This document shows, piece by piece, positions 1 to 64,000 of a stretch of DNA of 64,000 nt. This DNA is from Tomocerus qinae. Taxonomy: Eukaryota; Arthropoda; Collembola; Entomobryomorpha; Tomoceridae. The position numbers and the translations under genes are program-made. Location of the stretch: NCBI GenBank assembly GCA_020055645.1, contig CM034549.1, positions 27,301,930-27,365,929 of the forward strand, read 5' to 3'. The first letter of the stretch is position 1. The number at the start of each line of letters is the position of its first letter. Under the pieces are notes generated by a model. It was not told the DNA's origin, searched no databases, and worked only from the letters and a program-made list of their open reading frames with translations.

Positions 1-1111
1 ATTTTAGAGACGTATTTCTGTATTAAAGTCCGCTGAGTATGTATGTGAACCTGAGAATCTGTGAAATAATGACGTCATTTTATTTTCAAGGATAACTCAA
101 ACCTGATTTTTCGCTTTTGGGGCATCGTGTTTACATGGCAATGGGATCACCCATCTCTATATAGTATTCTACCGTCCTGCCTATTACCTATATTATGTAC
201 ATAGCTATGAGCACGAGATCGAGAGCACGTATAGTCTGAGTGATTGTATGTGCAAGATAATGAGATGGAGTGATGCATCTCTATACTTGTGATAATGGTT
301 TTATGGTGTGGATTAGCGAAGTCGACAATAGGTATACATTTAACACTTATATCCCATTATATATACTTAATTACTAACCTGGCAGATAGCCCACTTGTTT
401 TACAAATTGCTGCTTTGATTGACCTAGAGTTTGATTAAAGAATGCTAATTATAATTTTGAGTATCGAAATGTTATGTTACACGTATCAGGATGTAGCATT
501 ATATTAAAATATAATTCATGCGTATGTGGTTTGCATCACATCGTCTATTTGTCACGTATTTCCAACTAAAGCACATGACATAGGCATAATGATTTGCATT
601 GCAAATATCTAATTAAGGTTGGTGTGCTAATAAACCAATCTGTCTTAATGATCCTTAATTTTGATGTATAAGGAAGAATATGTCTTTCTTATATCCAGCT
701 TGGTGAACTTCGATAACCTTGGCTAAGCAGTGACCCTCATCTCATCATCTCAGTCTCATCCTCATCCCGTGCTGCAAAGACACATAATGCATTTTAATTG
801 CGGTAGTGTTAATCTTTCTTATCGTTAGGTGCACTAGGAAATTCATACACGCGTTTGTCCTACATTGTTTGAACTTTTAATCTTAATCCGTTCGTTCCTC
901 TAAAGACACATGCCCATTCTAAACCTAAGTACTTATAAAATGTAGCACATGTAAAGATTTTCAATTTTGAATGCTACCTATTTAATTATTTATCTACAAC
1001 TTTATAGTGTAATACATGCATTGTTTTAAGCATCTTTAGGATGGTATATTTTATGTGTTTATTAGGTTAAGTATGCAATTATAAAACTAAACGTGGTCAT
1101 AATTTCTGTAG
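1..1111. other. Intron upstream of the first visible Pgd exon
   Basis: No coding stretch recognised on either strand. The first visible Pgd exon begins in mid-protein at 1112, after an acceptor reading ttctgtag, so this stretch is best read as the tail of a Pgd intron. I looked for the missing amino-terminal NADP-binding exons and did not find them here. Confidence 0.6.
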
Positions 1112-2729
1112 CCGGAAAACCAGTAGATGATTTCGTTGATCAATTGGTACCTCATTTGGAGAAAGGAGACATAATTATTGACGGTGGAAACTCAGAATAT
1201 CAAGACACTGCACGTAGAACAAAAGCTCTTCAAGAAAAAGGTCTTCTTTTTGTCGGGTCCGGAGTATCTGGAGGGGAAGAAGGTGCACGCTATGGACCAT
1301 CTCTTATGCCCGGTGGTAATCCGGAAGCCTGGCCACATATTAAAGGAATCTTCCAGGTTGCTACCAGAAAATGATATGACAATCCATTAATTTCTTGTGC
1401 TATTTATAATGTAGATTTTGTGCTAAAGAAAATGTTTATTGTTTTTATAGTCCATTGCTGCAAAAGTTGGGACCGAGCCGTGCTGTGATTGGGTTGGCGA
1501 GTCTGGATCCGGCCACTTTGTCAAAATGGTTCACAACGGCATTGAATACGGAGATATGCAGTTGATCTGCGAGGCTTATCATCTCATGAAGGACGCTGTA
1601 GGATTGGATAACGATAAAATGAGTGAGGTATTTGCTTCTCACAGTTCTGTTATCTATTAAGTGCATATCCTATGTCATTTTTATGACATTTTGACATTTA
1701 TACTTTATTATCTCTTATAAAAGGTATTTACGGAATGGAACAAGGGAGAATTAGACTCGTTTCTTATTGAAATTACCAGCAACATTCTCAAATACAAAGA
1801 TGCTGATGGTATGTGGAATTGTTTTCCTATAATATACATATTTATGTAAAAATAAAATTTATGTAAAGATGCAGTAATGAGAAGAACAACTTTACCGTTT
1901 GATTATGAAATAGGAGTTCATTTGGTTGAGAAAATAAGAGATTCTGCCGGACAGAAAGGCACTGGAAAATGGACCGCAATCTCTGCTCTCGATTATGGCA
2001 TTCCTGTAACTCTGATTGGAGAGTCTGTTTTTGCTCGTTGTTTGTCATCTTTAAAAGAAGAAAGAGTAGAAGCTAGCGAATTACTTCCAGGTCCAGAAAG
2101 TTCTACTTACGAAGGCGATAAGACAGAATTCATTGGGCATATCCAGAAAGTAAATACAATGAATATGAATTCTAATGATAAAAATGTCATAGCTTTTTTC
2201 AGTACTAATGTGAATTTCTTTGTTATAATTTTGTTCGTATTTTCATTTTCAGGCTTTGTATGCATCGAAAATTGTTTCCTATGCTCAAGGCTTTATGCTG
2301 TTAAGAGAAGCAGCTAAACTTTATGGATGGAACTTGAACTACGGAGGAATTGCTTTGATGTGGAGAGGCGGATGCATTATTCGTAGTGCATTTTTAGGAA
2401 ATATCAAAGCTGCCTTTGACAAAAACCCACAATTAACTAATTTGCTCCTTGACGATTTTTTCAAGAATGCAATGAAGGATTGTCAAAAATCTTGGCGTAA
2501 AGTATTATCTGCAAGCGTCGAGCTTGGAATCCCAACTCCTTGTTTCAGCACAGCTTTAGCATTCTATGATGGTTTCCGTTCCGCTCGTCTCCCCGCCAAT
2601 CTCATTCAGGCTCAAAGAGACTATTTTGGAGCTCACACGTATGAGCTTTTGGAAAATCCTGGAAAATATATTCATACCAACTGGACTGGAACTGGTGGAA
2701 ATGTTTCCTCGACCACTTATCAAGTTTGA
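1112..2729 (+). CDS. Pgd: 6-phosphogluconate dehydrogenase, decarboxylating (3' exons, partial)
   Basis: Cytosolic pentose phosphate enzyme that oxidatively decarboxylates 6-phosphogluconate to ribulose 5-phosphate and makes NADPH. Five exons: 1112-1356, 1451-1627, 1724-1808, 1914-2149 and 2253-2729. All have GT-AG borders and phases match, giving 406 residues up to TGA. Roughly the first 76 residues of a usual 482-residue enzyme (NADP-binding start) lie left of the window. Visible landmarks are the [10 protein letters not shown] strand, the substrate loop [19 protein letters not shown], the catalytic segment [13 protein letters not shown] (Lys, His, Asn and Glu-Tyr that contact substrate), the family signature [13 protein letters not shown], and the carboxy-terminal [11 protein letters not shown] with the substrate-binding Arg and His. 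No frameshift or missing catalytic residue was seen. Codon one of the first exon is completed by a G from the exon outside the window. Identification is secure by family knowledge; exon ends are inferred. Confidence 0.96.
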
Positions 2730-4129
2730 AAAGAAAATGATTTCTCTTTGCAACGACAAGTGTCACAAACGAACCATCTTTACAGAAAATATTTATCTAC
2801 CATCTTCAAATACAGAAATTATTACATAAAAATGTAACCACCTAAATTATATTATGTAGGTATTAATTTTTAGATACCTTTTCCGGTTTATTAGTAGCAT
2901 TAGATGGAAACAGTCTTATTTAGTTAAATTGAATATTGTAAATCAGCAGTAATCAGTAAAATTAAAGTCCATCAAGTATTGCGTATTGCCAAGGAATAGA
3001 AGTATTTTTGGTATGGGAGTATATTTGGCAATAGTGCATAAGATATTATAATAATATGTAAACACCTATCTAATTCTCATGTTTGCTTTAAAATAAAAAT
3101 ATAAATATTTCGTTCCAATGAACATAACGTTAATGATGTTTAGAACTTCATAAGCATCCAATAGCATTATTTATAAGAGCAAATCATAATAAACACACAC
3201 ATTAAATAACGACGTATATGAATATATCTAAAGTAATATGTCTAAAAGTATGCAATTACAATTTTTACTCTTGAAAGTATAATGCTTTCTTTTTCTGTTT
3301 TTCTACATCCATCAACAATTATAGAAAAATTATCTCCAGTATTTTTGTGAAAGTTTAGAATAATTATGAGGACGAAAGAACAATACATTCAATTTTACGT
3401 GTGCAGTTTGGATGTGAAGAGTGAAACGTCCATTTCATCGTGACAACTGTAATCTTTGTCAGACATAACCAGAATGAGACCCGGTAATGCCTGCCTGTTA
3501 TACCTTTTCATACCGAACAAGTTTTTAAAATATTTCGATTCTAATATTTTCATAAGCATAATGTGTTTTGTGTGTGTAACATTATTGTTCTGTATAATTA
3601 GACAAAGCATACAATATAGCATAATAATTCAGTAAGTTCGGCAGAGACCTTTCCCTGGATACTTTCACCAAAGATACGACTTTCATCACTGTAATTCTAC
3701 ATGATAGCGATGACATCATAATGAATTCCATAACGATCATGTTGACCCGTGCCATGGCCCACGGTCCACCCACACACACGCTTTGCCAGTCCAGTAAAAG
3801 AACTAGATCACAATACAATCTCAACTGGGTGATGGATGAGACGGATGAGACTTATTACTTGACACTAGAAAGTAAACCAAATACTTGCGACAGGGCGCTA
3901 AATAATGAAATTCAAATCCAGGTTGACTGATGTGATGCAGTAGTGTTGTTTAGGTTTAGGTGTTTGTAGTTGTACTTTGTACTTTGATCTATTTGAACTT
4001 TGTATGTTTAAGTGATATACTTTTACTTTTGTACATTACAATCTATTAAATTCAAAAAGAACTAAATTGTGGACTTTTAAAACATTTTGTTACGTGAAAA
4101 AAAGTTTAGGTGACACAGAACTCCGAACA
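2730..4129. other. Pgd 3' UTR, intergenic spacer and acyl-CoA dehydrogenase promoter region
   Basis: The first 370 bases are probably Pgd 3' UTR. The rest separates two same-strand genes and should hold the promoter of the acyl-CoA dehydrogenase. A somewhat GC-richer patch near 3740-3800 has a short open frame (3721-3930) with no family resemblance. No TATA box is convincing. Confidence 0.5.
3092..3097 (+). terminator. Candidate poly(A) signal of Pgd
   Basis: An AATAAA hexamer about 360 bases after the Pgd stop codon, in AT-rich sequence. It is the first exact hexamer I noticed in the expected place; other variants nearby could serve. Confidence 0.4.
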
Positions 4130-6723
4130 ATGTCAAACATAGCTAAAACATTGCGTAAGTATTGCTTTAGTTTCAAAAACATTTTAATAAGAACCACTGC
4201 ACTATTTAGCTTAAATGACAAAAGAGAAAACCCATTTTGTGGCTTTCGTTTGATGTACCACCAACCACCCGAGTACCACGTACCACATTTTTAGCTTTAG
4301 TGGAATTTAATGGAAATATGTTTTATTGGTAGGTACCTTATCCCATTATGGACTCAACGTCAACCTTTGGAGACAGTCTTCCAGGTCAGTATCGCTTGTC
4401 GCAGATTTGCCAGAAAGTCATGACATGTTGCGTAAAACTTGCAGAGATTTTGCAGAAGGAGAACTAAAGCCAAACGCTGCAAAATTTGATCGGGAACATT
4501 TATATCCTAAAGAACAGGTATATTTGATTTTTCAATATGTTTCCAATATTAGCAAATTCAGAATATGCGAATATAGCTGTAATAAAATATTTGAAATAAT
4601 TTTACAGGTACGACAGATGGGAGAATTAGGTTTGATGGCTATCGCTGTAAAAGAAGAATATGGTGGAACAGGGTTAGATTACTTGGCTTACGCTATTGCG
4701 ATGGAAGAAATATCTCGGTTAGAAAAATTGTATACATTTAAAGTATAATATACACAATATAATACTTATTCTTGAAGTATCGCTAAGAAAGTATTTTGTT
4801 AGCTTTACCCAGAATTCATTGTCATCTTTCTCTTCACCAAATTCCCAATTTTCTAACTGATGGAAAACTTTCACTAACCTTTCACCGGTGCTTTCACCAT
4901 TTCTCCTTAGTTAAGTGAAAGCACCGTGACAATTGAGATTTTCATAGACTCCGAGTATATTATTATTACTACAAGAAAGTTAAAATGTCACCATTGGCAC
5001 TTTTTAAAACATTTTATGCAACGAGTTCCATTTTGAAAAATAATTAAATGGGTTAATAATATTGTTATAATAATTTTGTACAATTATAGGGGCTGTGCTT
5101 CAGCTGGTGTGATTATGAGTGTTAACAATTCTCTATATTTGGGACCTTTAAAGCAATTTGGTAGTGAAAAGCAAAAAGAAACTTTTATAAAAAATTTCAC
5201 CACTGGACAACGTGTGGGGTGCTTTGCATTAAGTGAACCAGGTATAGTAGTAGATTGTTTAATATAAAAATTATCTTGCATCAAGTATAATCTGTTCATA
5301 GGCATAAATTATCTTGTATATTTTTGCTAAGGTAATGGAAGTGATGCGGGAGCAGCTTCTACTACCGCTAAAGATAATGGGTCTTCCTATTTGTTAAATG
5401 GAACAAAGGTGAACAGTGGACCTATACTTAAGTATGCTTGCTAGGTTGTAAAAATAGTGTGCAGTTTTTACTAAATGATGATATTATGTGAATTAGGCTT
5501 GGATTACAAACGGATACGAAGCAGAGGCTACTGTAGTATTTGCAACGACAGACAAAGGAATGAAACATAAAGGAATTAGTGCGTTCATTTTACCGAAGCC
5601 AATCAAAGGTATGGTTCTTCATGAGAGTAATTAATCTATTACTTACATAATTGAGGGGTAAAGTACTAAATTATTCTGTCTTTATATTCAGGTTTATCCT
5701 TAGGAAAAAAGGAAGACAAACTAGGAATTAGAGGTTCTTCCACCTGTTCTTTAATATTTGAAGACTGTGAAATTCCCAAAGATAGTATATTAGGGTCTCC
5801 TGGAATGGGGTTTAAAATTGCGATGATGACTTTAGGCAAGTTGTTTAATTTAAGCCATTGGTTTTGGAAAAACTGAAATGCATCAGTGCTATGAATGTAA
5901 ATTTATTTATCTACTTGAATTAGATGAAGGTCGAATTGGCATTGCTTCTCAGGCCTTGGGAATCGCCCAAGCTTCTCTTGATTGTGCTGTAGGTATTTGA
6001 ATTTTCTTTTATTTTAACGTACGAATTCCACTGAAAAACGAAATACTTATTATCTGTTATTGTGGATATTCTGCAGATGGATTATGCGGCGAAGCGAACC
6101 GCATTCGGATCGTCTATACTAAAGCTACAGTCCATACAAAATAAAATTGCAGATATGTCCATGCAACTAGAGTCTGCACGATTACTAACTTGGAGAGCTG
6201 CAGTATTAAAGGACGCAAAGAAACCATTCACCAAGGTAGTCTAATTATTTATTTAAAAATCAGTAGCATGAAACATGTATTTTGTTTTAACTCACGGTTC
6301 AAATGTAAGTACTACTTAACTATATGCTTTCAGTGTAGTCATTGCAGTATAATACTAAGTGCTCATTTTGTATAATGTGAAATAGGAAGCTGCAATGGCC
6401 AAATTAGCTGCTTCTGAGGCTGCAACCTTTGTGTCACACCAATGTATACAAATCCTTGGTGGAATGGGTAAGTTCTATATATTAACTTATTTGCCCTGTA
6501 GTTCATCATCGATAGTATTGTGCTATGTATGTAAGCTCAGTAATGTCATATACATAATTGAAACACTATTTTAACTAATCTGTAAGGTTATGTATCGGAT
6601 ATGCCTGCGGAAAGGCACTACAGGGATGCCAGGATTACGGAGATTTACGAAGGAACCTCTGAAGTCCAACGTTTAGTCATTGCTGGTAATATAATAAAGG
6701 AATACGCTGCCCTTCAATCCTGA
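4130..6723 (+). CDS. Short-chain specific acyl-CoA dehydrogenase, mitochondrial
   Basis: FAD enzyme that performs the first, alpha-beta dehydrogenating step of beta-oxidation on short acyl-CoAs (butyryl-CoA type) and passes electrons to ETF. Eleven exons: 4130-4154, 4333-4517, 4608-4717, 5090-5241, 5332-5408, 5497-5608, 5692-5835, 5924-5988, 6077-6235, 6386-6467 and 6587-6723. The frame is continuous, giving 415 residues against 412 in human ACADS. The start MSNIAKTL is followed by an Arg-rich, acid-poor stretch to about residue 27, as expected of a mitochondrial presequence. Landmarks are [16 protein letters not shown] (FAD/substrate signature), [21 protein letters not shown], and YEGTSE, whose Glu392 is the catalytic base. 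Within the family it is closer to the short-chain branch than to medium, long or branched-chain branches ([19 protein letters not shown] motif). Intron 7 uses a GC donor. The same-strand Pgd gene lies 1.4 kb upstream. Confidence 0.95.
4886..4926. repeat. Perfect 12-bp inverted repeat in acyl-CoA dehydrogenase intron 3
   Basis: CGGTGCTTTCAC (4886-4897) and its exact reverse complement GTGAAAGCACCG (4915-4926) flank a 17-base loop. It lies inside the 372-base third intron, so in the pre-mRNA it could fold as a hairpin. It has no T-run and no flanking target-site duplication that I can see. Confidence 0.75.
5836..5923 (+). other. GC-AG intron in the acyl-CoA dehydrogenase gene
   Basis: The exon ends ...ACT TTA G and the intron starts gcaagt. 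The next exon starts AT GAA GGT, rebuilding the conserved T-L-D-x-G-R-I-G segment. No GT donor nearby keeps the frame and the conserved residues. The donor otherwise matches U1 consensus (AG|GCAAGT), as known for the minor GC-AG class. Confidence 0.85.
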
Positions 6724-8871
6724 ATTTGAAGAGACGCGACAAAATCTTGACATATTCATCAAACTATTTTTTGTGTAAAGCGAATCGGAAATAAATAATG
6801 TATAATACAATGAACAAAGGTAAATATTTTTGTTTTCAAGATCACTGTTTTGTAGTGTCGTAAATCTAAAAGCGAAGCCACGCCACTTATCTTGGAATCT
6901 TTACAATCTTTAGTAGTTCAAGCTCAAAGCTTTAATATGTCAATGGTTAAGCTTGCCCAAAGTTTTGTATTTGTAATTTTAAACCGTATATTATCGTGTA
7001 GTTTGTATTATCATATCAAAACTTTGTCAAGCGTTTTCAGCGAAAAAATGACTAATTGCCACAATATTATAATTTGTTAATACAGAAGAATGTTGTCATA
7101 TTTGATTGTCATTGTTCAGTTTCGATTGCTTGCCCGTGATTGGTCGGCATTTTGTGCTAGTCACAAATAAATAATTTTAGGTGGTCAGAAGCTTGGTCGC
7201 CAGTCGGAAACGTTATCAGTACTGTATGTCTCTGCAGTAAACATTATCTAACTATGAAGCTGTTAAGTGCGCCTTCCAGCTATGAAAACCGAGTCTAAGC
7301 CCAACACGGGCTATGGCTAAAGTAGGTTGCCCCTAGCTCTTAGATTCAAACAAACCGTCATGTAGTATGTGGAAGAAGCGAGTATAGCCTTAGTAGTTAT
7401 TCTACAAAGTTGATTCGATCTATATGATTACTACATACTTGTTCTCGTATTTAAGTAAGGATTCTCGTGTATGTACTGTAAAAGTACTGCAGTGTGTAAA
7501 AAAGCAGCATATAATTTCATTATATTACAGAATGTATGTTGTTTGCAGCAATGATTTCTTGCATTTACTACTCTGTAGTATTGAACGTAGTAATCTCTCG
7601 TATGTAGAGTTGTAGAGGATATTATGAGTCTACGAAACGAAAAGGCAAAGTCTTATAATCTCGAATCTTGCCACAGCAAAGTTGTAGTCACTAGCTGAAA
7701 CTAAATTGCATGTGTTATGTGTACATGCATATGTATGTATATTTATATGTATACACACAAGAACTACCTACTGAAACCTACTCTCTGTTTAACCTTTTAT
7801 TTTCAATTGAAACTAGACTCACTCACACACATACCACGGTCTATAAGATGTTGATAATATTATGCTCACATTGCATGTGCAGTGCAGATAGATATAAAAG
7901 AATAGGTATGCGAAGCTATAAAAGTGTATAGGTACTTATTTTGGTAGGACACAACATTTCCAAACTATGCGTATATCTTTATGCTCTTGTAAGTAAACGT
8001 ACCATACATTTTGAATAGAAAATGAGCTTTGGTATTTGCTTACTCTCTAATTGTGAAGGAAGACTACTACTCTATCTGTACTGTACATGCTCTAAGGTAC
8101 AGGCACAATTGTGGTCTGTCTGTTTATCGTCTTTCTAATCTCGTGTCTCGTCTTTACTTCGGTATATACTTATTGACTATAGTCATTTTAGTCATGTCTC
8201 TTTATACGTTTGTACACAAAATTGGAGCATCTGTGTAAGTGCAAGTGACGGAAGTTCTGCAGTACAAACTACAAACAGTTCCAGTGTAAAAGTTAGCGAG
8301 GAAAAACAGCAGAATTTTTTTGTCGAAAATCATTCATTCATTTGATAGCCGGGGTTGAAAAAGAACTCCACTCCAAACATTCGCAATTTATTCCCCTACC
8401 AAAATTTTAAGATTTCTTCCGTTTGTGCAATCGTCGGTTCTTTAAATTACAACATAATATAAATAATAACTTGCTTAAATTGTCATTCCAAAAGAAATAT
8501 AATTGTCACAATTGACATGAAGGGAACAAGACGTTTGCGGAGTAGTGATCGGTGATTGTTAAAGATAAAAAATCAGTAACAAAAAATACGGTTATATAAT
8601 TCGGGTTTTCTCTAATATTCTGTTATTCTGTCTTTTTCTGAATATTTACGTAGAGAAATTATTAATATACTATTATGTACGTAACTTAACGGAAGTGTTT
8701 GTTTACTTATTAGTGTGAATAAGTAGAGCAACCAGAGCACAAAAAATATTTAGGTCATACAGATTATAGTTAGGTTTTGCAAGATTGATTTTTTTCTTCT
8801 TCATTGCCACATTGCACTGCACTAGTTGTAGAACAGAAGTTATTTGGAAATTTCTATCGAAAATTTTGGAA
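6724..8871. other. Intergenic stretch
   Basis: After the short 3' UTR there are only small unrelated open frames in AT-rich sequence, with no recognised domain, tRNA or repeat family. The last few hundred bases (from about 8600) should include the promoter and 5' UTR of the small gene starting at 8872. Confidence 0.5.
6790..6795 (+). terminator. Candidate poly(A) signal of the acyl-CoA dehydrogenase
   Basis: AATAAA sits 67 bases after the stop codon, which would give a short 3' UTR. Confidence 0.5.
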
Positions 8872-9254
8872 ATGTCTGCTCCTGTTTCGCCTAATAAAAC
8901 ACCCTTGCCTGGAAACACTCAACCAAATCAGAATCGTCTTGTAAACCAAAATCCAAAACTAGGTCACCTTCATTTCGGAGGATTTAGCTTTGAATCAGAG
9001 TCACTGCCGGATTTCAGTGAATTCGAAGAAAGTAGCAGCGTAGAAGAGAAAAATAAGCCCAGGTACGTAATAAACATATTTTAGCATTTGGTATGCTAAT
9101 AATTTCATTCATATAAACACTTGTGTAATTAAACACAGCTATAAATTTAAACAATGCATAAATTATGTTAGTACCTGTAATAAACATCAACCCATTTACT
9201 AATAACATCCTTTTAATTTTTGTTTGCAGTTTGATGGCATGTTGCCGTGTGTGA
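8872..9254 (+). CDS. Unrecognised 71-residue acidic protein ending in ACCRV
   Basis: Two exons, 8872-9062 and 9230-9254, joined at a clean GTACGT donor and TTTGCAG acceptor (AG|T makes Ser64). I chose the ATG at 8872 because it starts the protein-like stretch MSAPVSPNKTPLPGN and has a fair context (GAAATGT). The open frame runs further upstream, but the sequence there looks like untranslated leader. Residues 1-30 are Pro/Asn/Gln rich, residues 30-42 read GHLHFGGFSFESE, residues 43-60 are acidic and Ser rich (a likely casein-kinase-2 target), and the tail is SLMACCRV. There is no signal peptide or membrane segment. I do not recognise the family. It may be a small regulatory or scaffold-binding protein, but this is a guess. 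The final CCRV could be a lipidation or PDZ-type end, though Arg at that place is unfavourable for prenylation. Coding status is inferred from composition and splice signals. Confidence 0.6.
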
Positions 9255-10646
9255 TTAACCGACTCATTCCATTTTATAATTCGTGATATAAGTAGGACTT
9301 TAAGTGCATTGAGCCTTTCGATGTAAGTTGTGACAAAGTTTCCCTACATCCAGCCATTCTATAAGACAGACTAACGAAGATACTAAAATGATTACCTCCG
9401 TTTAAATAATTTATCTACTGTTTGTACTTGAATTTCTAACGTAGCCCTTTAGTGGTTAGTCTAGAAAATAATTCTAACTTCCCATCCTCTACCTCTACTC
9501 ACAAAAATTACATAAATCCCAAGTTCTACTTGACCCCTGAATTTATATTGTGAACATCCAGATCTGTTTGTCAACATTGTGCTATATAGGTTAATTAAAT
9601 ATAAATTCTTGTTATTAGTACAGGTACATTATCACGTGTTTGCCCAAAGAAATATTGAAAAAAGGTGGAATATATTTTTTAGTCATTTTGAAATGCACAG
9701 ATAAATATTGTAAATATCATATTGAAAGAGTTGCCTTATGTAGATGTAATGAGTAGCCTGATTTAGCACACAAATAGTATATTACCTCACTACCTCAATA
9801 ATTAAACTGATGCTTTATACAGTTCTCCATGTAGCTTAAAGATTATATTATTATACGCACTTAGAAAGTCAGATATTATATGCTTTACACTTAATACCAA
9901 TTAAATAAATTATTGTATTCAGAATCTTATAATAATTACCAACACATGTACCAATAATTCCCACTTACCCGTTAATAAGTTGAAATACTGCAAAATTTTC
10001 GCAAATCTAAATCTTCAGTGATATAAGCCAACTAAAGAAGAGACTGTAAGCAATACAATTACAAGTAACACGTAATACCCTCCTTCAGTACATTATATTT
10101 ACCAGTAATTACGTATTTAGGACCATTATCTTAGAATCCAATTCCTTTTTGCCACCACCTTATACCATATTTGCTAGAAACTAACGAAAAGTTTTCAGTA
10201 CTCAAAACGAATAAAACAATTTCTGGCTTGGAAAGATAATTTCTCATTAATGCTTCCTACTTATCGTTAATCCGGATAAAAATACTTCACCAAGAGGAGA
10301 ATCAAAAAGTTTTCTCTTGAGATTCCTCGTCTTGTCATAATCCACATCATTCTATCAGCAATATCATTCATATACTCTACTCTACTACTCATCCAAGTCG
10401 ACTAACTCAACCTACCTTCACACAATAGCAATAATTGTACAATATAATCGTCTCGGAAATCATATTCAAAATACTAAAATTGTCCCCTTGTTGAAAATAA
10501 AAATCAACGCGCTGTCTTCACTTGGAATTTGGTCAACTTCTACCCCCCAAAAATTCCTGCTGGAAACTTCGTTGAATCCGATTGACTCTCCCACCACCAC
10601 CTCTTTGCCTGACTTGCTTCACTTCAGGAGACCATCAGAAGGGAGA
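9255..10646. other. 3' UTR of the small gene and promoter side of the TMEM47-like gene
   Basis: AT-rich sequence with no long open frame. The first part is probably 3' UTR. From about 10300 the pyrimidine content rises toward the first exon of the TMEM47-like gene, and the 5' UTR likely lies in 10480-10646. No TATA box is convincing. Confidence 0.45.
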
Positions 10647-13600
10647 ATGGCTCCGACGACCACCATCGAGACCGTCACGATCAGCCGCCCTCTCAAGGTA
10701 CGCCAACATTTTTCATTCCCATAAATTTACTGCTGGAACTTGATTGGTTTCTTTCTACTTTTTAATACTTGTTCTTAGTGCATACCTTGAATATTTGATT
10801 TTTATATTCCTACGTGCTTTTCTTCTATTCTATGCTTTTCCATACAGAGAGTAATATGTATTATGTTCATTTCGCTGACCTTTAACTCTAGATACGATTT
10901 TACATAATGTAGACATGGAATGATTAAGGTTGCACAATGGGTTCACTCAAGAAAACTATTTCTGATTGCATGCATTTCATACGCTTCTATTTTCATCAAG
11001 AAAAAAAGTTCTTTTTTTATTAGCGTTCGTTCAGCATTATGGTATGTTTATACAAAGCGTAAGTCGCGTTTCATCTAAATCTGGGTGTGTTCCGTAGAGA
11101 GATTAACGTATATTTCCAGAGCTAAAGACTAAAGGTATATTTGGAAGTAATAATGTGTAAGTATTATGGTTGTTGGAAACTCACGTTATGCTTCTGCGAA
11201 CGAACTTGGAATATATGATCAGAAAGAAAGACGAAAGTAAATATCTAGTTAGCTTAGAACATATGGATATAGAAAGTGAATGAGATCATAGCTATTTAGG
11301 ATTTATTGCCAAGCTGGCTCAGATAGACAACTGGTTGCCACCTACAATGTAAACTCGTAACGGTGTATTTGAAATACTAAACACTAAAAGCGTGTCATTC
11401 TCCGCCACGAGAAGATGAGCCAGGATCTATACGGGGATGAGACGAGACATGTGTATCTTTGTGATTTATTGTTCTGTTATTGATTCAGGACAGAATTAAC
11501 TTATCTACTTTTTAGTAGCCATCCGCCTACAGATGCAGTAATATTTACTACAACTCTTGAGTCTGTAGTTTAGATTTAGAAAATGTAATTCTCTAAGCAT
11601 AAGAAGATTCTGGAGAAATTTCCTCATTTTGTTCCTTTAAACTAAAATATGTTTCGGCTTATAAATAAAAAGTCTGTATACTTTCTAGTAGAGTATTTAT
11701 TAGTCGTACCTACTGCCTAATGTGGTATAAAGTTGTTCAATTGGAAAACGAAAGGCTTGTAAGAGTTTTGGAAAAGGGCTGTGTGTGTACTGATATGATT
11801 CATGTTTAATGGTTTCCCTATTTGCTAGTATAAACAACAATTTTCCCAGCTTCCATATGCCACTGTTTGCATGGTCGTCTGCGATCGAATTTTTGTTGTC
11901 GACTATAGATGACTGTTGTTGCTCTACATAAATAAATTACGGTTAGATATAGATATTAGAGGAAAGCCATAAAATGCAGACCATCTGTACATTTGTTGTA
12001 CTAATGTATTTTCTGGAATACTAAAGAACATGAGTATGTGGATATTTATGTTTTGTGTGTTTGCGGAAATTCTCCTACCAAATTGCAAAAATAAAGATAA
12101 CAACACATGAGTGGTTTGTTTGTGTAGTAAGTAGTCTGTGGAAGCAGGAGACTATCATAACAAGGTTTCAGGCATCCGTGTCATGCTAAATTGAGTTATA
12201 TGGATTTCTGCTCTAAGCTACTTCAACCCTACAAATGTCTACATAGTCTGCATTTAAGCTTGCTTCACAAATGAATTTAATTCCAATCCTAGAAAGGAGA
12301 AATTATTTATGTCTGATTTCGAGATTCTTCCTCCAATTTCCCTTCCGCAGTTCGAGTTGGTCGCACACAAACGAAACGTCGCCATTATCCAAATAAATTG
12401 AAATGAATTATGGAACTAAATTACATGTGTGTCCGTAAGATAACCAAACTAGTGCAACTAGATATATTACCACTTTAAATAATAATCTGTCATACATGGC
12501 AGATACACATATACCTGGGTTCTCCTATTAAACCAATACCTATACATCTTAAGTAATCTGGACTACAAGGAATAAAAATTGCATCCAATTTAATTTACTC
12601 AACCTTTTTTTATAATATTTGTAACCGAACAAAAAAGTTTCATAAGATTCAACAGCTTAGAATAAAAACATTCTTTCAAAAGAGATAATCTTTGATTTCT
12701 TATAGCTTACACTCTTTTATCTTCTAATAAAATTCTTAAATTGAAAGATCAAAGCCCGAAGTGAAGAAACGATTTGCAAAGTTTAGATCTTTTCAATTGG
12801 AATATACTTAATTGGAATTCTGACGTTTTTCTTTGATCCACTTACAGTCTTCTTCTTTCGCCAAAAGCTTTGATGACTGCTAAAAACTTAAAATACATAC
12901 ATCAGGACCTAGACTGAATACTTCCTGTCTCTGATCTTCACAGTCTGCATCTTTTGATCTTTTCTGTTCCATCTCTTCTCACCCTTTGCGAAACTTCGTT
13001 TTTAAAATCCAGTCTTTTTCTTTCGTAACCCTTGCTCTGGATTTCCAAACATTAAAGCTATTGAACCAATTTCCCCAATAAATAAATGTAGCATTATTTA
13101 CGAATCGGACATGCACTTATCAATTAGGCTTAACTAAAAAAATCTAGAAGCTTTCACCTGAACTAAACAATTGACATTAAAGAGACTATATACACAAACT
13201 GAATTGAATGCTAATATTATATTTATTGTCTACAACATTCTCTCCTCAACAACTTACCATAACCAAGCATTATATATCAGCAATGGACTTTTTTGTTGGT
13301 TTTTTTAAAAACTTTTTGATCGTTTGAACTCGGTAAATGATAATTGATAATTTTCACAATTTCACAATTTCAATTTACTATAATCATGAATTCGATAATT
13401 TGATGACCACATAAGCTCAATATGATTTAAGAAGTAATTATTATCAATATGGGGTTAGGTAAGCTCTAAACTAGTAAATCATATTCTACCTCCATGATAA
13501 CTAACTCTAGTTGATTCAATAAGTAAATTACAGTAAAGCCATTAGCCTCATTTGCTTGTGTGTACAATTTATTTAATTACAATATTAAAGATAGAGTAGG

Positions 13601-16600
13601 TTTTCTAATGTTTTGCAGTCGTTCTATATACTTGTGTCGGTGTGTCTACTATAAATTTCTGAGGTGAAGGACGTGTTTATAAATTATGTACTGGCTCGTA
13701 ATTCTCATTAACCTGTTTCCGGTTTAGAAATGAGTATAAATAGATCAACATTTTAATAAATGATTTTACCCATTCTTTTCTACATGTACTATTTGTAACA
13801 GAGTAACATTGAATGTTGTCATTCGTGAATGGAGACTATTATATGGATTTTGTTGATGAAATCTTAAACATACCTATCTTTATATGTGAACTGTCTTGTC
13901 GTGACCACCATAATAATAGCCTGCTACTAAAGAATCCAATTCGCTGGGAACAAATCGACTCTAAGAATGAAAATGGAGCGGAAGCACGAGTAAAATGAGT
14001 ACGCACACAATGCCTAAGTCATCAATCAAAGTTCCTTTCCGAAATTGACAGGAGTTGCATTTGGTGTTTCCTCCATTCTTTTCACAAGTTGCCAAAACAC
14101 GCAAAAATATTTCTTAATCTGACTCTTTTATTCTCCCTAAAGAGTTCTGACTGTTGTAGTAACGTGCTTTCCCTTATCTCAAATATAAATATTTTCTGCT
14201 TTTCTATATTTTTTCGACCACTTTAGGAAAATCCTTTCACTAAAGACTTTCTACACATATTTATATATACATTCCTACCACCCTTAAAAATAAACATTTC
14301 TATTTCATATTTCTTGAGATTTATTTATAACAGGTACAAAAGAATATTTGTATGTCCGTGTCCACATTTGCTAAATAAAATAGAGCCATGCACAGATTCA
14401 TGCACACCATTTCATGTTTAAGAATTGTACAAGGATATCCTGTATAAGGATTTAACAAATGTTATTGCACTAAAAACATTATTTGAATGATAGATTTGTA
14501 GACTGCAATGTCGCTGCATGTAATTGGAAGCAGATGTGAGAGTCAATTTTTGGAGTATTATCACTGCAGATAACTCAGGACATGAATGTAAGATAATAAT
14601 TTGTTTTATGCGTTATTGTTAGTATTTTTATAGCACTGACAATGTATTTGAAGCTGTTCTCAATTTGAAAACTTTGCTCATTCATGCTTGGGTTTATGTG
14701 AAGCCATAAGACATCGTGTCTATAAGTGATAGGACTTTCTCTCGCCCTTAACACAATGGCTTCCAATTTACCTTATGGTTTTATTGCACTTTTTGATTGC
14801 CGATATGGTAATATCCAATATATAAGTACCTATGGCTGCAATGACATTACGTGTTTTCCATAAGGAAGCTGTAACTGTACTTGTTCTTTTCCTAAATGTG
14901 AGTTTGCCTTATGCTAGACGATACTAGTCCATAATATTATTATGATCCGAAAAGTCATTTCTGTTTAAGAGTCCATAGCATCGGATATTCTGTATCACGT
15001 ATCATAATGTATGAAACATAAAGCAGACACTATGGCATGTATACTACTACTACTCTGTAGGAGTAAATGTAATTTTCGTGAATTTTACATAGGATATAAG
15101 CATCAGTCGAACTACAATAGCCACAGCTTCAAAAAAGTAATATCGTATACAATCTAAAAAGTTAAGCATGTCTATGTTCTATTATTATGTTTACAGTGTA
15201 TGCCAATCTAGTTTCAAGTGACACATCCATATTAGAATTTTACAGACACGAGTTCTATTTGCAATGTGTCGGTTATTGCCATTTCGTGTAACACATGGCA
15301 TTTACAATTGAACAGCTCATATGTCCCCCCGTCCCACAATCCTAGTCAAATACGTTCACTTTTGTTCGCGCTGTGTTTATAAAATTTATTTACTTTCTTC
15401 CACAAAGTTGATAAACTCTAATACTCCGCTATCTAAACAGTAAAGGTTTGAAATTAGTATTCAGACAGCATGTATTAGTTATCCATTGGGAATTTAGATT
15501 TACTTCAAAACGCAACTTCGCTCTAGTTTATTAATTAAGTCTAAGTGTACATAATGTTCGAGGTTGCCTTCTGAAGAGTAATTTCCGATAATATTTACAT
15601 GTTATGCATTCATAGCATAATTTAATAGTCTGTCCTGTGTATACACTTTAACCTTATTATATACATATACCTGGTTTAATTTATTCTCATTATTGTAGGA
15701 TTTATGTACAGATGTGTGGTACAGATTAAATAATACAGTGTTATCTGATTGTGGTGTTACTACATATAGCCATAAAGTTCAATTTGGTAGGCATATGTAT
15801 GACAGTCCCATACGTAGAAATGATTGATGTCTATTTATAAGTAATTATATTCTAGTGGGGAATATATAGTTCCTTTGTGCACATATTTTGCCAATATTTC
15901 ATTTTGTGGTTATAAATTGAGTGTGATCTTGTTAGATACGTTTGTCGTAGAATATTGATTTTAGTATACGAAATGCTAAGGCGTGTGTGTCTGTTGCAGA
16001 TAGTCTAAACAGATTATTACTGCAATTGCTTGGAATGAAGGCACATCCCAATTCCATTTACAGTAGTTTTGGGATATACATAACTATAACAAATATATAT
16101 GACCAAAAGTAGCAGATGTGTATTCTTCCCATAGATTTGAAACTCTAAGCTAGTAGTAGTTCTAGATTTGATCTGCATGGCATTTTCCAAAGATTGTCAT
16201 TTCATTATTATTTGTGTGTAGCAGCACTTGGGATATTGATGTCACGATACTGCAAGACTACAAACGCAAAGCTCCTTCTATCCATCTCTCGGCTCAGCAT
16301 GATCATCTCGGATGTGCAAATATTTGTTCGGATCAAAGTCCCAACAAACTTTGCAGCGCTTTTTACGACAATCCAATGATTACTTTGGCACAAATGCAAC
16401 TGTGTATGCATAACTACTGCATGCATGTGTCTCCTTTTTAGGACGTGTATTGATCTCTCCATTTCCTATCGACTTCCAGACAATTGGTATACGCAGTTCA
16501 TATCCTATAAATGCATTACTCCAAACGATCTCATTATTACCACAATAAATCATCTTCTCTCCAGAATAGGTAAAAGTTTTTTTCAGGAAAGCTACAAATT

Positions 16601-19600
16601 ACACTTGTCTACTATTTACTGAAGAACTACATTACTGAATTTGCTCACGATTTCCTAAAAGTTTGTTTTTCAACTTAAGGACTCAGATTTTCTTCCAAGT
16701 TTTAAGAAATAACTCTTCAGAGCTCAGTCAGTTCTTCCCACTGACTGAGTAATGCAATAAGGCGATTAGAATTTGAGGATATAGTAGAAGGAAGTACATT
16801 AAATACACTTCCTTCCAAGAGATACAAGTTTCAGTCTGTTTAGTCTCTACTCTCATGATCTCTATAAGGCTAATAATATTACCTATAGTCTTAGTATTAG
16901 CTAAGCAGAAAGGATCCTAACTGAATTAGCTCAAATGGAAGAAACCACACTTTCCAATTGTTGAAACTTTGTCTTTGGGCCTAAAAACCCTTCTCTCTTC
17001 AATGTTTACTTAGGATGAGCTTTAATTAATTTTCTGTAAAAGGATTTTACTCCTATTATGGCTGGATTTGATTGCAGACAGATAAGCAGAAATATTTATG
17101 GATGAATGCACACTCGAGTGATGTGTGTCAGCTCAGCATGAAGGCTTTGTTAAAGCTAAGTAAATAAAAACAAAAATGCATTTACCCACATTCTTTAATT
17201 CTACATTCAAAAGCAAGTATTTACCCAAATCTCTACATGCAAAGGACAAAAATATTTTTTTGTGCCATTAGCTACAATCTATTGCACTATACAAATGTCA
17301 CATTATGACTAATTTTGCATGTAATATGCTATTATTATGTCCAATTTAATTGAAATATACCAAGTTAAGAAGGTAGAAGCATTTTACACGCATTAAAAGC
17401 AAACAGGCATATTAGTACTAATACTTTGTCTTTGTCAAAAGATTTAAGACTCGAAATGTTTACCAAGCGATACTTTTTCGTTCTTTTGTCAATACATCTT
17501 ACGTAATATAGTAACATCATAAAAAGTTCATCATTTAACAAGATCTAATTTAGACTTGGCTTTCTATTCTAAATCTGTATGTTGCCGTAAACGCTCAATG
17601 AATGAATACAATAGAATTTGTCAACGATGCAACATCTAAAAGCATTTGTATTATAGCTAGAGCCATCTTAGCATTAGTGAGAATTGGTCTTATCGTAACT
17701 TTTTACAGCTTTGGCTGAAGCACCAAACCCAAAATTAGAAATTGCAACAAAGTGTTCACTCTTCGTCAAAGCACTTTAAACAAATGGAGATCTTAGTGAT
17801 GCAATCATGCAATTCAATGAAATGAAGGTTTCTCAAGACAGGATAATTTGATTACACACACCATGGTTGAGGAACATTTAATCTCTTTCCACAATATCAT
17901 TAATTTTGAATTAGCGTAACTGTAAACAATAAGAGTAGTATACGTGTTAGCAGTTTGAATCTTTAAATACTTTGACGGTAGAGTAACATTTCTAACACCA
18001 CGGAAAAATGAATTACATCATTGTAATCAGATTCTAAATTGATGTTGTCAGTTGTCTAATATTTTACAACTTACATATTATTACTTCAAAATCTTAATCT
18101 CAAAATATTACTAAAACATCGGGATTTACATTTCCAATAGTCTTTTATAGTAAATTTTTACAATTGATGGTATAAAAGTTGGAAAATATAGTTTAACTAC
18201 AGATTTAAGAGAAAGAGAAACTTGGAAAAGTTATTTCAACCGCTTAGACAATGGGTACTCAAGCGAAGAAAAATCAAAGACAGAGTTTTTTCTTGAATGT
18301 AACCGAAAGAAGATAAACAAGAAAGTTATATTATTTGTGAAGGGAAAAGATATTGTTTGTTGTAGTAGCGAAATGGGTAATAGGAGTAGGTAACCGAATC
18401 TCTGTTGAATTATCGATAAAGAAAAGTTTTTTGTATATGTATTAGTTAAGTATATTATTAAGTGAGAGTTGAGTATGGATAGTTTGTACAAAGATTGAAG
18501 GTAAGTTGGTAAATTGGGAAGAAGAATATGTTAAGTATGTAAGTAAGTAGTATATATGTGTATTATAAAAGGATTGGGAAGTGGAAGACGAAGTGGTTGT
18601 CGACTGTTGGGAGTGAATTCGGTGGAAAAAAGGGGAAGAGGGAGTGTAGTATCATATTATTAAATTTAGGAAAGTAAGACTCACATCACATCAAGTCCGT
18701 TGAGTGCAATTCCATCCGAGTCTGTAGCTTATTGCTACAGAGAGAGTTTCGTATCCATCTGTAGCTATTACCAAGTACGTAGAGAGATAGTGATAGTAGG
18801 TAGTTTAGTAGGGTACATTGTAATCTTAGCTCCAGATTGCTTCATGTCCTTTTTCTCTTCATCTCGTAATAGATGTATCTGGAATCTACAAACTTTTGGT
18901 CGACAACAGTGCAGAGACAGTAGAGAGACCTCATTCCTGCAAACGCAATAAAGTCTTCGAATAGGTAGGTGCAGGAACTATTAGCAAAAAGAAAGAATAC
19001 ACACATAGGTACTTACTACCTATAGATAAATACTCTTCCGAGCGACATATCTTGATTTTCCTCTTCAAGCGAAACAACTCTCCTTGTTTTGCCATGCCAC
19101 TGACAGAACGAGAGAAACTTTTTTACTTACCTACTCCCAATATGTGTCTATATTTTTTATGCTTCTTTTAAATTACCTATCTCTGTCATAATGTGCTATA
19201 CTCCAATTTTATAAAGTGCAGCTCTCTGATACTACCACCAGATTGCAATATTTGTGTGTACGAGAGAAAGTCGTTATAGCATTCTTAATAACAACTAAAC
19301 TTTTCAACTAGTTGACTTAAATGTCCTTTCATTTTTAGTGACAGTAAGACAAAGTTGGAAGGGGGCGCGTCGAAGACGCCCATTAAAACACATTACTTCA
19401 TTGACTGTCTCTCAACTACTCAAGATGCTGCATTGCACAACATTCCATTTATTTTTGTGATGCAATACAATCCTACACACTTTCCCTTCAAAAACACAAT
19501 TATACTACAATCTGGTTATGCTCTTCCAGTCTACGCTTTTTTATTTTTTTTTGTCTTTCGTTTTATCCACTCACTAAAATATCACCACTTGCAAACCTGA

Positions 19601-22600
19601 ATTAAGAAACTGTACGCTAATTGCTTTGCGAATAATTATTATTACAATGATAATGAAAAGACTTGCTCAATTTGTATGATTTACATAGAGGTCTATCGCC
19701 CATTAGGGTCAGTGCTTTTAGTAACAGTTACTGTTACGGTAATGTAACATTCTTTAATCCTGTAAATTAATGTAAATGAAAACCGTGAAACCCTTAGTGT
19801 GACATCCAAGGTTCCTTGTCCCAAAGTAGATGAAATTAGATTTTACACTACTCTCGTGTCAAATCAAATATTATGGTTAAGAATAAATGCATAATATATT
19901 TATAAATGGTGCACCTATGAACTCCAGTCAAATTAAAACTGAATCCACGAAATTCATTGTGGAAAATTGATAAAAGCTAACCATATTATGCGTACAACAA
20001 TTCAGAGACGCATTTAATTTATTAGAATTCATACATCTACATCATACGTCAAGTTCAATCTATCTTCTTCTGGTTAAAATATTACCCTTAACCGTATTGC
20101 CATCTACATACAATTAAGTGACATAATTCACAATTTTGCATTTACATAACTGAGACTTTAAAGTTAGCAATCTAATTCTCTATACTCTAAAGGATTACCA
20201 CGTAGCAAAGTAAGGAACATCACATATTATTAAGTCCGAAAGTAAAAAAGTCATATTGCCAAAAAATAAAAAAGTCACTGAAAAACAGTAAAAGTAGTAT
20301 CAATGGTAAATACTATATAGTAGTCTGCTACCACATATTATTCATCAGAAGATATTCTCAGCTATGCATGTTTAGTGAGGGATATTTACAAGGAAGTGGG
20401 GAAAGTGTAGAAATGTTGTGGGATGGCGTTTCGGCAGATTTGTGGATGTACTTAATACTAAGTTAAGCTATGTGAATCAAGTATTTATGAATTTTGGAGA
20501 CATAAGAAGGACTGGGGAAAGTTGGCTTGTGTTTGGTTGGTTATGTGGCCTAGTCTCCTTTCGGTCCTCCTACGGCACCACAATAAACAATGATAATATG
20601 TCATAACTTATGTAAAATAGTGTAGCAAGATATTCGTGTACATCTACAGGGTTGCGGTTGAATTGAAAATATTCTGGAGCCAGATGTTACAATGTCTGCA
20701 TACAAATGTGCCATCTATATACAATGATAGCTTATTTAAAATATTTTTACGTAGGTACCTTGTAAGTGTCTGAAATTTAAATGCAAAAGACGAGACAAGG
20801 TAATAGTAATAATCTGGAGAAGATTGGAGTTTGCTGGGTATTTGTGTGTAGCTTGTCTGATATGTGGACTGAAGTGGAGCGGTCTGAAGTGACTATTATC
20901 TATATCTAATGCAATGTAGAAAATAATGGGGCATATCGCAAAGGAGAATTGAACCGTTATTTAGTTTCTGTAAGAAATTCTTCGTAGGCTTCTGACGAGG
21001 ACATACAGGATGTCCCTATGGGGAGCTTATTTCCTATATCCTTCCGAATTTCATCTAGCCAACTCATTTCTCTTCAGGACCCTCCTCGCACAGCTTAACT
21101 ATTTTCTGACATCCTTCGGTTTAATATGTATGTACTATTTTGACTTTGTATCAGCTTTCTACCTCACTCCACTGTACACAGAACAGAGTATCTCCTTTTC
21201 CTTGGCTCAAGAACGACCATTCAACATTATCATAATCATAACTAACAACGATTTCTATCTCGCATATATGTTATATCCTGTGCTGCTGTGATATTATAGT
21301 TAAAAGTCGCGTTTTGGTTTCCTTTCTTGCTTATTCCACATCATTTCTTAGTTCGTAGCCTATCTGTAGGTAGATAACATGTATTAGGTATACATTGCAG
21401 TCACCCGAAAGTAGTAGACCAGACTCAGACACAGTTTAAATTTCTAGATCGATATGAAATGATATGTAATATATACGTTAAATCACTTAGCGTACCTGAA
21501 CATAGTCTCGCTTTCTTTCACGTGTGAATTACTACTACTTTACTCCTCATAAGGATACAGCTACCTAGCACTACATAGGTACTCCTACTAAGTAATAACC
21601 TTCTCCTTACTACACTTTCACTCCAAAGTGTGAGCTTGCATTAATTTCTACTCTATCCTACTTACAACCTACACACGACTAATACAACCAACTAGGCAAG
21701 ATAAATACCCTAGCTCTAGCTATTTCAACCAAAAATAACATTTTCTAGGTGTAACTTTATGAATGCTCCTTTATACTCCTGCGAGACACTAACAGAGAAA
21801 GTAGCACATCAGTTGAAACACTAACCAAACAGTTAAGATAAATTTCCCATTTATATGTCTACAAGAACAGATACACTAGACGATGCATCTGCACTGTACC
21901 TGTATGAGTCGTCATATTCCCTCCACCTGTTCACATTCTCGGAAAAAATCACTCTATCGGAACATTCTAGTTACACTCCTCATGATATCTCCACAGAAAT
22001 TGTAACAGACATGTGACACCTAATACTATGTTCACAGCAAATTGTTGATACGCTGTAGATTTACTTCTGCGACTTGGTGATAACAACGTGGGAAAATTGT
22101 TTTCACATACCAATTTCTTTCTGCTCAAAATTTATTCACAGAATTAAGTAGTCTTTATTTGACAGTGTTATAAAAAAATGCTTGCTTTACAGACAGATAT
22201 TAAATACTATATAGCAACATGTCTTAACATTTGCAATTTCTATACAAAAATTTGTAGATGTTTGGAAATTAGAGAAATAGTTCCCAGATTAAATTGTAGT
22301 AGTGGCCTACAAACAATAACGTCCCTTGTGTATCAAATAACTTTTTGCGATAATATACATACATACAAATTATTACAATATTGTTATATGACACATTAAT
22401 GTGTACTCTACGTACTAGGATTTTTATATCTACTGTTTTCAGTACATCTTTTCAAAAACCAAGTGTAAGTAGATACCTTATTATTTAACGCTTTCAAGAA
22501 TGTGAACATACTCATCAATAACTATAAAAGAGTCCTTGAATTGAGACTTAATTATTGAACGAGCCGCTGTAGAGCTGAGCCATTCGTAGTCGTCTTGCTC

Positions 22601-25600
22601 TGAAGGATCAATTATAATTGCATGGTCAGGTATGTTCAAACGTGCTGGCCATAGATCTACACGTTTTACATTGCCCCCACTCGTTGTGTACTGTATATTG
22701 AAATTTAGAGTAAGATTGATGCAAAAAATACTATTTTAAAAAGTAATTATTTGGTATACTTACCTCAAATACTTGATGTAAATCCCAGATGGTATATTTA
22801 GTTGGGTAAATACTCGTTTCTTCCAACATTTCTCTAACAGCTGAAACCATTTGGTCTTCATTATCTTCCAAGCGACCTAGGAATGCAAATTCGTTTAAAG
22901 TATTAGTTCTAAAGTTAGCCAAACTGCAAATTAAAGAATTGCGCTTGGATTAGAATTGCGGACATTATTGACAAGCTGCACTAAGAAGAGAATAATAATA
23001 TAAAGACAAACCTTTTGGAGGAGTCCAGTCATTTTCACCCTTCTTCTTAATCAGAAGATATTCAATGTTGCTATTTTTAATACGGTACAAGACAAATCCA
23101 GCTACGAATTCTAGTTTTTGCAATCCATTTTCTAGCAGATGAGAAAAAATAGAATAGAGATGTTTTTATTAGTAATTATTATGTAACTAACGTACTAAAA
23201 CTTTCTGATGCTAATCAATTAAGAGTTACTTTACCGATTTCCGTCTCTTTGGTTGACAGTAGTGCTGCACCGTGGATTTCTTGGGCAAAGAAACAGACAG
23301 TCGCAATTAGGACAATTTGGAGAATGAATTTCATGTCGGTGCTTAAATTTTGTCAGTTGGCAATATTTTATTATGTTAATAATTAGGTATTTTCCTGAGT
23401 TTTTGATCTGTTGTTCATGTAATGTTACTGGTTCTTATTTATACTTTTCCCTCGTATCTTCAACCGAAAATACTCACAAGGTGTTTGCTGATAAAAAATA
23501 TGTCGGCTGCTATCACAGAAGACAAACCAGAGGTCATTTGATTACTTAAACACATTACTAGTTTGTAATTATTAATAAGAGGTTCGCTCTTATTATTGCA
23601 AGTAGTTTGTGTTTCTGTCTGTCTGTCTGTCTGTGTACTCTAAGCTGTATGGTCAATAACTTTTGACAGAAGTAAAATTTTTACATTCTGTCTTCGGATC
23701 CTGAAACAAGACGTATGACATGAGATCGAGTTCGTTAATGGGTCACATCGGTCACACCCACTGGTCAGGGGGAATGACTTAATTTCGATGACCGTTACAT
23801 TCCATTCCAGTTTCAATGTGATGCAATATGATGCGACATTCCAGTTTCCCGCAGACCCACCACATGTTTTACTTGTTCCTTTCATTCCACTGTGACTTAA
23901 ATTTTCGTATATCCACTACGTATTCTGCTTTACGTCCCTGTCAAGCGTCACTTTACAATTCGCGTATTTTACAATTCGTTATGTTTAACATTTCGTTTCA
24001 CCTATTTAACTTTGATTTCGTCATCAAATTTACCTTCACAATTCGACAGTTATCTCAATCATCGTAAAATTATTTGTTCTATTTCATTTGTTACACGTAT
24101 CACACGTCAAAGGTACTTTTCTTTCTGCGTTATTTATATTACATTACCTTCACACATATTTTACGTCGATTTCATTACATTTTACCTCCACATTTCAACA
24201 GTTCTCTCCTCCCCATTACGTTGGTTATTTCATCACTCATCGAAAGTACTTTCCTTTGGGCACTTCATTTTGACTAAACTAAACCGTTGAAGTAATCACG
24301 GGCTACCATTTATAACGAATTCGTTTTACACGTAAGCAATACCACTTTTATTTTACTTTTCGCGTATTTTACATTTCGTTTCTCCCATTGAGGTTAACTG
24401 TTTAACTCAGAGGTAAAATTCCTCAATTATTTTCTTTCAGTTGTAATTCCATCACTCATCATCATACTCTAACTTGACTCACCTTGAATTACCAAATTAA
24501 ATTGTACTTTTGAATGCATCTCATGCCCAAATTAAAAAAGAAAGTGTACAAGATAACCTGCAAGAAGACCGATAGAGAAAAAAACAAATGTGAAAACAGA
24601 AAAAGGATAGTGATTATTTAAAGTTTCAATTACTGGAGGAAGACGCCTCAAAAAATAGATCTGCGCGATTATCACCGAAAAAATAATGTTGGATGTATGA
24701 CGACATGTAGAGATGATCCAGTAATGCGAACACAAAGCAAAATGATGCAATGGCTCATCCAATAGCAAGACCAGATCCAGCAATCCGTTCACCAGAAAAG
24801 CGAGGGATGCAATAGCTCATAAAAATGCAACACTGGATCCAGTGATACGTATACCAGAAAATCAGGGGGATGCAAAAGCTCATAAAATAGATCAAGACTG
24901 GATTCCCTAGTGCGCACATCGGAGAAGCAGAAGGATGCCGTTGCTACGTTTTTGAAGATAAAAAACATGCAGCACCTGACAAAATACAGTAAATCGAAAG
25001 CGTGGGAAGGGCAGCGTTTCCATCGTTTTGCAACGTTGCCACATTGACATTACGGAATTCTGATTTTGGATATTTCGGGGTGGCCGTGTACCATCACATT
25101 CGAATTCGGTAGTCATCGAAAAATTATTTCATATTTACATTTCAAGTATTATCAGCCGTACAAGTTAACGGTCATCGTAAAATTATTTTCGTAAATCGTG
25201 TGAAAATCAGCTGCTTATTTATTTACCATAAGAAAGTCACCCAACCCACATTTACGGCGGGCGTAACTATGACTCTCTTATGGGTACCAAATGCCTCGTC
25301 ATCTAATTAGTGACTCGCATGAATTCCCATTGTCTCTGTCAACTATCTACCGAAACCACAGTCAAAGGGATTGATGTGGGCGGTGGGCAAACTAATGAAA
25401 TGAAATCTAGTTCTGCATTATGGGAAAACACGAGAGGTGTAGAAAAGTGGAACATCTAGGTCAACATTACTACTTCACTGACGTCACTTTTTGTCACTCA
25501 CTCAGTGAGGTGGAATTCGGCTAGATTTCCTTCGGGTCTTTTAGTTCAACGGCGTCTGTTTTCAAAATTCAGTTGGTTTTGTACATCGTATAAAGTCATG

Positions 25601-28600
25601 TAATGGTTCTTCCAAAAAACCTTCTTAAACAACTTTTGAAATACTATATGACAAATACCTTAATCCCCCGTCTGAGGAAGTGGATAACTTTCATTCTGTA
25701 CATTCTAACCACTTCTTTTGACTCCGAAACACTTATCATGTTACCGAATGGTTCAAAATAAATTTCAGGGCCGGTCTGTCGTGGGGGCTAAATGGTCAGC
25801 CGCCTGGGGCCCCATGATGTTTAACACAAAGTTTTACCGTATTTTTTAACCTTTGACCTTTTTTGAACCTCTTATTGCTTACATCCTGTGTGTAACACAG
25901 TTTATTTTATATAATTTTACATTAATAATGGACATTATCCATTACTTGTTAAGCAGTTGTTTGTTTCTGTTACATGTAATTGTCAAAAATAGTCAATTGA
26001 TTAATTTGCTATCTCTAATTGAATTGATTGGCCAGAGACATTTTATTACTTAAATGGTGACATAACAATCATTGAGAGTTTCCATAAATAGAACTTTTGT
26101 ACCGCAAGTGACAAACCTAACAGCTTACATAATCAAAACATTCGCTGATCATTCATAAATGTGTTTCAGTTGACATTGTTCAACTTAGATATGATCTAAG
26201 TATCCATGAATAAGTCACGAAGTGATGCGGTGGGTGATCGTTTCATAATTTAGATAAAGTTGAATTCTTACAATCTTGGGAAATAATTGATGGTGATAAA
26301 GAAATAATTTTATCTTTAATTTTGCTGACACCAGACAGTTAATAATTTTTAGCATATAAACTGAGACGAAAGGTTGCATACACCTGTGTTACACCTATGT
26401 TATACAATTGCACAATTCTGATAACAATTTTGACCCCCAGGTAGAAAAACACTTTTATTTTTAGTAAGCAGATTGGGCTGGGTTGCATATTCCACCAATA
26501 CCTATTTGCAATGTTATCGCTAAAGTGAACAATGTAATGAAATATCGATACATCATGTGCTATATATAAAGTCCGTGAAAATTTCTGAACAGCCAGTCAA
26601 GGTCTATCAAACGATGCGGATTCATCGTTTGCTAAACATTCGCTCAAATTCTATAATGTACTCTTTGCAAAGAACATCTTGTAAGTAATTGTTGATTATC
26701 TAGTAATTATGGCTTATTCCTATTAAATTATAGTCAGGACGAAGCACTTCAGTATTTCCTTTGTAAAGGGAGTGTCTATTCTTACGCCTATATCAGAATT
26801 TATTTTCTGCTCATTAATTACAATCTACATCATCATTGAAGATTACATAAGATACTAATTATGTTGTAGAGTTGATATCAGAGGTATATAATATAGTAAT
26901 AAACTGGATTAGAATTAGTTCTGCAAGTTAGTTGGTGTGAAGAAGAAAGTGATTAGCAGGACGGATCGTGCATGAATCCAATTAGCAAATCTACAGGATA
27001 GTACAAAGCTCTCCCCCTACATTTCACTTTGTTGAGTAGATCCCAGATCCCCGACGGATTGAAAGTTGATGCGAAAGAAGTAGGTATGTAAAGATAGATT
27101 CCACTGGATTGGAGAATAGGAAAGAAGCACATTCCTTGCAGGCTCATAAGTAAGAAGAACCATTGGAAAAGTATTTAAAGCAAAGCATAGGATGGCATAG
27201 CTTTCCTTAAACTCCTGCACATTCCTTCACGTCCCTAATAACATCCTTTATGTTTTTTACTGAAATTTTCAACTAAACTGTCAACTCGTGTACTTAGAAA
27301 GTATTTTACATTTACAATTTACACTTTAGAAAATGGTAAGTTGAAATCAGCCTCTATATCCATTACATAAATATATACAGAATATAATCTGTAAAACCCT
27401 ATAAATATGGCACTATAGACGATTCCAGTATTTGACATCGAGTTGAAGAGAGTCTGTAAACGGTTTACACGGTTCGGTAGCAAGAATAGGTGCACAGTGA
27501 TATTATATTGCCTTCATTTCATGCCATTCCCATTACTATTACCTACTTGCAAATTGTATTACCAGTACTATCGCTTTGCCATAACATTACATTACGGACA
27601 TCACTCAGCTCAGCTCTACGACTTTCTTTGGCTTCAGTCAACCAGCCATAGAAGAACCTCTTCCTTTTATCCTTCCCAAAGTGAACAATTCCATTTCACG
27701 TCATTCAGCTCCATTCTTCGCAATCCACTATGTACACATAGCACTACTGAACACACCGTACTAGCTCCACTTGGACATGATCAGACCTATTCACCAAGAA
27801 AACTTTCTCAAATTCATGCTCTGCAGAAAGAACAAATTCCTTTACGCATAGCTACATACTTAAGTATACGGAAATGGAACAATATAACCCTTCTACTCAC
27901 TAATATTATTATATTTATTATTGTACTATCTACACAGACACGGTAATGAATGTAGAGACTAGAGACCGTAATAATGCAACTCTAAATATCTAATACCTCT
28001 ACCGAATATTTACTGACTTATTCATCTTTCTATACTTTAGTATGGGTATTGTACTTACGAAATACAAAAGGGTACTCATCTTTTTTTTTTACTAAATCAT
28101 CTTAGATTTACATTACAGGGCTGCCTAAGGTTTTAGCTTTTACTTACCTTCCTTTCGTCATTCCATTTTCAATCTCTCCATCCATCTTTATCGAATTACG
28201 CCAAATAGCTTCTCTTGCTTACTTGCTTTATCATTTATGCTACTGCTTTTGTCGTCTGCTCCCTTCTTACTATCTTCCTCGACCTTTGACTTGACTCTTC
28301 TGTCTATGCCCTGTAGTTGATCTGATCAGACTCACTATCCAACTCATATTACATCCATTTTGGAATGTCGAAAGAAAAAAATTCAACCCTACAGACACGA
28401 TTCTTTATTGCATTTACTTTTACCTATACAATACATAACCATAAAATTCTACAGAGTAGAGTAGCTAAACCTCAAATATACTACCATTGTATCATACTTA
28501 GTCCATACCTCAAGAATGATTGATAAATGATTAAAGTACAACGTTTTGTATTGTAACCTGTGAATGAAAATTAGAATTTGAGCATAGTCACCGCACCGTA

Positions 28601-31600
28601 TAATGATCATCTGTGTTTTTTTAAAGCTCACCTTTAAAATAATTAAATGTTGCTTGCTGTAAAATCAGAATAATATAAAATGGTTTCGAAGGCCCAAGCA
28701 GATCATGTATTTGTTTGTCTGATTATTTCCCTTGTTAATTAATAATTAAGTACCAAGTAATTTTAAATGGATTAAAGCAATATAAAATTTCTTCCCAGTG
28801 TACATTGCACCACAACAAGTATAAATTCCAATATTTTTCGTATAGTCCGAATACTCCCAAATGCCAATCAGAAGGTTTGTTCATTTGTATGTCAATGTAG
28901 TTATTGAAACATGTGTCTGTTTTGTGCAGTAGTATTTGAGAATGTGAAGTGAGACAGAAAGTGTGAGTAGGTGTTGTTGAAGGAGAAAAGCGCATCGAGG
29001 AAAATATTATAGATCTGTGTTTGGGAGAGGGAGGGAGAGAGTTGAAGGTAGCGGAATTGGAAGGAGTCCACTAGAAATAGGTAGTATTGGTATGGGGAAT
29101 TGGCGGAGAGAGTGGGGATGGTAGTAGTAGGTGTAGTATCCATTATATGTACAGTAGTTGAGTAGTTTGGTGTTCCATGTAACTACTGTCTGGGAATGTA
29201 GCTGTGAGTATTACAATGTAGAGTCGTTTGTATTTGAGGAGGATACCCGCGCCGGGTTTATCCTGGAGAAGCTGCTCTTCCTTCGGGTGGCGGGTCTCTC
29301 TCTCCAGTTTGTGCTGCTGCTGGAGCTGGAGGATGTGGGATGTGGAGAGTAGGAGGAAAATCTGTATGTAAGCTTTCGTCTCCGTCCATATTTCAACTGC
29401 GTCTCTTCTCCCGACCTGGCTCAGTTTGCTTTTAGGTTTTCGTGGATTTTGTGCTGCGGTGTCCTGTGGTCGGTGTAAAGTGAACAGTGAAGGACGGGAC
29501 TACTACACTAAGGTCCCCACTACTCACTACTACATAATTTTCATGAACTTTACTTACATTACATCCAACAGAGTACCTAATCTAAAAGTCGTTCTCCGTC
29601 CTCGATAGTAGAAGGAAATACTTTTCCCCGAGAGAAAGGAAAGAATGGGCAGGAAACTACTTTCTAGTGATCTTGGTCCAAAAGATAAATCTCTTGCTAT
29701 GACTCTCCTTGTAGTTCACTACTTTTTATTTTGCACTTCTCAACTCGCTATGCATACAAAGTAGCTCTCTCTCTAGTCGGGAGTTGAGGTAAGTGCTCGT
29801 GTATTAGTATTTTACCTGCTGTGTGAATTGTTCCTCAGTTCCTACAACTGCATTATAATAATATCTAAAGTGTTTCTACATGTGAGAATTACAATACTCG
29901 ACATGAATTCTCCGAAAATGTCTTCGGGAAATTTATTTTGACACACAGGTACCTAAACAATCACTAAAGTTTCGTTTCGTATTGGTAATCTTAAATATTT
30001 ACTACTGTACAAAGCATGCAGGATTATCAGTAAGCAGAATCTCATCAGACTCAATATGCACATAGTAGTCTGAACATAAACAAACAGAAACTGTACACAC
30101 ACGTATTATTTTGGTTTTGACGGCATCTCTATGTGATATTATCACATCGCATAAATCCAACTCGACACGAATCTTATCCTTCCTCAATCTAGAAGCAAGT
30201 CTCAGTTTTTGTTTGTGGGTAATATTGTTGAGAAATCATATAAAATCTATCGACTATCTGTATCGACTAGTATGTACCTACCTGTCTAAGTATATCTGGT
30301 CGAAAGTTTATGTGCTGGAGACGATGGAGATAGGACACCACAGAAGGACTTAACAAGGCTTTAGATGATTGTGCTACTCAGCTCGGCACTCTTCTATTCG
30401 ATCACATCAGGGAATTTAATCTGAGAAAGAGGCTTCTTTTCATCTTAAATCTCAACCCATTGCATTGCTATGCCTTGTGGCGGGGCATGATTTCGTCTGG
30501 CTGGATGATGTTTCGTATCCTACTGCTTCCTTCCTATATTCTATTTCAATACCAGTCTTCGAGAGCAACATGACTAATATATCAATAGTGTGGTCTGGCC
30601 CCGTCTATGTGACAAGCTCAGACTCTGCTATGTTAACCATCATAAATAGAATCTCGAGTGATGCCATTGAAGGATTTACATCCCTTTTCTTGGCTCCTTT
30701 GGTGTACTTTACTTTTGACATTTCACAGTTCACGTCCGCTTTTTCTCACAGACACCATTCTTTCCATACCATTCTTCCACTGCAACAAAGTCGTTTCAAT
30801 CTCTTTCAAAAAGCTCAGTCACTCAATCAGTTACTATCCTCCATTCCATTCCATTACACTTCACTATGTCAAACAAAACTCAGAGCTAATACAAATGAAT
30901 CTCCATGCATTACTAGATTATCTCTATGACGTACTTAACCATTCAACTAATGCGTCTCAATTTCCAAACCATTCCAACTCCTAAATCCCGAGAAACTTCA
31001 AAGTCCCCAAGTAACATTTTTAATACCGAGCCAGACGCATTAGCAACACATTGAGCTGCGTAGGAACACATCCTCTACTTATTTCCATCTTAATCTGTCT
31101 CTAAATGTGATGTCTCTATATTTCCTATTAAATTATCATATCACACATTTGCACTTAACTCTACCGGCCCGACTCTCTTTTCCTTGACCCATAATTTCCC
31201 TTCTCCGAATTAGGAAATGCTAAAGGATTACAATATATAGTAATATTATATAGGATGACTATAATACTGATGTCAAATAACTCCAGTTCATCAACCTACT
31301 CTCGTTATAGCATGGTAAATATTAATTTCATAGTATTATTGGCTGCTGGCGAGAAAATCTCAATTCATAAAAAGTTTGAATATTTGTAAAATACTGCGCC
31401 ATTATTCACACAGAGAGTAGTGGTTATAGAAAGCCTTGGTTTTTGTATCGTGTTAGTGAAGGAGTATATAAGAAGGGAGCATATGCGTCTGGTTTATAAA
31501 TATTGAATGTCCAATTCAAAGTTCCATGCATTTTTAAAAGTTCTTTTGAAGACCTTGAGGTAGCTAGGAAGGATTGCATTTACATATATACCTGGCCGCA

Positions 31601-34600
31601 TTACATTAGATAGGATTACACTCGAGTGCATTGAATTGCATTAGAAGTGTTGCATAGCTCTTAGCGATAGAGACTAGTGGTCTTTAGTGATGTTATGTTA
31701 GTTATGTTGTGGGCTGTCTTCGTCCCGGACGTTGTTCTGATGCTGTACTCACTTATTCTTAGTTAGTTGGTCGAGGCACCTTCAGAACGTTTCCATTGTG
31801 CTCTCTTCACTCACTATTTTTTGCTCCTTAAGCTCCGGTGGGATTTTCATTTCTTCGTATGCTCCATCCACCTGCATTCCAGTCATCTCAACCTTAACTT
31901 AAGCTACACACTTAACACCATTACCAATATAATATCATGCCATTCTCTCTTGTGCAAATGGAGCTGCAGCATTTGTAGATTTAGTGCAGTCCTGTTCACT
32001 CTCTGGCTCTCCGTCTTTATTATTGTTCTTCAGACAATGTAAAGTATAGTTAGAACCAACAACCACTGTTTGCTTGTTATTTCTTTGCACTCACTTCATT
32101 ACATTGCATTGCACTTTATTTTCGTGTTGCTCCTCCACCGTCTGTCTTTGACGGGTCCAGTCCATCCTGTCCAGACAGGTCCATTTTCACGAAGGTCACT
32201 TTTCGGAACTACTTAACCCTTCTTTTTCTGCTGAAACGTTTTTGTCAATGTAAATGCGTTCATTGAAATAAATGCTCTCAACTTGCTTTTCGAGGATTAA
32301 GTAAAAATAAGCTAATACTAGAACAACTCGATTAGGTAGGTAGGTAAAATATAACTATAACTTAAATATAACTACCGCATATGTTACTTCTATTACTATG
32401 CATTCTCGGTAATACAAAAGCTATTAAATACATGTAGTATAATGTAGTATGCATGTCCTACGTGTGTAATTATGATGCAGAAAAATCAATACAAAACTTT
32501 GAAAAAGTGAACATTTGTTAAAGTTGTTATTTCATGAGGCGGAACTAACAGTTGTACTAATAATGGCTAGATAATACCAAGCAAATAATGTCTCAGCATT
32601 GATAATATTGAATACAAGCCCTAATTAACACAGGTCATTGCATCTTAGAGCAATTATAAAGTATTGATTAGTGTTATTACAGCTACTGTAACAATGCCAG
32701 AAAATCCAGTTATAGTTATTAGTAAATTGCCTTGCGTTTTCACTTTTCACGCATGAAACTACAGACACAAGTTTTTATCAGTTACACAATTCTACTGAAT
32801 ATAATTAGCATATCTTCTCTGTAGCTAAATCCCCTAATACGCATATTTAGTTGGTAATTGGCAATAATACATTATGAATTCCCACATAGATGTAAAATGT
32901 AGATATTATAGAATTGTGGGTTAGAAATCAACATTTAAAAACTTTAGTGACTCACTGGTTAGAGATTTGAAGTAGTAAATTATCACGACAGTAAACCACA
33001 ACATGAGTAATAAGGCTGTCTGGTTTACGCAAAAGGGAAATACACTTGTACGTGTCCATGTAAAATTAGACGAAGCATGACTGTTATGACTTAATGGATG
33101 TTATAAGTATGTAGAATCCAGCATCCACCTCGTCAAGTCGACATGAGTAAAACAAAGTAATAGCTACTACCTGCTTAATATTAGAGATGATACGAAATGC
33201 CTGTGCATACTGTGTAGGACGAGAAAAATGTTATTACGTACGTTGAATAGTAGTTATTATATAGAGCACCAAAAGGTAACAACCGTCCAAGCTACAACCT
33301 TCAGAGGAACATAAAGTTTTGTGAGCAGGTATAGTAGTATAGGACAAGAATGTAATAACAACTGCACTTGAACTACCTTACGTAGTATTAGATGCGTATG
33401 TTGAAGTGATCTAGAGGGAAGGAGAGCAGAAAAAACAACAATATGTACACAAGTGAGTGGAGTCATAGGCAGAATATATAAAATAGCTAGAAGGTTCGTC
33501 ATTCATCCAATCCCCGCCATCGTCATCGTTTTACTTTAACCTCAGTATTTCTCATCAGCCTCCATATGCCTATGTATCACTATTGGAGGGATATTATGCA
33601 TAGTAGTAGACATTGAAAGGACGACGAGGTGAAGTAACTAACTCTCCTTACTCTACAGAATAGTCACTTGAACTGCATCCTCTTGTTGCCTTGTCTGATT
33701 GTGATGCGACTGCATTACATGCGAGTGAGTCGATTTAGTCAGTTTGTGTTCTTCCTCGCGTTCACTGCTTCACGGCATCACACAATACTACTGCAGTAAT
33801 TTAGAAAACACGCAACAGCCACTACTGAACGCATCTCTCGTACTCCAAACGAAAACCTCTCATTTTAATTCTGATCTCACCCTTTTCCAAGTTTTAAGTG
33901 ATGAGAGAACAACACATTAATTCCTTTATTGTGCCTGACAGCATTCTATTTGCAATTATAATTATTCCTACTGCCAGGCCTACTACTACAGTTCCGTTTC
34001 TGTTTCACTACAGTCACATCAATAACTAATTTATCTCCACTGCCAGAGTGAATTGTTTTTACAAGTTCCAGTCTCTGGTTTTCTATTCCATTGAGCCCGT
34101 AGCTACTGACAAAAACATTTGTGTTTGTCGCTTTTATTGATTTAAAGTGTATCTTTCGGATCTTTGAACAGATAATTAATTTAGGGATGCCAAGAGTATA
34201 ATTGAATCAGAGAAGTATAAGCTGTGAATGAAAATACGAGTATTAATTTCATTCTACTATTGCTGTACTCAACACATTTATAAATTTCTTGAAGGTGAAA
34301 GTTTTACTAGGAGTTGTATGGATTTTATAGCGTGGATAATTGCATTAGTCACGTGAGATATAGTTATAACCTTCGGGATTGTTATTAAAAGCCTTTTTTT
34401 ATTGTCTTGGCTAAATTGTGCATACTTGAAGATTTTATGCACATTCTCGTATCAATCACAGTGTGTCTCTGCTGTGTAGTTTCAAGCCGAGCTGAGCCAC
34501 CATAAATTACACAGTGGTCTAAAGATCGAGTCTAGCAATAAAAGAGAGGAAGGGAGTATCTATTTAGAAGAGGACGCAATATTTTTCTGTCTCTCCTTGG

Positions 34601-37600
34601 GGATTCGTCATCATCATCATCATCATTAACATTATCAAGTTCGGCATCGTCTTCACCGCATAGAATCTCCATGCACATTAGCATCTCATTTTGTGTAGCA
34701 CAGTACACTCATCGAATATCATTCCAGCCGACCTGCACCCTCCTCCTGTAAATTGTGCAATAGAGTTTCATTTGTATTCACCGGAGAAGATCACATCAGA
34801 TCTAAAGGCACAGAACCATTAAGCTACTACTCACTCCCTTAATTCAAATACCTTGAATTTATATCGAGAGGGAACTTTTATTCCTTAAGACATTAAGCAA
34901 TTGAAGGAAAACAAGGCCAAAGCTGAATATTCAATTGGCAGTGCCACTATACCACTACCCATACCACAATAGTACGTGCTACTTGAGACATTACATTATG
35001 CTACTATACATAAATATCATTGTCTTCATTTAAGGATACAATTAGTACAATAGGTATTGTAATACAAAAGCTCTACATTATTTTCATTGTATTTGTGAGT
35101 GAACGTGTCAGACTGGAAAAAAACATTTCTGTTGTTTGTTTAGTTTGTAATTTATACTTTTAGAAATTGAGTGAAAGCTTATACTAGTGCAGTGATAACT
35201 GATTAATAAAGTTATTTACCTACTATGTATTAGTTGGAAGAAGAAATTGAAGATCCAAAAGTTATACTAAAGAGCGTATAAAATTGTAGATAAAATTCTT
35301 TGGCATTATAAGAGTTGACAAGCAAGACTAAGTCGGTTAGTGGAACAATGGCTGTTGGAGATATTTCAAATTCTTCGAAAGCAGGAAATGCAGATGACTC
35401 GTCAATGAAGTCAAAGAGGATGATGAGCGAGGATCCACATTCGAGTCTGAGGAGTACAAGTACAAATACGAGTGACAGAGAGAATCTCAAGTTATTTCCA
35501 CACAGAACGAATTATTTCATAGGGGACAGTATGAATGGGTCACCTGGTGTGAATAATGTGCGCAGAGGTCCAGGTGTAGAATTGTTACAATTGACCTCAT
35601 CGCCTTCGTCCAGTCACCGTCCTAGCCGAGCTACGACTCCAAGTACTAGACCCTTATTGACAAATAATAGTGCAAATGGACTTAATGGAGCAGCTCTTAA
35701 TCAGATTCACAGTCAGAATTTGACGAGAGGAGCGACTAGTTCGAATAGTTCAAATCGTAATGGAGGGGTTGGAAATGGTAATGGGACTGCTGGGAGGAAA
35801 ACTACAGCTGATTATCAACGACTGCACCGTGTTGGATTAGTCAATGCCAAAGTTCGCACGGATTCCTTCAAGGTTCATGGCTCCGTTTAATCTTTGACAT
35901 TTTACTAACTTCATGCGTTAACTATTAAGGAAATATTCCGAAGGAAACTATTACCTTCTTAATTTATCTAACAAATTCTTCTCGCTATCTATCTAAGTAA
36001 TGTGTCTTTAGACACTAAAACGTTTACTGCAATCTAAACAGTAATTTAAATTACACATTACTTCACTTTACTCTACAACTGCAGTTCTAGTAATTGTGGA
36101 GTGCAGTACCATTTCTTTGTGAGTACCTACTCCGCTCCTTTATATTCTTCTCAGACACTTTGCAAATACAATTTACATTGCATTGCAAGCAACAAGGCTA
36201 TTTATCTGCTATTGAATTTTAGGTCGTCACGTCATGTTCATGACTCGCTGATTATCGAGAAACTAATAGTAACATATGCTGTACTATATTAGCTCGCATA
36301 ACTCAGACATTCTTATAGTCATTTCATGTTTTAATGCACATACACATTACATTTGCATATAAATGCTGTCTACATCCATGTGGACTATGACAAAAGTTTA
36401 ACACACACATTGCTACACGATCCTTTGTAAAATTGCCACTTGCACGAGACTCCTTTGTGCACATTTTAACAGCTTATAAGTTTTGTTTTCTTAAGGTATG
36501 CTGAGTGCATTCCAAAAAGAGATCGTACTACTACTACCAAATACGAAACGAAACGACCCCGTTATGCTAACTATATAAGGACATTTCTATACTTATACAC
36601 ACAAGTTAGAGCAAGTATCAATTCGACTATTGTACAATAAAATAATGTAGCGTACATCCTGTGCTTGCCCTTTATGCCCCTATGAATTACAAACCGAGGA
36701 GAAAAGGAAGAAGCTGTCTTATCTCTTCTTGAACCTGTCTTGGCTTTTTTTAGAGACTTGACTTTGACTCCAGCTCACTTGACATATAACTTGACTTTGA
36801 CTCTTAAATGTGCTGCTTATTTGTCGAATGCAAGAAAATGCTAGGCCTTTTTACCAACTGGTCCGTAAAAGTCAGTTAGATGAAAGCGATAGCGTACACA
36901 CATACAAATCTTGACGAGATCATGCATTCTCGATCTGAAACAGATCGCATTAGATATGCATTTACACATTAGCAAGTGAATTACTTTACATTTTGACGTG
37001 ACTGTCACATTCCGTAGGATGAATGCACTATCTAAACTTTCTACCGCATCTTATGACAATCCTAAGTGTCATTTTAACTTCCAATGATGTGTGAAATAAA
37101 TTTACTAGTGTTTACTCCCTAAATGTTGTGGAATTATAAAAGTCCTGCTATCAATCTTGTTGGAAGTGTATAAATAGCTTTAACATATATAAACCATGTT
37201 CTCATGTAAATACATTAACAACTGTTAACTACATAATTGCTGTAAAATATCTGCTACGGTTGAACGTTTAACCTTACGACGTGCTTTGGTGATCTGGGTT
37301 TGAAATATCTATCGCTTTCAGTACAATTACAATGGGCTGCAATTGCGGGTCTAAGGTAAGTTCTCTTGCTTTTCTATCTGAAACTGTTATTGCACACATA
37401 AGTGTAGTTACCAGCTTCTCTGTGATCTACTGCGCTATAAATCAATACAGTTAATACATATAATTTCACTTTGTGTTCTGTTTTATTGATTTAAAAAGCT
37501 CTCTCTCTTCTAAATGATCTACAATATTGTAACTTGGTAGACTTCTGCAAATCTATGAGCTTGGAATATATCATTAAATACAACATGATCCAACATTCGT

Positions 37601-40600
37601 TCCTCTAATTTTCAAATAACTGCTTCTTTGAAACGTGTGTGGTTTGACAATATGATTACCTCTGTAGCAAATACTTATTTTCCAATATATATTTTCTTTC
37701 TGTTTACAAGTGTTCTTCAGCATGCAACTAAAATCTAGCATTTGAACTCAAAACTGGCTTTTTGTTTTCCTCCCATTAAAATAGCAAAATATCAATATCA
37801 AAAATTCAACTGTAAAGAATGCAGATAAAATTTCCTAGGAAAAGGATTCATTCAAGTAGAAGTTTTAGTGTGTAAAGTGCGAATTTGTTATTTTTGTGAT
37901 TCCACCTCTGTATAGTATCAAAAGCATGAGGTGCCTGCAGTTTGAGAATAGAATTCTAGGAATAGTAAGCGGTACGTGGTGGTAAATCACAGTAATTGAA
38001 CTTATTGTTAGGTTTTTACAAGGCAGAGTGTAAATTGTAGCAGGGGATGTGTTATATCTGTAATGTATCTGTATACCTACTGCTTAAATGGAAACGTGAG
38101 ATTCGTGAATGACTCCATGCTACGCTCTGTCTCCTCACTAAATTGAAAAGCCCGAAAATTATTTTAGTTGTTTGTGCGAGAGGAAGTATTATGTTTTCCG
38201 TAGTGCATGTTACATTTCAGAGCTATGAACACGTCCACTCCTTAGTAATAGTTAGTATGGAATTACAAAGCATTGGACAGGTAAACGCTGATATTACACA
38301 CACCCTGGCAGGGAAATTATCCGCAATATTAGTGATTAGAGTCACATTTCTGTTGTGTAGCTTGTCCAGAAAATTAGGGGCTTCAGTTCTATCACACAAA
38401 AGACGAAAGTGTCCCTCCCTTCGGCGTGTATATAATTTGTAACGCATTTTTTTCAAAAGTCTGGAAAATGGAAAAGGGCTATGATTTACTAAAAAGGAGA
38501 CTGCAGTTGGATTCTCATTTCCTCCTTATAAAACGTTAACCCATTATTCTCTTGTATTGCAGCTCGTACAATTTAATTTCTGTACATATGGCACAGGACG
38601 CCCAGTTTTCTTCAGTGTTTTCAGTCCTAGTATCTGTTTATGTTGGTCTCTTGGGATTTTCTGCTTGTCGCTCGTCCTTTGTGGATAATGAAATTATCTT
38701 AATGCTTGACAAAATAAAGACGTTCTTGCTATATATATAATTTTCTACGTTCCCAAATGTGCCAGTGAATTATTGCCATTATACTATGTATACTCTAAAA
38801 TGATTTTATCTACTATGTACCTACACGATCTGTGTGCATTTTATTATTCATGCATCTCAAGCAACTCGTGTTTGTTTGCAGATATAAATTAGCGAGAACG
38901 TAAAAGGAGACGTTAAAATCCAAGTCTCAGGCGTACACAAAAACATTTGACTTGAAAAGAGGTTTAAAAATTCCGAAAACGTCCACAGTAACTATACATA
39001 GTGAAAGACATGCGACAACTCATGTGTTTAATTATTTACAAGAATTTAATGCATTTTGGACTATCTTTATAAATCATTCATGCTCTGAAGCTTTTCACTT
39101 TACGTTGTCTCAAATCCTTAATTCTCTTACATTTTTGCTCAAACAATTTGCAATTTTTTAACAAGATGAATACAGATAAACCTATTATAATAAACTATCA
39201 AAACTATATAATTAACAAGATCTACAGTTTATAGACAAACTAAATTAGGAAATAATGACAGACGGCTATAACAATAATGTTCTCTTTTGTCTGCCTTAAT
39301 TTGCCGGTCTGTCGGCTTAATCTTTCTATTATCCAATCCTCCAGCTTGCAATAAATATTTGAGGATATCCTCAGAGCCCGTGAGACTCTAAACTATCCCT
39401 AACAAATGTTTATAACATTGTCAAATCCATAAAATATCTATTAATGGATCAACATCTCATTTTTTGATTACAGGTTCAGTCAGACATCTATAAGAAATAA
39501 CAATCTAGGTTTTAAAAAAATATTGCATAAAATTAAAATGGGAATCAACGTGATATTGTTTGAAAATTAGAGCTTTGCACACAGAAAATGAACCACAACT
39601 TATAGAGTTGTAAGAAAATTGAAATGGCCGGTTGTAATATATTTAGCTTTGTGTTTTGTTCGGCATTTTTGGTTCTGGAATGTTTACAAGCAGGCTGTGT
39701 GTATTTGGAGCGCTGTAGGTTCTCACTGTTATTAATAAGACAGCTACGTTTGTTTTGTCCATGTGGAGTGTGCTGAATCGTGTATTTATTGGTTTTTGTT
39801 TTGCTCATATGTGGGTTGAAATATAATATTGAAGATGTATTAACATGCATGTGAGTTTGTGGGCTGATAAGAAGAGTCTGAAAGGGTTTAGATTGGAAGA
39901 AGATTCAGTGTGTATGTAAGGTTGTCTGGCTTTTATTGCTTTATTTGTTATTTGCTATTGCACTTCCCTTGAGTTGTCTATGTGCACAGACATGACTTCT
40001 GATCTCGAGGAGAGTTTATGTTGAAAGCAGAACTGCGGTTGTGTTTCTATTTCATGCTATTAGGGAAGAGTATATTTTTTAGTATAGTAGATGAGGAAAT
40101 TCGGGGAATAGAAGTAGATAGAGTCTTTTTAAGGTTTGTCGGTAGACACTACTCGGTTATCCTCTGATGTGTCTAACAGTGATATGGTAGGCCATGTCAT
40201 GGCATGCAGTGGCATTACATTACTGTTGATTGTGTGCTGGAGAATTGAAGTTTTTGAGAAGACAAAACGATGGGCAATAGTTTTGCAGTACACGTAGACA
40301 GAAAAGGATCAGCAACGTGACCAAAGTCATTCTCCTCTCAAAGTTTATTTAATGGGGAGGTTGAGTTTACTTTTTGTCATTTGCCCTTTTATGTTGGCTT
40401 CTATTTCTAAAGAAAGTATTTGTACAACTGAGTGGAATGAGCGATATAATTCTTGACAATTTAGTGGATGCAATATCCACAAGTTTAGTACTTGGTTTGT
40501 TGGCAATTTTCAAGTGTTCCTCCTTTTCCGCTCTCTACCCTTAAAATCACATTATAAAGTAATTCGTAACCTGTGGTTTTTGTTTTTCAACTCTAAGTAG

Positions 40601-43600
40601 GTTTACTTTTCAGTTAGATAACTTAATACCAACATTAGTACACAAACCAAAGAGATTTTTCTCCTTGACAAGACAAGATTAGTAGGATATTGCGGATTTT
40701 CTATGCGTGGAATCCCAAGTAGATTTTAGGTTTTATTGTACAGGATGTAATTTTGCCTGTTGCAGGATGTTAAACTGATTGTTTGTGTTCCTGTTATTTC
40801 TATATAAGGATAAATCCATAGTCTGTACTTTATTTCGCGCTAAATTGTTATGCATGCACATAAAGATTACCTACAGGGTTCTAGGAGGTAGAAAATGAAA
40901 GCACTGGTGCTTTAGAAGAACCCTCGACTGTAATTTCGCACAGGTTTCAATGAAATAAGCAACAGAAAGCAATTTACCAAAACCAAATCAAACCAAGCCA
41001 TGTTGGCTCTTCAACTCCACACTACTTAAGTGGATAGGTGTAACACTTGTGCCTTTATGGCAAATGTAAACATGTGCTAACTGATGGTTGATGGTAACCA
41101 TTCTAATCTCTATAGCTCCTCCGATACAAATGCAATTACAACACAATAAGCTTTTCATACCTCACTCCTATTATAATAGTTAATCCGTGCCTGTAGCAAT
41201 ATTTGACTTGAGAATTTAAATAATTTAATTTAGCGTGAAAGGCGCTTTCAACACTTGAAGCTGTCTTCTCATGAAAATGAATTTGAATCACTTGCATTTT
41301 TTCCTGGGAATCACTCTTCACTTTTTACACATTCCTCCTTCAATCTATGGAATATTCCTTTTAAGCAAACTATTCCATACGGATATAGCATCGATATTAT
41401 GAAATATCTTGCAGCATGCTCAGTAGTATCTCTTTTACTATTTACAGTGTCCTTTGAATTGCTTCTTCATGGCTTATCAAATTGAATGTCTACTTGCCAC
41501 ATAAAAAATACGACAAAAACAAGCATGCACCTGCCAGGCAAAGAAAGTGTTTCTCAATACGCAATTTATCATAACATACTTTTAACCATAGAATGTATGC
41601 ACAATCCATGAACATTCTAATTCATGGGCCATTATTACTTTCATGGCCATTCCCATTCATATATTCATAAACAAAAGTCATGGCCACTATATAGTCGTTT
41701 CTGTAGGATTTAAACTCAAAAATTGAAAAATTAAACGAAAATGTGTCACCATTTTCGTGCAATAATATCTTTATGCTGCACTAAAATGCATCTTTGATAA
41801 TTTTCCTACAATTGTATATTTGCTTATTTCACCTAATAACTAGATTACTACAGCCTCTTATTGTTCTACTTCTATCTTTTAGCTTAATGGTTATAACATT
41901 TGATTTACATTTGTTGTAGATTGCTTGGTAAACCTAGTAAGTGATAAGAAAATGCAAAATTAACGTCTCTTTATTTTGAAATTCACAGGTGATTGCCTTC
42001 ATTTGTGGCTTCTTCGCCGGCATTCTTCTCATCATGGGACTGGCCTCGTCCGAATGGCTCATTTCATCGGGCTACAGACAAGGTACTTAATAACGTTGAT
42101 AGCATATATCACATCTAAAGGATGAATGAATCTAAGTTTGTAAAAGTAATGCGTAAATGATTTCAAACTACAAAAAGTGTTTCTCTAATTAGTAATTGGT
42201 AGTAAAGATAAAAAGATTGCATAAACATTTCCTACTCCATTTCATTTAGCATGTTTATATTACGATGAGTGATTTGTTGACTCCTTAAGTGTCAGTGTAT
42301 GGGGAACTCAGACTGATAGTCATTAAGTCTGAAGTGGAATTTATGCTCCCCTTGTGAATACCATTGAGTGATTGACTGGAGTAGTAGAGAAGCGTGTGAA
42401 GAGTAAGTAGACTGAAGGAATTCCAAGGAATGAATTTGCAGTCAGATGTGGTTCTAAGCAATCATGTTACTGAGAAATTCTTTGCTGCCAGAGCTAATCA
42501 TATTTGTCATTTAATAATCAAACTCGAGGGAAGAGCATGGGGAGCTGGAGCTTAATAACTCTAGTATCCCTTCTTATATACTTATACTGATATAAGCATA
42601 CTTGTGTCCAGACACAATAGGCATTAAGCTGCAGTTTAACTTTCTTCTATATGTATAGCAGCAAATGAATTTGGTTGGAAGTTAGAATAGCAAAACCTGT
42701 GCAAGGGAGAAGAGCCAATGATAAGATTTTGCTTTAGGCTGCAGGCAAACAGCGTACCTAAATAGATTTAACCTCATTACAAACCCATTATGGAATAGCT
42801 TTGATGCTAACTTTGAGGAATAATTAAATCACTACTTGCAAAAAATTCTTAAATGAAAGCGCATCTCAGAACTTTAAAGACAATCTAAAGATGCATTTCA
42901 GATTTCTGCTATTAGAATTTTTTGTATTTTGTTCTCCAACAGTTAAATAAAATCTGTGTACTCTAACATCGAACCTAAATGTTGTATGCAGTAATATTTT
43001 TTTACAGACTGCTAAATTGTATTTTTATTCGACACTTCTCTTGATCTTAAATTAAATTGCTAGCACATCAATTTAGTATTGAAAGAATTTTCTTTGTTTT
43101 TGAATCTCAAAAGGATATTTACTGTTCTCTACAAGCATTTTTTTAAATTTTTTATTCCACAAGATACCATTACTTGAAGTAGTAATTGGATTCTATTTAT
43201 AATTGCGACATCAAAATGCATATAAGGTGTTTTGTACAGTTTGTTGAGTCAAACTTGGACTCTGACGACCCTTAGGGAGTCATTGTATCCATGTTTCATT
43301 ACAATTGTTAAGAGTTAATTGAAATATGAGTTCTTTTATGTGTATTGGTAAAGGGGACATTGGTATAGGCGTTTTCCTTATAAGTCCGTTTTACATTATC
43401 TGAAGATACCTATTTAGGATTTTATACAGTAGAATAATAGGGATATATGCTTCTTAATTTCGATCATAAATAATGTGGTTATTATTGTTGAGCATAGAAT
43501 AAAGAGAGCTGCGAAAATCTCATTGCCTCATCTAAAGAGCTGAATGGAAGTATTGCGTCATAATTTACAATCAGGATTCTCAGTGTGAAGGCTTCTGGTT

Positions 43601-46600
43601 TGGTTCACAATTAAGTGTCCAGGTCCATAGAGTTCTGTAGGTGATTTCCAGTCACTCCGCTTTATCCAATGATGTGTATATTAGTTTTAGTGTTGTTATT
43701 CTAGGTTTTTACAGAGTTTGTAGTCAATTCTTGTTGATTCATGGATCCAGTGTGAATGTACAGGTTTATATATGTAGTATTGGTATTTGTATAGGTTGAG
43801 ATATACCTAAAGTGGCTGTTTCCTGACAAAGAGGGGAAGGAAACAAACCCTAGAAAGAATATTACAATAGTTTATCCCGAATAAAACGTCATGATTATCG
43901 TAACGAGAAACATTTTGTAGCTACTAGCTGTGTAGATGTAGTTTGGATATATATGATGTCAACGTGAGTAGTAAAAGGGAAGTTATTCCATGTGTGTTCA
44001 AGTTCAAATAATCTTAAGCGTGAAGACTCATCCATTGCTCCTACTACTCTATGGAGTGGAATACTAATGCCATTGCAATTGGTTTTGGGGATGAGGTGAG
44101 TCATTCTCGAGCATTTCCCTTCCTTGTCTCTATTCAGTTATTTTATTTAGCTTTCCATCTTAGCAAAATAAGGCCATTTAGTTGTAACTGTCAAGTGTCA
44201 GAGGCAATCTGTCGCGGAACACATTTTTCCCTTCGCACTTTTCCTCTCTGTACATCATTTCATTACTCAAGTCATTTGGAAGGAAAAAGCACGTGGGATG
44301 GGTAGATATTATATTTCGTAAGAAGCCTACGTGTTTTCTATTTTCAGATGTAGTATCAGCAAAATTTCAGCGACTCAGTAGTAGTTGGTCCAAGATGTGG
44401 GATTGGATTAGATGTACTGCGTGTACTACTTATGTCTCTGTTGCGGGTGAACGAGGGAAGGAAGTAAAGGTTAGGAAAAGGTAAATATTGCAAAGGAAGG
44501 AAGGCGAGTTGTGCAGTTCAGAGCGACGGAGGGAGAGATTGAAAGATTCTACCAGAATTGAAAGGCGAGGGGAAGGAAAACTCTTGTGAAACTCCTGAAA
44601 TAGACGATTTGACGTGACGGAGAGGAAAAGAAGATGAAAGGGACAGGAAAAATAAGAATTCGTTCGCTTTGCGGAACCGGCTGTGTACTATCTTTATGCT
44701 ACTTGGTTGTGTACTCACATAACACGTATTTATATAGTTTACATCTACCAATCCCGCCTTTATGTCCCTCTCCAACTTCGAATGTACTCTATATTCTTCT
44801 TACAACCCTCCAATTCTAAGCTTGATTCTTGATTTACACCAATTTCTTCAACTACCCACGCTCTAAGCTTTAAACTTCCGATGAAATCCTAATTATCATA
44901 ATATTATTACAGTCAAATCATCCACAGTTGCGTTTTTGAAGTGTTTTTACGGCTATCAGTTGGTACTTGTAGACACTTCACTCACTCAAAACGAAATATT
45001 TTAAATGTGTATGTTTTAACGTTATAATATTGAAGCCTGTTATAAAACTAGTGCCATACCGTAAATACGGAATTTAACAGATAACAGGTTCCAACTTTCC
45101 ACGAAAATGAAGCTGAAAATGTAATCTTTTGTGTACAAGATATTTTCAAATTGCGCTTAGTACTATAACTAATAGTAAAGATAGTTAGTGTAGATTGAAT
45201 GGGTTCTTCAGGAATTCAGCTAGTCGTGTCCAGACAAGGAGTGTCTATGTGTATGTCATCTGAATGGGATTTGGATGGTTGGAGGGAAAAGTCTCATATC
45301 ATTTCCCTGCTACTTGAGTTCTCTTGAATCGCATTGTTGGTGTTGGCTGACTCCTTTGAGGTATCCCATTGTTCCTAGTATAGGAACACATCTAGTCTAG
45401 TGTGCTCTATTGTGTGAACGTGCAAGGGCGATGGTGCAGTATAAAATGCCATCTTCGTCTTCTGCAGATGGTGAATTGAGAAGAGCACGATAGACGATTA
45501 CTCCTTATTCGGGTTCGGATCCAAATGCTGACACGACAATACAATATTTATCCGATTCCTGTAGTCCACGTTGAGTGCCTTGCCAAAACAAGTCAGGGAG
45601 CAGCTAAGCAAACTGATCTGTGTAGAGGAGTGTGAAAGGTTCATGCCATGTATATACAAACGCGTGGGACTATCACTGCTTTTAGTCTTAGGCATTTATA
45701 TATAAACTCTATAAGAATTCCTATAGCCTAATAATGTAGAGAATTTATGAAAAAATGTCGCTCTTGGTTAAGACATCATAATTATATAGTCCGTAGTGCT
45801 TATTTAGCCTTTTATGTTTTTGTCCTCGGAAAAAAACCTTACTTTGTCTTAATAATTCTGCAATTGTTATCAGATTCCCTGATGAGAATGGCCTTGTTGC
45901 TTTCGCAGTCGACAGAATGGAACTTATTTACATTCCAAGAAGGAATTTTCTTCCGAAACGGTTGCGAAAAGAATCGAGCGTGACTAGTCACATTAATTAA
46001 CTGTCTGCATACCTATTTCAGAAGGATTTTATAAGATCTGTAATCTATACTGCCATTTTGGTATATAACGACGATTTTTCCATTATATCCTATTATATAA
46101 ATATTCTTTAAATCCTCATATAGATAAAAATCATCATCCAACCAAATACAAGTAAATTCCAATTGAAGGAATGCATACAAAGTGCATTACAAGTAATGCT
46201 CCATGTTGCAATATTATTTGCGTGCTATGTTATGATGTTACTTGGTTTGCCTCATGCATATTCTATTCTATAAATTGTTACTAATTACAGAGTAGGTACA
46301 GATTAATTTGTATACATTTTCCATTTTAATGGGACCTGACAAAAAATGCATTATTCAGAGAATTGCAATTATTGACTATAATTTATTGGCTGTAGGCAGT
46401 AAAAAGAACATTTGTCATTCTGATTAAAGTAACGGAAATTGTTAGTGGATAGTACACACTACTACTAAATAAACATTGGTGGGACGAGACAGACAGATTA
46501 GACTCCATATACAGAGACACAAAATGACACGAATGAAAAGGTCATACTAAATAAATGAATGTTAGGTAGCTGTATGATTAGGAGCGAGGAATGTTGGGTT

Positions 46601-49600
46601 GTGGTAGTGAGTACTGAGTATTAGTTAGCATAGGAGTAAATGAAACCAGAAAATAGTGAAATTACTGTAATTAAACAAAGGACAGCTAATCATTAATGAA
46701 AAAGTCCGTGGAATGGGAAAAGAAAATGAATTTACTCATTGGAAAATGGCAATGGATTGTACCACGCTATACACATTGTTGCGTGGGGAGTGGAGACAAA
46801 ACCAATTTGGAGATAGGACTTTGACTTTGTTGTAAAGTAATAAATTACTTATCTTTAGTGCCATTGTGTCTGTATAAACTCAATTTTGTTGTAAGCATAG
46901 AGAAGGGAGGAAGTTCTGTAGGTACGACAATCATAATTAGTATTTATGTATGAGTGGTGTGAGTTCTGACTAACGATAAGTATGTTTTAGATAATGCTAT
47001 AGTACAAAGTAAACAAAATATTGCATGACTACTTTGGCTGCTATTGACTTGTAAATTAATGGATATAGTGTTACAAAGTTACAATGTATGATGATTGCTA
47101 ATTATTGTTTGTGATTGTTGATTACAGGACTGTTCGTCTACTGTGTGGGGAAGAATGTGTCGACGGTGCCATTTGTGACGGCGGGTGGGGAGGGATCTCA
47201 AGAAGGGTGTCACCGTATCGATCTTGGCATGCAAGGTTAGCTGCACATTCTTTTATCAAACTATTTCTAGTTAGAAATCCCAATTTTTAATAATAATTAG
47301 ATAATTGAACCGAAAAATAATGTTTTGAGGAACAACTAGCAACAATCAATTTATATGGAAAGGTAGTACCGCAAATATGGCACTGATTATGAATTAAAAT
47401 TACATCTAATACCATAATCGTGAATCAAGAGAAAATAGGTACATCATTCTACTATTCACATCCATCAAATATTTATTACGGCAGCATAATTTGTGTATTA
47501 AATTATATGCATACAGGTATTATATTCTTCGTAATTCCGTCAGCAGTTTTATTGTATCGGTTTTAAATTCAAATATTAGGTTGCCCCAATCTCCGCAGTC
47601 CTTTTCATGAAAGTCAGGTTTGTCGGAAATAGAAAGAAGGGCTACACATTTTTACATTGGAATTGGTTTGCTCAGAATTAATGCTTTATCCAAGCATACG
47701 GCATCTGTTTTTCATTTCACTTGGCGTACTGTACTCAGAGTTGGCAAAAAATTAATTGAAAGAGCATGATTGCAACAAACATGCTGTAAAGTTTGTAAAT
47801 TTTTACTACATAGTTAGTACTCAATCCCCACTTTTCTCTCAACAAGACTAATTAGTAATTACTATGTTTGTTTATCAAGTTTTCGACATTGACAAAAGTA
47901 AGTGTATGGAAAAGACAAGACTAATGTTATGAAAAAGTGGTAAAAAATTGTCTGTCTAGTGCAGTGGATGGATGTAGTTAATTTTTGTATCATTGCCTAC
48001 GCCTTCCATTTCCTTAAAATTGCAACGTCTTTTCCTTAACTAATTTTTAAATGTCATACTGTTTCTTAAATTGAAGAAGTCTGTCGTATGATTTTCAAAC
48101 TTTGATTAGTGACTGCCAAAATTAATAGTTTAGACTTCAGGATTATTTCTGGGAATCCATCGGCTATAAAAATTATTTTCGTATTTATTTGAAATTAATT
48201 TTTGGAAAACCGTCACCTTTTATGCGGACAAAATTCCTCTGGGATCTAAAATGTTATTACAGTAAATTGTATTTTTACTTACAAAAATTACACAGAATGC
48301 GACTACGATAAACAATACATTTGCACTTTGTAGAAAGCCTCTACGCAGAGCATTACGATAATAATAAATAATATTTGAAAGTGAAACCTCTTAACATTTA
48401 TGATTAGATCTTAAGCTTGTTCGGTAGTATATTAGTTATCACCATTAGCATTCTCCTAAACCGGCGGCAATTTAATAGGAGTATCATTTTACAGCAATTG
48501 GTCTCAAGTATGGAGATGAATTTCCATAAAATCATAAATGCCTCATCTCAGGTTTAGCATCTTAATAAACTATGATAGGGGGAATTATATTCACGATTTG
48601 GTTTCACTTAACTGATTATGAATAGCAATATTAAGTACAGGATGTATTATTGATTGTGCAATGTACAAAGTGTTCTGCCGACATAGAATATCATTACAGT
48701 GTCAAATAGGGATAAGTTTCAGGTCTGCAAGAGTTGTATAGTTTGGGATTGTTCTCATGATTGTAAAAGTGTCTAGATTATTTATGTTTTACAATCGCTC
48801 TCTCAGTTTCTCACATGTGAAGAGTAATTTATACAAACAGACATGGAGTGTTTTGTTTTCCTATCTTCATTTAACGATTCGAGTAGCCGGTAATAAATGT
48901 TTTCTAATTGGTACTCACTTCAGTAAGTTTTCCAGTTGAATTTCGATAACCGGTTCTTCTGGAGTGGAAGTCTAGTATTAATTCTCTGAGTAAGGAATAT
49001 TGCCTTTTATGTGGTACTACTCCCGTTTCGCATGTTCGATGCGGTATTTGCGTGAAAAACTCTGCATGTTGCTCCAAGCTATCTGATTGATAATAATTCC
49101 AGCAGTTTTAAATTGCTGTTCAGATCCTAAGTTCAATTCTGCATGATTCAATGAACCTTTCTAGGAAGTGTCTATCCACTGGCCATTTAAATATGTTTCC
49201 ATCCATATTTATTTAAATCTATTCATGAAATTACATGTAAAAAGTGATGTGAAAATAAATTAACAATGCATTTAGGGTATTCCATTACACAATGGTGGAC
49301 CCGGATCTCATTTTATGGGTACATATTTTAGATAAGGATTTTGTAAATATCGACACTAATTCTCGGTGAAGAGGAAAGGTTGTTCGAGATTAGTATGGAG
49401 TATCATGTGTGTTAGTTTCGGAGATCTCATTTGTAAGACATGCTCGTATGTAGTGTAATTAAGAGAATGAGCGTGTGCCTAGTCTGAATTGGCTTGCACT
49501 GACTGATAGTGTTTGGTCGGTGAGTGAGTTGTGTGCAAATTAAATGTAAGTAGAATAAATTGAGGAGGTAGAAGCTACTAGAGAAGTGTATCTGCAGATC

Positions 49601-51218
49601 AAGTGTGGGAACGTGACACCTACACTCTACTACTAGTAGATTTATTGATTACCTACAAAAGCATTTTCTTTCGGAACTTCTCTACAGACTGTCTATGGGG
49701 AAAGAAAGCATTAGGAATCTTATCATGATTGTTCTTCAGTTTTTACATTCAGCTAAATGAACTGATTAAGTTATCTCTGTGCATTTCTATTAATCATTTC
49801 TCTCTTTTTACAGCGTACACTTTAGCAGCCGCGGCGTTTTGCGTCGTCAGTCTTGCCGTGGATATCTTCGGTACGATGTTGACAGTTTTGGGGCTAAGGT
49901 GCCGTGATCCGAACAGAAAATATAAATACTATCGGACTGCTGTTTACGTTATGGCCCTTGCACGTAAGTAATCTCATTTATGACCAATTAAATAGATCTG
50001 CAGCGGAGAAAATTACCGATCTGATTTTTCAAGTAGGGAGAAAAAATGAAAAATATTATTATAGAGGTAACTGGATTATAGTTGAAGCATTTTTGCTTGT
50101 TTTAGGATGGGTTAGAAATTAGAATTGATCCAGATGGGTAAAAGAAATATCTAATGTAATTTATATTCCAGTGCATATGTTATTGACACGCATTGTGAAT
50201 ATTGATGCAGATGCTGACTGAGAAATAATGTCAGGGTACAAAAGAATTGAAATTCAATCGATGACAAAATGTGTTATCAATGTCTATTAAATTGATTCCG
50301 GGTTCCTTTTATAGACATGAGATGTAAATGAATACATAGCCTGCGGATTTAGATTTGAATTTAATATTAAGATGTTCTTTGTGTATGTGATGAATAGTTC
50401 TAGATTCACATTGCCTTGAGGCAATAATATATGTGAGAAGCAGTACATACTAATGCATTAAGCTTGTAGACATAGATTTTCAGTTTGTGAGCATTAGGCA
50501 CATCTGTAGTAGTTCAACAGATGAGAATAGGTAAAAGTAATGGCCACTGTGGAAATACAATGAACTCTTGTATGTTTAAAGGAGGGCAAAGTTTGAATAT
50601 AGAAAGAAAGTTTTGGCTTAGCAGTCAATCAATTTGATAGGATGCCGGAACAGTGTAGAGAGGTGCAGACTATGCGTTTGGAATTTAGAATGAAGATAAA
50701 TAGCAGTTGTAAAAGATAAAATATTGTTTCCTCCTATTACATTCTAGTTTACATGAGATATAAGATGACATAATGAAAAGAAAGGAAACGAGTGTTTTTG
50801 CTGAAGTAGAATTAGAATTATGGTTATTACTTTTAAGAGCTATTTTATGCAGGATGAAGTGACGACTGGTAATAAAGACTAAGAAGGATAATAATTTTGT
50901 TGTTTATTTGCAGTGATAACCGTCCTGGTTGCACTTGTAATCTATCCTGTGTTTTTTGCCCAAATAATGGAGAAGAGTAAGTGATAAATGTATCTGTGTG
51001 TAGTACATCCGCCGTTTCCTCAGGACTAAATTGTGATTCTAATTGATTTAGGTAATCGTCCAGTGTGGGAGTTTGGTTGGGCGTATGGAGTAGGCTGGGG
51101 CGCATCGATATTCCTCTTCGGAGGAGTCATACTCCTCCTTTGTGACAAGGAGTCAGAAGAAATCTATTACAAAGAACGGACCATCGTGCAATATGCGGAT
51201 AGCAACAACAAAGTCTAA
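10647..51218 (+). CDS. TMEM47/claudin-like tetraspan junction protein, long gene
   Basis: Four-pass membrane protein of the PMP22/claudin superfamily, closest by eye to vertebrate TMEM47. Isoform A exons: 10647-10697, 41989-42082, 47128-47235, 49814-49963, 50914-50976 and 51052-51218 (210 residues). All junctions are GT-AG and in phase. Predicted membrane segments are about residues 18-38, 86-112, 127-150 and 166-186, with both ends cytoplasmic. The first outer loop has the claudin pattern: Trp40, Gly49-Leu50-Phe, Cys54 and Cys76 (likely a disulfide), plus an N-glycosylation site at Asn58. The TMEM47-type segment EFGWAYGVGWGASIFLFGG lies in segment 4, followed by a charged tail ending NNKV. 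Family knowledge places such proteins at cell junctions; in flies related tetraspans act in septate junctions. The exact orthologue is not settled. The first intron is 31 kb and houses two other genes. An alternative first exon is listed separately. Confidence 0.88.
10698..22480. other. First intron of the TMEM47-like gene, left part
   Basis: Nearly 12 kb with no recognised exon, tRNA or transposon. Small open frames (for example 13813-13998, 16194-16622, 18700-18951 and 21010-21291) lack family resemblance, splice borders or conserved-looking composition. Regulatory elements are likely in such an intron, but none can be named from sequence alone. Confidence 0.5.
22154..22159 (-). terminator. 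Candidate poly(A) signal of the secreted Nudix gene
   Basis: AATAAA on the minus strand, 322 bases past the stop codon. Variant hexamers lie closer, so this is tentative. Confidence 0.35.
22481..23334 (-). CDS. Secreted Nudix hydrolase, NUDT2 (Ap4A hydrolase)-like
   Basis: Four exons on the minus strand: 23334-23235, 23131-23012, 22876-22764 and 22690-22481. They give 180 residues with continuous frame. Residues 1-22 form a classical signal peptide (MKF, hydrophobic core, then EIHG before AA), so the product should be secreted or lumenal. The rest follows the Nudix fold of asymmetric Ap4A hydrolase: AGFVLYR (strand 1), YLLIKKK, DWTPPKG, then the Nudix box at about residues 73-95 with Gly, Glu and the REMLEET core; the usual Gly before the final hydrophobic residue is Ser. 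The later VKRVDLWPAR and DDYEWLSS match the NUDT2 back half. Family enzymes hydrolyse dinucleoside polyphosphates or related nucleoside diphosphates with Mg; the true substrate here is unknown. NUDT2 itself has no signal peptide and is about 147 residues. The gene is nested antisense in the TMEM47-like intron. A salivary or gut role is speculation. Confidence 0.88.
23436..23443 (-). promoter_or_regulatory. TATA box of the secreted Nudix gene
   Basis: TATAAATA on the minus strand, 102 bases upstream of the ATG. A start site about 30 bases downstream would leave a 5' UTR of roughly 70 bases. A strong TATA box fits a tissue-restricted or highly expressed secreted product rather than a housekeeping gene. 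Confidence 0.5.
23614..23634. repeat. (TCTG)n microsatellite
   Basis: Five copies of TCTG in a row, upstream of the secreted Nudix gene. Confidence 0.85.
23830..24480. repeat. G-poor, internally repetitive patch
   Basis: The plus strand is rich in T, C and A with very little G, leaving several frames open at once (four overlapping short frames between 23828 and 24290), so they are not evidence of genes. The phrase CGCGTATTTTACA recurs (near 23960 and 24361), followed each time by a CATTTCGTTT-like phrase, which suggests degenerate repeats. Origin unknown; simple or transposon-derived DNA is likely. Confidence 0.45.
24692..24940. repeat. Imperfect tandem repeat, period about 62-65 bp
   Basis: Unit starts reading GATGCAA (or close) fall at 24744, 24806 and 24869, with a degraded start at 24934 and a shorter leading copy from 24692. 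Each unit carries GCTCAT, then GATCCAG or a variant, then CGTATACCAGAAAA or a variant. The spacings are 62, 63 and 65 bases. No matching reading frame stays open through all copies, so it looks like a noncoding minisatellite. Confidence 0.7.
25113..25188. repeat. Short dispersed repeat TCATCG(T/A)AAAATTATTT
   Basis: Copies at 25113 and 25172, and a third about 1.05 kb away at 24059. Together with the tandem repeat between them this marks 23.6-25.2 kb as a repeat-derived patch. Confidence 0.55.
25766..25815. mobile_element. hAT-like DNA transposon terminus remnant
   Basis: CAGGGCCGG followed within 50 bases by a G-rich run and the self-complementary CTGGGGCCCC resembles the outer ends of many hAT-superfamily elements. 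The matching far end (CCGGCCCTG) was not found nearby and no transposase frame is visible, so this would be a solo or decayed end. It stands out as a GC-rich island in AT-rich intron. Confidence 0.4.
29240..29345. other. GC-rich island inside the long intron
   Basis: Sequence around cccgcgccggg and a run of CTG/GGAG triplets stands well above the local base composition. It is open on both strands (plus 29158-29352, minus 29396-29211). The minus reading is Ser/Arg rich and the plus reading is Leu rich. It may be a promoter-type CpG patch, an unrecognised exon or decayed repeat. I cannot decide. Confidence 0.3.
34608..34626. repeat. (TCA)n microsatellite
   Basis: Six perfect TCA triplets in AT-rich intron. 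Confidence 0.85.
35277..35284 (+). promoter_or_regulatory. Candidate TATA box of the nested intronless gene
   Basis: TATAAAAT lies 71 bases before the ATG at 35348, the spacing expected for a short 5' UTR. Such octamers are common by chance in AT-rich DNA. Confidence 0.35.
35348..35890 (+). CDS. Unrecognised 180-residue Ser/Asn-rich protein, intronless, nested in intron 1
   Basis: The frame starts at ATG in a strong context (GAACAATGGC) with an in-frame stop 37 bases upstream, and ends TAA. No introns are needed. The product begins MAVGDISNSSKAGNADD, is rich in Ser, Asn, Thr, Gly and Arg, has a Ser/Pro segment near residues 85-105, a Gly/Asn run near 135-150, and a less repetitive tail (residues 150-180) with TTADYQRLHRVGL and TDSFKVHGSV. 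Base composition is more balanced than the surrounding intron, which supports a real coding region. There is no signal peptide, membrane segment or recognisable catalytic domain; it looks largely disordered. It lies on the same strand as the host gene, 1.4 kb before alternative first exon B, and could instead be a terminal exon of a separate spliced transcript. I do not recognise the family. Confidence 0.55.
   Translation: MAVGDISNSSKAGNADDSSMKSKRMMSEDPHSSLRSTSTNTSDRENLKLFPHRTNYFIGDSMNGSPGVNNVRRGPGVELLQLTSSPSSSHRPSRATTPSTRPLLTNNSANGLNGAALNQIHSQNLTRGATSSNSSNRNGGVGNGNGTAGRKTTADYQRLHRVGLVNAKVRTDSFKVHGSV
35891..37331. other. Intron stretch between the nested gene and alternative exon B
   Basis: Likely the 3' UTR of the nested gene (an AATAAA-containing run lies near 36635), then the promoter or leader region of the transcript starting MGCNCGSK. 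No other gene seen. Confidence 0.4.
37332..37355 (+). CDS. Alternative first coding exon (MGCNCGSK) of the TMEM47-like gene
   Basis: Eight codons, MGCNCGSK, end in phase 0 at a consensus donor (AAG|GTAAGT), exactly as exon A does. They can therefore splice to 41989 and give a 201-residue isoform beginning MGCNCGSK-VIAFICGFF. A possible acceptor (cgctttcag) stands 13 bases before the ATG, so this may be a second exon of a transcript with an upstream noncoding exon. The Met-Gly-Cys start could carry fatty acids (Gly2 myristate, Cys3 or Cys5 palmitate), but the usual Ser at position 6 is replaced by Gly with Ser at 7, so this is only possible. Support is splice phase plus donor quality; no transcript evidence. 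Confidence 0.6.
37356..41988. other. First intron of the TMEM47-like gene, right part
   Basis: No supported exon. Short open frames such as 38143-38442 and its minus-strand counterpart have no family resemblance. The 41989 acceptor is preceded by an ordinary pyrimidine tract (ttattttgaaattcacag). Confidence 0.5.
42083..50913. other. Introns 2-4 of the TMEM47-like gene
   Basis: Introns 42083-47127, 47236-49813 and 49964-50913, separated by the exons given in the gene entry. I see no nested genes or clear repeats in them. The open frames at 44051-44819 on both strands are mutually overlapping and look accidental. Confidence 0.5.
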
Positions 51219-54200
51219 TCCAATGAATGCATGCAAAAACATTAATTGATCGATAGCAGAGCACCTTGATTCAGTTGAGGAGAATTCGAAGAATTCCCGT
51301 TTATTATTACCCACCTTAAAAATACATATTAATATACCTACACATATTACCTTACCTTATATGATTATACTATTAGACACAATTTACTGTGAAATTATAA
51401 TAGTGGGTAGTATTTAGGAGAATGGAATCATATGTAATTCATCATACCTTCAACTACAACCGACTACCTACCACAACTTTACCAAAATTTAAACGAGCTC
51501 TTATGCAACATCCAGCTACCTTTAATATACCTTATACCTACCAAACTATTTAGCTCCTCGGATTGGAATTAGCGACCGTCTCTCGTGTTATTTTAAACCG
51601 AATATACGTAATCGTATATGTAAATTGTGACAAATTATTCATTCTAATAATAGATTGCTCTGTTAATAATATTATTATGTATTAGTGTTAATGTAGTAGG
51701 TAGGGTTTAGAATGGATTTAGAATAGGAATATATACAATAGTTTATTACTTATCATTATATACTTCTTAGGGAGATACAGAACATTTAATGTCAGCTATA
51801 CTGTACCAAATAACATTTACACAAGTTAGTTAGCTTCTCAAAGATGTCAAATCTGAAGCTAAATCTAATCAATTTAAATTAGACGTCTATATGCGTACAT
51901 ATTGCAATACAAACTAAATATTAATATTAATTAGGTTACAAATACGATAATAATTAGCTATAGCTATGTTTCTGTTATAGAAGCTTCCTTAGAGCAGTGA
52001 ATCTGATTAAGAACATAAAAAAACCAAGTTAATTACATGGGCTTTTAGCCTTTATAGACCTGCGAGACTGCAGATTTAATTACTAAACTAATCGGGTACT
52101 TATTACAAGTAGGGAAAGAATCTGGCACCACGAAACTTGACTTCATTTATATTGATGTGCTCCTTCTCCATGTCTGAAATCTCACTCTGATCTAGTTATT
52201 TTCTTTTTGCGGTGAAGGTTATTGGAAAGCCTTAAGAAACTTGTCAAGTCACAAAGTTACCTCATGCTCTTTAGGCTTTTTTAAGTTTTTGCTAAGCCCG
52301 TATAATAGCCGTGCTTCTGTTTTGACTTGATAATTTGTATTCTCAGCTACCGAAGGCTATTATTGTTAATTAATGCCACGTTCACGTATAATTTTGCTAA
52401 TTGTTTTGTGATGGTGTTTTGTTTTTCGTGCAATAGAGAGGTTTATTCAAATTGCTGTAATAATGATATTACCCTGTATAATTAAGTTACCCTCTTCAAT
52501 TATGCTTATGTGTAGCAGATGCAAAGTAATTGATTGAGATAAAAAATAAGTTTTACTAGTTGGGAAACAATTAGGAGATGCATGGCATCGTTATGATAAT
52601 GTACTGAAAGGAATTCTGAGAATTCCGTTTGTCTGATGATATTTGGGGGGAATATTGATATTCTGATTGGAAAAGTTTGGCTGACTGACTGTGAGTGACT
52701 TGACCCATATATTTTATAGTGCGACTGCGGTGTTCCTCAGTTCTCGTTGCTCCGTCGTGCTAAGCCATAGAAAGACAATGTATAGAGTCGTAAAATCTGC
52801 GGAAACTCTCTTTAGATCTCTTGTTAAATATTCATAGTCTACAAATTGAGATCCCAAGAGAGACGCAGGAGTCAATTCATAACCACCGATCTTAGACGGA
52901 AATCCGAGTTCTTTCGACCTTTCGCCCTAACGAGACAGTTTAAGTAGTTTCTTTGGTATTTTACTGCTTTCCCTTCATTGAACGAGTTAAGAGAACTAAT
53001 TCATCTGGAAATGAGAAATCGTACAGATATATTATAATATTACGGCATATCTGTAAATGTAGGGAGATAAGATTTCACAAGTCGTGTGCAGGCGGGCAGC
53101 TTTTATCTATATATTTCCTTTTCCTTGTCGGTTCTATTGTCAAGTGGAGGAGCATTAGTGGGTAGGTGTACAACAGAGAGCGACGAGTCGAGGAGAGAAG
53201 AAAGAACATTCATCCTTTTCGGCTCGAAGACCACATTATCTATTGAGATCCTTTCACCGATCGATACTTCGCTGAAATGAAACTGAGAAACTGTTTCACA
53301 GTCAAGTCAACAACGGGACGAAAGACCACTAATGCAAATATCATTATTACATTACTTTTCAAACTCACAGACAGATTCCCTCTCGCCAGGAGACTTTTCC
53401 TACCATAGTCCTCCAACTATTGTCAAATTCAATAACAGCTTCTGTATACATTGTAGTCTTCTAAATATATACATAACTTTTGAACTTTCGCCACTTTTGA
53501 TCTGAGAATTGAATCTTTCAGTCTGCTTAGGGATTTATGCCAATGCAATGCAATATAATATTTGAAATGACACTTGAGTTACGTAAGCTGTTAACACAAG
53601 AACAATTGTCAGCCTTTCAGTACCTAATATTATCTTCATTGTTCACTTGAATTCAAAAAGACTTACCGTTTTTAAGCCGTTAAAAACGACATAAGTTTAA
53701 CATACTTATGACTAGATATTATGTCAATATTGTCAGTACACGGTTGTATGGGTAGCTAATTCAGAGCATGTTGAATTGAATGTTTTCATATTTCTCTGTC
53801 GCATAGAGAAAATCGTTTATGCCACTTTCACGTGTGCCTTTCGTTGTTCTGAGCACAGTTTTCGTATTTAAGTCGCATAATTTTTGTTCAATATGTACAT
53901 AATTACGTATATCACATCAAACGAATAGGTTACTAAATTCCGAATAAAGGAATGCAGTGGAGGCATATTATACAAAACATCAGTGTTGAACACTTCTTTG
54001 GTTATAAAGGCAAAACGTTTCATTAAAACATCTATTTTCCACATTTCAAAAGATTATTCTTTACTTTGACATAATACCAAATAGGTGTCACAGTTTTCAA
54101 GAATTTAATCTGTAAGAGCATGAGATATCAAATAACATTGCAGGAAAAGATTGTGCAATGAACCATGCTGGGGAAGAGTGAAAAGTCTTTAGTAACCCCA

Positions 54201-57200
54201 AAAAGAGTTTTAACACTGGTTATCGTCTGTAAGTATAAATTGTACATAATTTGAAGTGAATTTTAATTATTAGTGCTTCTTAACCATGCATGTTATGATA
54301 AGTTAGATTTATGCAGTGCATTAGGCAGCTATAATGTAAATAAAAAGATGTATTTTGGTTGAAATACATTTAAAATGTACCTATAGACATGAAGGCATGA
54401 ATTGGGACGGGATAATTTGTGTAATAATTATGACAAATATTGTAGATGGTACTTTGTATGGAATCTAGTCAACGGCTCTAGCTGATTTTTTTGAGAGGTG
54501 GAGTGAAGATAGCTAACAAATAAATAACAAAGATGACTTGATTGTCAATGTCAGAAGAGAACAGATGTATCCTATAAAATAGCAATCTTACATATAAGTA
54601 GTGAAATACAAATAAATATATAATACATGTTACATTTAAATACTATTGTCATTCATTAATACCCTAAATCTTTAGCTAACTATCAAGTGAATAGGTAAAG
54701 TTTCAGTAAAGTGTTGGAATGCCACAAAAAGGAAATACTACAAACAGTTACATTGTCTGGTGCTAGAAATCAGGTTTCAATACAGTGAACGTTTACTATA
54801 ATAGTATTATATAATTACCAATATTTACTATTGTAGACTTTTGTCGCTTGCAAAATAAAGACGAAAAGGTATCTAGAGTAATAACGAAATCAGATTTGTG
54901 TTGATTGTGTACTCAAGTACAATTTCCTTATTGTGCTTCGTTCACACCTTAACTATTACCGTGTAGATGAATCTGTCAAATTAACTGGATATGAAATAAT
55001 GTTAAACCTCAACATTGGAGTTCAAAATCTCTTTGTCAAATTTTTGGAAATTATATTATAAGCGAGTACATATAGATATAGTCATTTGCATGAACCGATT
55101 GTATGCAGTTTGGGATTGTTTATCTCTTCTGCCGTGGCATAAAGTACATTAGACTAGCCATACTATAGAAATATTATTGATATGGGTACTTAAGTATAAT
55201 GCAACTATTTGTAGGTATAGTTAACGATAGATTTGCACATTTTAAATCAATACAAGCTACAACATTTGGGGACTTTCAGTGTTAGATGCTCTACTAAATA
55301 ACTATGTACACTTACTTATTATACGTACAGAAATACAAATAATTATTCTTGGTGACTGTTAATTGCCATTGATGATAAGAATGATTATAACTATATGTAT
55401 GACTTAATAAATTCGTATAATTAATTACATCGCCATTAATTTTCTTCACTCATTCATAAATATATTATGTAATATCATTTCTATATAGATTTATGGATAG
55501 AACGTTTATCAATATTGCAGACGCATATTTAACGGTGAGTACTACACTCCGTGTTTAGTGTCACAAAATGACCCAAAACGTCTGTTGGCCTAAATACATA
55601 ACACGGGGCAATTGTGATACAAAAGCTTGTTGGGGGAACAATTTAAGCCCTAATTCTGACGTGCATGCATGGAACAAATATGCCTTATAAATGAAAAAAT
55701 GAGGTAAAAACTGTTTCATCTTCATATTACCTTGAAAAAATAAAATAAGTGACCAGACCATAATTTCAAAAAGATTTTGCCTATATCTTCATTTCATACA
55801 TTTGCATAAATCAAAATAGCGAATATTACTATCAATTATGCCTACTAAGGTTGAATAGGAATCACCCGATGTATTGTAACTTGATCATAACAATGAAATT
55901 GCAAGCCAACGTGCCACTGAACGAGGTTCTGAAATTACACAAATTTAATCATGCATAAATGCATGTTTAGAGATGACGATTACAACTGGCGGAGACGATG
56001 AGATATACAACTGGAAATTCTACTTTTGAATTATGTTTTTAGGCAAGTCCAATCCTGTCTTTCGCACTACGTGGCCAGAAAAATGCAAATTTATCATCAC
56101 GTATTAGATTATGATAATATGAATGAATTTGTTTTACACGTAACGTATTTTAGCGGTTTATTAAAAATTAAACTACAAATAAGAACACAATAATACTGGC
56201 ATTGACAATTCAAGCATTCAAACGCATTCATACTATTTTTTTTACATTTTACAACTAAGTGTTGTACATTACATTGACCAATATTGTGTTTGGAATTTAT
56301 GAAGCAACAGTCTCTCTTTTCTATATTCTGGCTGTGTAATCTTTAACCGCAATCATTTCTGCTCTCTCCAAAGTACCTAATACTTGGAATATCCCAAATT
56401 CCCCAAGCATGCATTCGGCTAGATCTCTTTGTGACGAAATGTCGGAAATATTAAAAATGGGTTTCAAACGTTGGATACGGCAATTTTCCGGAAAATATCT
56501 AAATGCTGCAGGTTAAATTACGGTTTACAAGTAAATATTTTTGGGGGTTTTCTCAGAAAAGCAGATGAAAATGTGGATTGCTCAGCTATTTATATCCTGG
56601 AATCATAGGCGCTGATGATGTAACTACTGCATAATTCTGAAGCAGATGTTAACAGCATATTTGAGTATACATCGCACAAATTATTTCAGTTACAAAGCTT
56701 CGCTACATATTTCAGTAGTTATTTGTAATATTTAGCATTGCATATAGATATTTATTGACAAAGAGCATGATTGTCTTTCTATGTACAAGGTAAGTATTGT
56801 CATTTGTCGAGCTACTGATAGATACTTAGTAAGTACCTAGCACATAACCTAAGAAATCATAAAATACTAATTGTGAAATCAATTAGTTCTATTCTGAGAT
56901 TTTCTGGAGTAATAGAACAGTACACACTAACACATGCACCTTCCAATGTTGTATTTACTACTACACCAAACAATAATACATACATCGAGTACCATACACT
57001 CCCGTTTTCTAACAGTTCTTCTGAAAATGTAAGCATTATTTGCTCTTATGCTAAAACGCTTCTAAATAGCTGCAAGATATACACATCAAGACTGCCCTTC
57101 AAGATTCATACAGTCACAATCTAGTCATAAATCATTTCAATATATTATTACATGATTATAACACATATAATATTTATATGCTTCATTGACTTCATTCTAC

Positions 57201-57349
57201 ATTGAATTAAAATTAGCATTTGACAAATACGATACCTGCAAAAACCTTCAAAGACAATGAACCAAATGGGAAATTAAAAATACAGTCTACGATTAATAAA
57301 ACCCATTTGTGCGTACAACGATAGTTCACTAATTCAGCAGTAAGCTTCA
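51219..57349. other. Convergent intergenic stretch
   Basis: It separates the 3' ends of the TMEM47-like gene (+) and the decarboxylase gene (-). It is AT-rich. One open frame at 56873-57124 (83 codons, +) is unremarkable. A slightly GC-richer patch at 52700-53300 has no recognisable gene. No transposon or RNA gene noticed. Confidence 0.5.
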
Positions 57350-60300
57350 CTATTTTTTCTTGGGGGAAGGAGAGTTTTTAGTGTCCTTTTGTGAATGCGT
57401 CGGAGATTTTGACGGGGGAAGTGGAGATCGGCTGCGTCTTGCAAATGGATTAGGACTTACAGGACGAAGATTTTCGGTTTCTGGTGAAGTCTTTGCAGAA
57501 GATCCAGACGGTCCTTGTTTTATCGTCAGATGAGACTCCCAGTTACGAAACCTATCATTAAATGGTAAACGTTTGGTAAATTAGTTCTCATCACTATTCA
57601 AGAGGGGAGATCCAAAACTTATATTATTGTCGTAAGTATTATCTACGTAACTACGTATTAATTAAAATGAAATTACCTGAATGGAACATTTTGGTTGGAA
57701 ACCTCTTCTGCAATATCTTGAAGCATCAGAGCAAGAGGCCAACTGATCCACGAAGCACTGAATCGTAAAAAATATCAAATTAAGTTTTGCAAAAATAAAT
57801 TTAGATAAAAATAAGTTCACTGTTATATTTAATTAAGGAACATCATTACATATAATATGCACTTAAGAAGCTTCCTAGGAAGAAAGGAAACATAGTAGAC
57901 TAGCTTTATAAAAATAGACGCCTAGCTGCAAAAAATTCTATTTTGTAGCCCATTTTAATTATTTTAAGAGACAGCTGTCCTTTGTTCGTCTTTTGTTCTT
58001 TCTTTTTATCTACATCATTTACATAAAGTTAGAGAGAAAAACGTTGAATTAATTAAATGGGGAAAGAAATGGCACAATATCAAAGTTTCAAAATTCAATA
58101 TAATAACAATCGATGGTTGTTTTACACATTAGTTTAGTAAAAATTCCGTCTTTTATAATTTAGCAGATTGTCGGAATACATTTGAATACCTCACTAGATA
58201 TTGGATACGCTTCTCTGAAACAGGAAATTCTATACAATATGTAAAAAAAATCATCGGTCAGTACTGAATGTAGTTTCAAACATAGGATGTATACCTCAAG
58301 ACTGCGTAAGAGCAGTATAACTAGTATAGCATAAGATATAGGCATGAATCTGATTCCAGAGTATCAGTGCATAATGGCCAAGAAAATGACGGTATACAAA
58401 GTTTTGGAGGGGTGATGATATTAATGGCCTGGCTGTTATATCAGAACGTGATTGAAGTCGAATGTACTGTACACAGAAGTAGCTCTTTCAACATTCAAAT
58501 CCGCTGATTTATTACCATCCATCTAACTATCGATTCAATCATTCAGTAGAGAGTGGCCTTTATTACTACCGTAACTTTCACCGAAAGCGCACCTTCAAAC
58601 TTTCTCTAGTCTTCACACTGGTTTTCACATAATAATTACACAAGAATTTATAGTAGGCTATCGACTTAATGGAAAATCATTTCTGGTTGATTATGACATT
58701 TTAATACAATTCCTAAAACTGAGGCAATGGTAGGATACTCATTATGGGTTACCTACTGAAATACTAATTTAGCATATATCTATCAGCTGTGGACTACTTA
58801 TTTTCCGAGCTAATGGCTAATTTGAGGAAAATTATTCGGAATGGAAAAGTTAGCTTGGTTTGCCTGAATTTCTTACAACGGTTGATCTACCTACATTAAG
58901 AACGTAACCTTATCATTAGTTGGAAGTTACTTGGAAGTTCATAACACGACTTCTGAAGGAAAACTTGTTACAAAGAACTACACATTCAAAAGGAATCTCT
59001 GTCTGCTATATTTTAATGTATTTCTGTATATATTCTGGGAAAATTGGAGAAACTTGGCCTAAAGCCGATCTGCTTGACGAACCAAATATAGGTTACTCTA
59101 TCTCTACGTAGTTATTACAGATCTCGTCAGTCTCTTGTGTAAATGCAGAACTTGATGTAATGCTTTTACTGCTTATGCTTTCTCTGACTTCCCGGATTAC
59201 TGAGAATATAGCTTTTAATCGAATGATTTATAGTTTTTATGATGATGCCGCCAGACATACGATACTCGGAAGTTTTTACTAAGATTTCTCTTGCGTTTTC
59301 TCAGTGTCAGCAGCCAGTGCCTAAGCATTTTGTAGTTGTATCTCATATTTCGTATCATTCTGAGGAAATCGTAGTAGCATGGTAAAAGAACATCGTATTT
59401 ACTTATAATATCATTAATCTTACAACTTGAAGAACTCCATATGGAGGTACAAGTCATAAATCTTACATCGGACTCGTATGAGGCTGTGGTTGTTGATTTG
59501 GAGATTGACCGGGCAAATTTAACCCATTATTGCCAAAATGACTGGTCGTTCCCTGACCATGTCCAGTCCCAGTGTTGTCCATTGGTGGGAAGGATGGTGC
59601 TGCCTTTACTGCAGGCACTCGAGCTTTGACAATTTTTGGATTGTAGATCTTCGGGTCGCTCACCTGAATTGGTTTAGAAATAATTTATATTATTGATTAT
59701 CATAATTAGATGTTGTTCAACTTGGGCGTAATTTATTAATTAGGTAAAACAAAAGAAATGATGCCACGAACTAAAAATAATGTTAGCTATTGTTTATATC
59801 CACAATAATATATCCCTGAACGTTTTTATATACAACTAACCTTAATTGTGATTATAAATAATCTGACAGATTAATTATGGCTTTCAAAATCATTTAAATA
59901 AGAAATGTGGAACATAAGTACATCTTGGCTTACCATTCGAACGAAGAATGATCTCTTGTATTTGAGATCCTTCTGTCTCTTTTCCTCAAGCATCTCATAC
60001 ACTTTCTCACGATCTTCGTCTTCTTCTGTTTCGCTATGTGGCTCTTTGAGAATTTTCTCCTCCTTTAATGTAGTGCATGTTAAAAATTCCCAACACAACA
60101 AAAATGTCTGTAATAACCAGGTGCATTAAATAACAAGAGACTGGTAGACTAAAGACAAAAATGAAGGCTAAAATAATGCGATGACGAAAACGGTATCAAT
60201 TGGAACTGACTCATAAATATCTCTTTCACAACTTCTAATAAAGTTATATTGGAAAGCAGCATGTTAAATGAATCTTCATGCAAGGGCAAATCAATCTAAT

Positions 60301-62655
60301 TAACTTTATTTAAGAAATATTTGGTACAGATAAATAATCTTTTTCGGAATTATGACATTCAATAATAAGCAGCATTCACAAACTCCTCTCTTAACTAAAG
60401 ATATTGAGTTATTAGCCGGGGGCTAAGGTTATTGGACATAATCTGTTATGCTGTTTTTCTGCAAATTGCCTTAACGAAGATTCACTGTCGGCGATTGGTG
60501 TACTGTTATACTATTTTAATTAGGTTAGGTTAGTTTAATTATCAAAATATTTAATGCTATCAGAAACAGACATTGTAATGAAACAAAGGTAGTTTCATAC
60601 CCTTTAGTCACATTACCTCACACTCTGACATAGGCTACATAAGTACTTTGGATATTATTCTATCCGACCGTCAGCTGTCGGAAAGTCTATAAGTCAAAAA
60701 GGTTTTTAATCGGATTACGCATTATTGAACCAACCCTATTAGACTGTTATAGAAAGAATCTTCTGGTATACAATACTGCTGAATTAAATCAAGGTATGGA
60801 TCCAGATTCTTGCCAGGTATATCCTGAATGCGATGTACTCGATCATTCTAGCGAAAAAAATAAAAAGCTCAAAGAAAAATAAATAAAATTGTTAAAGTGG
60901 TTATAATTTTTAAACTTTAGTTTCTGTACCTGTAAATTTCATGCTCCCATATTATAAGCATAAACTAACCACAAACGCCCTTGCCCCAATTTCACAATTT
61001 CCATACTCTCTTTGTTGCACAGATTGATTGGCGAAAACATCAAGAACTTCGAAACAATTATCTACTTTTCCACGTAAACCACATTCTACTTACTACGGAA
61101 GAGAAGACACTGAATTTATTATAAATGCAAGGCCCAACCAATATCAAGCCAAAAAAACGTTAAAAATCAAATCAAAAACCAAATCATAATTTAAGCATTT
61201 TATTGAAGCGAAAATGACAAGTACATGGTATGAATTTTAAATAGTATAACTACAGTAGTCACTTTTAATTGTACGAAATGTGGGCATTATATTTTTAGTT
61301 TACAAAGCAGTCAACCCGGCATTTTACAGTTTCGTTTTCAAAGATGACTTGAATAAGGCATAGGTACACTACTGTTACAATACAATTGAGGAATTGAGCA
61401 TGGGTACACCAAAATGTTTAGCAATATTATATAGCGATAAATAGCACAAAAGTATAGAAATATATAATTGATTGGCATGATAAGGATTAGGATTACTGCA
61501 GGAAGGTTTATGGAATAATTTGTAGAAGGATTACAGTAGGATAACCAATGGAATGACTAGATTGACAGAACACGACAAGAGACACACGGGCACATTTGCC
61601 ACAGGAATTTGGAGATAAGCACGAGCAAAGCACCTTCATGGTGCAGATGTTACTTCTAATAAAATAACAGAATTTTTTGGAAAATTAATGTAACAATCAA
61701 CTTAATAAATATCTTTGGTATAATCTTAAGTAACTAAAAACAAAGCGTACATTATGGGGATAGATTTTTTGAAATAACGAAAAAAAAACTTGGCGCATTT
61801 TATAAAAACATGCAGTCAATTTAAAGAAAAGTTTATACAAATGGCTCAAAAATGTCTCCAGTTAGCTGGAGACTTAAATTGGGAGGTCACCCTCCTACTT
61901 TTTAGTTTTGTCATCGGTTTCATCATTTTCTTCTTCATGGTGTTCATTTTGCGCTTCCTCATGGACTCCTTGGAGTCCCTTGAGGAGTGACGTGTAGAAT
62001 AAACTCCCACTGCGACTTCTGCGGGTGTCTTCCCCACTCCCGATACTAAACACCCTGGGCCTAGCCTCAGCGTAATCATCAACAAAACTACTAACGGGGA
62101 AAAGACTTCCCCTCCTACTCCGAGGCAACATGCACTCATCGTCAACCAAATCTATAGAAGTCCTAGACGTGATTTCTGTAATTACTGACGTGTGTCTAGC
62201 CAACGAATATTTTCGTTTATGGAGGTCATTGTAAATATTGACAATTTCTTGCGCTTCTTGGCTAAGTTCGTCTTTGGGTTCTTCAGGAATATCGGACTCT
62301 ATCGGGGATGAAGGTAAACTCACCTCTTTGTAAAGTTTTCCAACTTCCTCGGCCGTTTGCTGAATCACACCCCAAGCGTATTCTGCTCAGAAAAATATTA
62401 CATCAGACTTTTATTCCTAGTCAGCGAGTACTTGCGGTGTAAGCAATATTTTCATTTCATACAATTGAATGACAATTTGACACACTTACTCATATCCTCC
62501 TCAGTGGCTTTCTCGCGACAGACACAGAAACGAATGACATACTTATCATTGAGAGATGCAGGGACCATGTGCAATTTACCAGAGGCGTTGATAGTCGATA
62601 GCAACTTTTGGTTCAGACCGTTTGAGCCTTTCATACGGAAACATACCAGCCCCAG
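57350..62655 (-). CDS. Tdc: Tyrosine decarboxylase, 3' exons (partial)
   Basis: PLP enzyme of the aromatic amino acid decarboxylase family that turns tyrosine into tyramine, the precursor of octopamine. Six exons are supported on the minus strand: 62655-62490, 62382-62324, 60062-59934, 59663-59467, 57757-57677 and 57551-57350. They give 277 carboxy-terminal residues. The first exon holds LGLVCFRMKGSN, GKLHMVPASLNDKYVIRF and KATEEDM, continued by KYAWGVIQQTAEE, the typical end of the fold. The tail carries KRSFFVRM-VSDPKIYNPKIV, which I recall from insect Tdc rather than Hdc or Ddc, then Gln/Pro-rich sequence, a SWISWPLALMLQDIAEE segment, and a Ser/Pro/Lys-rich end stopping at TAG. The PLP-lysine and amino-terminal exons lie right of 64000. 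The exon ending 59467 could instead end at an in-frame TAA two bases on, but phase 2 and a GTAAGA donor favour splicing to 57757. Family call firm; Tdc versus a close paralogue fairly sure. Confidence 0.82.
57758..59466. other. Decarboxylase intron between exons ending 59467 and starting 57757
   Basis: No supported exon on either strand. A plus-strand frame at 58920-59111 has no family resemblance. Confidence 0.5.
60722..60847 (-). CDS. Possible alternative terminal exon of the tyrosine decarboxylase gene
   Basis: An excellent acceptor (pyrimidine run then cgctag) is followed in phase 0 by 41 codons beginning NDRVHRIQDIPGKNLDPYL and ending NSLIGLVQ, then TAA. Phase 0 matches the end of the decarboxylase exon at 62324. 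No good phase-0 donor leads from it to 60062, so it would be a third alternative end rather than a cassette exon. Supported only by splice signal, phase and protein-like composition. Confidence 0.35.
   Translation of the reverse strand, partial: NDRVHRIQDIPGKNLDPYLDLIQQYCIPEDSFYNSLIGLVQ
61199..61204 (-). terminator. Candidate poly(A) signal for the read-through decarboxylase isoform
   Basis: AATAAA on the minus strand, about 690 bases past the alternative stop at 61895. Confidence 0.35.
61895..62382 (-). CDS. Tdc: Alternative terminal exon of the tyrosine decarboxylase gene (read-through of a donor)
   Basis: The exon starting at 62382 has a consensus donor at 62324|62323 (AAAGAG|GTGAGT). 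If that donor is ignored, the frame stays open for another 143 codons to TAG at 61895. The added tail is clearly protein-like: acidic, then YNDLHKRKYSLARHTS, a PKA-type RRGSLF, RPRVFSIGSGEDTRR, RSRSGSLFYTSLLKG, and a Glu/His-rich end. A minus-strand AATAAA lies at 61204-61199. This gives a decarboxylase with a completely different carboxy terminus, probably open to phosphorylation. It is an inference from open frame and composition; the alternative is coincidence, which is unlikely at this length in AT-rich DNA. Confidence 0.6.
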
Positions 62656-64000
62656 CTAAATTTTAAACAGAGAATTTGCCAATTTTCACACATTAGTCGC
62701 ATTAACTTCTGATTTTGATTAAAAACTATGATTTCTTGTTTGAAAATTGATTAAAAAATAATAATGCGAAATGCAACATAATTTTGTACATTTACATCTC
62801 CCAAAATTATTAGTTCACTCGAGAAATAAGAATGAAGTAAATTAAAATAGGTGTGTAGGTAAAAATGAGTTCATTATGCAATTTTTGTTGCGACATTTCT
62901 GAGCATAATAGATTTTAGTGTAAAGTAATTCCAATCCTCTACTATATATTGACTACTGGTATTTCATACTTCTTCAACTAAATTGCGTGGAAGAGCTTCG
63001 TAGATGCCATTTTTAGCATCAGTTGTTAAAAAATGAGCAAGCCATACATGATGATTTGCTACATTGGATAAAATTATGACCTTTTCGAAAGAAATCCGCT
63101 TAAAAATAAAAAGTGACTATTTGACACTCGAATGTTGGACACTATTTCATAGAAGGAACAAAGAACGGGATAGCGGAGCGAAATGCTCATTTTTCTACAA
63201 GGACAAGTGATGAATGGTGCTTTTTGTCTTTCTCAGTTCTGAAGACATAAAGACTAATATAAATAAGATGTGAAGAAAGAGGAAGACACAAGGTCGTTTC
63301 ATTCTCATTCTAACCCACTATAAAGTAGCAACAGAGTTTATAATATAGTACATAATAGTACTAGTATAGGGCATTGTGTAACAATACATGTTGGTAGTTT
63401 TAAGTTGAGAAGCGCTTAGGACAATCCAGTGGAGGACATGAGATGCGGAAAGTTGAAAGTTTAAGAAACCGATATTCAGATACATAATTTACTGTGGTTG
63501 TGGATGTTGAGTTGAATACCAACGAGGAAGTTGATTGTCCTATATGAAAGAGAGAGAGAGAGCAAACTGCGAGGTTTTCTTTTCGAGACGTATGCCTGAA
63601 GGAGAAGTACCTCACTCTTCCAGTCGGACTGCAGTAAATAGTTTAGCTTCATTTCATCCAACATACTCTCTTGTTCTTCTGGTTCAAAGATCTCCTCTGA
63701 TTACTCCGAAGGAGAAAGCAGGAGACATTAAACTGCTTCTTCTTCTTTTCGCTAACTAAACTACCAAGTCATCTCTATTCCAAGGTAACATTCTTCTATT
63801 GGTCTATGTACTTAAGTTTGATCTGACTGACTGGACTGTCACGTCGTCATATCCTCACAGCAATATGCAGCTAAGTAGAATTCGACTGACTCTGTTTGTG
63901 TTAGTTAAGTACAAATGGCAACGACTCCGTTTCAAGTTTCAACTACAGATAAACAACCAACAATAACCAAAAGGGAAATGTGAATACCACACAATATATG
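62656..64000. other. Decarboxylase intron at the right edge
   Basis: No conserved decarboxylase exon is visible (no PLP-lysine motif), so the upstream exons lie beyond the window. A (GA)n run lies at 63549-63562. Overlapping frames at 63400-63760 on both strands have no family resemblance. Confidence 0.5.
62964..63098 (-). other. Exon-like open segment upstream of the decarboxylase exon at 62655
   Basis: After an acceptor (ttatttttaag) there are 44 open codons (RISFEKVIILSNV... to NLVEEV) before TGA. A GTATGA donor two codons before the end, in phase 0, would join it to LGLVCFR at 62655. However, the residues do not match the conserved segment that precedes LGLVCFR in this family, so it may be chance or an alternative exon. 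Confidence 0.2.

Follow-up and report, generated by a model that had tools for sequence, protein, structure and literature searches.

Proteins of the Nudix family carry a box with the consensus G-x5-E-x7-R-E-U-x-E-E, the final glycine of which lies in x-G-U. In the asymmetrical Ap4A hydrolases (NUDT2) a tyrosine is found 16-17 residues beyond this box, and a lysine and a glutamate belong to the ATP site. Extracellular Ap4A and related dinucleotides act as signals. Animal ectonucleotide pyrophosphatases (ENPP) and salivary apyrases, which act on extracellular nucleotides, have folds unrelated to Nudix, and to our knowledge the animal enzymes that clear dinucleotides outside cells are likewise built on other folds. 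Secreted Nudix effectors have been described elsewhere: according to PMC12578338, the fungal MoNUDIX is required for virulence and the oomycete Avr3b has a Nudix motif. Here we describe a gene in a 64,000-nucleotide stretch of Tomocerus qinae DNA (the window) and compare it with these systems.

A four-exon gene encoding a NUDT2-type Nudix protein

A sequence-only reading of the window had proposed a spliced gene at 22481..23334. These limits proved exact: the gene runs on the minus strand from an ATG at 23334 to the end of its stop codon at 22481, in four exons of 100, 120, 113 and 210 nt separated by introns of 103, 135 and 73 nt, all three of them GT-AG, and the reading frame is uninterrupted over 180 codons (Table 1). 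Its codon score exceeded that of every one of the 1953 control pieces. When the window was scanned in six frames with a profile of 104 NUDT2s, each of the three domain exons was found independently, and the next place had an E-value of 2.

Table 1. Features of the window gene and its flanks (window positions).
Feature	Position	Strand	Remarks
TATA-box-like TATAAAT	23437..23443	-	starts at 23443, 109 nt ahead of the ATG
Exon 1	23235..23334	-	predicted signal peptide and beginning of mature N-terminus; ATG; canonical donor GTAAAG
Signal peptide-like segment	23334-23269	-	residues 1-22; cut site after Gly22, placed by inspection; predicted mature start AALLSTK
Exon 2	23012..23131	-	first part of Nudix domain, to WTPPKG; phase-1 intron within Gly74; profile E 4.1e-8
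Exon 3	22764..22876	-	Nudix box E80, R88, E89, E92, E93; phase-0 intron immediately before Tyr112; profile E 0.0096
Exon 4	22481..22690	-	Tyr112, Lys120, Glu142, C-terminus; stop codon 22483-22481; profile E 0.00017
Two AATAAA, candidate poly(A) signals	22131..22159	-	from 22159 and 22136; distances from the stop 321 and 344 nt; pattern match only

The product matched the Pfam NUDIX family (PF00293) over residues 49-154 with an E-value of 4.6e-9 (36.8 bits against a cut-off of 21.1). Its Nudix domain was closest to asymmetrical Ap4A hydrolases (NUDT2; PDB 1kt9, E 3.7e-14), and six of the eight PDB matches, including the top five, are named Ap4A hydrolases; we take 1kt9/1ktg to be the Ap4A hydrolase of C. 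elegans. NUDT2s were also listed when a profile headed by the product was searched, a partly circular result given that the profile included two pieces of Ap4A hydrolases, and the best NCBIfam match was MutT1, which at an E-value of 3.7e-11 fell far under its cut-off. The product has the box residues G74, E80, R88, E89, E92 and E93, so that the Glu/Arg core is intact, as the earlier reading had claimed. The last glycine of the box is replaced by serine (S95), a position that we did not take as defining because the solved Ap4A hydrolase 1kt9 has asparagine there. The NUDT2 features are also present, namely WTPPKG (W69-G74), Tyr112 at 16 residues after the box, Lys120 and Glu142. By its sequence, the product is thus a NUDT2-type Nudix protein.

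A signal peptide-like first exon

Exon 1 places a signal peptide-like segment ahead of the Nudix domain, an arrangement that had been proposed from the sequence and that agreed with a rule-based score. The rule, written after the sequence had been seen, looks for a basic n-region, an uncharged 11-residue core and small residues at -3 and -1. The score of exon 1 (2.93) was reached by 3 of the 296 ATG-led 35-residue frames in the window, and the other two were nested starts of a single frame, at 63308 and 63302. The predicted mature protein has 158 residues (18.3 kDa) and is acidic (pI 4.84), with no cysteine and no N-glycosylation sequon. The absence of both was considered as proof of export and dropped: it is weak evidence because 41 of the 104 canonical NUDT2s likewise have neither. 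The product does not start directly at the domain, as the intracellular type does, but has an additional signal-peptide-like exon, and we have therefore filed the gene as an exported variant and not as an ordinary NUDT2. On these features the product is probably exported from the cell. Among the matches listed in literature searches, none described an arthropod NUDT2 with a signal peptide of its own.

The TATA box that had been reported upstream is present, and transcription would be expected to start near 23413. TATAAAW occurs at 101 sites over both strands of the window, which gives 0.063 expected by chance per 80-nt band, and the accompanying suggestion of a regulated product was based on this TATA box only. 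Ten neighbouring open frames were run against Pfam and none gave a match over the cut-off; one sub-cut-off match was to DUF6075 (14 bits).

Paralogues in the same genome

The earlier reading had pointed to cytosolic-type paralogues as a check on its proposal, and at least two more NUDT2-type genes (C1 and C2) were found on other contigs of the same genome. Neither has a signal peptide: both begin at the domain, with a first exon that starts with Met and extends to WTPPKG. The two domain introns are common to all three genes, at identical positions and in the same phases (1 and 0); compared with C1 and C2, the window gene has one additional exon in front, which is the source of the export signal.

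This comparison bears on whether exon 1 has been misjoined, in which case the true first exon would lie further upstream and the protein would be cytosolic. In favour of a misjoining, exon 1 is supported by sequence features only. Against it, the junction of exons 1 and 2 has a good donor, an acceptor with a pyrimidine tract and matching phases, and exon 1 combines a signal-peptide-like frame with an upstream TATA box. Moreover, unlike C1 and C2, the first domain exon of the window gene has no start codon of its own: its frame contains no ATG from the upstream stop to the domain, and the later Met codons (83 and 90) are inside the domain. We therefore regard a misjoined exon as very unlikely.

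A genome search with the product itself gave seven matches: its own four exons, two in the C2 gene (E 0.33-0.34) and one other Nudix place with a stop. A further search for NUDT2 copies gave eight, three in C2, three in C1, one in the window gene and one other. There are thus at least three NUDT2-type genes, a minimum because the search scores the best candidates only, and the nine places found by a Pfam search of the genome are an incomplete census, because it missed both C2 and the window gene. A local family of copies was also considered and rejected, as tblastn of the window returned this gene and one chance match (E 0.55). So was a viral origin, for which 14 stretches in viral contigs fitted a pattern and none of the 14 was confirmed by tblastn.

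In the free tree the product did not join C1 and C2 and had a very long branch. A tree constrained to unite the three genes had a log-likelihood 2.13 above that of the free tree and a p-AU of 0.56, so that the grouping was not rejected; descent within this lineage is therefore allowed, not proven. The window gene is best read as a NUDT2 duplicate that gained a signal exon.

Divergence from ordinary NUDT2s

The product is 26-36% identical to 104 ordinary NUDT2s (median 29%), against a median pairwise identity of 54% among those proteins. Its end branch was 4.08 changes per column (median 0.10) in a tree of 119 rows and 5.15 (median 0.11) in one of 108 rows, in which the bootstrap had not settled. 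Searches of a protein collection returned 29 candidates for the full query, none at E 0.001, and two for residues 50-153, none at E 10; this search requires several common 5-residue words, so the null covers close kin only and distant kin may exist. Such extreme divergence, the lost box glycine and the lack of a close relative in that collection are what a functionless, decaying duplicate might show, but the four exons are open with every splice site in place, the codon use is above that of all controls and the named catalytic positions are retained, and we consider decay hardly credible.

Conservation was uneven. Only 23 of the 46 columns that are at least 90% conserved in the canonical NUDT2s are kept, and the changes include Q62K, S64K, H68D, H75R, P78D, G79N and P119V. 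All ten named catalytic or ATP-site positions are kept (K73, G74, E80, R88, E89, E92, E93, Y112, K120 and E142). The chance of this is 2.8e-4, or 2.1e-3 for at least 10 of 11 with the lost box glycine included, values that are optimistic because the positions were picked after PDB matching had shown them to be conserved. With half of the canonical columns changed, the substrate may therefore differ. The product could then be an exported Nudix protein that is not an Ap4A hydrolase in practice and acts instead on, for example, inositol pyrophosphates, NADH or ADP-ribose, nucleotide sugars or capped RNA. The altered columns, which take in the loop ahead of WTPPKG (LLIKKKGENDW) and the replacement of a GHVDPGE-type sequence by GRLEDNE, would fit such a change, as would the long end branch. 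These sequence changes alone prove little, because C1, too, is without the HH pair, and the retention of WTPPKG, Tyr112, Lys120 and Glu142 argues against it. By reading, the product also lacks PGGG, the signature of inositol-pyrophosphate Nudix enzymes, and SQPWPFPxS, that of NADH Nudix enzymes. A changed substrate thus seems possible, but we doubt it.

Proposed origin and function

We consider it likely that a duplicated NUDT2 with a new signal exon gave an active, exported dinucleoside-polyphosphate hydrolase, its export, activity and substrate all being predictions from sequence. A NUDT2 gene would have duplicated and one copy acquired a 5' exon encoding a cleavable signal peptide. The product would enter the secretory pathway, lose residues 1-22 and be released as a small acidic protein, and the extracellular enzyme, with its Nudix glutamates holding a divalent metal, would most likely cut dinucleoside polyphosphates such as Ap4A asymmetrically, to ATP and AMP.

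A narrower form of this explanation, drawn by analogy, is that an animal has made a housekeeping Ap4A hydrolase, through duplication and a signal-peptide exon, into a fast-evolving effector secreted in saliva, venom or the like, which would take away nucleotides that signal damage or alarm in a host; the Nudix effectors of fungi and oomycetes would be a parallel case. The product is small, probably secreted and a strongly diverged duplicate, and MoNUDIX and Avr3b provide precedents (PMC12578338). Exogenous Ap3A and Ap4A are reported to increase the activities of PAL and 4CL in Arabidopsis within 10 minutes, but the same review notes that no dinucleoside polyphosphates had been identified in plants (PMC7072326). 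The same appearance would be expected of a protein from gut, haemolymph or testis, and we think a host effector unlikely.

Comparison with known systems

If the hydrolase reading is true, export of a NUDT2 would add a new way of removing extracellular dinucleotides, and a housekeeping enzyme would have been re-addressed through a single added exon; the window product would be a testable candidate for removal of nucleotide signals at a feeding, gut or reproductive surface. It would resemble the ENPPs and salivary apyrases in acting on extracellular nucleotides, whereas the folds are unrelated. With the asymmetrical Ap4A hydrolases (NUDT2) it shares the Nudix subfamily, WTPPKG, the box glutamates and arginine, and the later Glu, Tyr and Lys. 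It differs from these proteins, which in insects and other animals go by the name 'bis(5'-nucleosyl)-tetraphosphatase [asymmetrical]', in the separate signal-like first exon, the low identity, the changed loop and the Ser in place of the last box Gly.

An insect protein with the name of an Ap4A hydrolase, bis-(5'-nucleosyl)-tetraphosphatase, appears in a salivary secretome list for virus-hypertrophied tsetse glands, but there, in the portion of PMC3222630 consulted, it stands alongside the intracellular Ran, SET and ARF1 and no signal peptide is stated. The secreted effectors (MoNUDIX and its kin, and Phytophthora Avr3b) are, like the window product as predicted, exported Nudix proteins; they act in plant cells, and Avr3b is described as similar to yeast DDP1 (PMC12578338), whereas the window product is NUDT2-like.

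Gene structure

The Nudix gene occupies 854 bases of the minus strand, from an ATG at 23334 to a stop at 22481, and its four exons, separated by GT-AG introns of 103, 135 and 73 nt, join into a frame of 180 codons; the observation made in the sequence-only reading was exact to the base. When all six frames of the window were scanned with a profile built from 104 ordinary NUDT2s, the three domain exons were each matched independently (E 4.1e-8, 1.7e-4 and 0.0096), and the runner-up place gave E 2. The codon score of the gene exceeded those of all 1953 of 1953 control pieces, where the reference was made of exon stretches chosen by eye from the 6-phosphogluconate dehydrogenase and acyl-CoA dehydrogenase genes of the window and the controls were unfiltered for stops. 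The former lies at 1066-2726 (+), with a PDB match (E 1.1e-32) for 1856-2314 and the rest assigned by eye; open frames resembling exons of the latter, also by eye, lie at 4311-5264 (+). The upstream TATAAAT is mildly unlikely by chance (0.063 expected per 80-nt band).

Two other features lie nearby: a tandem repeat at 24744-24890 (2.3 copies of an about 62-base unit), and a large-subunit rRNA fragment at 25244-25324 (+; Rfam LSU_rRNA_eukarya, 54.7 bits), whose likeness seems to extend to about 25380. This fragment, which is degenerate and which by eye we take to lie around the R2/R1 insertion site of 28S, may come from a 28S pseudogene or belong to a retroelement.

Features of the window gene and of its two paralogues
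Feature	Position	Strand	Evidence
Exon 1	23334-23235	minus	
Exon 2	23131-23012	minus	
Exon 3	22876-22764	minus	
Exon 4	22690-22481	minus	
TATAAAT	starts 109 nt upstream of ATG		pattern match
Two AATAAA sites	321 and 344 nt downstream of stop		pattern match
NUDT2-type gene on contig C2 (L015)	about 37.932-37.933 Mb		exons E 3.8e-12, 5.3e-8, 0.008 (P0015 query)
NUDT2-type gene on contig C1 (L022)	about 47.781-47.782 Mb		exons E 1.0e-5, 0.009, 0.27 (P0015 query)

Family and conserved residues

The product belongs to the NUDT2 family. It matched Pfam NUDIX at 36.8 bits and eight PDB sequences, six of which, including the top five, are named Ap4A hydrolases (best 1kt9, E 3.7e-14); ten families of NCBIfam, a collection built for prokaryotes, were also matched, MutT1 first and none near its cut-off. 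A profile search, with the product and two matched PDB pieces as query alignment, found 1354 proteins at E 0.001 from 2057 candidates, and 120 of them were listed. Removal of one protein with two domains (P0001), one of 294 residues (P0119) and 14 lacking PPKGH left the 104 reference NUDT2s. P0001 has 290 residues, comes from a 1377-base contig and carries two successive NUDT2-like domains.

The product is 26-36% identical to these 104 proteins (median 29%), which have a median identity of 54% to each other. Among their 46 columns conserved at 90% or more, it keeps 23 and alters 23, the latter including Q62K, S64K, H68D, H75R, P78D, G79N, G to S95 and P119V. Those kept include K73, G74, E80, R88, E89, E92, E93, Y112, K120 and E142, which we take, from the Nudix consensus and the 1ktg structure, to be metal or ATP-site residues. 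The chance of keeping all ten under random change is 2.8e-4, or 2.1e-3 for at least ten of eleven when the lost box Gly is counted, both values being optimistic because the positions were named after the PDB matches had shown their conservation.

Amino terminus

Exon 1 encodes MKFILQIVLIATVCFFAQEIHG/AALLSTKETEI, the slash marking a cut site placed by inspection. Its core hydrophobicity of 2.93, under a rule composed with this sequence already in view, is reached by three of 296 frames of 35 residues that open with ATG in the window; exon 1 is one of them, and the remaining two are nested starts of a single frame near 63.3 kb. None of the 120 listed proteins (of the 1354 at E 0.001) passed for a strongly hydrophobic N-terminus, and their top value for hydrophobicity alone was 2.36, against 2.93 for exon 1; the screen flagged 19 of the 120, every one for a long stretch ahead of PPKG. 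In the frame of exon 2, no ATG separates the domain from the stop upstream of it. Met codons 83 and 90, which come next, are internal to the domain, so a cytosolic form that keeps the domain entire does not arise from these exons. The product is likely to be exported, judging from its sequence.

Paralogues in the same genome

The sequence-only reading had proposed searching related genomes for a cytosolic NUDT2 paralogue without a signal peptide, and two genes of this type were present in the genome itself. With the Schistocerca cancellata NUDT2 (P0015) as query, the 334-Mb genome (115 contigs; window at C4:27301930-27365929) gave further NUDT2-type genes on C2 and C1 and recovered the window gene at E 0.0016; the window product as query reached the C2 gene at E 0.33-0.34 only. 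Spliced by eye and script, the C2 and C1 genes encode 148 and 149 residues beginning MSMSGPSEPEIKCAGFIL and MNSKSPKIICAGLLVF, and no signal peptide is to be seen in these translations. The genome thus holds at least three NUDT2-type genes, a lower bound because only the best candidates were scored and a Pfam search (nine places) missed two of the three.

The first intron of the C1 and C2 genes is in phase 1, within the Gly of WTPPKG, and the second in phase 0, directly ahead of the Tyr matching Tyr112. The window gene carries its introns 2 and 3 at identical places and in identical phases, so it is a NUDT2 gene plus one extra 5' exon and intron. The C1 gene too has lost the HH pair ahead of WTPPKG. 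Identities are 49/146 (window product and C2), 44/145 (window product and C1) and 69/145, or 48%, between C1 and C2.

In a free tree built from 108 rows, C1 and C2 paired (support 94/94, bootstrap not settled), and the window gene stood separate, on an end branch of 5.15 changes per column (median 0.11). Forcing the three together raised the log-likelihood by 2.13 and was not rejected (p-AU 0.56), a weak result given the unsettled bootstrap and the long branch; the common introns could be old NUDT2 introns.

Possible function

We take the product, whose gene structure, family and core residues are established, to be an exported Ap4A-type hydrolase, with export, activity and substrate predicted from sequence. 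The signal peptide would be cut after Gly22, leaving an acidic mature protein of 18.3 kDa (pI 4.84) that has neither cysteine nor sequon and would split dinucleoside polyphosphates extracellularly. The product could act on another substrate, in favour of which its loop is changed.

Among the matches listed from the open-licence literature (titles and abstract openings), no arthropod NUDT2 with its own signal peptide is described, which is not proof since only open-licence papers were covered; that literature also gave no match for nudix in the hemipteran salivary gland. Published work lists nudix among dung-beetle testis genes (PMC8382682) and describes a viral gene bearing a nudix domain (PMC10964624). 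A tsetse salivary list has an Ap4A-hydrolase row (PMC3222630). Saliva is a possible place of action: Arabidopsis seedlings exposed to exogenous Ap3A and Ap4A show raised PAL and 4CL activity (PMC7072326), and Nudix effectors are known in fungi and oomycetes (PMC12578338). That the product might act on a host is a guess.
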